Below are positions 1-41,358 of a stretch of 41,358 nt of DNA, piece after piece (the stretch's first letter is position 1; each line of letters opens with the position of its first letter). The notes under the pieces are model-generated. The model saw nothing but the letters and a program-made list of their open reading frames with translations, ran no database searches and had not been told where the DNA came from. The stretch is from Deltaproteobacteria bacterium (GTDB lineage Bacteria > Desulfobacterota > Desulfobacteria > Desulfobacterales > Desulfobacteraceae). The stretch is taken from assembly GCA_027858995.1 (NCBI GenBank), contig JAQIBP010000048.1, positions 1 through 41,358 of the forward strand, given 5' to 3'. The position numbers and the translations under genes were made by a program.

Positions 1-336
1 TATTAAATTGGTCTAATACATTTTTAAAAAATCGATAAAATCGAAAGGGTGGAGTGTTGTCTAAAAATAAATTAAAAAAAGACTTGATTTTATCCTGGCA
101 CTCTCGCTGCGCTCAAACAGTTGACGGTCTTAACGCTGCACTCATCAAGAGTTTGTATTGTAAAGTCCAAAATGCTCTCTCCAGGCAAATATCCTTCCAC
201 TGGAGGCCATAGCAAATATTTAGATAATATATGATTTTTTTTTACTGGCTTTTATTCTCAAATCTGATATTAAACAAACGATAAACGGCATATAAATTTT
301 ATCCAAAACTTAAGTTTATTGATTTGGAGAATAAAA
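1..336. other. Non-coding upstream region
   Basis: I see no convincing gene here. The stretch is AT-rich and holds a short dispersed repeat (181-231, listed separately) and the leader of the cyclase gene, including the ribosome binding site GGAGA at 326-330. No clear -35/-10 pair was recognised. Confidence 0.5.
181..231 (+). repeat. Dispersed repeat, copy 1
   Basis: Hand alignment to 13641-13691 gives 39 identical positions of 51 with no gaps, and most differences are transitions. Both copies begin CCAGGCAAA. This copy is intergenic; the other lies over the first codons of apbE. The origin is unknown; it could be a genome-wide intergenic repeat. Confidence 0.5.
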
Positions 337-3300
337 ATGGAATGTCCGAATTGCTTCATTGATAACCCTGAGACAAATAAATTCTGCGGCAGCTGTGGGC
401 AAAAGCTTGATATAGCTGCAAAACCATCAATCCTTTCTCAGGCCCAAGGCGCACGAAAACACGCAACTATACTATTTTCTGACCTTTCCGGCTATACTGC
501 CATGACAGAAAAGATGGATCCTGAAGATGTGAAAATCTTAATGGAAGATATCTTTGAACAATCCGGTAAAATAGTAGAAAAATATGAGGGAACCGTAGAC
601 AGCTTTTTCGGCGATGAAATCCTGGTGCTGTTCGGGATTCCAAAAGTCCATGAAGATGACCCTGTCCGGGCTGTTCACGCTGCCATTGAAATCCATGACT
701 TTGTTGAAGAGTTCAGTAAAGAGTTTGAAAAAACACACAATACAAACTTAAGCATGCACACAGGTATTGACACAGGACTTGTAATTACCGGCGATAAATT
801 TATCGGCAAAGGCAGGCAGGGCCTTGCAGGAGATACCATCAATCTTGCCAGTCGCCTGACAAAACTTGCAAAACCTGGAGAGATAATCATTGGTGCTGAT
901 ACTTATAAAAATGCTAAAAATCATTTTTCCTTTGAATCCTGCGATCCTGTTGCAATAAAAGGCAAAAAAGATCCTGTTCAGACCTTTAAGCTTATTGATA
1001 CTCAAACAAGGATGAAAAGAACAAGACAGCTCCATGGTGTCAGGGCTGATCTTATCGGCAGGGACAGAGAGCTCATGGAGTTTGGCGATGCAGTTAAAGC
1101 TCTTAAATCAGGGAAAGGATCGATTTATTGTCTCTACGGCTTTGCAGGCTCCGGCAAAAGCCGTCTTGTGGAAGAGTTCAAGGCAACAACATCTGTTCAG
1201 TGGTTTGAAGGTTATACATATCCATATACAAAAAACACTCCCTATTTCCCCATCATGACCCTGTTTAACCATGCCATGGATCTCAGCGAAGAAGATTCTC
1301 AAAAAACCCTTAAATCAAAGATAGAAAAAAGTCTTGGCAGCCTGATTAAAGATAGTAAAGATGTTATTCCTTATATTGGTGTGCTTTATTCCCTGAACTA
1401 TCCAGAAATTGAAAGTGTAAGCCCGGAATTTTTCAAAACCAAACTTTTTGATGCTATACTTAGAGTTATCTCAGCAATATCCCAGACGCAGCCCACTATT
1501 ATCTGCATAGAAGATCTTCATTGGGCAGACCGTTCATCCCTTGAACTCATCCGTTTTATCCACTCAAAAATTGAAGCACCTGTTCTGTTTCTCTATATAA
1601 CAAGACCAATTATTGAAATTTTTTCAGAATCCCAGATTGATCAAATCAATCAAACAAAACTTAAATACCATGAAATCAGAATAGAGGATCTCTCAACTTC
1701 AGATTCAAAAACAATGGTTCAATCCCTTTTAAATACAAAACAGATACCAAAAAAGCTTGAGACCTTTATTGAAAAAAAGACCCAGGGCAATCCTTTTTAC
1801 CTTGAAGAGATCATCAACTCTCTTATTGAATCCAATGTCCTGAAAAAAGACAATAAAGGCAGATGGCAGCTTTTGCGCAAGATCACTGAATCTGACATAT
1901 CCTCTTCCATCCACGGGGTTATCTCAGCAAGGGTTGACCGTCTTGAAACAGATTCAAGACGCATCCTTCAGGAAGCTTCAGTAATAGGCAGATCATTTTA
2001 TTATGAAATTATCAACAAGATCAGTGAAACAAAAAAGGATATCAACACCTGCCTTGAAACCCTTGAAGGTCTTGATCTGATAAAAACTGCTGCATCAAAC
2101 AGGGCAGACAAAGATCAGACAAAAATTGATCTTGAGTATATATTCAAGCATGCCCTGACTCAGGAGGTTGTGTATAACGGTCTTCTAAAGGCACAACGAA
2201 AAGTAATTCATGAAAAAATCGGAACAGTCATAGAGCAGATCTTTCATGACCGCCTCCCGGAATTCTATGAAACCCTTGCCCACCATTTTTTAAAGGGCAG
2301 TTCTACATTAAAAGCTGTTGATTACCTTATAAAATCCGGCGATAAAAGCCTTAAAAGATATTCACTTGACGAATCCCATGATTATTTTCAGCAGGCCTTT
2401 GACCTTCTTGATACTCTTCCTGAAAAAACAGCTCAAACAGATGAGATAATGATTGATCTTTTGACCCGATGGGCAATGGTCTTTTATTATTACGGCACTT
2501 TTTATAATTTTGGAAAGCTTTTATCTTCTCAGGAACACCTGATAAATAATATGGAAGATAATGAGATAAAAGGAATGTTTATTGGCTGGCAGGGTTATGG
2601 TCTGGAGTTTATTGGCGAATATGTAAAAGCAGAAGCCCTTTTACAAAAAGCTTTGGATATCGGTATCAGCATTAATAACAAAAAAGTGATTGGTTATGCC
2701 TGTACCTGGCTTGCATGGGTGTGCGGTGATCTCGGTAATTTTAAAAAAGGAATTGAATATGGGACAAAAGCTAATGAAATCGCCAAAAAAAATTCGCAGG
2801 ATCATTATCTCTATTTTAAGTCTCTTGGTGGTATTGGATGGAACTATTTCTGGATGGGGTTTGCATCTGAAGGTATCAAAATAGGGGAGAAGATAATCCT
2901 GTCTGGGAGTAAATACTCCCAGACACGAAGTGAAGCCTTGGGGTATGATGTTAAATGCGGCGGTTATATCCAATTTGGAAATTTCAACAAATCAGTTGTC
3001 ACTGGGAAACAAGCTATAGCTGTCAGTGTAGATCCTCTTTATAAATATTATTTCAGTACTAGGCTGGCACACTCATTCCTCTTAAGCAAAAATATAAAAA
3101 AAGCTGATGACTTGATTCAAAAAGCCATGCAGTTTTATAAAAAAAATAATGATAAACTAATTGGAGACATTGCAATTTTGCAAGGCAGTGTTGTGGACAT
3201 TGAAAACGGTAGAATGTCCCAGGGTTTGAAACACCTCAGAAACATAGAACAGACCTTTATCAAACAGCAGAGAAAAAACATGGTAATTTACACAAGACTC

Positions 3301-3642
3301 ATCCTTGGCAAAGTCTACCTTGAAATAATACAGAAAACCAAACCCATAAGCATTTTAACCATGATAAAAAATATCGGCTTTATCATTCAAAATGTTCCAA
3401 CAGCCTACAAAAAGGCGATATACTGGTATTCAAAGAGCATTGAAATGGCAGAAGAAACCGGCGCAATCGGCATCAAAGCCCAGGCACTTCTTGATCTCGG
3501 CATTATTTACAGGATTAAAAGGCAAAATGATAAAGCAAAGGAAAGCCTTGAAACAGCCATTGAGATTTTCGAAGAAGTCGGAGCCTATGCATTTTTAAAA
3601 CAGGCAAAGCAGGAATTAAAATTATGTTCAAATCCTGGATGA
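337..3642 (+). CDS. Class III adenylate/guanylate cyclase with AAA ATPase and TPR domains
   Basis: A large multidomain signalling protein of about 1101 residues. An N-terminal zinc ribbon (C3, C6, C17, C20) precedes a class III cyclase domain (about 43-220), with FSDLSGYT holding metal-binding D49 and FFGDE holding D93. A STAND/AAA-type ATPase follows, with Walker A GFAGSGKS at 268-275 and Walker B IICIEDLHW near 388-396. The C-terminal half is helical with TPR-like repeats to the end. The family is expected to make cAMP in response to partner binding sensed by the ATPase/TPR part; the stimulus cannot be read from sequence. I chose ATG 337 over the upstream TTG 319 because GGAGA sits 6 bases before it and it leads directly into the zinc ribbon. 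No transmembrane segment is evident, so it is probably cytoplasmic. The next gene starts 22 bases downstream. Confidence 0.88.
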   Translation: MECPNCFIDNPETNKFCGSCGQKLDIAAKPSILSQAQGARKHATILFSDLSGYTAMTEKMDPEDVKILMEDIFEQSGKIVEKYEGTVDSFFGDEILVLFGIPKVHEDDPVRAVHAAIEIHDFVEEFSKEFEKTHNTNLSMHTGIDTGLVITGDKFIGKGRQGLAGDTINLASRLTKLAKPGEIIIGADTYKNAKNHFSFESCDPVAIKGKKDPVQTFKLIDTQTRMKRTRQLHGVRADLIGRDRELMEFGDAVKALKSGKGSIYCLYGFAGSGKSRLVEEFKATTSVQWFEGYTYPYTKNTPYFPIMTLFNHAMDLSEEDSQKTLKSKIEKSLGSLIKDSKDVIPYIGVLYSLNYPEIESVSPEFFKTKLFDAILRVISAISQTQPTIICIEDLHWADRSSLELIRFIHSKIEAPVLFLYITRPIIEIFSESQIDQINQTKLKYHEIRIEDLSTSDSKTMVQSLLNTKQIPKKLETFIEKKTQGNPFYLEEIINSLIESNVLKKDNKGRWQLLRKITESDISSSIHGVISARVDRLETDSRRILQEASVIGRSFYYEIINKISETKKDINTCLETLEGLDLIKTAASNRADKDQTKIDLEYIFKHALTQEVVYNGLLKAQRKVIHEKIGTVIEQIFHDRLPEFYETLAHHFLKGSSTLKAVDYLIKSGDKSLKRYSLDESHDYFQQAFDLLDTLPEKTAQTDEIMIDLLTRWAMVFYYYGTFYNFGKLLSSQEHLINNMEDNEIKGMFIGWQGYGLEFIGEYVKAEALLQKALDIGISINNKKVIGYACTWLAWVCGDLGNFKKGIEYGTKANEIAKKNSQDHYLYFKSLGGIGWNYFWMGFASEGIKIGEKIILSGSKYSQTRSEALGYDVKCGGYIQFGNFNKSVVTGKQAIAVSVDPLYKYYFSTRLAHSFLLSKNIKKADDLIQKAMQFYKKNNDKLIGDIAILQGSVVDIENGRMSQGLKHLRNIEQTFIKQQRKNMVIYTRLILGKVYLEIIQKTKPISILTMIKNIGFIIQNVPTAYKKAIYWYSKSIEMAEETGAIGIKAQALLDLGIIYRIKRQNDKAKESLETAIEIFEEVGAYAFLKQAKQELKLCSNPG

Positions 3643-3664
3643 TATTATTTTCAAAGGAGTTTTT

Positions 3665-4714
3665 ATGTTAAATTTTGATAAAACAAAAAAAGTTTTGGTT
3701 ACCGGTGGAAGCGGATACCTTGCTTCATGGATCATTAAAATGCTTTTGGATGAAGGCGTTAATGTTAATACTACAGTGCGTGATTCTTTGAATATTGAGA
3801 AAACAGCTCATCTTAAAGCATTTGATAAAAATAGGCAGCTAAGAATATTTAAAGCCGATCTTTTGGATAGTGGCAGCTATAAAGAAGCCATGGAAGGCTG
3901 TGATTTTGTTGTCCATACAGCATCTCCATTTTTTATTTCAGGTTTTAAAGACCCTGAAAAAGAGTTGATTAAACCTGCAAAACAGGGGACACAAAATGTT
4001 CTCAACACAGCAAAACAGATGCCTGATATAAAAAGAGTTGTGTTAACCAGCAGTGTTGTAGCGATTTATGGTGATACCATTGACATACAAAAGACTTCCA
4101 ATAATATTTTTACTGAAAATGAATGGAATGAAACCAGCAGTGTTAATCATAATCCATATTCCTTTTCCAAGACCGTTGCAGAAAAAGAGGCATGGAAAAT
4201 TGCTAAATCCCAAAATCAATGGGATCTTGTTGTTATCAATCCCGGCTGGATTTTAGGACCTTCATTATCAAAAAGAAAAGATTCTTTCAGTATTAAAACC
4301 ATGATTGAGTTTGGCAATGGAACTTATCGAACCGGAGTACCAAAAATATTTGTGGGTGTTGTGGATGTTAGAGATGTGGCAAAAGCTCATATTAATGCCT
4401 GTTTTTTACCAGAAGCAAAAGGCAGGCATATTATTGTCAGCAAAACCATGTCTTTTATGGATATTGCAGACATTATTCGAAAACACTTTAAAAATAAATA
4501 TCCTTTACCATCAATAATTGTTCCAAAACCTATTTTTTGGCTGATTGCCCCTTTTCTCGGGTTTACAAGAAAATATGTTACAAAAAATGTTGGGCAGGAA
4601 ATTTATTATGATAATTCATACAGCATTGATAACCTGAAACTAAATTACAGACATGTTGAAGAAACAATTATAGAGCATTTCCAACAAATCCTGGATGATG
4701 GGCTATTAACTTAG
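3665..4714 (+). CDS. NAD(P)-dependent epimerase/dihydroflavonol-reductase-like protein
   Basis: A 349-residue extended short-chain dehydrogenase. The N-terminal Rossmann motif TGGSGYLASW (13-22) binds NAD(P), and the catalytic YxxxK pair is Y165/K169 in YSFSK. Overall it resembles the dihydroflavonol-4-reductase / 3-beta-HSD branch, including the TASPFF stretch after the second beta-alpha unit. The substrate cannot be predicted. AAGGAG lies just before ATG 3665, and the gene follows the cyclase after 22 bases, so the two may be cotranscribed. It converges with the oxidoreductase at 4728, leaving only 13 bases between the stops. Confidence 0.85.
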   Translation: MLNFDKTKKVLVTGGSGYLASWIIKMLLDEGVNVNTTVRDSLNIEKTAHLKAFDKNRQLRIFKADLLDSGSYKEAMEGCDFVVHTASPFFISGFKDPEKELIKPAKQGTQNVLNTAKQMPDIKRVVLTSSVVAIYGDTIDIQKTSNNIFTENEWNETSSVNHNPYSFSKTVAEKEAWKIAKSQNQWDLVVINPGWILGPSLSKRKDSFSIKTMIEFGNGTYRTGVPKIFVGVVDVRDVAKAHINACFLPEAKGRHIIVSKTMSFMDIADIIRKHFKNKYPLPSIIVPKPIFWLIAPFLGFTRKYVTKNVGQEIYYDNSYSIDNLKLNYRHVEETIIEHFQQILDDGLLT

Positions 4715-4727
4715 TTGAATACTGTTT

Positions 4728-6104
4728 TTATCCTGTTTCAATAATTCGTTTTGCCGGAATAATCCCGGTTGCGGCAGCAGAGACAATATTGCCTGCAACT
4801 CCGGGACCGTCCCCTGCCACATACATCCCTTTAATGGCAGTTTCAAGATAACTGTCTGTTTCCACCTGAGTGGCAAAAAATTTTATTTCAGGAGCATAGA
4901 GCAGGGTTTCATCATTGGAAATTCCAGGTACAACAGAGTTTAAAACCTCAAGTCCTTCAATTAAATTTGTTAAAATCCTTTCAGGCAGAGCCATGGCTAT
5001 GTCTCCGCAGACAACATTTGTCATGGTGGGTTCAATATATCCTTTGCTGATTCTGTTCCAGGTTGAACGTCTGCCTCGCTTTAAATCTCCAAACCGTTGT
5101 AAAATCGGCTTGCCGCCACCTATGATTGTGGCGAGCTTTCCTATGGATTCACCATAGGCCTGATTGTCAGTAACAGGTTCTGTTAATATCACTTTGGAGA
5201 GAAATGCAAAGTTTGTGTTGGATGATTTTTTATTTGAATAGGCATGTCCGTTTACACAGACAAAATCCTTGTAATTTTCAAGGGAGATAAACCCACCCTG
5301 GTTGGTGCAGAATGTTCTGGTCTGATCATCATAAGTGGATGTCTGTATAAAAAAAGTAGGGTCATAAATAATGTTACACAGATCTTCCATGATATCATTG
5401 TGGACTTCAACCCTGATCCCCACTTCAATTCCCCTTTGGCTTAGATTGATTTTGTGTTTTTGAGCAATCGAGGCCATCCAGTTTGCTCCAATCCTTCCAG
5501 GCGCAAGAATAACACTGTCAGCATTGTACTTCCCCTTATCAGTTATAACACCTTTTATGTGACCATTTTTTTCAATGATATCAATCACATTTTCGCAGGT
5601 TTTTATTTCAAGGCCTTTTGATTTAATATATTTTGCCATATCTGCAATATAACGGGGCAGATTATCAGAACCAAGATGTTTCTGTTTTATCAATAGAAGA
5701 TCAATACCAAAACGTTTTGCCTCCTTTCGAATCTTTTTTGCCTCCTCTCTGTTTGTTGGAAACACCTTGCCATCCATTTTAAATTTTGTAAAAATTTTTT
5801 CTGTTTCATCAATCAACTCCTGGGCAGCATTCATTGACATAAATTGTGTTAAATCTGTTTTCCCGAGTCTAGGGATGAAATTAAGCTTGCCATCGGAATA
5901 GAGGCCTGCGCCACCAACTCCAGACAGGATATTACATGGATCACACTGAACACACTTTTGAAGATTATGGTTTGGGCATTTTCTTTTTAAAGGGCTTTTA
6001 CCTTTTTCAATTAATAGTACCTTCAGCTTGGAGTATTCCTTTAAATGATAAGCTGCAAAAAGTCCGGCAGGTCCTCCTCCCACAATAATTACGTCATATT
6101 TCAT
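4728..6104 (-). CDS. FAD-dependent oxidoreductase (COG2509-type)
   Basis: A 458-residue flavoprotein. The N-terminal dinucleotide-binding motif is VGGGPAG (8-14). A cysteine-rich stretch follows (C43, C51, C54, C57), then a GVGGAGLYSDGK segment, typical of the uncharacterised FAD-dependent dehydrogenases grouped as COG2509. The C-terminal part has the second FAD contact, GMYVAGDGPGVAGN. The reaction is unknown for the family. The four cysteines are suggestive of a metal or Fe-S site but this is inference. The start at 6104 has a CAGGTG ribosome binding site upstream on the minus strand. It is transcribed alone, convergent to the epimerase. Confidence 0.8.
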   Translation of the reverse strand: MKYDVIIVGGGPAGLFAAYHLKEYSKLKVLLIEKGKSPLKRKCPNHNLQKCVQCDPCNILSGVGGAGLYSDGKLNFIPRLGKTDLTQFMSMNAAQELIDETEKIFTKFKMDGKVFPTNREEAKKIRKEAKRFGIDLLLIKQKHLGSDNLPRYIADMAKYIKSKGLEIKTCENVIDIIEKNGHIKGVITDKGKYNADSVILAPGRIGANWMASIAQKHKINLSQRGIEVGIRVEVHNDIMEDLCNIIYDPTFFIQTSTYDDQTRTFCTNQGGFISLENYKDFVCVNGHAYSNKKSSNTNFAFLSKVILTEPVTDNQAYGESIGKLATIIGGGKPILQRFGDLKRGRRSTWNRISKGYIEPTMTNVVCGDIAMALPERILTNLIEGLEVLNSVVPGISNDETLLYAPEIKFFATQVETDSYLETAIKGMYVAGDGPGVAGNIVSAAATGIIPAKRIIETG

Positions 6105-6416
6105 ATTTCACCTGATATTAAAAATTTAGAACTGCCATGTACCCTAAAGGGCAGAAGCTGGCAGATCTGATTTTTGGTTATTGGTATTCCACACAAGAAA
6201 CCATGAAAGTCGCTGATAATTTTTTGAAGACTTTCATATAAAATCCTGTTTAAAATTATGATTATCGGGCAATCATTCAATTGTCAATCCTGAAAATCCA
6301 ATATCAGGTAAATATTTAAGATTTTAAATTCAAATACTTGCTAAAGGAGTAATATCCTGCTATAGAATTCGATCGATATACTAGCGTATTTGAAACGATA
6401 ATGAGGTATTGATACA
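6105..6416. other. Intergenic region with inverted repeats
   Basis: A region between the divergently transcribed oxidoreductase and tmk. It contains a 9-bp inverted repeat, ATGAAAGTC (6203-6211) and GACTTTCAT (6229-6237), which could be an operator or a hairpin. A CTGCCA/TGGCAG pair lies near 6132-6165. The tmk ribosome binding site GAGG is at 6403-6406. No small gene was recognised. Confidence 0.4.
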
Positions 6417-7055
6417 TTGATCAAACAAGACAAAGGCAGATTTATTGTTTTTGAAGGAATTGATGGTTCCGGTAAAAGCACACAGATACAAAATATATCA
6501 AAAAGGCTTAAAACAGAAAATTTAAAGGTTTATACAACCTTTGAACCCACTGATGGCCCTGTTGGATCTCTGATTCGCCAGATGCTTTCAGGGAAAATTG
6601 CCACAGATCAAAGAACCATTGCCTCTCTTTTTGTTGCTGACAGAACAGATCATTTGATGAACAGTAAAAACGGGATTCAAAAAAAAATTAATCAGGGTGA
6701 AATAGTATTATGTGACAGATACTATTTTTCATCATATGCATATCATGCCCAGTATATTGATATGGAGTGGGTTATCCATGCAAATTCTCTCAACGCTGAA
6801 ATCTTGAAGCCTGATTTAACAATTTTTATTGATGCTGATCCTGAAATCTGTTTTAAAAGAATAAAACTCAGCCGTACTGATTTTGAAATGTATGAGCAGA
6901 TAGATGTCATGAAAAAAGTTAGGATTAACTATTTTAAAGCCTTTGACAGGTTAAAGGACAGAGAAAAAATTGCTGTTGTTGATGGAAATAGAAGTCCAGA
7001 AAAAGTTGAAGATGCGATTTTGAATGAAATCAGTAAATTTGAAGGCAGATTATAG
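6417..7055 (+). CDS. tmk: Thymidylate kinase
   Basis: Phosphorylates dTMP to dTDP with ATP, the last specific step of dTTP synthesis in the cytoplasm. The 212-residue length is normal. The P-loop is GIDGSGKST (14-22), the DR(Y) motif is CDRYYFSSYAYH, and the FEPTDGPVG segment contacts the substrate. The start is TTG 6417: GAGG lies 10 bases upstream, and an in-frame stop at 6402 excludes earlier starts. The DUF3842 gene starts 2 bases after the stop, so the two are probably cotranscribed. Confidence 0.92.
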   Translation: MIKQDKGRFIVFEGIDGSGKSTQIQNISKRLKTENLKVYTTFEPTDGPVGSLIRQMLSGKIATDQRTIASLFVADRTDHLMNSKNGIQKKINQGEIVLCDRYYFSSYAYHAQYIDMEWVIHANSLNAEILKPDLTIFIDADPEICFKRIKLSRTDFEMYEQIDVMKKVRINYFKAFDRLKDREKIAVVDGNRSPEKVEDAILNEISKFEGRL

Positions 7056-7057
7056 AG

Positions 7058-7480
7058 ATGGGATCAGGAGATCAAATAGTTTGTGTTATAGATGGCCAGG
7101 GTGGCGGCATTGGATCAGCCATCATTAAAAAGCTCAAAGAAAGATTCGGAGAAAGAATTCAGGTTATAGCCCTTGGAACCAATGCCATTGCTACAGCGCA
7201 AATGTTAAAGGCAAAGGCCAATAAAGGCGCTTCCGGTCCTAATGCCATCGTTCAAACCGTGAAAAAAGCTGATTTTATAATCGGGCCCATAGGTATTATC
7301 ATGCCGCATGCAATGATGGGAGAGTTGACACCTGCAATGGCTGAAGCAATATCTTTTGCCCGGGCAAAAAAAATTCTTCTGCCGTTAACCCAGGAAAATA
7401 TTGAGCTTGTAGGGACAGGTAGCCTGCCATTGCCTCAATTAATAGATGAACTTTTAGATCAATATTTATTTTTTTTGTAA
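7058..7480 (+). CDS. DUF3842 family protein
   Basis: A 140-residue protein matching the DUF3842 family: an N-terminal CVIDGQGGGIGSAI Rossmann-like glycine-rich loop, an ALGTNAIAT segment, and IGPIGIIMPHAMMGE in the middle. The glycine-rich start suggests nucleotide or cofactor binding, but no function is established to my knowledge. It starts 2 bases after tmk and is followed after 55 bases by a CooT-like gene. As I recall, DUF3842 and CooT-like genes are often neighbours in anaerobes, which hints at a metal- or C1-related role; this is inference. Confidence 0.8.
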   Translation: MGSGDQIVCVIDGQGGGIGSAIIKKLKERFGERIQVIALGTNAIATAQMLKAKANKGASGPNAIVQTVKKADFIIGPIGIIMPHAMMGELTPAMAEAISFARAKKILLPLTQENIELVGTGSLPLPQLIDELLDQYLFFL

Positions 7481-7535
7481 CTGCCCGGAACAAAAGCATA
7501 AAGGAAGTATATTAATTTTAAGGAGTAAAAGAATT

Positions 7536-7730
7536 ATGTGTGAAGCAAATGCATATTTACTTGAAAATAAAACAGAAAAATTGTTAATGGAAGCTGTGGA
7601 CAGAGTTGAACCAGATGATGGGGGTATTCTCCTTATTTCAATTTTTGGTGAACAAAAATTTATTAAAGGTCATATCCACTCTTTGTCACTGGTTGACCAC
7701 AAGGTTTATATTCAACAATATTCAGAATAA
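7536..7730 (+). CDS. CooT-family putative nickel-binding protein
   Basis: A 64-residue protein with the family hallmark N-terminus MCEA, an MEAVDRVEP segment, IFGEQK, and a closing SLVDHKVYI strand. CooT from Rhodospirillum is a small homodimeric Ni(II)-binding protein that uses the cysteine right after the initiator Met and assists CO dehydrogenase maturation; C2 is present here. AAGGAG precedes the ATG. No CODH genes are in this window, so the client enzyme is unknown. A weak hairpin (7747-7761) lies before nqrA. Confidence 0.8.
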   Translation: MCEANAYLLENKTEKLLMEAVDRVEPDDGGILLISIFGEQKFIKGHIHSLSLVDHKVYIQQYSE

Positions 7731-7816
7731 TGAAAAAAATGCTGCACCGGACCTGATCCGGATTTATTTATAATAAGAAAATATTTTTACATATAGAAGA
7801 AGGAGAATTTAATTTT

Positions 7817-9172
7817 ATGATAAAGATAGAAAAAGGTTTGGATCTCCCTTTTGATGCCGGGCCACCTGATAATTTAATTGAAGAGAAGAAAAAAATAAAA
7901 AAAATTGCTCTTCTTGGAAGAGATTATGTTGGTATGAAACCAACCCTGCGCCTTAAACTCAATGAGAATGTTAAAAAGGGAATGCCCCTTTTCAACTGCA
8001 AAAAAACCGATGGCGTTGTCTATACTTCGCCCGGCAGTGGAAAGATTGTTGAGGTTAACCGGGGAGAGAGAAGAGTGTTCCAGTCCATTGTGATTGAGCT
8101 TGATGATAGTGAAGATGAAATAACCTATGAGAATTTTTCTGAAGATGCAGGTTCCTATACAGATGAGTCAGTGAAAAGACTCTTAATTGAATCAGGACTC
8201 TGGACAAGCTTGAGACAGAGACCGTTTTCAAAAGTTCCTCCGGTTAATTCAACCCCAAAAGCTATATTTATTACAGCCATGGATACAAACCCTCTCATGT
8301 ATGATCCGGAAATTATTATCAAAAAATATCTGGATGATTTTAAATTCGGTGCAGGTTTGCTTGCAAAGCTGACCCAAGGTAAAGTTTTTATATGTACAAA
8401 AGAGGATACAAAGATTGATACTGACTATGGAAGTGATTCCATTGTTATTGAAAAATTTAGCGGTATTCATCCAGCCGGGAATCCTGGAACTCATATTCAT
8501 TTTCTAAGTCCCAATACTCTTGAGACAACCACATGGTATATTGGCTTTCAGGATGTAATTGCAATCGGGAAGATGTTTAAGCAGGGCAAACTCTGGACTG
8601 ATCGCTATGTATCCCTTGCCGGAACAGGAGTTATTAAACCACGGATTTTTAAAACACGTCTTGGAGCATCTTTGAATGATTTACTTTCTGATGAATCCAT
8701 TGACCATGATAATAATAGAGTTATTTCAGGTTCCCTTTTAAATGGATTTGAGGCAAAGGGACCCTTTGGGTTTCTTGGACGCTATTTTAATCAGGTTTCT
8801 GTGTTATCAGATCAAGTAAAGCAGGATATTTTTGGCTGGACAATGCCGGGATTTAAGAAATTTTCCATAATGCCGACCTTTTTTTCAAAATTTACAAACA
8901 AGAGATTTTTTGATCTGAATACAGGAGTAAATGGAGGTAAGCGAGCCATGGTTCCAATTGGCGCCTATGAAAAGGTTATGCCCCTTGATACTCTGCCGAC
9001 ACAGCTATTAAGGGCTTTGCTTGTGAAAGACAGTGATATGGCAATGGATCTGGGTGTACTTGATCTTGATGAAGAAGATCTGGCACTCTGCACCTTTGTT
9101 GATCCTGGAAAAGTGGATTACGGACCTGTTCTTCGCACGGCCCTGGAGCAGATAGAAAAGGAGGAGATGTAA
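7817..9172 (+). CDS. nqrA: Na+-translocating NADH:quinone reductase subunit A
   Basis: First gene of a complete nqr operon. Na+-NQR oxidises NADH, reduces quinone and exports Na+; NqrA is the peripheral cytoplasmic subunit. At 451 residues the length is typical. The N-terminus IKIEKGLDLPFDAGP and the GRDYVGMKPTLRLKLNENVK stretch are diagnostic for NqrA. The protein lacks the CxxCxxC ferredoxin motifs of the related RnfC, which rules out an Rnf operon. AAGGAG at 7800-7805 serves ATG 7817. nqrB begins 2 bases after the stop. Confidence 0.94.
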   Translation: MIKIEKGLDLPFDAGPPDNLIEEKKKIKKIALLGRDYVGMKPTLRLKLNENVKKGMPLFNCKKTDGVVYTSPGSGKIVEVNRGERRVFQSIVIELDDSEDEITYENFSEDAGSYTDESVKRLLIESGLWTSLRQRPFSKVPPVNSTPKAIFITAMDTNPLMYDPEIIIKKYLDDFKFGAGLLAKLTQGKVFICTKEDTKIDTDYGSDSIVIEKFSGIHPAGNPGTHIHFLSPNTLETTTWYIGFQDVIAIGKMFKQGKLWTDRYVSLAGTGVIKPRIFKTRLGASLNDLLSDESIDHDNNRVISGSLLNGFEAKGPFGFLGRYFNQVSVLSDQVKQDIFGWTMPGFKKFSIMPTFFSKFTNKRFFDLNTGVNGGKRAMVPIGAYEKVMPLDTLPTQLLRALLVKDSDMAMDLGVLDLDEEDLALCTFVDPGKVDYGPVLRTALEQIEKEEM

Positions 9173-9174
9173 TT

Positions 9175-10368
9175 ATGTTAAGAAAATTATTAGACAGCGC
9201 TGCTCCTCTGTTTGAGTCTGGAAAAAAGTTGGAAAAATTTTACCCGCTCTATGAAGCAGCAGATACGTTCATCTATACAACAAAAGATAGAACCTCGGGC
9301 CTGACACATGTCAGAGACGGCATGGATTCAAAAAGAATGATGATGACTGTGATTGTCGCACTTTTTCCTGCTATCCTGTTTGGCATGTACAATACAGGAC
9401 TTCAGGTAAGCCGGGGAGTTCTTGTAATAGGTCTTGAAAATGTTTCAGACTGGCATATCTCCTTTATAACTTTTCTGGGGATAGCACCAAACCCTGATTC
9501 TATTTCAGCCAATCTTTTCCTGGGCTTTATCTATTTTCTACCAATTTATATTGTAACAAATGTTGTGGGAGGTGCCTGGGAAGTTCTTTTTTCTGTGGTA
9601 CGAAAACATGAAATCAATGAAGGCATGCTTGTTACAGGATTTTTGTTCCCCATGATTCTGCCCGCCACCATACCTTTGTGGCAGGTGGCACTTGGAATTA
9701 GTTTTGGTATTGTAATTGGCAAGGAGATTTTTGGAGGAGTTGGTAAAAATATTTTAAACCCTGCGCTAACTGCAAGGGCATTTCTGTTTTTTGCTTATCC
9801 CGGCCAGATCTCAGGCGACAGTGCATGGATAATTGATGGTGTAAGTCAGGCAACAGCCTTGAGCCAGGTGGCAGCAGGCGGTTTAACTGATATAAGTTAT
9901 ACATGGTTTCAAAGTTTTATCGGGACAATTCCAGGATCATTTGGTGAAACTTCAACTCTTGCTATTTTAATAGGCGCATTTGTTTTGATTAAAACTGGAA
10001 TCGGCTCCTGGAGGATAATGCTTTCACTTCTTGTTATGAGTGTTCTAACATCTCTTCTTTTTAATATAATTGGTTCTGATACAAATCCTGCTTTTATGCT
10101 GTCTCCTCTGTGGCACCTTGTTCTTGGCGGGCTTGCCTTTGGTGCGGTTTTCATGGCAACAGACCCTGTTTCAGCATCAATGACAGCAAAGGGGCAATAT
10201 TATTACGGCGGGCTTATCGGGGTTATGGTTATTTTGATAAGAGTTGTAAACCCGGCTTTCCCTGAAGGAATGATGCTGGCCATACTCTTTGCCAACCTCT
10301 TTGCACCGCTGATTGATTATTTTGTGGTGGAAAACCATATAAAGAGAAGAAGGAGGATTCAATCATGA
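9175..10368 (+). CDS. nqrB: Na+-NQR subunit B (covalent FMN carrier)
   Basis: A membrane subunit of 397 residues with about ten hydrophobic segments. It carries covalently bound FMN and takes part in the Na+ path. The flavinylation site by position is D221-G-V-S-Q-A-T227, followed by ALSQVAAGG; the common consensus is D-x-x-(S/T)-G-A-T, so the Gly before Ala-Thr is Gln here. The DPVSASMT segment near the C-terminus is also family-typical. The start is ATG 9175, 2 bases after nqrA. The last bases overlap the nqrC start by 4, indicating translational coupling. Confidence 0.94.
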   Translation: MLRKLLDSAAPLFESGKKLEKFYPLYEAADTFIYTTKDRTSGLTHVRDGMDSKRMMMTVIVALFPAILFGMYNTGLQVSRGVLVIGLENVSDWHISFITFLGIAPNPDSISANLFLGFIYFLPIYIVTNVVGGAWEVLFSVVRKHEINEGMLVTGFLFPMILPATIPLWQVALGISFGIVIGKEIFGGVGKNILNPALTARAFLFFAYPGQISGDSAWIIDGVSQATALSQVAAGGLTDISYTWFQSFIGTIPGSFGETSTLAILIGAFVLIKTGIGSWRIMLSLLVMSVLTSLLFNIIGSDTNPAFMLSPLWHLVLGGLAFGAVFMATDPVSASMTAKGQYYYGGLIGVMVILIRVVNPAFPEGMMLAILFANLFAPLIDYFVVENHIKRRRRIQS

Positions 10369-11156
10369 GTGTAAAAAAGGAGACTCCAGCAAGAACAATC
10401 CTCGTTACTCTGATTCTTTGTGTTGTATGTTCGGTTCTGGTTTCTTTTTCTGCGGTTTATCTAAAACCAATTCAGGAAAAGAATAAAAAACTGGATATAA
10501 AGAAAAATCTGCTTTTTGCAGCCAAATTAATTGAAAATCTGGATGTGAATGAAAAACAGATTGATCAGGCATACCAGAAAATAGAGACAAAGGTAATTGA
10601 TATAGCGACAGGTTTATACAGTGATCAAGTTGATCCGTCCGGTTTTGATCAGGCAGAGGCAGCCCGTGATCCAGAACTAAGTAAGTTTATAGGCGCTGAT
10701 CTTGATGTTGCAGGGATTAAAAAAAGAGAAAACTTTTCAAAGATTTATCTTGTTAAAAAAGAGGGAAAAACTCAGCAGATTATTTTTCCCATATATGGTA
10801 AGGGACTTTGGTCAACCATGTATGGTTTTCTTGCCCTGGCACCTGATTTTAATACAATCAGAGGAATTACATTCTATTCCCATGGTGAGACCCCTGGACT
10901 TGGAGGAGAGATTGAAAATCCCAGGTGGAAAAAGCTTTGGATAGGCAAAAAAGTATTTGATGATGATTTTAATGTGCTTTTTGATATTTTAAAAGGAAAA
11001 GTTCCTCAAGGTGTTAAAAATATTGATAATAAAATTGATGGGATATCCGGAGCAACTCTGACCTGCAATGGTGTTGAAAACACAATCATCTACTGGTTTG
11101 GCAAAGATGGATTTCTAAAATTCATTAAAAATGAAATAAAAAATAGGAGGGGATAA
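10365..11156 (+). CDS. nqrC: Na+-NQR subunit C (covalent FMN carrier)
   Basis: 263 residues: one N-terminal membrane anchor (about 11-33) followed by a periplasmic domain that carries FMN linked to a threonine. The attachment motif is canonical: D225-G-I-S-G-A-T231. The segment THGETPGLGGE-like YSHGETPGLGGEIE is family-typical. ATG 10365 overlaps the nqrB stop (ATGA). nqrD starts 3 bases after the stop. The apbE gene downstream encodes the expected FMN transferase. Confidence 0.93.
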   Translation: MSVKKETPARTILVTLILCVVCSVLVSFSAVYLKPIQEKNKKLDIKKNLLFAAKLIENLDVNEKQIDQAYQKIETKVIDIATGLYSDQVDPSGFDQAEAARDPELSKFIGADLDVAGIKKRENFSKIYLVKKEGKTQQIIFPIYGKGLWSTMYGFLALAPDFNTIRGITFYSHGETPGLGGEIENPRWKKLWIGKKVFDDDFNVLFDILKGKVPQGVKNIDNKIDGISGATLTCNGVENTIIYWFGKDGFLKFIKNEIKNRRG

Positions 11157-11159
11157 GAT

Positions 11160-11777
11160 ATGAATTTTAAAAAAACAATACTTGACCCGCTGTTTAACAA
11201 TAACCCCATTGCCCTGCAGATCCTTGGTGTCTGCAGTGCTCTGGCAGTTACATCCAAAATGGAGACTGTGCTGGTCATGTCCCTGGCTGTAATCTGTGTT
11301 ATAGCATTGTCAAGTTTAAGCGTCAGTATTATTAGGGATTATATCCCTTCCAGCATAAGAATAATTGTTCAGATGACCATTATTGCCTCTCTTGTTATCA
11401 TAACCGATCAGGTATTAAAGGCATATCTGTTTGAAACATCAAAGGCACTTTCAGTCTATGTGGGACTTATCATAACCAACTGCATTGTCATGGGAAGAGC
11501 TGAAGGTTATGCTATGCAAAACGGTCCTTTAATGAGTTTTCTCGATGGAATCGGCAATGGCATCGGCTATGCAATTGTTCTGATTTTTGTGGGAGTTTTC
11601 AGAGAGTTGTTTGGAAGCGGATCTCTATTGGGGTTTCAGATACTGCCCCTTGCCAGTGAAGGTGGGTGGTATCAGCCAAACGGTTTGATGCTTCTGGCTC
11701 CTAGTGCTTTCTTTTTAATTGGTTTTTTCATCTGGATTTTGAGAACTTTTAACAAAGATCAAGTTGAAGAGGAGTAA
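11160..11777 (+). CDS. nqrD: Na+-NQR subunit D
   Basis: A 205-residue polytopic membrane subunit with about six helices. It pairs with NqrE as an inverted-topology couple. The half-helix cysteines that hold the intramembrane [2Fe-2S] centre in characterised enzymes are present: C25 in LGVCSALAV and a second in [19 protein letters not shown] at 11145-11152 precedes ATG 11160. The short spacing to nqrE is consistent with a single transcript. Confidence 0.93.
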
Positions 11778-11784
11778 TTAAATT

Positions 11785-12396
11785 ATGTTTGAACACTATA
11801 TAAGTTTGTTTATTAAAGCTGTTTTTATTGAAAATCTGGCTCTTGGGTTTTTCCTTGGAATGTGTACATTCCTTGCAGTCTCTCAAAAGGTGAAAACAGC
11901 AATGGGGCTTGGAATTGCTGTTATTGTTGTCCAGGCCATTACAATTCCGGTTAATAATATTTTATATACATATGTTTTAAAACAGGGTGCTCTCTCCTGG
12001 GCTGGTATGTCTGATATGGATTTATCATTTTTAGGTCTTATATCATACATTGGTGTAATTGCAGCCATGGTGCAGATACTTGAGATGGTATTAGATAAAT
12101 ATGTTCCAGCTCTTTACAATGCACTTGGAATTTTTCTGCCGCTTATTACAGTAAATTGTGCAATCCTAGGTGGTTCGCTCTTCATGGTTGAGCGTAATTA
12201 TAATTTTGCAGAGAGTGTTACATATGGAATTGGCTCAGGAGTTGGCTGGGCACTGGCAGTAGTGGTTCTTGCTGGAATCAGGGAAAAAATGGTGTATAGC
12301 AACCCTCCCGAGGGGCTTAGAGGACTTGGGATTACCTTTATTACAGTAGGACTTATGGCATTTGGATTTTTAGCATTTTCGGGGATTTCGTTATGA
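11785..12396 (+). CDS. nqrE: Na+-NQR subunit E
   Basis: A 203-residue membrane subunit homologous to NqrD. Conserved cysteines occur in [11 protein letters not shown] and in [12 protein letters not shown], matching the ligands of the intramembrane Fe-S centre shared with NqrD. About six transmembrane helices are apparent. The gene starts 7 bases after nqrD and overlaps nqrF by 4 bases (ATGA), so it is probably translationally coupled. Confidence 0.93.
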
Positions 12397-13616
12397 TGAG
12401 TACTATTTTTCTTGGTGTTTTTATGTTTACCTTGATAGTTTTAACTCTGGTTACAATTATTCTTGCTGCAAGGTCAAGACTTGTTAACACCGGAGACATT
12501 AATATAAATTTAAATGAGAAAAAAGATTTAACACTTTCAGCCGGTTCAAAGCTTTTAAATGCTCTGGGAAGCGCAGAAATTTTTGTTCCCAGTGCATGCG
12601 GCGGTGGTGGAACCTGCGGACAGTGCAAGGTTAAAGTTTTTGAAGGCGGTGGAGATATCCTGCCCACAGAGACAAGCCATATTACCAAAAAAGAGGCACG
12701 GGATGGAGAGAGACTTGCCTGCCAGGTTCCGGTCAAGACAGATATGAAAGTTGAGATTGAAGAGTCAATTTTTGGTGTTAAAAAGTGGGAGTGTACAGTT
12801 AGATCCAATCACAATGTTGCTACTTTTATAAAAGAACTTGTTCTGGAAATTCCTGATGGAGAGGCTGTTCCGTTCAGGGCTGGAGGTTATATACAGATTG
12901 AAGCGCCTCCCCATGAGGTTAAATATACTGATTTTATAGTGGGTGATGAGTTTAAATCAGACTGGGATCATTTTGATGTATGGCAATATATCTCAAAAGT
13001 TTCAGAAGATACTGTCAGAGCATACTCCATGGCAAGTTATCCTGAAGAGAAGGGAATTATAATGCTCAATGTCAGGATTGCATCTCCTCCTCCAAGATCT
13101 AAAAATATCCCTCCAGGGAAAATGTCCTCATATATTTTCAACCTGGTTCCCGGAGATAAGGTGACCATTTCAGGTCCTTTTGGAGAGTTTTTTGCCCGGG
13201 AAACTGACAAGGAAATGATTTTTGTTGGCGGTGGAGCCGGCATGGCTCCAATGCGTTCCCATATCTTTGACCAGATAAAACGGCTTAAGACAAAAAGAAA
13301 GATTTCATACTGGTATGGAGCAAGGTCGGAAAAGGAGATCTTTTATCAGGATGATTTTGATAAACTTGCCCGCGAGAATGAAAATTTTTCCTGGCATATT
13401 GCCCTTAGTGAACCCCAGCCCGAAGATAACTGGGAAGGGCTTACAGGGTTTATCCATCAGGTTCTTTTTGATGAATATATCGCAAAACATGAGGCGCCCG
13501 AAGATTGTGAATATTATATGTGCGGGCCGCCAATGATGAATGGTGCTGTAATAAAGATGCTTATTGATCAAGGGGTTGAGACTGAAGATATCATGCTTGA
13601 TGATTTTGGAGGATAA
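12393..13616 (+). CDS. nqrF: Na+-NQR subunit F (NADH-oxidising subunit)
   Basis: The NADH dehydrogenase module, 407 residues. An N-terminal helix (about 4-26) anchors it. A plant-type [2Fe-2S] ferredoxin domain has C69, C75, C78 and C110 ([10 protein letters not shown] plus LAC). The ferredoxin-NADP reductase module follows, with FAD motif [12 protein letters not shown]-binding [12 protein letters not shown], and the C-terminal YYMCGPPMM. It takes electrons from NADH and passes them via FAD and the Fe-S centre to the membrane subunits. Its start overlaps nqrE. The end GGAGGATAA also contains the nearest ribosome binding site for apbE. Confidence 0.95.
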
Positions 13617-13631
13617 CAGGTGACTGTTTAA

Positions 13632-14696
13632 ATGCGACCTCCAGGCAAACATCCTGCCACTGAATGCTGTGGTAGATATTCAGGATATTATTTCATAGCT
13701 CTGGTTTTTATTTTGAGTGTTGCAGCAGGCTGTGGTCCATCTGCCCGGGAAGTTGAATCATTTCAAGGTTCCACCATGGGAACTACTTACAGCATTAAGT
13801 ATGTTCAGGAGAAATCTTTAAAGGGTATAAATGCTATAAAAAAGGCTGTGGATACAGAGCTTGAAAAAATAAATTCCATGATGTCAACCTGGGATCCAGA
13901 GTCAAATTTAAGTTTGATTAATAAAGCTGATGCTGATCAATGGTTGGATATGCCTTCCGATTTATCAAAACTCATTGGTTTTGCTTTTGATTTATCCCGG
14001 AAAACAGATGGGAAATATGATGTCTCCATGGGCCCTCTGATTAATTTATGGGGCTTTGGCCCTGGAGGAGCAAGAAAAATTCCAACTGATTTGCAGATTG
14101 CAAAAACAATGAAAATCAGCGGGTATGACAAAATAGAATTGAATATTAAAACAAACAGGCTTAAAAAGAGATTTAAAGAGAGTTATATTGATCTCTCCAG
14201 TATTGCTAAAGGTTATGGTGTTGACAAGACTGCAAAGATACTTGAAGGTTTTGGAATCAAAAACTATATGGTGGAAATTGGAGGAGAGATTAAAACCAGT
14301 GGTAAAAAGCAGGATATTCCATGGAGAATTGCCATTGAATCACCCCGCAAGGGAAAAAACAAAACTTTTAACAAGGTTTTGAATCTTGTGGATTGCGCCA
14401 TGGCAACATCAGGAGATTACCGCAATTTTTTTAAAGAGGGTAAAAACCGTTACTCCCATACAATTGACTCTGCAACAGGCCGCCCTGTGCAAAATGATCT
14501 TGCAAGTGTTACTGTTGCAATCCCAAATGGAGAGTGTTTTAAAGCCGATGCATGGGCTACAGCCCTAATGGCTTCAGGAAAAGATAGAGGAATGGAACTT
14601 GCCACGCAATTTAATATTCCAGCTCATTTTATTTATATTGAGAAAGACGATTTGAAAGAGATTTCAACAAAACTTTTTATCAAGGAGTTTCTATGA
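13632..14696 (+). CDS. apbE: FAD:protein FMN transferase (flavin transferase ApbE)
   Basis: Attaches FMN from FAD to Thr of NqrB and NqrC on the outer face of the membrane. It has a lipoprotein signal with lipobox VAAGC (Cys 34), then FQGSTMGTTYSIKY, YDVSMGPLINLWGFGP, DLSSIAKGYGVD and YSHTIDSATGRPV, all ApbE signatures, including acidic residues for Mg2+. Length is 354. The start is uncertain: ATG 13632 is the only good in-frame Met before the signal core, but GGAGG at 13608-13612 is 20 bases away, and the first ~20 codons overlap a dispersed repeat (13641-13691). It is the natural partner of the nqr genes just upstream. nqrM overlaps its stop. Confidence 0.92.
   Translation: MRPPGKHPATECCGRYSGYYFIALVFILSVAAGCGPSAREVESFQGSTMGTTYSIKYVQEKSLKGINAIKKAVDTELEKINSMMSTWDPESNLSLINKADADQWLDMPSDLSKLIGFAFDLSRKTDGKYDVSMGPLINLWGFGPGGARKIPTDLQIAKTMKISGYDKIELNIKTNRLKKRFKESYIDLSSIAKGYGVDKTAKILEGFGIKNYMVEIGGEIKTSGKKQDIPWRIAIESPRKGKNKTFNKVLNLVDCAMATSGDYRNFFKEGKNRYSHTIDSATGRPVQNDLASVTVAIPNGECFKADAWATALMASGKDRGMELATQFNIPAHFIYIEKDDLKEISTKLFIKEFL
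13641..13691 (+). repeat. Dispersed repeat, copy 2 (within apbE 5' end)
   Basis: Matches 181-231 at 39 of 51 positions by hand alignment. Here the repeat encodes roughly residues 4-20 of ApbE, ahead of the hydrophobic signal core, so the N-terminus may have been remodelled by repeat insertion, or the true start lies further in at a non-ATG codon. Confidence 0.45.
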
Positions 14697-14830
14697 TCTT
14701 ATATTTTTTAATCACATTGACAGTAATGCTTCTATTTGCAGGCGCACTTGTTATAGGCCGTCTGTTTAAAAAAAGAGGCTATATCCATACATGCTCAGGC
14801 GGATCTGATAATTGTTCATGTGACAGATAA
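14693..14830 (+). CDS. nqrM: Na+-NQR maturation protein NqrM (DUF539-like)
   Basis: A 45-residue protein starting in the ATGA overlap with apbE. One N-terminal membrane helix (about 2-22) is followed by basic RLFKKRG and a cysteine cluster, C34-SGG then C41-S-C43. NqrM of Vibrio is a small single-helix protein with a short Cys motif needed to install the Fe centre between NqrD and NqrE. Size, topology, Cys pattern and position at the end of nqr-apbE all fit. GGAG at 14683-14686 precedes the ATG. It is shorter than the Vibrio protein as I recall it. Confidence 0.8.
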   Translation: MILYFLITLTVMLLFAGALVIGRLFKKRGYIHTCSGGSDNCSCDR

Positions 14831-14840
14831 ATACTCAAAA

Positions 14841-15004
14841 ATGAAAAAGAATTTAACCGTTGAGACAGTTGATTTTAAAAAACATGAAAAACAGATTTTT
14901 TATGTCAGAAAACAGGTTTTTATAGGGAACTTGGTTTTGTTGAAACCGGTAAAGTGTTTGATGATGCAGGCATTGACCATATTAAAATGGTAAAAATAAT
15001 TTAA
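14841..15004 (+). pseudogene. Decayed GNAT-family acetyltransferase
   Basis: The start (ATG 14841) encodes a typical GNAT N-terminus, NLTVETVDFKKHEKQI then YVRKQVF. After about 27 codons the frame changes, and the +1 frame reads YRELGFVETGKVF then DDAGIDHIKMVK to the stop at 15002-15004, which is the normal C-terminus of this family. The two ends are joined directly, so most of the acetyl-CoA-binding core (about 90-100 residues of a usual ~150) is deleted with a frameshift. It lies 10 bases after nqrM and just outside the left end of the mobile element. Confidence 0.72.
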
Positions 15005-15024
15005 GGACATCATTTTTTAAAAGA

Positions 15025-15049
15025 GGAGTCTGGGTCTTATGCAGACTCC
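15025..15049 (-). terminator. Minus-strand terminator, probably the original nfnAB terminator
   Basis: An 8-bp perfect stem GGAGTCTG/CAGACTCC with a 9-base loop. Read on the minus strand it is followed by TCTTTTAAAAAATG. In the pre-insertion arrangement, with the left att copy as the nfnB end, this hairpin would sit about 25 bases past the nfnB stop. It may also reduce plus-strand read-through from nqr, though no good T-run follows on that strand. Confidence 0.6.
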
Positions 15050-15074
15050 CCATACTCAATGTCTTGCTGTTTTC

Positions 15075-15090
15075 TACCATCCAAGGGTAA
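15075..15090. repeat. Attachment repeat, left end (attL)
   Basis: TACCATCCAAGGGTAA, identical to 21800-21815. On the minus strand it reads as the last codons of nfnB (Thr-Leu-Gly-Trp) plus the start of a stop codon (TAG here). The bases flanking the match differ at both ends, so 16 bp is the full identity. Confidence 0.85.
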
Positions 15091-15222
15091 ACCCTTGAAA
15101 TAAAAGGAAATATCGGGATATAGTGGGACATTGAAAAATCAAATAGTTACAAGATTTTTCTATTTTAAATCATAAGTAGGATATATAAGGTCACATAAGG
15201 AAACAGGGGGGTATTTTTCAAC

Positions 15223-15244
15223 AAATGTTACCCAAATGTTGACC
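15223..15244 (+). repeat. Tandem 11-bp repeat near the left end (possible integrase arm sites)
   Basis: AAATGTTACCC (15223-15233) is followed immediately by AAATGTTGACC (15234-15244), one mismatch. The core GTTGACC recurs in the tandem repeat near the right end (21674-21697) and at 18867-18877. Tandem short repeats at both ends are what arm-type integrase sites look like; the role is inferred. Confidence 0.45.
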
Positions 15245-15274
15245 ATAACAGTGTAATATTGATTGGAGGGCGTA

Positions 15275-15964
15275 ATGAAAAAAATAGCATTAATACTTGC
15301 CATCATCTCCTTATCCTTCGTTATCAAATCTTATTCTGCGGAGCAATATGGATTTAAGGACATACCATTTGGTGCGTCCTACGAAGAAGTATACGAAAAA
15401 GCGGAAGAAATACAGAATAGATATGATGAAGAACAATGGAATAATAGAAGTCACCGTCTAAAAGACTACGACTTAAAAAAATGGAAGCGATTTAGCAGAA
15501 GCAGAAAGCGAATGTACCTATTGGGTTTGAAAGAAAAGAAATATGTCGCATTAATAGGTAATAAGTACAATTTAGGGGACATAAATGTCGATGTATATTT
15601 TTATTTTGACCATAATGACAAATTTTATTCTTTTCAACTTTCAACAGAAAAAGTATCAGCTAACTATCTTGAAACCAAGGTCTATAAGGATGGAAAATAT
15701 ATAACGGAAATTTTCAAAACAAAATACGGTAAATCTTCCAAATGTTACAGCAATCCTAATATATTAAAGATTAGACAAGGATATATTAGTTATCTATGCA
15801 AGTGGGAACATAACGATTTGAGAATATATACTGGAATTAGCGAAAATAATATGAAATATTACGCTGTAGGGATGGTAACATTTAAGCCAATGGAAGAACA
15901 GTATGAAAAATATAAGAAACAAAAAGAGCTAAAAGGTACCGCTAAAGGAGCTGCTGCTTTTTAG
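15275..15964 (+). CDS. Secreted protein of unknown function (possible cargo)
   Basis: A 229-residue protein with a clear signal peptide (basic MKK, hydrophobic IALILAIISLSFVI, likely cleavage after SYSA). The mature part begins with GFKDIPFGASYEEVYEKA, a pattern seen in many small periplasmic proteins that have a 'GIPFG' opening, and is rich in Tyr and Lys. Two cysteines (about 153 and 170) could form a disulfide. I do not recognise a named family. ATG 15275 is preferred over TTG 15263 because GGAGGG at 15265-15270 lies just upstream. It sits at the attL end, a usual place for satellite cargo such as host-benefit or exclusion genes; that role is inference. A terminator follows at 16025-16056. 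Confidence 0.75.
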   Translation: MKKIALILAIISLSFVIKSYSAEQYGFKDIPFGASYEEVYEKAEEIQNRYDEEQWNNRSHRLKDYDLKKWKRFSRSRKRMYLLGLKEKKYVALIGNKYNLGDINVDVYFYFDHNDKFYSFQLSTEKVSANYLETKVYKDGKYITEIFKTKYGKSSKCYSNPNILKIRQGYISYLCKWEHNDLRIYTGISENNMKYYAVGMVTFKPMEEQYEKYKKQKELKGTAKGAAAF

Positions 15965-15991
15965 ATTAAGATCAAATCCAACTTTGTACAG

Positions 15992-16020
15992 TTTAATACT
16001 TTCACCCGCTGTAATTAAAA
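15992..16020 (+). repeat. 29-bp direct repeat, copy 1
   Basis: Matches 16361-16389 with two differences, both transitions. Each copy is immediately followed by a terminator hairpin. Together the two copies bracket the zinc-ribbon gene 16075-16365. Confidence 0.7.
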
Positions 16021-16024
16021 AAAT

Positions 16025-16056
16025 CCCCTTCCTGCTAACCCGGGGAGGGGGGTTTT
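16025..16056 (+). terminator. Rho-independent terminator
   Basis: CCCCTTCC pairs with GGAGGGG, with one bulged base, and GGTTTT follows the stem. It ends the secreted-protein transcript before the zinc-ribbon gene. Confidence 0.6.
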
Positions 16057-16074
16057 AATATAAGGATATGAATA

Positions 16075-16365
16075 ATGAAACGCATCTGCCAAAAATGTGG
16101 GGCGGAAAGAAAGATTGAGGAGCCTGTAAAAAACGGTTGTAAACTATGCGTTAAATCAAGGTACAATCGATTACAATGCAAAAATTTAACAGACTCTTAT
16201 ATTAGGTCTTTATTAAACCGACATGGTGTCATTAAGCTCACTCGTAAAGAAATCCCACAAGAATTAATAAAATTAAAAAGAGAACAAATAAAAATGTTTA
16301 GATTAATCAAGGAGTGTGAAAATGCAATGGAAAACAAAGAGCCTGGTGATATCATTTCATTTTAA
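16075..16365 (+). CDS. Small zinc-ribbon phage-like protein
   Basis: 96 residues. Two cysteine pairs, CQKC (5-8) and CKLC (22-25), form a probable zinc ribbon. The segment LTDSYIRSLLNRHG followed by EIPQELIKLKREQIK resembles a helical motif found in many phage and island proteins, sometimes ahead of HNH nucleases; no nuclease motif is present here. Its function is unknown. The ATG lies after AAGGAT at 16063-16068, a modest ribosome binding site. The gene is bracketed by 29-bp repeats, each with its own terminator, so it behaves like an independent unit. Confidence 0.7.
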   Translation: MKRICQKCGAERKIEEPVKNGCKLCVKSRYNRLQCKNLTDSYIRSLLNRHGVIKLTRKEIPQELIKLKREQIKMFRLIKECENAMENKEPGDIISF

Positions 16366-16389
16366 TACTTTCACCTGTTGTAATTAAAA
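16361..16389 (+). repeat. 29-bp direct repeat, copy 2
   Basis: Second copy of 15992-16020. It overlaps the stop of the zinc-ribbon gene and runs into the next terminator stem. Confidence 0.7.
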
Positions 16390-16422
16390 CCCGGTTAGGT
16401 TAGAGCCTTTCCGGGTTTTTTT
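16386..16422 (+). terminator. Rho-independent terminator
   Basis: A perfect 9-bp stem AAAACCCGG/CCGGGTTTT (16386-16394 with 16411-16419) closes with a run of Ts. It ends the zinc-ribbon gene and, read the other way, lies 80 bases past the minus-strand gene 16504-17100. Confidence 0.85.
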
Positions 16423-16503
16423 ATTTAAAGTCTAATTTTCTGAGTAGTAGGATATAGGTCAACCTCTTAAAACCTCTTAAACAGTAAATATGGAAGCCGG
16501 TTT

Positions 16504-17100
16504 TTAACTTTTATTCATTGGACTGCTATGATCTGTGTAAACCGTCTTTTTTATCTTTAGGGGTGCCCCTTTGCCTGTATTGCTTTTTTGTATTATTTCG
16601 GGAAGCATGTTGTCTAAAAAATTATCTGCACTTGTTGGAACACTAAACAATTTACTTTTGCCTCCGAGTGGCTGATCGAGCCAATCCAGCCTTCCTGTAC
16701 GTCTCAAGTTTTTAAATTGATCCGGATTGATGCCCCACAGTTTACATAGTTTTTTTGAATCATATTCGATATTAGAATCACCACGGTCGCTTATTTGTTT
16801 CCCGGTCATAACAAATTTACGGCGATCATTAAAATATCCGGGTAAATGCCCCGCCTCTGCATGATATCTAATTTTGGAAAGAGATAGCACTATACACACT
16901 TTATGTTTTATTTCGTCACCGTCATATGTGTACCATTTATCATCTTCAGGTGAGTAATATGGATCATCTTTAGTTATATCATCTTCAGGTATATCAGGTA
17001 TATCAAGTATAACTTTAATCTTGGAATATACACGGTTCATTTCATTCCCGATGGCTGTATATCCTACAAATTCTTTTTTGTCATATTCATCGTCTGACAT
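16504..17100 (-). CDS. Hypothetical protein, possible regulator of the element
   Basis: 198 residues with no family recognised. The N-terminal half is acidic (repeated IPEDD / SPEDD segments). The C-terminal half has KLCKLWGINPDQFKNLRRTG, which could be a helix-turn-helix, and a basic tail. No membrane segment or signal is present. It is the only minus-strand gene of the element and is divergent from the XRE gene across a 155-base region with an inverted repeat. That is the layout of a lysogeny-type switch, so a repressor-like role is plausible but unproven. The start at 17100 is the first ATG after the divergent region. Confidence 0.65.
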   Translation of the reverse strand: MSDDEYDKKEFVGYTAIGNEMNRVYSKIKVILDIPDIPEDDITKDDPYYSPEDDKWYTYDGDEIKHKVCIVLSLSKIRYHAEAGHLPGYFNDRRKFVMTGKQISDRGDSNIEYDSKKLCKLWGINPDQFKNLRRTGRLDWLDQPLGGKSKLFSVPTSADNFLDNMLPEIIQKSNTGKGAPLKIKKTVYTDHSSPMNKS

Positions 17101-17255
17101 AGTTTTTTTGACTCCTGATCATATATGTAATTGTGTAACTTATTGTAATTACATGGAATCATTTTTACACTTCTTGCTCTTATATTTTTTATCATATCAC
17201 ATGTAAGATGAAATTAAAAAGAGAAAAAGAAATAATATTTATTCAGGAGGTAAAC
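17101..17255. promoter_or_regulatory. Divergent control region with inverted repeat
   Basis: An inverted repeat ATGTAATT (17125-17132) and AATTACAT (17147-17154) with a 14-base spacer, plus further GTGTAAC/GTAATT half-sites between them, lies between the minus-strand gene and the XRE gene. It is the likely operator of one or both proteins. AGGAGG at 17245-17250 is the XRE ribosome binding site. Confidence 0.5.
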
Positions 17256-17441
17256 ATGAATGTAAAACAAATAAAAATTTTGAGAATTCAAAAAGGATGG
17301 AAGCAGATTGATTTGGCTAAAAAAACTCAAATCGATCAAGCTCAAATTTCACGGTTGGAAAACGGTCATGTGAAAAATTCAGAGCGATACAGCGATCGAA
17401 TTTTTAAGGCATTTGGATTACAGGAACCAGGTGAGAAATAA
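17256..17441 (+). CDS. XRE/Cro-type helix-turn-helix regulator
   Basis: 61 residues, nearly all one HTH domain: KILRIQKGWKQIDLAKKT then QIDQAQISRLENG. This is the classical Cro/C1 fold that binds operator DNA as a dimer. ATG 17256 is chosen over the in-frame 17208 because AGGAGG lies 5 bases before it and it starts the HTH directly. It is divergent from the gene at 16504-17100 and overlaps the next gene by 11 bases, so it heads the element's rightward operon and may control the switch. Confidence 0.85.
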   Translation: MNVKQIKILRIQKGWKQIDLAKKTQIDQAQISRLENGHVKNSERYSDRIFKAFGLQEPGEK

Positions 17442-17883
17442 AAACTCTCAAAAATATCCTGGTTATCTGACCTATCAATTATTTGTGTCGGATGCTTTTA
17501 GATATCTGAAGCCAGCAGCCAAAGATATTTTATTACTTCTATATTTTGAAATTAAGATATCGTCAGGCAAAAGCAGGTCAAAGAAATATACACCGATTGT
17601 CATCAACCGGCATGAAATCAAGCTACCTTATGCAGATATAAAAGAAGGGTCGAAAGTAAAGCCGATAAGGCCGGATGGATATTCAGATAAAACCATATGG
17701 ACATCTTTCAATCAATTACTTGCCCATGGATTTATAAAGGTCATTAAAATTGGCGGTGGTCATAAAGGTGAAGTCAGTGTCTATGAAATAAAAGAAGATT
17801 GGCGGGAATGGAAACCAGGCCAAATAATTCATAAACGGCAAAGAAGTAATAGGAAAATTGGATGGCAAAAGAAAGAAAGTTAA
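17431..17883 (+). CDS. Winged-helix replication-like protein
   Basis: About 150 residues starting at GTG 17431 (AGGA 5 bases upstream; TTG 17413 is an alternative). The pattern YLTYQLFVSDAFRYLKPAAKDILLLLYFE, split here as a helix pair and wing, then GYSDKTIWTSFNQLLAHGFIK and VSVYEIKEDWREW, looks like the winged-helix domain of small plasmid/phage replication initiators and related island proteins. The basic C-terminus (KRQRSNRK) could bind DNA. The iteron-like repeats start 10 bases after its stop, which supports an initiator role. No helicase or primase motif is present, so it would rely on host or helper replication proteins. The function is inferred. Confidence 0.6.
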   Translation: MRNKNSQKYPGYLTYQLFVSDAFRYLKPAAKDILLLLYFEIKISSGKSRSKKYTPIVINRHEIKLPYADIKEGSKVKPIRPDGYSDKTIWTSFNQLLAHGFIKVIKIGGGHKGEVSVYEIKEDWREWKPGQIIHKRQRSNRKIGWQKKES

Positions 17884-18044
17884 AAAAAATAAGCTGTACT
17901 GTAGGAAAGGAACACCACTGTACTGTAGGAAAGGAACACCCCTTAAAAAAGAGAGGTTCTTTTCCTGTAGGTAAACCAGTTTTGTTGAAATCATTAGGTT
18001 TTTTGACCTTGAGGTTCCTTACCTACACTACAGCGCTATTATAG
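17862..18044 (+). CDS. Possible 60-residue ORF over the iterons
   Basis: Overlaps the preceding gene by 22 bases and has AGGA at 17851-17854 before ATG 17862. Its sequence is dominated by translated DNA repeats (CTVGKEHH, CTVGKEHP, then PVGKP). It may be a real small protein, as when an origin lies inside a coding region, or simply an open frame over repeats; I favour the latter slightly. Confidence 0.3.
   Translation: MAKERKLKKISCTVGKEHHCTVGKEHPLKKRGSFPVGKPVLLKSLGFLTLRFLTYTTALL
17894..18033. repeat. Iteron-like repeats, candidate replication origin
   Basis: Two tandem copies of a 24-bp unit (17894-17917 and 17918-17941) are identical over 23 bp and begin CTGTACTGTAGG. A shorter degenerate copy is at 17964-17978. 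An inverted copy at 18013-18033 (GGTTCCTTACC then TACACTACAG) matches with about three differences. AT-rich DNA lies between them. Tandem and inverted binding sites beside a winged-helix gene are typical of origins or of autoregulatory sites. Confidence 0.6.
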
Positions 18045-18075
18045 TTAGACACTGAGTGTCAGGAAAGTGAAAAGA

Positions 18076-18147
18076 ATGAATAAAAAAGAGAAAAAAGGGC
18101 ATGTGGTCGATTTCACCCCAAAAATTCAGGAGAAAACATGTATTTAA
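18076..18147 (+). CDS. Possible 23-residue ORF
   Basis: ATG 18076 follows AGGAAAG at 18061. It encodes MNKKEKKGHVVDFTPKIQEK plus three residues and overlaps the next start by 10 bases. It could be a translationally coupled small protein or a leader. A palindrome GACACTGAGTGTC (18048-18060) lies just upstream. Confidence 0.3.
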   Translation: MNKKEKKGHVVDFTPKIQEKTCI

Positions 18148-18374
18148 AAACAGTAAACCAAACCAAGGATCTCACATTTTTAGAAGTGGGAAAACTCGTT
18201 AGACTTAAATTAAACACTGGTTCATGTCTTTGGGCTAAGGTTGATAGTGCCAGAGACAATGGAACATTTAGAGGGGTTGCAGTTGATACTTTTGATCCTG
18301 TGAATAAAGGAGACCTGGTAATATTTAACCATGATCATGTTTTTTCAATCAGGCCTGTGTTGTTTGGTGGCTAA
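18138..18374 (+). CDS. Small hypothetical protein
   Basis: 78 residues, no family recognised. Beta-rich pattern: VGKLVRLKLNTGSCLWAKVD, then GTFRGVAVD and KGDLVIFNHDHVFSI, reminiscent of a small SH3-like or OB barrel. CAGGAG precedes ATG 18138 by 5 bases. It is part of the rightward small-gene run of the element. Confidence 0.6.
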   Translation: MYLKTVNQTKDLTFLEVGKLVRLKLNTGSCLWAKVDSARDNGTFRGVAVDTFDPVNKGDLVIFNHDHVFSIRPVLFGG

Positions 18375-18458
18375 TAAAATGGTGTTAAGTATAATATTTG
18401 AGATAGTTTTCTGTGAAGTATTATGAATAAAATCAATAAGTTTGGAGGCTTTTAAAAA

Positions 18459-18674
18459 ATGGGTAGGCCAAAAAGATCACCGACATTACGGAAACCGGAA
18501 CACGTCCGGAGGTTTGCAGCCAAATTAATTGGACAGTGTCAACGAAAAGAGTTGTCAGCTGATAAATTGCGTGCCCTGGTCAGTGGATTAAGTTTAATTT
18601 TGAAAATAATTGAAGTTGCGGATCTGGAAAAAAGATTAATCAAGCTTGAGGAGAGTGCAACCCATGAAGATTGA
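18459..18674 (+). CDS. Small basic hypothetical protein
   Basis: 71 residues. A basic N-terminus (MGRPKRSPTLRKPEHVRRF) is followed by two helices with coiled-coil character (KIIEVADLEKRLIKLEE). The composition is typical of small nucleic-acid-binding phage proteins, but no family was recognised. GGAGG at 18443-18447 precedes the ATG. It overlaps the excisionase-like gene by 11 bases. Confidence 0.6.
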   Translation: MGRPKRSPTLRKPEHVRRFAAKLIGQCQRKELSADKLRALVSGLSLILKIIEVADLEKRLIKLEESATHED

Positions 18675-18852
18675 AAATAAATTATTGCTTAATGTTGAGG
18701 AGTCAGCGGGAGTTTTATCAATTGCGCCAAAAACATTAAGGAACCGTCTGGGGCCAAGAGCAAAAAACCCTTTCCCTGTGAAACCAAAGCGGATCGGGAG
18801 TAGAGTGTTGTTTTATTTCCAGGATTTAAAAGAGTACGTTGAGTCGCTCTAA
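18664..18852 (+). CDS. Excisionase/AlpA-like helix-turn-helix protein
   Basis: 62 residues with the MerR-like winged-helix pattern of excisionase-family proteins: LLNVEESAGVLSIAPKTLRN, then PFPVKPKRIGSRVLFYFQDL and KEYVESL. Such proteins bend DNA at att sites and direct excision, or, like AlpA of P4-type elements, activate the integrase. ATG 18664 is preferred over 18646 because GAGGAG (18649-18654) lies upstream and the domain begins here. It is the best candidate for the recombination directionality factor. Confidence 0.7.
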   Translation: MKIENKLLLNVEESAGVLSIAPKTLRNRLGPRAKNPFPVKPKRIGSRVLFYFQDLKEYVESL

Positions 18853-18970
18853 AATTTGGTGACCTGGCGTTGACCAAGGGCATGAAGAATACTGTTATTG
18901 TAGGCTCTATATAACTGCTACTACCTATAAGTGGTAATAGCTTAATTGAAAAAAACAAGGAGAATGACTT
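18853..18970. promoter_or_regulatory. Intergenic control region
   Basis: 118 bases holding a copy of the GCGTTGACCAA motif (18867-18877) and an imperfect inverted repeat, GCTACTACC with GGTAATAGC (about 18917-18939). The ribosome binding site AAGGAG for the next gene is at the end. Likely the start of the transcript for the protease/scaffold genes; no promoter can be assigned firmly. Confidence 0.35.
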
Positions 18971-19216
18971 ATGTTGTCAGGAGATGCGAAGAGATTGTAC
19001 GGAATGTTAAAAAAGAAAGGTGTTGAGGCTATCACAAAATTGAAACCAGAAGATAGGGACATGATTATCAATGGAAATAAGAGGCTTTTCCAGGTGGAGA
19101 GGCAAAGAGCCAATCCCATGAATGATTATGTCATTGAAACCGCAATGGTCATTGATCGGTCTATTTTAACAGACCAATTCATTTATGACACTTTAAAAGA
19201 GCATGGAGTAATTTAA
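18971..19216 (+). CDS. Small hypothetical phage-like protein
   Basis: 81 residues, mostly helical: SGDAKRLYGMLKKKGVEAI, KLKPEDRDMIINGNKR, then NDYVIETAMVIDRSILTDQ. No family recognised. AAGGAG precedes the ATG. It ends 2 bases before the protease-like gene and is probably cotranslated with it. Confidence 0.6.
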   Translation: MLSGDAKRLYGMLKKKGVEAITKLKPEDRDMIINGNKRLFQVERQRANPMNDYVIETAMVIDRSILTDQFIYDTLKEHGVI

Positions 19217-19218
19217 AA

Positions 19219-20109
19219 ATGGAAATTCAAATCTTAGAAATAGGATCAAGATTAAACCTTGATGACCTGGAAGAGATCGCCGGTAATTTTCGGCGTACAA
19301 AAGGAGAGATTAAGCCACCGTTGAGACTTGGAAAAAAAGTTTCTACCGGAGATCCGGCGATGGGCTGGATCTCAAATTTGAAAGTAGCAGGTGGAAAACT
19401 TTGGGCGACTGTTTCAGACTTGCCGGGAAAAATAAGAACAGCTGTTGGCACAAAGCAATATAAATCCATTATTGCAGAGGTAATGTCTGATTACAGGTTG
19501 CATGGGCTTAACATTGGAAAGGTTTTATCATCTGTTGCATTACTTGGTACTGGCCTTAAAACCAAAAGCCTGGAAAGTTTAGCAAATTACATTGCAGTAA
19601 ATGAAGTTGGAAGCTTTTCAAAGGTTCTTTGTTTTGAGCAGCAGGGTCCGGGAATTGCAGAACGGATTGAAGCAGCTGGAAATCTTTTAGAAAAAGAGAC
19701 AAAAAAAACTAAGATACTATTAACTGAGCAAAACAGCCTCATAAAAGAGAGTATTGAGCTCAATTTAAATCAAGGAGTTAGAACAATGCCAGAATTAAAA
19801 ACTTTTACAAACAAGACAGAAGCGGAAGACGATCTGTATCGTAGGGCTGAAAAATTGGCCTTTAAAACTGATAAATCCTTTGATGAGTGTTATAAGCACT
19901 TATTGACTGATTCAAGCGATCCTGCAGTAATTAAACTTACTGACAATCGGGAAACTGTTTTGACAGATATGGAAGCCGCAGGAGAGCAGCTGGACAGGGC
20001 AGCACAGAGATATATGCTCCATAACGACGTCTCTTATACAAAAGCTCTTTCCTTTGCCATGGAAGAAAATCCGAACCTGGCAAAAATTTATACTGGTTTA
20101 GACAGATGA
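19219..20109 (+). CDS. Mu gpI-like capsid protease/scaffold protein
   Basis: 296 residues. The first ~135 match the pattern of Mu-like gpI capsid maturation proteases: NLDDLEEIAGNFRR, PPLRLGKKVSTGDPAMGWI, NLKVAGGKLWATVSDLP, and SSVALLGTGLKTKSLESL. The rest is helical and charged, like a scaffold. In relatives I remember, the segment corresponding to YKSIIAEV reads with Ser before Ala-Glu; here that place is Ile, so proteolysis may be lost. A second start lies inside at ATG 19786. In a prophage this gene would be followed by capsid genes; here only one tiny ORF follows. The lone capsid-assembly gene suggests interference with, or redirection of, a helper phage's capsid. Confidence 0.65.
   Translation: MEIQILEIGSRLNLDDLEEIAGNFRRTKGEIKPPLRLGKKVSTGDPAMGWISNLKVAGGKLWATVSDLPGKIRTAVGTKQYKSIIAEVMSDYRLHGLNIGKVLSSVALLGTGLKTKSLESLANYIAVNEVGSFSKVLCFEQQGPGIAERIEAAGNLLEKETKKTKILLTEQNSLIKESIELNLNQGVRTMPELKTFTNKTEAEDDLYRRAEKLAFKTDKSFDECYKHLLTDSSDPAVIKLTDNRETVLTDMEAAGEQLDRAAQRYMLHNDVSYTKALSFAMEENPNLAKIYTGLDR
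19786..20109 (+). CDS. Nested in-frame scaffold-like protein (internal start)
   Basis: Within the protease-like gene, AAGGAG at 19772-19777 is followed 8 bases later by ATG 19786 (residue 190), which would yield a 107-residue helical, charged protein beginning MPELKTFTNKTEAED. Mu makes its scaffold Z, and lambda its Nu3, from just such internal in-frame starts in the protease gene. The good ribosome binding site is seen directly; expression is inferred. Confidence 0.55.
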   Translation: MPELKTFTNKTEAEDDLYRRAEKLAFKTDKSFDECYKHLLTDSSDPAVIKLTDNRETVLTDMEAAGEQLDRAAQRYMLHNDVSYTKALSFAMEENPNLAKIYTGLDR

Positions 20110-20297
20110 CTCTTAAATCAAGATTGAAATTGCTTGAACTAAAAAGCAAGCCGGTTGATTTGGAGCCGTTCACTAAACCCTGGTATCAGGCAGTGAAACG
20201 TGGTGATATCCAGGTTCGCTTTAATGTTTCAGTCACCGACAAACCACCCATAGGAGCTGTTAAACTTGCAGCAGGAGTTTATGCATGTCAAAGTTAA
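20106..20297 (+). CDS. Small hypothetical protein
   Basis: 63 residues, starting in an ATGA overlap with the protease/scaffold stop, so probably translationally coupled. Helical start (TLKSRLKLLELKSK), then WYQAVKRGDIQVRFNVS. No family recognised. It is the last small gene before the terminator at 20386-20410. Confidence 0.55.
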   Translation: MTLKSRLKLLELKSKPVDLEPFTKPWYQAVKRGDIQVRFNVSVTDKPPIGAVKLAAGVYACQS

Positions 20298-20385
20298 TGT
20301 TTGACAGGGATTTGGATAGCATGTATTCTGTATTTAGCTTAGAAATATCTAAGTTTCGGTTTGGAAGCCGAAATAACCAAGGCGG

Positions 20386-20410
20386 AAACGCCATCATAGG
20401 CGTTTTTTTT
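20386..20410 (+). terminator. Rho-independent terminator
   Basis: Stem AAACGCC/GGCGTTT (20386-20392 with 20399-20405), 6-base loop, followed by a run of Ts. It closes the protease/scaffold transcript. Confidence 0.8.
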
Positions 20411-20425
20411 ATTCTGCTTGTATTT

Positions 20426-20505
20426 GGGCAGATAAAACGTGGAGACTTAAAGTCTGCCGGTTCCCTTGGTATCCGGTCTTCCAACCCGTTTTATCTGCCC
20501 TTTTT
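20426..20505 (+). ncRNA. Structured RNA candidate (closed by a 14-bp stem, ending in a T run)
   Basis: GGGCAGATAAAACG (20426-20439) is perfectly complementary to 20487-20500, and TTTTT follows. The enclosed 47 bases hold a palindrome AGACTTAAAGTCT (20443-20455) and a CCGG-bounded hairpin (20457-20476). It could be a small RNA with its own terminator, a leader of the integrase gene, or just an elaborate terminator. It is not a standard tRNA: there is no T arm in the right place. Confidence 0.45.
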
Positions 20506-20551
20506 GTTTGGAAGCAATAGGGTGGACAACATAAAACCGAGGAGGTAAAGC

Positions 20552-21715
20552 ATGGGAGTTTTAGCAGAGTGTCCAAATTGTCACAGGAAGCAGTCAACCA
20601 GGAATAAAGTCTGCACATGCAATTTAAACCTAGACAAATCTAAACAGAGTAAAAAGGTGAGGTATTGGATTTCCTACAGAATTAACGGCAAACAGAAGCG
20701 TGAATCAATCGGCTTTAAGATTTCAGTGGCAAAGGATGCAGACGCCAAGAGAAAGGTTCAAAAAAGAGAAAACCGGATATTTGATATCAAGTTGGATTCT
20801 AAAATGACCTTTAATGAACTGACAAGCTGGTATCTTAAACTGGCAAAAGTCCAGGCACTTGCAAGTTATCCTATTATAAAAATTCGCTTGTCAAAATTCA
20901 ACCAGGTGTTTGGTAATTGGATTATATCTAATGTCAAACTTGCAGACTTGGAGAATTACCAGGCGATGCGCTTACAAGAGGGCTATGCTTGTAACACTGT
21001 GGATCATGATATAAAGAAAACACAAACCATGGTCATAAAAGCTTTTGATAATGATATGGTGAGTGGTGATATTCTTAAAGTGTTTAAGCGCTGTAAGCAG
21101 ACTTTAAAGAAAGGTTCAGATGTCCGGGATCGGATATTGACCATTGATGAATTTGAAAGCATTAAAAATAACCTGTTAGAACATTTTAAGCCTATTTTCG
21201 CCACTGCTTATTATACAGGGATGCGAAAGTCTGAAATCTTTGGTTTGACCTGGGATAAACTCAACCTGAAAAGTCGTGTGATCAAGTTAGAGGCTTGTGA
21301 TACCAAGAACGGAGAACCTCGCTCTATTCCTATCTGTGATAAGCTGTATGAGGTTCTAAATAAGATCCCTGTGGCCTTGCATGGTGGTCATGTGTTTCTT
21401 AAAGATGGGATACCACTTAAAGGTATCCTCTGCAATCTGATAAAAGCCTGTGAAAAAGCTGGTGTCATTTATGGCCGATATGAGAAGGGTGGATTTGTTT
21501 TCCATGATCTGAGGCATACCTTTGTAACGAACATGCGAAAATCAGGTGTTTCAGAGAGTGTTATTATGGATATAGTAGGTCATAGCACCCGTTCAATGTT
21601 TGATAGATATAACAAAATTGACTCCGAAGATACTAAGGCAGCTATTGATATTTTTGGTAAATATCTTGATAACAGCGTTGACCAAAGCGTTGACCAAGTA
21701 AAAGTAAACGGCTAA
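20552..21715 (+). CDS. Tyrosine-type site-specific integrase
   Basis: 387 residues. An N-terminal zinc-ribbon-like cluster (C7, C10, C21, C23) and a basic DNA-binding region (KQKRESIGFKIS) are followed by a SAM-like core-binding domain (about 90-190) and the catalytic domain. Catalytic residues visible: R225 in TGMRKSE, H318 and R321 in HDLRHTF, H344 in GHSTRS, and nucleophile Y353 in DRYNKI. It catalyses integration and excision between the 16-bp att repeats; its stop lies 84 bases from the right repeat. The C-terminus encodes the duplicated SVDQSVDQ over a tandem DNA repeat. GAGGAGG at 20539 onward gives a strong ribosome binding site. Confidence 0.93.
   Translation: MGVLAECPNCHRKQSTRNKVCTCNLNLDKSKQSKKVRYWISYRINGKQKRESIGFKISVAKDADAKRKVQKRENRIFDIKLDSKMTFNELTSWYLKLAKVQALASYPIIKIRLSKFNQVFGNWIISNVKLADLENYQAMRLQEGYACNTVDHDIKKTQTMVIKAFDNDMVSGDILKVFKRCKQTLKKGSDVRDRILTIDEFESIKNNLLEHFKPIFATAYYTGMRKSEIFGLTWDKLNLKSRVIKLEACDTKNGEPRSIPICDKLYEVLNKIPVALHGGHVFLKDGIPLKGILCNLIKACEKAGVIYGRYEKGGFVFHDLRHTFVTNMRKSGVSESVIMDIVGHSTRSMFDRYNKIDSEDTKAAIDIFGKYLDNSVDQSVDQVKVNG
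21674..21697 (+). repeat. Tandem 12-bp repeat near the right end (possible integrase arm sites)
   Basis: Two perfect adjacent copies of AGCGTTGACCAA (21674-21685, 21686-21697) inside the end of the integrase gene. They share GTTGACC with the tandem repeat near the left end. Confidence 0.5.
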
Positions 21716-21785
21716 AAGGCAAACCACTATATTATGATAAACCCTTTAATATATAAGCAATTTTGGCGGTTTGTTTTTAGCCGTT
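21707..21785. terminator. Long-loop inverted repeat between integrase and nfnB
   Basis: A perfect 11-bp stem AACGGCTAAAA (21707-21717) with TTTTAGCCGTT (21775-21785) and an inner AAACC/GGTTT. It overlaps the integrase stop and lies 14 bases past the nfnB stop on the other strand. It probably ends both convergent transcripts, replacing the nfnAB terminator left behind at 15025-15049. Confidence 0.5.
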
Positions 21786-21798
21786 ACAATTCTTCTAA

Positions 21799-23199
21799 TT
21801 ACCATCCAAGGGTAAGATAGTCATGCATGGAAGTGGCAGCATCTCTTCCTGCTCCCATGGCAAGAATGACTGTCGCAGCTCCTGTAACAATATCGCCTCC
21901 TGCCCACACACCTTTTTTGGATGTCTTTCCATTTGCAGGGTCAGCAGTAATATTGCCCCACCTGTTCAACTCCAGTCCAGGTGTTGAACTTGTAAGCAGG
22001 GGATTTGCATTGGATCCTACAGAGACTACTACAAGATCGCAGTCAAAATCAAATTCAGAGCCTTCAATGGGAACAGGTCTTCTTCTGCCTGAATCATCAG
22101 GTTCACCCAACTCCATTTTAAGACATTCCATTCCTGTCACTCTGCCGTTTTCATCTCCATAAAATTTTGTAGGGTTGGTCAGAAGAACAAATTCAATTTT
22201 TTCTTCTTCAGCATGGTGCAGCTCTTCATCCCTTGCAGGCATCTCTTCTCTGGATCTTCTGTAAACAACCTTTACAGATTCAGCTCCAAGCCGCATGGCT
22301 GTTCTGGCTGAATCCATGGCAACATTTCCAGCGCCCAGGACAACAACATTTTTGCCCCTTGCAATTGGAGTGTCATATTCAGGAAAAAGATAGCCCTTCA
22401 TCAGGTTTGTACGGGTTAAATATTCATTTGCTGAATATATACCGATAAAATTTTCACCCTCAATATTCATAAATCTTGGCAGACCTGCGCCAACTCCAAT
22501 ATATGCGGCATCATAGCCCTCTTCAAAGAGTTCATCAATGGTGACAGAAGCACCGACCACGGTATTACACTCAATGTTTGCTCCCATTTTTTCAAGGGAT
22601 GCAATTTCTGAAGCTACAATCGCTTTTGGGAGACGAAATTCCGGGATTCCATAGACCAATACTCCGCCTGGTTTGTGAAAAGCTTCAAATATTGTGACAT
22701 CATGACCCTTAAGCAGAAGATCTCCTGCAACAGTAATGGCTGATGGTCCTGATCCGATAATAGCAACTTTTTTTCCTGTTTTCTCTGCAACTTCTGGAAC
22801 TTCTCCGGAACCATTCTCTCTCTCCCAGTCAGCAGCAAATTTTTCAAGATAACCTATTGCAACCGGGTCTCCTTTTTTGCCCAAAATACATACACCTTCA
22901 CACTGGTCTTCCTGGGGACAGACACGCCCGCACACAGCAGGAAGCGCATTTGTCTCCCACAGTTTTTTTGCAGCACCTGAAAAATCTTTTTCAGCAATTA
23001 ATTTTATAAATTCAGGTATTTTAACGGAAACCGGACATCCATCTACACATAAAGGTTTTTTGCACTGAAGACATCGTGAAGCTTCAACCATGGCCATCTC
23101 TTCTGTGAGCCCAAGCGGGACCTCATCAAAATTTCTTCTTCTTGCATCAGGGTCTTGTTCAGGCATTTTTGCCCGGGGTGTTTTTATTTTTTTAGACAT
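21799..23199 (-). CDS. nfnB: NADH-dependent reduced ferredoxin:NADP+ oxidoreductase subunit B
   Basis: 466 residues, homologous to the glutamate synthase small subunit. The N-terminal Fe-S region has CLQCKKPLCVDGCP and CGRVCPQEDQCEGVC. FAD-binding IIGSGPSAITVAG and NADPH-binding VVVLGAGNVAMDSARTA follow. Beside nfnA this identifies NfnB, which carries the bifurcating FAD and two [4Fe-4S] clusters and couples NADPH to reduced ferredoxin and NADH. It is cytoplasmic. The last codons (LTLGW) and stop lie in the right att repeat, so the C-terminus survives integration. A lone GltD-like role is less likely because no large glutamate synthase subunit is present. Confidence 0.9.
   Translation of the reverse strand: MSKKIKTPRAKMPEQDPDARRRNFDEVPLGLTEEMAMVEASRCLQCKKPLCVDGCPVSVKIPEFIKLIAEKDFSGAAKKLWETNALPAVCGRVCPQEDQCEGVCILGKKGDPVAIGYLEKFAADWERENGSGEVPEVAEKTGKKVAIIGSGPSAITVAGDLLLKGHDVTIFEAFHKPGGVLVYGIPEFRLPKAIVASEIASLEKMGANIECNTVVGASVTIDELFEEGYDAAYIGVGAGLPRFMNIEGENFIGIYSANEYLTRTNLMKGYLFPEYDTPIARGKNVVVLGAGNVAMDSARTAMRLGAESVKVVYRRSREEMPARDEELHHAEEEKIEFVLLTNPTKFYGDENGRVTGMECLKMELGEPDDSGRRRPVPIEGSEFDFDCDLVVVSVGSNANPLLTSSTPGLELNRWGNITADPANGKTSKKGVWAGGDIVTGAATVILAMGAGRDAATSMHDYLTLGW
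21800..21815. repeat. Attachment repeat, right end (attR)
   Basis: Identical 16 bp to 15075-15090. It covers the last four codons of nfnB and two bases of its stop; the stop becomes TAA because of the neighbouring element base, whereas the left copy would give TAG. Confidence 0.85.
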
Positions 23200-23251
23200 T
23201 TATCTCCTCCATAACTCACAATTCATTACGTGTTTTACCAGGTTAATTTTA

Positions 23252-24082
23252 TTATGCAATAGATATTTTACAGGCTTCAAGGCTTTGCTTTTCATCTTCA
23301 AGATATGAAGCAAGACGTTTTCCGAGTTCATCAAAATCTACTTTATGCCCATCAAATTCAGGTCCGTCAACACAGGCAAATTTAGTATCTTCGCCAATTG
23401 AGACCCGGCAGCATCCGCACATACCTGTACCATCCACCATAATGGGATTAAGACTGACAATAGTTTTGACATTCATCTCTTTGGTGATAAGGCTGCAGAA
23501 CTTCATCATTGGTATGGGGCCTATGGCAACCACAAGATCAATATCATCTTTTTTCAGAGTCTCTTTTAAAACATCAGTAACAAATCCGTGATGTCCCATT
23601 GAACCATCATCTGTACAGATATGCAGCCTTGTTGATGCAGCTTTCATCATCTCTTCCATGATCAGAAGATCATAGCTTCGTGATCCCAGAATAGTTGTAA
23701 CATCATTGCCGGCTTCTTTTAATGCTTTTGTGATGGGATGAAGAACTGCAATTCCGGTTCCGCCTCCAACACAGACAACTTTTCCAAAGTTTCCAATATG
23801 AGTTGGACTGCCAAGGGGGCCTATAAGAGCATAAAATTCATCTCCAACTTTTAACTCCTTAAATTTTGTCGTAGATGTGCCTACTACCATATAAATAATT
23901 GTAATTGTCCCTTTTTCCGGGTCAGTGTCAGCCATTGTCAAGGGGATGCGCTCTCCTGTTTCATCGGCCTGAAGTATCACAAATTGACCTGGTTTGGCTT
24001 TTTGTGATATGCGTGGAGCTTCTATTTCATTAAGGATAATGGTTCCTTGAGCCATCTCCTCACGATTTACAATTTTTGACAT
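23252..24082 (-). CDS. nfnA: NADH-dependent reduced ferredoxin:NADP+ oxidoreductase subunit A
   Basis: 276 residues of the ferredoxin-NADP reductase / PyrK-like fold. It has the FAD region KPGQFVILQADETGERIPLT, the NAD-binding loop VCVGGGTGIAVLHP, and a C-terminal [2Fe-2S] cysteine set in GTGMCGCCRVSIG plus FAC. NfnA binds NAD(H) and FAD and forms the bifurcating complex with NfnB. The ORF starts at ATG 24082 with AGGAGG close upstream on the minus strand. nfnB follows after 52 bases, so the two form one operon, divergent from hmc. Confidence 0.92.
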   Translation of the reverse strand: MSKIVNREEMAQGTIILNEIEAPRISQKAKPGQFVILQADETGERIPLTMADTDPEKGTITIIYMVVGTSTTKFKELKVGDEFYALIGPLGSPTHIGNFGKVVCVGGGTGIAVLHPITKALKEAGNDVTTILGSRSYDLLIMEEMMKAASTRLHICTDDGSMGHHGFVTDVLKETLKKDDIDLVVAIGPIPMMKFCSLITKEMNVKTIVSLNPIMVDGTGMCGCCRVSIGEDTKFACVDGPEFDGHKVDFDELGKRLASYLEDEKQSLEACKISIA

Positions 24083-24552
24083 TTTTTCCTCCTGTTAATT
24101 CCAATTTTTATTTTTCAATCCATAACTAAAAAATTCAATATTTGCTGTTATATAGTACCTGACCTAAAACCGCCAGTTTTTAGTTTAGCACCCCTTATAA
24201 TAAAATATTCCTATTCTATAAAAAAAAAAATAATAAAAGCAAGTTTAAAACAATAAATAGGTAACACAAATAAAATACCAAATCCTACCATAACAGTATG
24301 ATTTTATTAGGCTTGACAAGTGCAAACTTCTTATCATACAAAGGGTTCGGTGGTAGTAAAAAACAGTATGGAATATTTGGAGAACTTAAAAATTTATTGA
24401 TTAAATAAATGCTGAAAAAGGCTTGAAATGGTCACCTCTCGCCACAACAAAACATGAAAGTGTTAATTTGGGGTTTGTAAAGGCATGTAAAATATATAAA
24501 TATAAAAAAATAATACTATCAAAATCAGGAAAATTATATCAAGGGAAATAAA
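24083..24552. promoter_or_regulatory. Divergent promoter region between nfnAB and hmc
   Basis: 470 AT-rich bases without a recognisable gene. It must hold the promoters for both operons. The best rightward candidate is listed at 24313-24340. The region from there to the hmcA start (about 200 bases) would be a long leader; no known riboswitch was recognised in it. Confidence 0.5.
24313..24340 (+). promoter_or_regulatory. Candidate sigma70-type promoter for hmc
   Basis: A perfect -35 TTGACA (24313-24318), a 16-base spacer and -10 CATACA (24335-24340). It is the best match to consensus upstream of hmcA, though it lies over 200 bases from the start codon. Confidence 0.45.
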
Positions 24553-26088
24553 ATGGAGAAGTTCAAAACACTACTAAAATGGTACAATCTTACAGCTGTT
24601 ATTGTAATCTTGTTTGTTGCTGTTGTTTTTGCAAGTGTTGAATCAGCAGATGTTGGCAAAGTAAGACCTGATGTTATAAACATAGATTCCATAAAAACAT
24701 TTGGTGATCTTGAGCGGCCTTCTGTACCTTTTCTCCACGATAAACATACAGATGCAGTTGAGAAGTCAGGAGGAGACTGTAAGACCTGCCATACAACCAA
24801 AGATGGTAAATTATCACAAAAATTTATGGGTTGGGACAATAAAAATCAAAAGGCAGCAATGGATAATTTCCATATCAATTGTATTGGATGCCATGAAGAT
24901 TCAATGGGAAAAGGTCAAACATCAGGTCCTGTTGCATGTGCTGACTGCCATCAGAAAAGTTCTGCAATATCATCTTCACGCCAGGAGATGGGACTTGATA
25001 ATTCACTTCATTACCGTCACACAGAAGCTTATGATAACAAATGTGAAGTTTGCCATACTGATTGTGAAAGCCATGTCTTTAAAAAAGGTGAAGAGACAAC
25101 GTGCAGGCATTGCCACAATGGCGAACAAGCTGAAAAAAAGGTGACTACTCTTGAACAGGCTGCACATGAGTCCTGTATTACCTGTCATATGACAAGAGAG
25201 GCTGAGAAAGAAGATAGCGGACCTGTAAAATGTGCAGGGTGTCATGACCTTGAAGCCCAGAAAAGTGTGAAAAAAATTTCACCTGTCCCACGCATGGAGA
25301 GACAGCAGCCTGATGTGCTTATGGTAAAAACAGGCAATGAGGATCTTGATAAACCTGGCAAAAACAGAATGAATTTTGTTGCTTTTAATCATAAAGCCCA
25401 TGAAAATTATAATGATACATGCCGGGTTTGCCATCATGAATCAATGTCTGCCTGTAATTCATGTCATACCCCGGAAGGTTCTGAAGATAGTAAAGGTGTC
25501 TCCCTTGAGCAGGCAATGCACAAAATGGACAGAGATCAGAGCTGCATAGGGTGTCATGAAGCTTTGCAGCATGAAACTCAGTGTGCAGGATGTCATGGGT
25601 TACTGTCGAAAAATCGAAAAAAGGATGATGCTTCATGTCTTATGTGCCATGTCAAGCCTCCTGGAGGAGCCCAAATGGATGAATCATTGGCCAGAATGAT
25701 GATTGAACAGCGTCCAATGCAGTCTCAAACATTTGATGCCCAAGATATTCCGGAAAAAATAGTGATTAAAGATCTGTCTGATAAATATGAACCAGTTGAT
25801 TTTCCTCATCGTCAGATAGTTAATAAAATTGCCCAGAATATACAAGATAATAAACTGGCAGCCTATTTTCATGCTGATAAGGCAACCTTGTGCCAGGGAT
25901 GTCACCATAACTCACCTGCCACAAAAAAGCCCACAAGCTGTAACAATTGCCATGGCAAACCTTTTAATGAAAAAGATATGAATAAGCCTGGATTAATGGG
26001 TGCATATCACATTCAATGCATGGAGTGTCATACAAATATGAAAATAGATAATAATGGCTGTACAGACTGCCATGAGGAAAAAAAATAG
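24553..26088 (+). CDS. hmcA: High-molecular-weight cytochrome c HmcA (16 haems)
   Basis: 511 residues with an N-terminal signal segment (LTAVIVILFVAVVFA). I count sixteen CxxCH haem sites (first CKTCH, last CTDCH), the canonical number for HmcA. It is a periplasmic electron reservoir that receives electrons from periplasmic cytochrome c3/hydrogenases and passes them to the membrane part of the Hmc complex. It is the first gene of the operon hmcABCD-(tmcD-like)-hmcEF and is followed after 66 bases by hmcB. The start ATG 24553 follows AAGGGAAA. Confidence 0.93.
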   Translation: MEKFKTLLKWYNLTAVIVILFVAVVFASVESADVGKVRPDVINIDSIKTFGDLERPSVPFLHDKHTDAVEKSGGDCKTCHTTKDGKLSQKFMGWDNKNQKAAMDNFHINCIGCHEDSMGKGQTSGPVACADCHQKSSAISSSRQEMGLDNSLHYRHTEAYDNKCEVCHTDCESHVFKKGEETTCRHCHNGEQAEKKVTTLEQAAHESCITCHMTREAEKEDSGPVKCAGCHDLEAQKSVKKISPVPRMERQQPDVLMVKTGNEDLDKPGKNRMNFVAFNHKAHENYNDTCRVCHHESMSACNSCHTPEGSEDSKGVSLEQAMHKMDRDQSCIGCHEALQHETQCAGCHGLLSKNRKKDDASCLMCHVKPPGGAQMDESLARMMIEQRPMQSQTFDAQDIPEKIVIKDLSDKYEPVDFPHRQIVNKIAQNIQDNKLAAYFHADKATLCQGCHHNSPATKKPTSCNNCHGKPFNEKDMNKPGLMGAYHIQCMECHTNMKIDNNGCTDCHEEKK

Positions 26089-26154
26089 TGTTTAAACGAC
26101 AATCCAAACAGGAATTATATAAGTAAGGATACTTTATATTAACGAGGTAAATAT

Positions 26155-27318
26155 ATGTCCATAACAAGAAGAAAATTTTTAGGATGGATGGGAGCAGCTG
26201 GTGTTGGTACAACAATTGGTAAAACACAAGCCCGTGCATCTTCCGGGAAAGAGTTTACCGGCTATCCAGACAGCTTTGGGGTTCTGCATGATGAAGCAAG
26301 ATGTGTAGGCTGCAGATCATGTGAAGAAGCCTGTAATCAGGTTAACAATCTGCCCAAGCCTGAAAAATCTTTTAAAGATGAATCTGTTTTAGATGGAAAA
26401 CGCAGACCAGAAGAGGATTCATATACTGTTGTAAATAAATACAAAACTTCAAAAGGAACAAGGTTCAGCAAAATACAATGCAACCACTGTCTTGAACCTG
26501 CATGCGCTTCTGTATGTTTTGTTGCAGCATTTTCAAAAGAGCCTTCCGGCGCAGTTGTATATGACCCCACCGTATGTGTGGGATGCAGATACTGCATGAT
26601 GGCATGCCCCTTTGAAGTACCTGCATATCAATATGATGATGCTTTTACTCCCGAGATTACCAAATGTACCATGTGTGCTCCAAGACTTGAAAAAGGACTG
26701 CTCCCCGGTTGTGTTGAAGTCTGTCCAAAAGAGGCTTTAACATTTGGGAAACGTGATGACCTTATTAAAATTGCAAAAGAGAGAATAAGAAAACATCCTG
26801 ATCGTTATGTTGATCATATCTACGGCGAAAAAGAGATGGGTGGAACAAGCTGGTTGTATATTTCAGATGTTCCCTTTGAAGAGATCGGCATGAGAGAAGA
26901 TCTTGGAAATACTCCAGCACCAAACCTAACTTCAGGAGCGTTGCATGTTGTTCCAATGGTTGTAGCCCTGTGGCCGGTTTTTCTTACAGGTATGTATGGA
27001 ATGACAAAAAGGCGGGAGAAAATAGCTGCTGATGAAAAGGATAATGCTGTTGCAGATGCTGTTCAGAAAGCTGAAACCAAAGCTACAGATGAGCTGTCAA
27101 AAGCACAGGAGCAGGCAAAGAAACAGCAGGAAAATGCTTTGAAAAAAGCAGAAACAGATAAAGAAAAAGCTGTTAAAGAGGCTCTTGAAAAAGTAGCTGA
27201 GGAAGCTGCAAAAGCCGCCGAAACGGCTGAGACAGACCCCCCAGATGAATCAGCCGAATCAGCCGAGACAGCCGAAGCCAAACCTGAAGATGAGCCAAAA
27301 CCTGAGGAGGGATCTTAA
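26155..27318 (+). CDS. hmcB: HmcB, periplasm-facing Fe-S subunit of the Hmc complex
   Basis: 387 residues. A twin-arginine signal ([13 protein letters not shown]) shows Tat export. Four ferredoxin-type cysteine groups follow: [35 protein letters not shown] and CTMCAP...CVEVC, for four [4Fe-4S] clusters as in DmsB/HybA-like proteins. A membrane helix ([18 protein letters not shown], about 264-281) anchors it. It links HmcA to HmcC. The last ~100 residues are an Ala/Glu/Lys-rich coiled coil ending in acidic, Pro-rich repeats; I do not know this tail as a fixed feature of the family. GAGGAGG near its end is the hmcC ribosome binding site. Confidence 0.92.
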
Positions 27319-27319
27319 G

Positions 27320-28525
27320 ATGTCTGAGCAAGAAGCTGTTGCAACACAAGAAGATGTTGCCATGGAAAATAAATCACTGTTTACTCCCTTTAATGTTATC
27401 GCAGGAGTAATTGTAATTGTGGGACTGGTGCTTACAATTTTAAGATTTACAAAGGGCCTTGGCTCTGTAACAAACCTCTCCAATACCCAGCCCTGGGGTC
27501 TCTGGATAGGCTTTGATCTTATGTGCGGAGTTGCACTTGCTGCAGGTGGCTATACAACATCGGCAGCCTGTTATATATTTGGCATGAAAAAATATCACTC
27601 TGCAGTAAGAGCTGCAATCCTGACAGGTTTTCTCGGGTATGCAACTGTGCTTGTATCCCTGTTATATGATGTGGGACGTCCCGATCGTCTACTCATGGCA
27701 TATCCCTTTATTGTCCAGCAGGGCACAACTTCACTTCTCTTTGAAGTGGGCTTGTGTGTAATGCTTTATCTCATAGTCCTTTTTCTGGAATTTACTCCAA
27801 TACCTCTTGAGTGGCTGGGATTTAGAAAAGCCCGTGCAATTGCCGTAAAAGTAACCATGGTGCTTACAATATTTGGTGTTGTTTTATCAACTCTGCACCA
27901 GTCATCTCTTGGAGCGCTTTTCCTCATTGCACCTTCAAAACTTCATCCGCTGTGGTATTCACCATATATAGCTGTATTCTTTTTTGTATCAAGTATAATT
28001 GCAGGACTTTCCATGGTGATATTTGAGGGTTCGCTTTCGCACAAGGTGTTTCATTCAAAAATGGATAAAACTTATCTTGAACAACATGAACCCCTTGTTT
28101 TCGGGTATGCAAAAGCTGCAGCCATTGTTTTGTTTGGATATTTTATAATAAAAATTGTCGGAGTTGCTGCTGACAATCACTGGCATCTTCTCGGCACCCC
28201 TTACGGAATCTGGTTTCTTGTGGAAGTCTTAGGGTTTGTGGTCTTACCATGTTTTCTTTTTACAATAGGCTCCCGGGATAAAAACCTTGATTTAATAAAA
28301 ACTTCTGCAATTATATCAATAATCGGAATTGTTTTAAACAGACTAAATGTGTGTATAATTGCCTTTAACTGGCAAAAACCCTTAGCTGAAAGATATATTC
28401 CATCCTGGATGGAAGTTATGCTCACTATATTTATGGTAACATGCCTGATCCTTGTTTTCAGATTTATTGTCACAAGAATGCCGGTTTTTTATGAACACCC
28501 TGATTTTAAAGAAGAACATCACTAA
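27320..28525 (+). CDS. hmcC: HmcC, NrfD-type integral membrane subunit
   Basis: About 401 residues with roughly ten transmembrane helices of the NrfD/PsrC family, including the typical PWGLWIGFDLMCGVALAAGG. NrfD-like subunits exchange electrons with the quinone pool and may move protons. The start is ATG 27320, one base after the hmcB stop, with GAGGAGG 9 bases upstream; a longer frame from 27245 overlaps hmcB and has a non-membrane Pro/Gln-rich start, so I reject it. hmcD follows after 14 bases. Confidence 0.93.
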   Translation: MSEQEAVATQEDVAMENKSLFTPFNVIAGVIVIVGLVLTILRFTKGLGSVTNLSNTQPWGLWIGFDLMCGVALAAGGYTTSAACYIFGMKKYHSAVRAAILTGFLGYATVLVSLLYDVGRPDRLLMAYPFIVQQGTTSLLFEVGLCVMLYLIVLFLEFTPIPLEWLGFRKARAIAVKVTMVLTIFGVVLSTLHQSSLGALFLIAPSKLHPLWYSPYIAVFFFVSSIIAGLSMVIFEGSLSHKVFHSKMDKTYLEQHEPLVFGYAKAAAIVLFGYFIIKIVGVAADNHWHLLGTPYGIWFLVEVLGFVVLPCFLFTIGSRDKNLDLIKTSAIISIIGIVLNRLNVCIIAFNWQKPLAERYIPSWMEVMLTIFMVTCLILVFRFIVTRMPVFYEHPDFKEEHH

Positions 28526-28539
28526 GAAGGAACAAACAA

Positions 28540-28671
28540 ATGGAAGATACAATCTATACACTTCAAGATTTTATGCTGCATACAGAATCCATAACATACA
28601 TAATTATGGGAATCTCCTTAATATGTGTTGTTGGTTTCTGGTTTTTTTTGACAGGTACAGAAGAAGATTGA
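28540..28671 (+). CDS. hmcD: HmcD, small membrane subunit
   Basis: 43 residues: a short N-terminal amphipathic part (EDTIYTLQDFMLHTE), one membrane helix (TYIIMGISLICVVGFWFFL) and an acidic tail. HmcD in Desulfovibrio is a similarly tiny single-helix protein in the same place between hmcC and hmcE. GAAGGAA precedes the ATG. It is too short for ordinary gene finders, and the assignment rests mainly on position and topology. Confidence 0.82.
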   Translation: MEDTIYTLQDFMLHTESITYIIMGISLICVVGFWFFLTGTEED

Positions 28672-28725
28672 AGATTTTAAATATATTGAGTCTGCAAAGA
28701 CCTTTGAATAGTTGAAGGAGAAAGT

Positions 28726-29991
28726 ATGACAGATAAAACAAACTGGGACTGGGAGACAAAAGAGAAGCAGATTTCCGATCTGAACGAGTGGAAATCCTCT
28801 TATAACTGGGTCGAAGAGCCCTATGCCAGTCCTGATGGTGAAAAAATTGCAGCCATTGTAAACACAGATGACATGGAATTCAATGTTTGTGAAAACAGTA
28901 AAGCGTGGGAAATAGAAGAGCCCTTTGAAAAAGCCTACTCTTTAAGATATTCTCCAGATGGAAGGCTAATAGTACTTGCCGCCGCAGATGATGAATGGAA
29001 GACAGTGGTTGACGGAAAACCCTGGGAAACTATTTTTGATTTTTTATGGGATTTAAGATTCAGCAAAGACGGCAAAGCAATTGCTGTGGCAACCCAGACC
29101 GATGGAGAGTATTGCATGGCTGTGAATGATGTCCCATGGAAAGATTCATACAGTTTTATAACATGCATGACTTTGAGTGATGACGGGAAAAATTCTGGTT
29201 CTGTGGTTCAGACAATTAATTTGGGGCAGGCAGAGGTCTTTAAATTCCAGAAGGGTGCTTTTTCTGCTGCTGTAAATGGTGTTCCCTGGGACACTAATTT
29301 TGTAAATGTCTGGAATATGGCATTTAATGCAGATGGCTCAAAACTTGCTGCAGAAGTCAGGCTAAATCTTTATGATTATACAATAGCTGTTGATGGCAAG
29401 GCATGGAACAGTATTTATGGCTGTGTTTGGGAACCTATATTTCATCCAAATACAAACAGTGTGATAGCACCGGTGAAAGTCAAAGATGGATGGACTTTGG
29501 CCCAGGATGACAATATATTATGGGACAGCAGATTTGCCCAGGTATGGCATCAGATGGTAAGCAGGCAAAGTGATAAAATTGCAGCCATAGCAGCTACATC
29601 CTATGGAAAATGGACAGTTGCTGTTGATGGAAAACCCTGGGACATAACATTTGGCGATATGGTAACAGATGCTGTTTTCAGCCCCGATGGCACTCAAATA
29701 GCATGTATTGGAACAGACAGCGGTAAATATACTATCTGCAATGATGGCAAAGCCTGGGACATTAAGTGCGATATGGTCTGGAAACCGGTTTTCAGCCCTG
29801 ACGGCAGTAAAATTGCCGCAAAAATTGACAAAAACGGCAAAAGAACAATTGCTGTAAACGGCAAACTCTGGAATAAAATGTGCGACGAAGTGTGGGAGCC
29901 TGTTTTCAGTCCTGATGGCAGTAAAATACTTTGCCGCAGTGTGGAAGATGGAAAATATTATAGAAGAGTAATTCCTGTGAGCGAATTTTGA
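28726..29991 (+). CDS. TmcD-like Trp-rich beta-propeller protein
   Basis: 421 residues made of about nine repeats of roughly 45 residues, each with an SPDG-like turn and a (D)GKPWD-like motif (for example GKPWE, GVPWD, GKAWN, GKPWD, GKAWD, GKLWN). The pattern predicts a beta-propeller of the WD40/TolB type, very rich in Trp. It has no signal peptide and no cysteine cluster, so it is probably cytoplasmic. TmcD, the Trp-rich cytoplasmic subunit of the related Tmc complex of Desulfovibrio, is the nearest match I know. The classical D. vulgaris hmc operon has no such gene between hmcD and hmcE. AAGGAG precedes ATG 28726. Confidence 0.72.
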   Translation: MTDKTNWDWETKEKQISDLNEWKSSYNWVEEPYASPDGEKIAAIVNTDDMEFNVCENSKAWEIEEPFEKAYSLRYSPDGRLIVLAAADDEWKTVVDGKPWETIFDFLWDLRFSKDGKAIAVATQTDGEYCMAVNDVPWKDSYSFITCMTLSDDGKNSGSVVQTINLGQAEVFKFQKGAFSAAVNGVPWDTNFVNVWNMAFNADGSKLAAEVRLNLYDYTIAVDGKAWNSIYGCVWEPIFHPNTNSVIAPVKVKDGWTLAQDDNILWDSRFAQVWHQMVSRQSDKIAAIAATSYGKWTVAVDGKPWDITFGDMVTDAVFSPDGTQIACIGTDSGKYTICNDGKAWDIKCDMVWKPVFSPDGSKIAAKIDKNGKRTIAVNGKLWNKMCDEVWEPVFSPDGSKILCRSVEDGKYYRRVIPVSEF

Positions 29992-30015
29992 AAGATAAAA
30001 AGGGGAATAAAAAAA

Positions 30016-30684
30016 ATGAATAGTTTTAACTCCATTTATAATTTTGTAAGTGGTCCTCTTGTATGGCTTGCCTTTATTGTTTTTATAGGGGGATCCATAT
30101 ACAGAATCCGGAACCTTATTATACTTGTGAATAAAAAAGAGAGATTTATTTATACTTATATGAGCCTTAAATACAGCCTTAGATCAATCAGTCACTGGAT
30201 TGTTCCCTTTGCAACTATAAGCTGGCGCACACGTCCTGTAATGACAATAACAACTTTTATTTTCCACGCAGGTCTTGTTATAATGCCGTTTTTTTTAAGT
30301 GCCCATGTCATAATGTTTCATAATGCATGGGGATTTTCTTGGGGAAGCCTTCCTGAAGGCTTTACCGATGCAGTAACTCTGATAGTTATTATATGCTGTG
30401 TTATTTTTTTACTGCGGCGGGTTGCTTTAAGAGATGTTAAATTTTTAACAGATGCATCTGATTATGCTGTTTTACTCATAGCAGCAGCACCTTTTATAAC
30501 CGGCTTTCTTGCATATCATAATTTTGGCAGCTATCATTTCTGGATAATTCTTCATATTCTTTCAGGAGAGATAATGCTTGTGGCAATACCGTTTACAAAG
30601 CTTAGGCACATGCTATATGCAGTATTCACAAGAGCTTATATTGGATCTGAATTTGGTAAAATCCGTCATGCAAGGGATTGGTAA
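30016..30684 (+). CDS. hmcE: HmcE, cytochrome b-type membrane subunit
   Basis: 222 residues with about five membrane helices, resembling NarI/DsrM/TmcC-type cytochrome b subunits. Histidines within helices (SISHWIVPF, TFIFHAGLVIM, LSAHVIMFH, and HIL near the end) could bind haem b. In Hmc/Tmc complexes this subunit connects quinone or periplasmic electrons with the cytoplasmic HmcF/TmcB. AAAAGGGG at 29998-30004 precedes the ATG. The length matches HmcE. Confidence 0.88.
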   Translation: MNSFNSIYNFVSGPLVWLAFIVFIGGSIYRIRNLIILVNKKERFIYTYMSLKYSLRSISHWIVPFATISWRTRPVMTITTFIFHAGLVIMPFFLSAHVIMFHNAWGFSWGSLPEGFTDAVTLIVIICCVIFLLRRVALRDVKFLTDASDYAVLLIAAAPFITGFLAYHNFGSYHFWIILHILSGEIMLVAIPFTKLRHMLYAVFTRAYIGSEFGKIRHARDW

Positions 30685-30714
30685 AAATAGTGATTGATAA
30701 GGAGAGTTTTCAAG

Positions 30715-32046
30715 ATGGCACTACCCTATATAGAGTATGAAAAAAATATAATTGATGAAGGTCTTGAAACAGGAATGAAAAACCTGACTCAAGAGAGAAT
30801 TGATAAGGCTCTGGCAAAAGTTCTTGATGGTGAAACAGGTGCGAAACTTAAAGCCTATGTTGATACATGTGTGCATTGCGGTCTGTGTTCAGATGCCTGT
30901 CATATGTACCTTTCTACCAAAAGAGACCCAACACTTACACCTGCGGGCAAAGTAAAAAGGAGTTTATCAGTTCTATTGGAGAACAGAGGTAATATTACAC
31001 CGGAAATCATTAAAAAGGTTTCTATTGTAGCTTCCACAGAGTGTAATCTTTGCAAGCGCTGCGTCCATTATTGCCCCTTTGGAATAGATATAGCTTATAT
31101 GATGTCTGTTGTTAGAAGAATATGTCATTTGTGTGGTGTGACTCCTCTTTATATCCAGGATACAGCGCACAGCCATGCTGTTACGCAAAATCAGATGTGG
31201 GTTAAAGAGGATGAGTGGATAGACACTCTTCAATGGCAGGAGGAAGATGCCAGAGAAGAGATTCCCGATTGCAGAATCCCCCTTGATAAAGAGGGGGCGG
31301 ATTTCATGTATTCTGTAATAGGTCCTGAACCCAAGTTCCTGGCCCAGTTGCTGTACCAGACAGCCATAATTTTTAATACAGCTGGCCTTAACTGGACAAT
31401 GCCCTCTTGTCCAGGCTGGGACAATAGTGATATGGCCATGTTTACAGGTGACAGCGAAATCATGGGACGAAATAAGAGATTTCATTATGAAGCTGCTCAA
31501 AGGCTTAAGGTCAAAAGAATTGTCATGGGTGAGTGCGGTCATGCATTCCGTTCTGTATGGGATATGGGAAACAGATGGTTGGGCTGGGGAATGCCTCCGG
31601 TTCCCATGGTGCATGCCATAGAATTCTATTATGATCTTCTTAAAAGTGGTAAAATAAAAGTAAAGGAAAAGTATAAAAAATCTGTAACCCTCCATGATCC
31701 CTGCAATACAATAAGAGGCATGGGACTTCACGAAAAAGCACGTTATGTTGTAAATGAGCTTTGTGAAAATTTCATAGAGATGCATCCAAACCGTGAGCAT
31801 AATTACTGCTGTAATGCCGGTGGTGGAGTTATCAACTGCGGCCCTCCCTTTAAGAAAAAAAGGGTGGCAACCAACCGGATTAAAGCGCAGCAGATTGCAG
31901 ATACAGGAGCGGAAATATTAATAACTCCCTGTCATAACTGTCACAGCGGTATGGAAGATATTATAGGTGATTATGGAGTTGGCATGCATGTGAAGTTTAT
32001 CAATGACATCATGTACGAGGTTATGGAAAAACCTGAAATCGAATAA
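30715..32046 (+). CDS. hmcF: HmcF, cytoplasmic HdrD-like Fe-S subunit
   Basis: 443 residues. Two [4Fe-4S] motifs, CVHCGLCSDAC and CNLCKRCVHYCP, are followed by two CCG domains (around SCPGWDN/GECGH and YCCNAGGG/PCHNCHSG), as in HdrD and TmcB. CCG domains in HdrB/D hold non-cubane [4Fe-4S] clusters that handle thiol/disulfide chemistry. It is the cytoplasmic electron acceptor or donor of the complex, by family; the partner may be DsrC-like but is not encoded here. ATG 30715 is preferred over 30694 because GGAGAG (30701-30706) lies 8 bases upstream. A strong terminator follows. Confidence 0.9.
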   Translation: MALPYIEYEKNIIDEGLETGMKNLTQERIDKALAKVLDGETGAKLKAYVDTCVHCGLCSDACHMYLSTKRDPTLTPAGKVKRSLSVLLENRGNITPEIIKKVSIVASTECNLCKRCVHYCPFGIDIAYMMSVVRRICHLCGVTPLYIQDTAHSHAVTQNQMWVKEDEWIDTLQWQEEDAREEIPDCRIPLDKEGADFMYSVIGPEPKFLAQLLYQTAIIFNTAGLNWTMPSCPGWDNSDMAMFTGDSEIMGRNKRFHYEAAQRLKVKRIVMGECGHAFRSVWDMGNRWLGWGMPPVPMVHAIEFYYDLLKSGKIKVKEKYKKSVTLHDPCNTIRGMGLHEKARYVVNELCENFIEMHPNREHNYCCNAGGGVINCGPPFKKKRVATNRIKAQQIADTGAEILITPCHNCHSGMEDIIGDYGVGMHVKFINDIMYEVMEKPEIE

Positions 32047-32074
32047 GATAAATTCAGCGTTAATATTGAAACAC

Positions 32075-32111
32075 AAAAAAGGTTGTTGAGAACTATTCAA
32101 CAGCCTTTTTT
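32075..32111. terminator. Bidirectional rho-independent terminator
   Basis: A near-perfect long stem: AAAAAAGG-T-TGTTGA pairs with TCAACA-G-CCTTTTTT around a 6-base loop. It ends the hmc operon and, on the minus strand, the PEP carboxykinase gene. Confidence 0.9.
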
Positions 32112-32171
32112 GTTATTTTCATCAATAAACTGGGAATTGACCCCCTTTTTGTTAAAGATATCCTCTCCTGC

Positions 32172-34124
32172 TTAAAAAATATCAGGTCCAACTATGGATC
32201 CATGGGCATTTTTGAGCTCTAAAAGTTCCTGTTTCTGCTGAGCAAGTATCTCAAACAGAGCCTGGGGAATATTCTCTTCCATTGAATAGGCATCCTGCTG
32301 GAGTTCAACTCTTTTTAATATATTATCAACATAGAGGGAAAATTGTTTTGTATAAAGCTCTTTTGTGTAATCTTTATTGATAATATCTTTAAACAATGAT
32401 TTCAGATCTTCATATTTTGGAAGATTTCCAATGGGCGTTGCAATATATTCAACTTCATTGTAGGCATATCTTTCAAGCCAGGAAAGCCATACTTTTACAT
32501 CTTTTTTTTCACCGATGAGTTTAGAAGAGTCGCCGCCACGGGCTTTATCTGTAAGAAAATAGTTCAAACCTGCCATAACAGGTTTGTACTCTTTTTTTAT
32601 TTTATCACTTCCAAAGAATTTAAACTGGGCATTCATGTAATCCCCTAATGCGCCTGGAATAAAGGGAGCATTTGCCCATGGCGCTCTTTTAACCCCTGTG
32701 GCTCCAACTTCTGTTGCAGTGGCAGCAGAAACAATGCATGCTCCAATGACAACCCCGGCATCTGAAGTTTGTGCAGCCCATACAGGAGGCATTGTATCTG
32801 CATCCCGCCCGCTGTAAGTGAAAACTCTTGTCAAGGCACCATCTGGATTTTCAGCTTCATCTGAGTAATTATCAAGTGATGGTGATCTCAGTGTACATCT
32901 AGAATTGGGATGGGATAGAGGAATGTTTTTGTTGTCATTGTCAGTTTTACCCTTAAACCACTCTCCCTGGAAATTAAAACCCTTGTCAGGATGTTCCTCA
33001 TTATTGCCTATCCAGTGGGGAACCTTTTTCTCATCAATTAATACATTTGACCATATTACTTCATGCCCGGGTTTTCTCAAGACTTTCATTAAAAGAGGAT
33101 CACCTTCAAGATTAACATCTTCAACAATGCCGAAAATCCCGGCTTCCGGGTTCACTGATCTTATGGATCCATCATCTGCTATCCACATCTGGGCAAGATC
33201 ATCGCCGATAAATACATTTCCTGCCATGGCAGTGGTGGTTTTTCCGCACCCGCTTGGAGCAGCGCCTGCAACCCATGTTACACGGCCATTGGGGCCATGT
33301 ATCCCTGTGATAAACATATGTTCGGATAACTCTTTACCAAGATTTTCGTAAACAGCCTTATCCACGGCAAATCTGTGGTTTCCTTTTTTCAGCAGCAAAG
33401 TGTTGCCAGCATAGGTGCACTTAAAGCTGTATGTTGTCTGGAATTTTCTATCCATGAACACTCTTGCATTGGGAAGATCTTCATCCCTGTTTAAACCTTC
33501 ACTGTGAACATTGGTGAAAAAATGTCCAAGTTTTTCAACCTCTTGATCAAAATCAGCAAAGGCATTTCTGTAAAGCAGTTCTGCACTGTGGGATACATAT
33601 GTGGAACTTGTAATCTCCAGAGCAGGATTTGACACAGGTGTTCCCACAGGGCCTCTCATGTAAAATCCAATGATCATGGTCATATCCTTCATGATATTCT
33701 TCATATTGGATCTGACCTGCTCTAAGGCAGTCGGTCTGTCCATTCTATTGGCAAGGGAACTTACATGATCTTCCGGATTTGCAATATAATATGTTCTGTC
33801 AACTATTCTTCCCTGTTCTCCGGCAAGGTCAAAGTGAATGGTATGTCCTTCCATGGCAAGGGGGGTCTCTTCGCCCTTTTCAATTGAAAGATCATTAATA
33901 AACTTCAAATCTTCAGACGATCCAGTGTTGACAAAAATAGAGCTAGGATTGCAAAGAACAATTGAATTGGCGATTCTTATTAAAACTTCGGAATTTTTTA
34001 TTTTTAAAATTCTGGTCAGATGCTTCTCCTCCATATATTGTTCAAATATGGTTTTAGCTTTTTCAATTGTATCTATTTTCCCGAGTTCATTAATTAAATC
34101 CATCTCTTTGTCTGTTCTCTGCAT
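32172..34124 (-). CDS. pckG: Phosphoenolpyruvate carboxykinase (GTP type)
   Basis: About 650 residues. Converts oxaloacetate and GTP to PEP, CO2 and GDP, linking the C4 pool with gluconeogenesis. The nucleotide-binding P-loop with the active-site cysteine reads APSGCGKTTTAMAG, and the metal/second loop lies in FIGDDLAQMWIADDG. Length fits the GTP class (about 600-650) rather than the ATP class (about 530). The frame extends to 34136, but ATG 34124 has GAGGA 6 bases upstream on the minus strand, so I take that start. It is transcribed alone, ending at the bidirectional terminator shared with hmc. Confidence 0.88.
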   Translation of the reverse strand: MQRTDKEMDLINELGKIDTIEKAKTIFEQYMEEKHLTRILKIKNSEVLIRIANSIVLCNPSSIFVNTGSSEDLKFINDLSIEKGEETPLAMEGHTIHFDLAGEQGRIVDRTYYIANPEDHVSSLANRMDRPTALEQVRSNMKNIMKDMTMIIGFYMRGPVGTPVSNPALEITSSTYVSHSAELLYRNAFADFDQEVEKLGHFFTNVHSEGLNRDEDLPNARVFMDRKFQTTYSFKCTYAGNTLLLKKGNHRFAVDKAVYENLGKELSEHMFITGIHGPNGRVTWVAGAAPSGCGKTTTAMAGNVFIGDDLAQMWIADDGSIRSVNPEAGIFGIVEDVNLEGDPLLMKVLRKPGHEVIWSNVLIDEKKVPHWIGNNEEHPDKGFNFQGEWFKGKTDNDNKNIPLSHPNSRCTLRSPSLDNYSDEAENPDGALTRVFTYSGRDADTMPPVWAAQTSDAGVVIGACIVSAATATEVGATGVKRAPWANAPFIPGALGDYMNAQFKFFGSDKIKKEYKPVMAGLNYFLTDKARGGDSSKLIGEKKDVKVWLSWLERYAYNEVEYIATPIGNLPKYEDLKSLFKDIINKDYTKELYTKQFSLYVDNILKRVELQQDAYSMEENIPQALFEILAQQKQELLELKNAHGSIVGPDIF

Positions 34125-34296
34125 AATTATCCTCATTTTAAAAAGTCCTGTTGATAAAAATTACCTTTTACCTTCTACCATTATATACAAAAAAATCAAA
34201 TATTAAATTCTGGATGTTTATTAAAAGTTTGGATTGTATTTTGATGTAAATTTATATAAACACAGGCAGAAGAAAGCTTAAATCTTTAGGAGCATT

Positions 34297-35241
34297 ATGG
34301 ATAAAAAAATATTTGCAGATTTGCACAACCATACCACAGCATCGGATGGGGATTTTACACCGGATGAACTGGTGGAGCAGGCAAAGATAAATGGAATCAA
34401 GGCAGTAGGAATCACAGATCATGACACCCTCAATGGTTTGAAAGATGCGCTTGCCGCAGGAAGAAAACAGAAGATTGAAGTTATTCCGGGTGTGGAAATA
34501 TCCATCAGGTTTAAACGGTCTTATTTTACAGGTACCCTGCACCTTCTGTGTTATTTCAATAAAAACATGCTTGCAGACAATGATTTTGTAAAAGAGTTTG
34601 AAAAGATTTTAGCTAAAGGAAGGGGTGAAAAACTTGTAAAGGTTAGAATTGATGAAATAAACAGGTTTTTTGGCCCCCAATCTTTTAAATCAGGCGAGAA
34701 AGATCCACTGTTAAAAAGAGATCTTGAATTTGAGGATATTGCAGCTTTAAGCAGTAATGCAACAAGACGTCATTTTGCTGTTGCATTAAAAGAGTCTTTC
34801 AATATAACAAACAGTGATATAATTAATACAATTATCGGCAACAGCAGTAAAGCATATCTTCCTTCTGGAATTCAATTAAAAGAGGTGGTTGATTTTATCC
34901 GCAACAACAGAATACTTGCAGTTCTGGCCCATCCTGCAGCAGGCTCTTTCCCGGGAGAAGGCCATTATAAAGAAGTATTGCCCCGTTTTGAGATTGTAGA
35001 ACAGATTTTTCCTGAATTTCTTGAAGCTGGTATCAATGGTCTTGAAGTTTATTACCCCGGTCATACAAAAGAATATCAGGAATTGCTCAAATCATGGGCT
35101 TTAAAACATAAACTCATAATTACCGGTGGGTCAGACTGCCACGATGGGAAAGAACGTCCATTTGGAGTGCAGGGAATTTCGCAGTCAGAATTTGAACTAT
35201 TTAAGGAAGCCTTGATTTGGAAAGAAAATAAATTGTCATAA
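34297..35241 (+). CDS. PHP-domain phosphoesterase
   Basis: 314 residues of the PHP metal-dependent phosphoesterase family. The N-terminal metal motif is DLHNHTTASDG and the second is ITDHDTLNGL. EVIPGVEIS, AVLAHPAAG and GGSDCHDGKER add further metal ligands. Relatives such as the YciV/RNase AM group act on nucleotide or RNA 5' ends, but the insert around 80-170 differs and the substrate is not certain. AGGAG lies before ATG 34297. The next gene starts 18 bases downstream. Confidence 0.85.
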   Translation: MDKKIFADLHNHTTASDGDFTPDELVEQAKINGIKAVGITDHDTLNGLKDALAAGRKQKIEVIPGVEISIRFKRSYFTGTLHLLCYFNKNMLADNDFVKEFEKILAKGRGEKLVKVRIDEINRFFGPQSFKSGEKDPLLKRDLEFEDIAALSSNATRRHFAVALKESFNITNSDIINTIIGNSSKAYLPSGIQLKEVVDFIRNNRILAVLAHPAAGSFPGEGHYKEVLPRFEIVEQIFPEFLEAGINGLEVYYPGHTKEYQELLKSWALKHKLIITGGSDCHDGKERPFGVQGISQSEFELFKEALIWKENKLS

Positions 35242-35259
35242 AAAAGAGGAAAAATCGTC

Positions 35260-35712
35260 ATGAGAAGAAAACATAAAGAGATTACAGATAAAAAAGAGAT
35301 TGAAAAAATTTTAAAGAAAAGCCAGATATGTCATATTGCAATGGTAGATAAAGATAAACCATATATTGTTCCAATGAATTTTGGTTATGAAAATAAAACT
35401 CTGTTTTTCCACTGTGCTTTAGAAGGCAGAAAAATTAATTTGATCAAAAAAAACCCCAATTTATGTTTTGAAGTTGATCAGGTTGTCCAGTTTAAAAAAG
35501 CAAAGCTTGCCTGTGACTGGTCAATTGAATATAAAAGCGTGATAGGGGAAGGCAGAGCTCAATTGTTGTATGATCCAGAAGAAAAAAGAGAGGCTTTGGA
35601 TATTATCATGGCGCAATATTCAGGTAGAACCTTTGAGTATCCCAGTGAAATGCTTGAAAAAACTCTTGTGATAAAACTGGTAATTGACAAGATGACCGGG
35701 AAGCAATCTTGA
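35260..35712 (+). CDS. Pyridoxamine 5'-phosphate oxidase-fold flavin-binding protein
   Basis: 150 residues of the split-barrel FMN-binding fold (NimA-like group): ICHIAMVDKDKPYIVPMNFG at the start, TLFFHCALEGRKINLIKKNP next, and FEVDQV in the middle. Such proteins reduce small substrates or bind flavin; the substrate is unknown. AGAGGAAAA precedes the ATG. Its stop overlaps the next ATG, so it is translationally coupled to DUF3786. Confidence 0.82.
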   Translation: MRRKHKEITDKKEIEKILKKSQICHIAMVDKDKPYIVPMNFGYENKTLFFHCALEGRKINLIKKNPNLCFEVDQVVQFKKAKLACDWSIEYKSVIGEGRAQLLYDPEEKREALDIIMAQYSGRTFEYPSEMLEKTLVIKLVIDKMTGKQS

Positions 35713-36350
35713 TGAAACAGGTCAAAATAACGGTGGAAGAGATGAATGACAGCATAGATAAAACAATATTTTCAGATCTTGAATCCTGTGATCCTGAAGA
35801 GGTGGTTTCACGAACCGGTTGTAGATTTGATAAAATAGCGAATCAATATTTTGTAAATATCTGGGGGCATGAATATTGTGTTGATTTAAATAGATATGAA
35901 GTCCAGCCAAAAGGAACAGGCATAAAAACTTATCAGGATTTCTTATATCTGTTTATTTTGTATTATCTTATGCAATCAAAAGCCATCAAACCTTCCGGGG
36001 AATGGGTGTCGGAAAAAGATATCCCCTCGGGAGCTGCTTTTTTCCGGGGACCCCACACTATTCCGGGCAATTTAATTACAAGTCGATTTGGCAATGATAT
36101 AGATGCTTTTAAAAAAGAGAGCAAAAAATTAAATGGGATCAGTCTTGATATGGCAGATGCAGCCTTTAGTTTTGAAATTACTCCGGCCATACCCGTTGCA
36201 GTATTGTATTTTATGGGTGATGAAGATTTCCCAAGTGAGGCAAAATTGCTGTTTGACAAGACAATAGGACTTCATTTGACTTTGGATATTATTTTTGCCC
36301 TTGCCGTGGAGATCTGCAATACACTTGGAACAACAAAGGATCATCAATAA
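35712..36350 (+). CDS. DUF3786 domain protein
   Basis: About 212 residues matching the DUF3786 pattern: EEVVSRTGCRFD, YFVNIWGHEYCVDLNRYEV, LYLFILYYLMQ, and FPSEAKLLFDKTIGLHLTLD, near the end. This family is common in anaerobes with corrinoid or Fe-S enzymes; no function is established. The start ATG 35712 overlaps the upstream stop (TGATG); an upstream TTG at 35709 is possible. It converges with the fusion gene 36365-39004, leaving 14 bases. Confidence 0.78.
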   Translation: MKQVKITVEEMNDSIDKTIFSDLESCDPEEVVSRTGCRFDKIANQYFVNIWGHEYCVDLNRYEVQPKGTGIKTYQDFLYLFILYYLMQSKAIKPSGEWVSEKDIPSGAAFFRGPHTIPGNLITSRFGNDIDAFKKESKKLNGISLDMADAAFSFEITPAIPVAVLYFMGDEDFPSEAKLLFDKTIGLHLTLDIIFALAVEICNTLGTTKDHQ

Positions 36351-36364
36351 TGCGTAAATTGATT

Positions 36365-39004
36365 TTATAACAGTTTGGGTAGTAAATGTTGAACATCAGA
36401 TTCATTAAAGCAAAACTGCATATCAATAAACCTGTTTCTCAATTTTTTGATTTCATCTTTAACTGTTTTTTTGTTTTTAATAAGATCTGCCATTAAACCA
36501 GCCAGAGTCTGGAAATCTCTCTCTTTCATGCCAAAACGTGTCATCTCAGATACTCCCATTCTCAGGGCTCCTGATGCTGTAAAACCCTCTTCCACAGGGG
36601 TTGCCTGATAGTTGACAATAATATTGTTCTCTTCAAGTTCCCGGGCAATTTTAGCAGCTTTGCCATATCCTACATTTAAAACAACCTGATGGGTCTGGGT
36701 AAAGGATATTTCTGGATCTCCTGCAACATCAAGACTCTGATCTTTTAAGGAAGTGGCAAAGGCTTTGGCATTGGAGATTACAGCTTTTTGATATTCATCC
36801 TTAAAATGATTCATTTCATAGGCAGCAAACAAAAGACCTGTCATGGTTCCAAGGTGATGGTTGCTGACACTTCCCGGAAATGTTCTTCTCTGGACAGCTT
36901 CCCAAAGTTCATACTCAAGATCATTTTCATTGAAATCAGATGCAATTACCCCCCGCTGGGTGCCGAAATAGGTTTTATGGGTGGAGCCGGTTACAATATG
37001 GGCACCCTCTTTTAAAGGTTCCTGGAAATGCGGGCCGTAAAGCCCAAGTACATGTGCCATGTCATACATCACAAGGCAGCCTGGGGCAAATTCATCCACA
37101 AGTCTGCGGATTTGAGAAACCGGTTCTTTATGGAGAATCATGCTTTTACCAAGGATAACAAGTTCAGGCTGATGCTCTTTAATAATTGTTTCACAGGCTT
37201 GAATATCAATTTTATATGGATTCTCCTTAAGTACAGGGAAATTTATAACAGCTGGTTTTTCAGTTTTGGGATCCCTTGCCACAAAATCACGAAGCGCTCC
37301 CATGGGCTGGGCGCTTAAATGCCCGCCTTTTATAATATGGTTGTTCATGATTTTTTTGATTTTATGCTGCTCATTTTTCCTGTCAGTCCTGTTTAGAAAA
37401 TCCACAAGTGCACTGAAAAATGCAGTGTTGGCCATCTGCCCTGAAATAACTCTTGATTCTATATTTTGGCACCCAAAAAAGGTTTTAAATTCCTGGTTCA
37501 AAAGATTTTCAACTTCTCTTATAAACTCGGTTCCCTGGTAATAGAATACATCTTCTCCAAAAAAGGCCTTTATCTCTTTATGTTCTGCATATCTGTTTAC
37601 AGGATCACTTATGGATAAGAGCCTTGAAACATATGACTGGCTCATTTCCGACGGGATAAGGTTTATACACTCTTTTGCACGCCATGTATGATTGGTCAGT
37701 GCCTTTGAAATGAGAATATTTGCAAGTTCAGGATAGTTTTTACTGTTCTTCGTTTTCTGTTTTAACCTTAACTGATCATGGGGGATGGATCTGACAAAGG
37801 GCGGAGCCTGGGAGCTCATATGCCAGGGAACAACAATACCGGCACACTGTTTTTTCCTGATTTCTATCTCAAGTGCTGCGCCTTCTATAATATTGCTGTC
37901 AATCAATGCCAGAGCAACAGCCCGCCTTTTGGGTTTTTCTTTAAATATGCCATCAAGCCCGCTTCCTTCTGGTTCCTGATATGGAATCATTGTTCCTGAA
38001 GTTATATGTCCCACATGTTTATCCTGTACAAATACCTTGTATCCTGCCCTTGCAATACCTTTTCCGGTAATGGCAATGGGCATTATCATCCTTGGAAGAT
38101 GGGCAATATTTTCAAATTTTTGTTCCATGATATTTTTAAAGGCAAGGTATTGCAGGAAGAGGGCATCTTTTCCTATAAAATCTCCTTTCATGTAAGAAAA
38201 ACTAACTGCAAATTTGGATAGTTTGGATGCAAAGATTGGAATTTCTGTTTCATCATGATCCAGGCCCAGCTCATGACCGTATAGAGGAAGACCTGCTTCA
38301 AGCCTTAAGGTATCCCTTGCACCAAGCCCGATGGGAGCAGCTCCTTTTTGAAGTAAAAGATCCCAGATAAAGCCTGCATTACTTCTTTGAATAAAAAGTT
38401 CAAATCCCAGGGGTTCCCCGGTATATCCTGTTCTTGCAAGACAAATTTCAATGCCATTGATATCAACTGTGCTCAGGCTGTTTCTAACAGGTTCGGGCAG
38501 ACTGCCCTGTGTTATGATTTGTTCCATGATAATTTTTGAAAAAGGGCCCTGGAGGGAAATCATGGCCTCTTCAAAGGTTTTGTCAACCATTTCAACATCC
38601 TGAAATGATTTCAGATGTTTTTCAAAATGGGCAACATCTTTATCTCTGTTTGACGCATTGACAACAAGCAGGTATTCATCAGGTTTAAATCTGTATAGAT
38701 AAGCGTCATCAGTTGCACCGCCATTTGAGTTTTGTATCAAAGTATACTGACTTTCTCCTATATCAAGAGCCATGGCATTATTGGTAAGAACATGCTGTAA
38801 AAATGACAGGGTATTGCTGCCTCTAAAATAGAGTCTTCCCATGTGGGAAACATCAAAGATGCCTGCTTTTGTCCTGGTTGCCATATGTTCATTAATAATA
38901 CCTTCAGGATATTGAATCGGCATTTCCCAGCCGCCGAATTCTACAATTTTTGCATCAAGTTTCTGGTGTTTGTAGTAAAGCACAGTTCTCAAAAGTTTGT
39001 TCAT
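36365..39004 (-). CDS. GcvT-SHMT fusion (aminomethyltransferase / serine hydroxymethyltransferase)
   Basis: About 879 residues. The N-terminal ~400 are glycine cleavage T protein: VEFGGWEMPIQYP, GIFDVSHMGR, VVNASNRDKD near the folate site, and ARTGYTGEPLGFELF. The C-terminal ~460 are a divergent SHMT: NLIPSEMSQSYVSRLL, NRYAEHKE, SGQMANTAFFSAL, and the PLP lysine K677 in GSTHKTYFGTQRG. T protein makes 5,10-methylene-THF from the aminomethyl group on H protein; SHMT combines it with glycine to give serine. A fusion could pass the folate directly. Several SHMT motifs differ from the usual (for example GTQRG for GPRGG). ATG 39004 is preferred to TTG 39019. No H or P protein genes are nearby. Confidence 0.88.
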   Translation of the reverse strand: MNKLLRTVLYYKHQKLDAKIVEFGGWEMPIQYPEGIINEHMATRTKAGIFDVSHMGRLYFRGSNTLSFLQHVLTNNAMALDIGESQYTLIQNSNGGATDDAYLYRFKPDEYLLVVNASNRDKDVAHFEKHLKSFQDVEMVDKTFEEAMISLQGPFSKIIMEQIITQGSLPEPVRNSLSTVDINGIEICLARTGYTGEPLGFELFIQRSNAGFIWDLLLQKGAAPIGLGARDTLRLEAGLPLYGHELGLDHDETEIPIFASKLSKFAVSFSYMKGDFIGKDALFLQYLAFKNIMEQKFENIAHLPRMIMPIAITGKGIARAGYKVFVQDKHVGHITSGTMIPYQEPEGSGLDGIFKEKPKRRAVALALIDSNIIEGAALEIEIRKKQCAGIVVPWHMSSQAPPFVRSIPHDQLRLKQKTKNSKNYPELANILISKALTNHTWRAKECINLIPSEMSQSYVSRLLSISDPVNRYAEHKEIKAFFGEDVFYYQGTEFIREVENLLNQEFKTFFGCQNIESRVISGQMANTAFFSALVDFLNRTDRKNEQHKIKKIMNNHIIKGGHLSAQPMGALRDFVARDPKTEKPAVINFPVLKENPYKIDIQACETIIKEHQPELVILGKSMILHKEPVSQIRRLVDEFAPGCLVMYDMAHVLGLYGPHFQEPLKEGAHIVTGSTHKTYFGTQRGVIASDFNENDLEYELWEAVQRRTFPGSVSNHHLGTMTGLLFAAYEMNHFKDEYQKAVISNAKAFATSLKDQSLDVAGDPEISFTQTHQVVLNVGYGKAAKIARELEENNIIVNYQATPVEEGFTASGALRMGVSEMTRFGMKERDFQTLAGLMADLIKNKKTVKDEIKKLRNRFIDMQFCFNESDVQHLLPKLL

Positions 39005-39098
39005 ATTATTCTCTTTCAATATAATTATAGTTTATTATAAAAAAAACTTAATAAAAGCTTGATAATATGTCAACGAATAAAGGCTTGACAGATTCCAT

Positions 39099-39365
39099 TC
39101 ATACTGGATATATAAAAATATTCAATCCATATCCCATAAGAATCAAACCAAAAAGTCCAGTAAAAAATCCCATAATAATGATAACTCTGTACAGATTTTT
39201 ATTTGCTCCATGAGTTCGTGATAATTGTATACTGTCAAATTGAATTGAGCCGTCTGAAGACCGGTTCTCCTGTTCATATTTTTCAAGAAGTTTATTTTTT
39301 TTACGACCCTTGATAACCATGAACATTCCAGCTGATAAGAAGATACATCCTGTGATTAGAAACAT
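39099..39365 (-). CDS. Small two-helix membrane protein
   Basis: 88 residues: a membrane helix at the N-terminus (ITGCIFLSAGMFMVI), a charged middle (KGRKKNKLLEKYEQENRSS) and a second helix near the C-terminus (IIIMGFFTGLFGLILMG). No family recognised. It is a single gene 95 bases upstream of, and in the same direction as, the GcvT-SHMT gene, so it may belong to the same transcript. Confidence 0.6.
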   Translation of the reverse strand: MFLITGCIFLSAGMFMVIKGRKKNKLLEKYEQENRSSDGSIQFDSIQLSRTHGANKNLYRVIIIMGFFTGLFGLILMGYGLNIFIYPV

Positions 39366-39553
39366 AATTTTTCCTGTCTTGGTTTAAAGTATTTTGATTT
39401 TAAAATAACACATTCCAGGACCATTATATACAAAATTTAATTATATATTATTTGCGCAATACAAGGCTCAGATGTTATGAAGGCTTCTGTTTTAAAGACA
39501 AAAGAAAAATATAAAGAGCATCATGATGCAGGGCAGGAAAAATTGTAAATAAT
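39366..39553. other. Intergenic region
   Basis: 188 AT-rich bases between divergent genes. A 23-codon frame (39477-39548: MKASVLKTKEKYKEHHDAGQ plus three residues) ends 5 bases before the MATE start and could be a leader peptide, but it lacks a clear ribosome binding site. Confidence 0.3.
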
Positions 39554-40918
39554 ATGGTTTTTTTTACACTCGGTAAATACAAAGAGATCCTCAGAATAAG
39601 TCTGCCCCTCGTACTGAGCATGGGCGCCACTACCTTTATGGAGTTTACAGATAGGATTTTTTTAGGCCGGTATTCACTGGATGCCCTGGCAGCCTCCATG
39701 CCGGCAGGAATTACTTCTTTTTTGTTCGCCTCTTTTTTCATAGGGGCAGCAGGATATGTAAATGTGTTTATTGCCCAGTATACTGGTGCCAATGACAACA
39801 AAAAGGTAGGTGCATCCCTGTGGCAGGCGATCTATTTTTCAATTTTTGGCGGTATTCTCATGGCACTTTTAGCTTTTACCTCAGTCAAGTTATTTGCGTT
39901 TATAGGTCATGCGCCGGAGATTCAAAAGCTTGAGGTGATTTATTTTCGTATCCTGTGCTATGGTACAGGGGCCATCATCCTGGGAACCACCCTTTCCTGT
40001 TTTTATTCAGGAAGGGGACTGACCAAAAACGTTATGCTGGTCCATATCATTGGAACACTCTTTAACATTCCTTTAGATTATGCAATCATAAATGGTGTCT
40101 GGGGATTCCCTGAACTTGGCATTCAAGGAGCGGCCATTGCAACTGTAATGTCATGGATACTTATTACATTTATCTTTATCATTTTAATTTTTAACAAAAA
40201 ATATAATGAATGTTTCAGTGTCTGGAATGCCAGACAGTTCAATCCAAAGTTATTCACACGGCTGATGAAATTTGGAATACCCGGAGGTGTCCAGTTTTTT
40301 CTTGATATTCTTGCTTTTACTTTTTTTATCCTCATTGTGGGAAGACTGGGGAAACAGGAGCTTACTGTCACCAACCTGGTCATGTCCATCAATGCCCTCT
40401 CTTACATGCCGATGTTTGGGTTTTCAATGGGAGTTTCCACACTGGTAGGGCAGGCCATGGGAGGTGGAAAACCAGATTCAGCTGTTATTGCTGCCAACTC
40501 CACAGCCCACATTGCATTGTTCTATGTATTTGGACTGATCCTGCTGTTCGTATTTTTCCCTATTCCGCTAATCAAGATGTTTTTACCTGCTGATATGGCA
40601 CCGGCTGATCTGAAAGTCATCATAGATATGGGAATCATCCTTTTAAGATTTGTGGCTGCTTATCTTTTTTTTGATTCTATTAATATTATTTATATGGGAG
40701 TTCTAAAAGGCGCCGGTGATTCTATGTTTATTATGTGGAGCATGAGCCTTACCACTATTTTTTTTCTATTTATACCAGTATGGGTGGGGGTCACTAACTT
40801 TGGGATGGGGCTTTATTTTGCATGGACATGCATAACCATTTATCTGTTTATGCTCTGCTTTATAATTTTTACAAGGTTTTACAAAGGGAAATGGAAAACT
40901 ATCCGGATTCTTGAATAA
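39554..40918 (+). CDS. MATE-family efflux transporter
   Basis: 454 residues with about twelve membrane helices, in the usual two-half layout: ISLPLVLSMGATTFMEFTDRIFLGR at the start (given here as the family entry motif), and the second half starting near FGIPGGVQFF. MATE proteins export cationic compounds or metabolites in exchange for Na+ or H+. A Na+ gradient would be available from the Na+-NQR. The ribosome binding site is weak (AGGA 14 bases upstream of ATG 39554). Substrate unknown. Confidence 0.88.
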   Translation: MVFFTLGKYKEILRISLPLVLSMGATTFMEFTDRIFLGRYSLDALAASMPAGITSFLFASFFIGAAGYVNVFIAQYTGANDNKKVGASLWQAIYFSIFGGILMALLAFTSVKLFAFIGHAPEIQKLEVIYFRILCYGTGAIILGTTLSCFYSGRGLTKNVMLVHIIGTLFNIPLDYAIINGVWGFPELGIQGAAIATVMSWILITFIFIILIFNKKYNECFSVWNARQFNPKLFTRLMKFGIPGGVQFFLDILAFTFFILIVGRLGKQELTVTNLVMSINALSYMPMFGFSMGVSTLVGQAMGGGKPDSAVIAANSTAHIALFYVFGLILLFVFFPIPLIKMFLPADMAPADLKVIIDMGIILLRFVAAYLFFDSINIIYMGVLKGAGDSMFIMWSMSLTTIFFLFIPVWVGVTNFGMGLYFAWTCITIYLFMLCFIIFTRFYKGKWKTIRILE

Positions 40919-41208
40919 AACAGTAAAACCTGAAATAAGTATTATAGTGCTGGCCATCCCAAATTACACACTATACATTAAAAAAATGATTGTCTGTCTG
41001 ATGGATGAAATTTCCACCAACTGTTGTATTGGGCTTTAATGCAAAGATCTTGGGATGATTGTTAATAATAGTCCTGAATCTTTAAATCATGGGTTTGGGA
41101 TAACCATAAATAGGCTTTATGTCCTAAATATACTGCCAGTACAGGCAGGGCACTCTGGGGCGACTTTCCCTGGTTCTTTATTCGCTTTAGCGTATTCACA
41201 GCGAATGA

Positions 41209-41242
41209 ATGACGCTTATGCCGAGCTCGGCATAAGCGTCAT
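41209..41242. repeat. Perfect 34-bp palindrome
   Basis: Two 17-base arms meet with no spacer: ATGACGCTTATGCCGAG (41209-41225) and its exact complement (41226-41242). It could be a recombinase site, the end of a mobile element, or a hairpin. Confidence 0.75.
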
Positions 41243-41254
41243 TATGCTGAGTTC

Positions 41255-41328
41255 CTGATTATGCCGAGTAATATCCCTCACACTGGCGGGTCTCTTGTTG
41301 TCTGGTGCATTTGACTCGGCATAATCAG
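41255..41328. repeat. 15-bp inverted repeat with 44-base spacer
   Basis: CTGATTATGCCGAGT (41255-41269) and its exact complement ACTCGGCATAATCAG (41314-41328). It shares TATGCCGAG with the palindrome just upstream, making four copies of this core in 111 bases, two in each orientation. Confidence 0.75.
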
Positions 41329-41358
41329 AGACTTTTAAGAAAGGCTAAAAGTTTGTCA

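Follow-up and report, generated by a model that had tools for sequence, protein, structure and literature searches.

A probable phage satellite in a deltaproteobacterium, with a C4 RNA module ahead of its integrase and an apparently non-catalytic protease-scaffold

An element of 6.7 kb at 15075-21815 of the window, i.e., the 41,358-nucleotide stretch of DNA from a member of the Desulfobacteraceae which was analysed as a whole, is probably a phage satellite. The mechanism which we infer for it comprises a C4 antisense RNA that would silence the integrase and a protease-dead scaffold that would alter the head of a helper phage; we lean modestly towards this account in its entirety. The first-pass annotation had called the element satellite-like. 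Its layout, its small size, an RNA module of phage type and a lone, apparently non-catalytic protease-scaffold homologue fit that reading; against it stand one same-integrase relative with prophage structural genes (L149) and the fact that the DNA searched yielded the gene set only once.

The borders are formed by an exact 16-bp repeat. TACCATCCAAGGGTAA is present at 15075-15090 and 21800-21815, the sole two matches with at most 2 mismatches; shuffles contained a mean of 0.03 copies, and two copies occurred in 1 of 100. The right repeat lies in the 3' end of an nfnB-like gene (21799-23199) whose frame is open and intact. With flanking att repeats and an integrase this is an integrative mobile element. 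Pfam was run on twelve ORFs and PHROGs on ten, the integrase and the ORF at 20106 being covered by Pfam only. Among these ORFs no family of terminase, portal, major capsid, tail or lysis proteins turned up; there is no complete virion gene set, and a single gene is of the capsid-assembly type. In all these points, att repeats and integrase included, the earlier description is confirmed. Of the PICI genes (pri-rep and, where present, cpm/TerS), the element's Pfam and PHROGs matches show no primase or terminase family, and the cf-PICI set (own major capsid, portal, connectors, terminase) is equally absent from them. The borders and genes are:

15075..15090, no strand: att, left end of the element; exact 16-bp repeat
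15263..15964, +: predicted secreted protein, probable cargo; signal-like N-terminus by sequence reading, no significant Pfam or PHROGs family
16075..16365, +: small Cys-rich protein; ORF, weak matches only (Pfam, PHROGs)
16504..17100, -: putative regulator, leftward gene facing the Xre gene; ORF, HTH_17 at E 0.16 only
17208..17441, +: Xre/Cro-type HTH regulator; HTH_3, E 4e-10
17413..17883, +: putative replication initiator, start 17413 (TTG) or 17431 (GTG); ORF, iterons directly 3'
17894..18033, no strand: iteron cluster, probable origin; two direct, one good inverted and one weak inverted copy
18138..18374, +: small ORF; ORF list
18459..18674, +: small ORF; ORF list
18646..18852, +: excisionase-like HTH protein; HTH_17, E 0.0013, below the Pfam cut-off; tblastn relatives
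18971..19216, +: small ORF; ORF list
19219..20109, +: homologue of Mu gpI-type protease-scaffolds in which the conserved His and Ser are replaced; phrog_976, alignments, model
19786..20109, +: possible internal start, scaffold part alone (107 aa); in-frame ATG with AAGGAG upstream
20106..20297, +: small ORF with a 4-bp overlap with the capsid gene; ORF list, no Pfam match
20552..21715, +: tyrosine integrase; PF00589, E 2e-20
21800..21815, no strand: att, right end, within the last nfnB codons; exact 16-bp repeat

The capsid-type gene matches phrog_976, a head maturation protease, with an E of 1.7e-10, and the homology to the Mu gpI-type enzymes spans the protease domain. A conserved His is found in 96 and a conserved Ser in 97 of 100 aligned rows; at these positions the window has Lys and Ile. 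We take these two residues to be the catalytic ones of gpI-type proteases. Judged by its sequence, the product is apparently a non-catalytic protease-scaffold. An internal start for the scaffold is annotated likewise in phages B3 and RcapMu. The two best genome matches, G754 and G680, keep both residues, and the alignment of the window protein with that of G754 runs through to the C-terminus, with an E of 3e-22 in a two-sequence blastp and of 9e-20 in tblastn over five loci. Both residues are lost again in homologues from three satellite-like elements of another genome, G187, which carry TerL-like genes. The loss of His and Ser, with scaffold part and internal start kept and the pattern repeated in G187, looks selective. 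A third conserved His was dropped as a part of the lost active site; G754 and G680 are without it, yet keep the other two. The predicted model has 41 matches with E ≤0.001 to viral prohead proteases and scaffolds, none of the top 50 having a TM above 0.36 by query length, although alignment and model results are partly built in because most rows were picked for likeness to His/Ser proteases and the model derives from such an alignment. Against the PDB the model has no match with E ≤0.001; herpesvirus proteases and T4 gp21 appear at E >0.1. When the protein alone is the query, no relative emerges from genome contigs, viral contigs or phages; the gpI alignment A1 as query gives 80 kept IMG/VR loci.

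Directly ahead of the integrase is an RNA module:

20301..20329, +: promoter-like TTGACA-17-TATTCT; consensus match only
20336..20410, +: isrK/seqA-like leader RNA containing the a1/b1 sites and a hairpin that resembles a terminator; RF01394, pairing
20421..20503, +: C4 antisense RNA; RF01695 and fold
20506..20545, +: candidate a2/b2 site for pairing with C4, overlapping the Shine-Dalgarno sequence of the integrase; GTTTGGAAGC on both sides of C4, AACCGAGG at 20535

The C4 RNA reaches 50.3 bits against RF01695 (gathering cut-off 45, E 1.2e-7), has a strong predicted fold (z -6.5), and ends 48 bp upstream of the integrase. The leader scores 37 bits against RF01394, under the cut-off of 50, with an E of 2.4e-5. 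Promoter-like sites number 32 in the element and 23.3 +/- 5.4 in shuffles. The pairing score of the a1/b1 site was reached in 6 of 1000 shuffles and its duplex energy in 11 of 2000, which identifies it as a cognate upstream target. In PMC4825925 isrK is described as structurally homologous to P4 SeqA, and the P4 CI RNA pairs with seqA and seqC. Phages P1 and P7 use C4 as their immunity RNA, which represses ant. A literature search for 'int-alpA RNA' returned no report.

Whether C4 acts on the integrase deserves separate consideration. It is quite conceivable, if short of an even prospect, that it does not, and controls its own leader or something elsewhere, a2/b2 being a relic or chance. Pairing scores between C4 and the integrase leader are reached by 49 of 500 shuffles and duplex energies by 542 of 2000, and duplex energy was consequently dropped as support. 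Set against this are the 10-base 'a' word, of which exact copies flank C4 left and right (9 of 2000 shuffles), and the position of b2 on the integrase Shine-Dalgarno sequence, likewise seen in L148; the 'b' word pairs with one G-U. Across the class 30 C4 loci were examined; on average, native C4s pair better with their own flanks than foreign C4s do (means 14.3 versus 10.6 upstream, 15.3 versus 8.2 downstream), and only this comparison counts because the score yields a best pair for any input. It considers Watson-Crick runs only; the shuffle test of the integrase leader allowed one G-U. By this score the downstream pairing of the window, with 12, is the lowest of the 30 loci (all others at least 13), and on its flanks 4 of 29 foreign C4s do as well downstream and 2 of 29 upstream. 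The downstream 'a' word is found again upstream in 29 of the 30 loci, twice one base short, and the window is the sole locus in which the integrase directly follows C4.

The replication unit is less well defined. The iteron-like repeats of the first-pass annotation are present: two direct copies at 17894 and 17918 (20/20), a reverse one at 18014 (18/20) and another reverse one at 17956 (13/20), the last of which is weak because 13/20 matches occur elsewhere in the window too. The winged helix proposed for the adjoining gene product finds no counterpart among families. Gene 17413-17883 has no match in Pfam or PHROGs, and as a query against viral contigs it has no relative. Since a family match is lacking, we infer both winged helix and Rep function; the gene would encode a replication initiator with the adjoining iterons as origin. 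Of the divergent regulator pair the rightward Xre member matches HTH_3, and the leftward one is without a significant family.

Taken together, the satellite would operate as follows. In the resident state C4 RNA would be made from the leader, in which the a1/b1 site offers it a pairing partner. A second partner would be a2/b2 at the ribosome-binding site of the integrase, and we propose that the integrase is therefore silent and an incoming copy silenced as well. When control is lifted, Int and Xis would excise the element and the Rep-iteron unit would copy it. The non-catalytic protease-scaffold, full length and in its internal-start form, would enter the procapsid of a helper with a gpI-type head and alter its size or maturation, whereupon the element would be packaged or the helper hindered. 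A bolder version, i.e., C4 directly repressing the integrase as immunity at the level of integration and a dead copy of the helper's protease-scaffold as a hijacker which arose more than once (window, G187), is tentative and on the whole doubtful. If the satellite account is true, satellite biology gains a bacterial group for which a narrow literature search gave no satellite report, the C4 RNA switch is connected to an integrase and not to an antirepressor or a gene of replication, and a simple capsid hijack consists of a head-protease scaffold kept with its cutting site lost. In genome G000 a 12.7-kb phage head contig (C163) was rejected as helper: its scanned head genes belong to other families and at most 21 bp are common with the element. 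The window's own gene is the only gpI-type match in G000.

Two other origins must be weighed. The element might be the reduced remnant of a temperate phage with the same integrase and a gpI-type head, most structural genes being lost and the rest drifting. The first-pass annotation had named same-integrase relatives with a full phage gene set as evidence for such decay. This is borne out in part: among 13 such relatives whose upstream genes were inspected, one, L149, has genes for terminase, major head protein and tape measure, and another, L142, has filamentous-phage matches. Further, the capsid-gene relative in G754 is followed by a 326-aa protein where, by reading, the major head protein would sit. 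Yet by tblastn the integrase is all that L149 has in common with the window, and L142 adds only xis to it, so these two alone do not make the element a decayed copy. Twelve uninterrupted ORFs, exact att repeats, a paired RNA module and iterons speak against drift, as does the seemingly selective loss of protease residues. We consider a prophage remnant unlikely. The excisionase assignment itself is strengthened by xis-like tblastn relatives in 13 loci with related integrases (at most 65% identity over 60 aa). Decidedly improbable is an unpackaged, plasmid-like integrative element whose capsid-type gene is a defence factor poisoning the maturation of invading phages. The Rep-iteron-like unit would suit it, several same-integrase relatives have replication or other genes with no phage structural gene seen by eye, and a protease-dead scaffold might be a natural dominant-negative. 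However, phages and P4 are the known carriers of C4 and isrK-like RNAs (PMC4825925; PMC12197685), and PADLOC, run on 10 of the 12 proteins, reported only HTH-type matches (best 1.5e-7, Xre) and a weak mad1 match.

The probable satellite finds partial parallels among known systems. P4-like satellites are likewise small integrative elements with leader RNA, C4/CI-type antisense RNA and downstream target codirectional (PMC4825925); the difference is the gene behind C4, here the integrase. The Pfam families psu, delta, AlpA, epsilon and alpha gave nothing at E up to 1, in a search that may miss weak matches above about 0.1; the P4-like marker model list was that excerpted from PMC8628076. The P1/P7 module shares the C4 fold, a/b words on both sides and b2 at a ribosome-binding site (PMC12197685), but behind the C4 of the element the integrase takes the place of an antirepressor gene. 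SaPI CpmB and PLE TcaP resemble the proposed factor in working only, as satellite-coded scaffolds competing in the procapsid (PMC10945586); by description they are set apart from a gpI-type protease-scaffold devoid of its conserved His and Ser. The G187 elements resemble it in having a gpI homologue without His/Ser and an integrase (one by Pfam, two by reading), and neither a portal nor a major head gene was seen in them; unlike the window element they have a TerL-like gene, their replication genes are different ones, and two are of about 9-10 kb. PICMIs are similar in size and reduced gene content, but in the excerpted text of PMC10803314 they are said to be without a capsid-remodelling gene and to adjoin fis. 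PICMI115, given there as 6,110 bp, means that the earlier placement among the smallest satellites is fair, but no record. Two features which strengthen the satellite interpretation had been overlooked in that first reading, the C4 RNA module at 20336-20503 and the replacement of the protease's conserved His and Ser.

The element which the first-pass annotation had placed at 15075-21815 is borne out: exact 16-bp repeats are positioned on either side. The right repeat lies within the end of nfnB (PF14691 and PF07992), the reading frame of which remains open. When the element is removed in silico, the nfnB end meets a hairpin followed by T residues, by our reading terminator-like. The GC content is 0.363 in the element versus 0.386 in the flanks. 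A search of 26 genomes yielded 28 nfnB-like matches in 24 of them; 26 of these matches, including that of the window, were compared. The nfnB end is alignable at all 26 loci and the alignments reach at most about 11 bases into the left flank of the window. Because no compared locus enters this flank any further, the comparison of the 26, own locus included, found no close relative with a matching empty site.

Twelve ORFs of the element were selected from the ORF list for annotation. The Xre regulator was recognized by both Pfam and PHROGs, the xis-like HTH protein weakly by both. The integrase (20552-21715, forward strand) was identified by Pfam; the PHROGs scan covered 10 other ORFs. Between these two scans the capsid-type protein (19219-20109, forward strand) was identified by PHROGs only, and the putative replication gene (17413-17883, forward strand) matched no family; it is so labeled solely because iterons come after it. 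PADLOC, applied to 10 of the 12 proteins, returned HTH-type matches and a single weak mad1 match.

The capsid-type protein is a homologue of the Mu gpI protease-scaffold. Residues 15-110 match phrog_976, a head maturation protease; a Pfam search gave no match. Direct searches, own genome counted in each, retrieved matches to it from 2 of 97 genomes (E ≤0.001) and from 7 of 395 and 7 of 360 (E ≤0.01), the three genome sets overlapping. By our reading, the relatives in four genomes (G066, G483, G638, G619) reside in Mu-like head operons that also encode terminase, portal and head proteins. About 9 kb upstream of the gpI gene of the G638 operon (L285) there is a C4 RNA together with an antirepressor-like gene.

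A seven-protease alignment has 578 relatives; the best 80 of them, all IMG/VR loci, were combined with 20 others into a 100-row alignment, in which two positions show a His in 96 and a Ser in 97 rows, respectively. These we take to be the catalytic residues, as in prohead proteases and herpesvirus assemblins. The window protein has Lys and Ile at the respective positions. Two copies from a single genome, G187, have a gap and Arg; a further His exception, the G220 row, is cut off at this position. Four added relatives (G754, G680, G638, G619) keep both residues. Compared with the G754 protein the window protein is alignable through its C-terminal end (25% identity over 327 columns). Within the gene an in-frame ATG preceded by AAGGAG is present at 19786, similar to the annotated internal scaffold starts of phages B3 and RcapMu. 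An AlphaFold model has a mean pLDDT of 79.2 and a pTM of 0.43; its best viral structure matches are unnamed or uncharacterized proteins, followed by a peptidase, by scaffolding proteins and by capsid maturation proteases.

Contig 3 of G187 (L243, L049-L052) has three stretches, each with a TerL-like gene followed by a gpI homologue which lacks His and Ser. The third homologue, not part of the 100-row alignment, has a weak PHROGs match (E 0.0088) and was recovered because it resembles the homologues of the first two stretches (36% over 126 residues, E 1.5e-16). An integrase follows in all three stretches, one identified by Pfam, two by our reading; the third is incomplete as the stretch ends within the gene. 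Over 5.8 kb the first and second stretches are 98.8% identical; beyond this module they diverge. Neither a portal nor a major head gene was seen in the part of their proteins that was scanned. G187 carries three satellite-like elements in a single genome.

Ahead of the window integrase an RNA module is present:

20336-20410, isrK-like RNA, 37 bits, short of the cut-off of 50
20421-20503, C4 RNA, 50.3 bits, gathering threshold 45

Upstream pairing with C4 (TTGGAAG, ACCAAGG) was matched by 6 of 1000 shuffles, or 9 of 500 when G-U was allowed, and the duplex energy was equalled by 11 of 2000. The pairing in the integrase leader is by itself not significant, because 49 of 500 shuffles equal its score and 542 of 2000 its duplex energy. 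The 10-base 'a' word, repeated exactly on either side of C4, was equalled by 9 of 2000 shuffles.

In the class, 40 C4 matches are distributed over 23 of 389 genomes, above cut-off in 19. Thirty matches, 25 of these above cut-off, were compared. A TT-initial downstream word pairs with C4 in all 30 loci, which are not independent because several stem from closely related genomes; the same word recurs upstream in 29, one base short in L274 and L275. Using the profile of the window's integrase subfamily, an integrase was found behind C4 at two loci: directly in the window, and in L274 at a distance of 1.3 kb, after an antirepressor-like gene. L274 is the same place as L148, which has the isrK and C4 pair as in the window, the isrK and c4-a1b1 scores likewise being under cut-off. 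By our reading, an antirepressor-like gene is located within about 1 kb behind C4 in 11 of the 30 loci and a replication-initiator-like gene in about eight (L258, L259, L260, L264, L265, L268, L269, L276); L263 has no gene behind C4 in the stretch examined. The loci with an initiator-like gene recall the RNA control of replication in P4 and possibly represent a wider element family in this class.

Of the 389 genomes of the class, 35, own included, encode a member of the integrase subfamily (E ≤1e-60). At 13 loci, 93 of 112 upstream ORFs of at least 85 aa were scanned (the 19 dropped were mostly short or on the opposite strand); the tally lists 25 of 144 families, and absence from it proves little. 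Upstream of the integrase, genes for a terminase, a major head protein and a tape measure are present in L149, Zot-like and M13 protein I-like matches in L142, and a protease-major head fusion in L143. The subfamily accompanies elements of many kinds, and its presence alone is not diagnostic of the type of the window element. About 9.4 kb of L143 (8534-17957) comprise replication genes, the fusion and the integrase; no terminase was seen in L143 by our reading, and this stretch is possibly another satellite.

The literature drawn on comprises PMC4825925, PMC2864571, PMC12197685, PMC10945586, PMC10690885, PMC8628076 and PMC10803314. In searches of the open literature, the matches listed included no report combining C4 RNA with an integrase or satellites, or an inactive prohead protease with satellites. 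The same assembly contains a phage: a 12.7-kb contig (C163, L104) has terminase, portal, head-morphogenesis and major head genes, and at its end a tape-measure-like ORF by our reading. It is an unproven candidate helper of the element.

An RNA-family scan of 14 integrase loci detected C4 or c4-2 in two and int-alpA RNA in four (L020, L139, L143, L149); a tRNA adjoins the integrase in nine. In L139 the int-alpA RNA is distant from the subfamily integrase. Its end lies some 20 bp ahead of the integrase in L143 and L149, and it thus takes the position which C4 and its downstream target occupy in the window. Close to the subfamily integrases of L138 and L139, c-di-GMP riboswitches are positioned ahead of genes for large secreted proteins.
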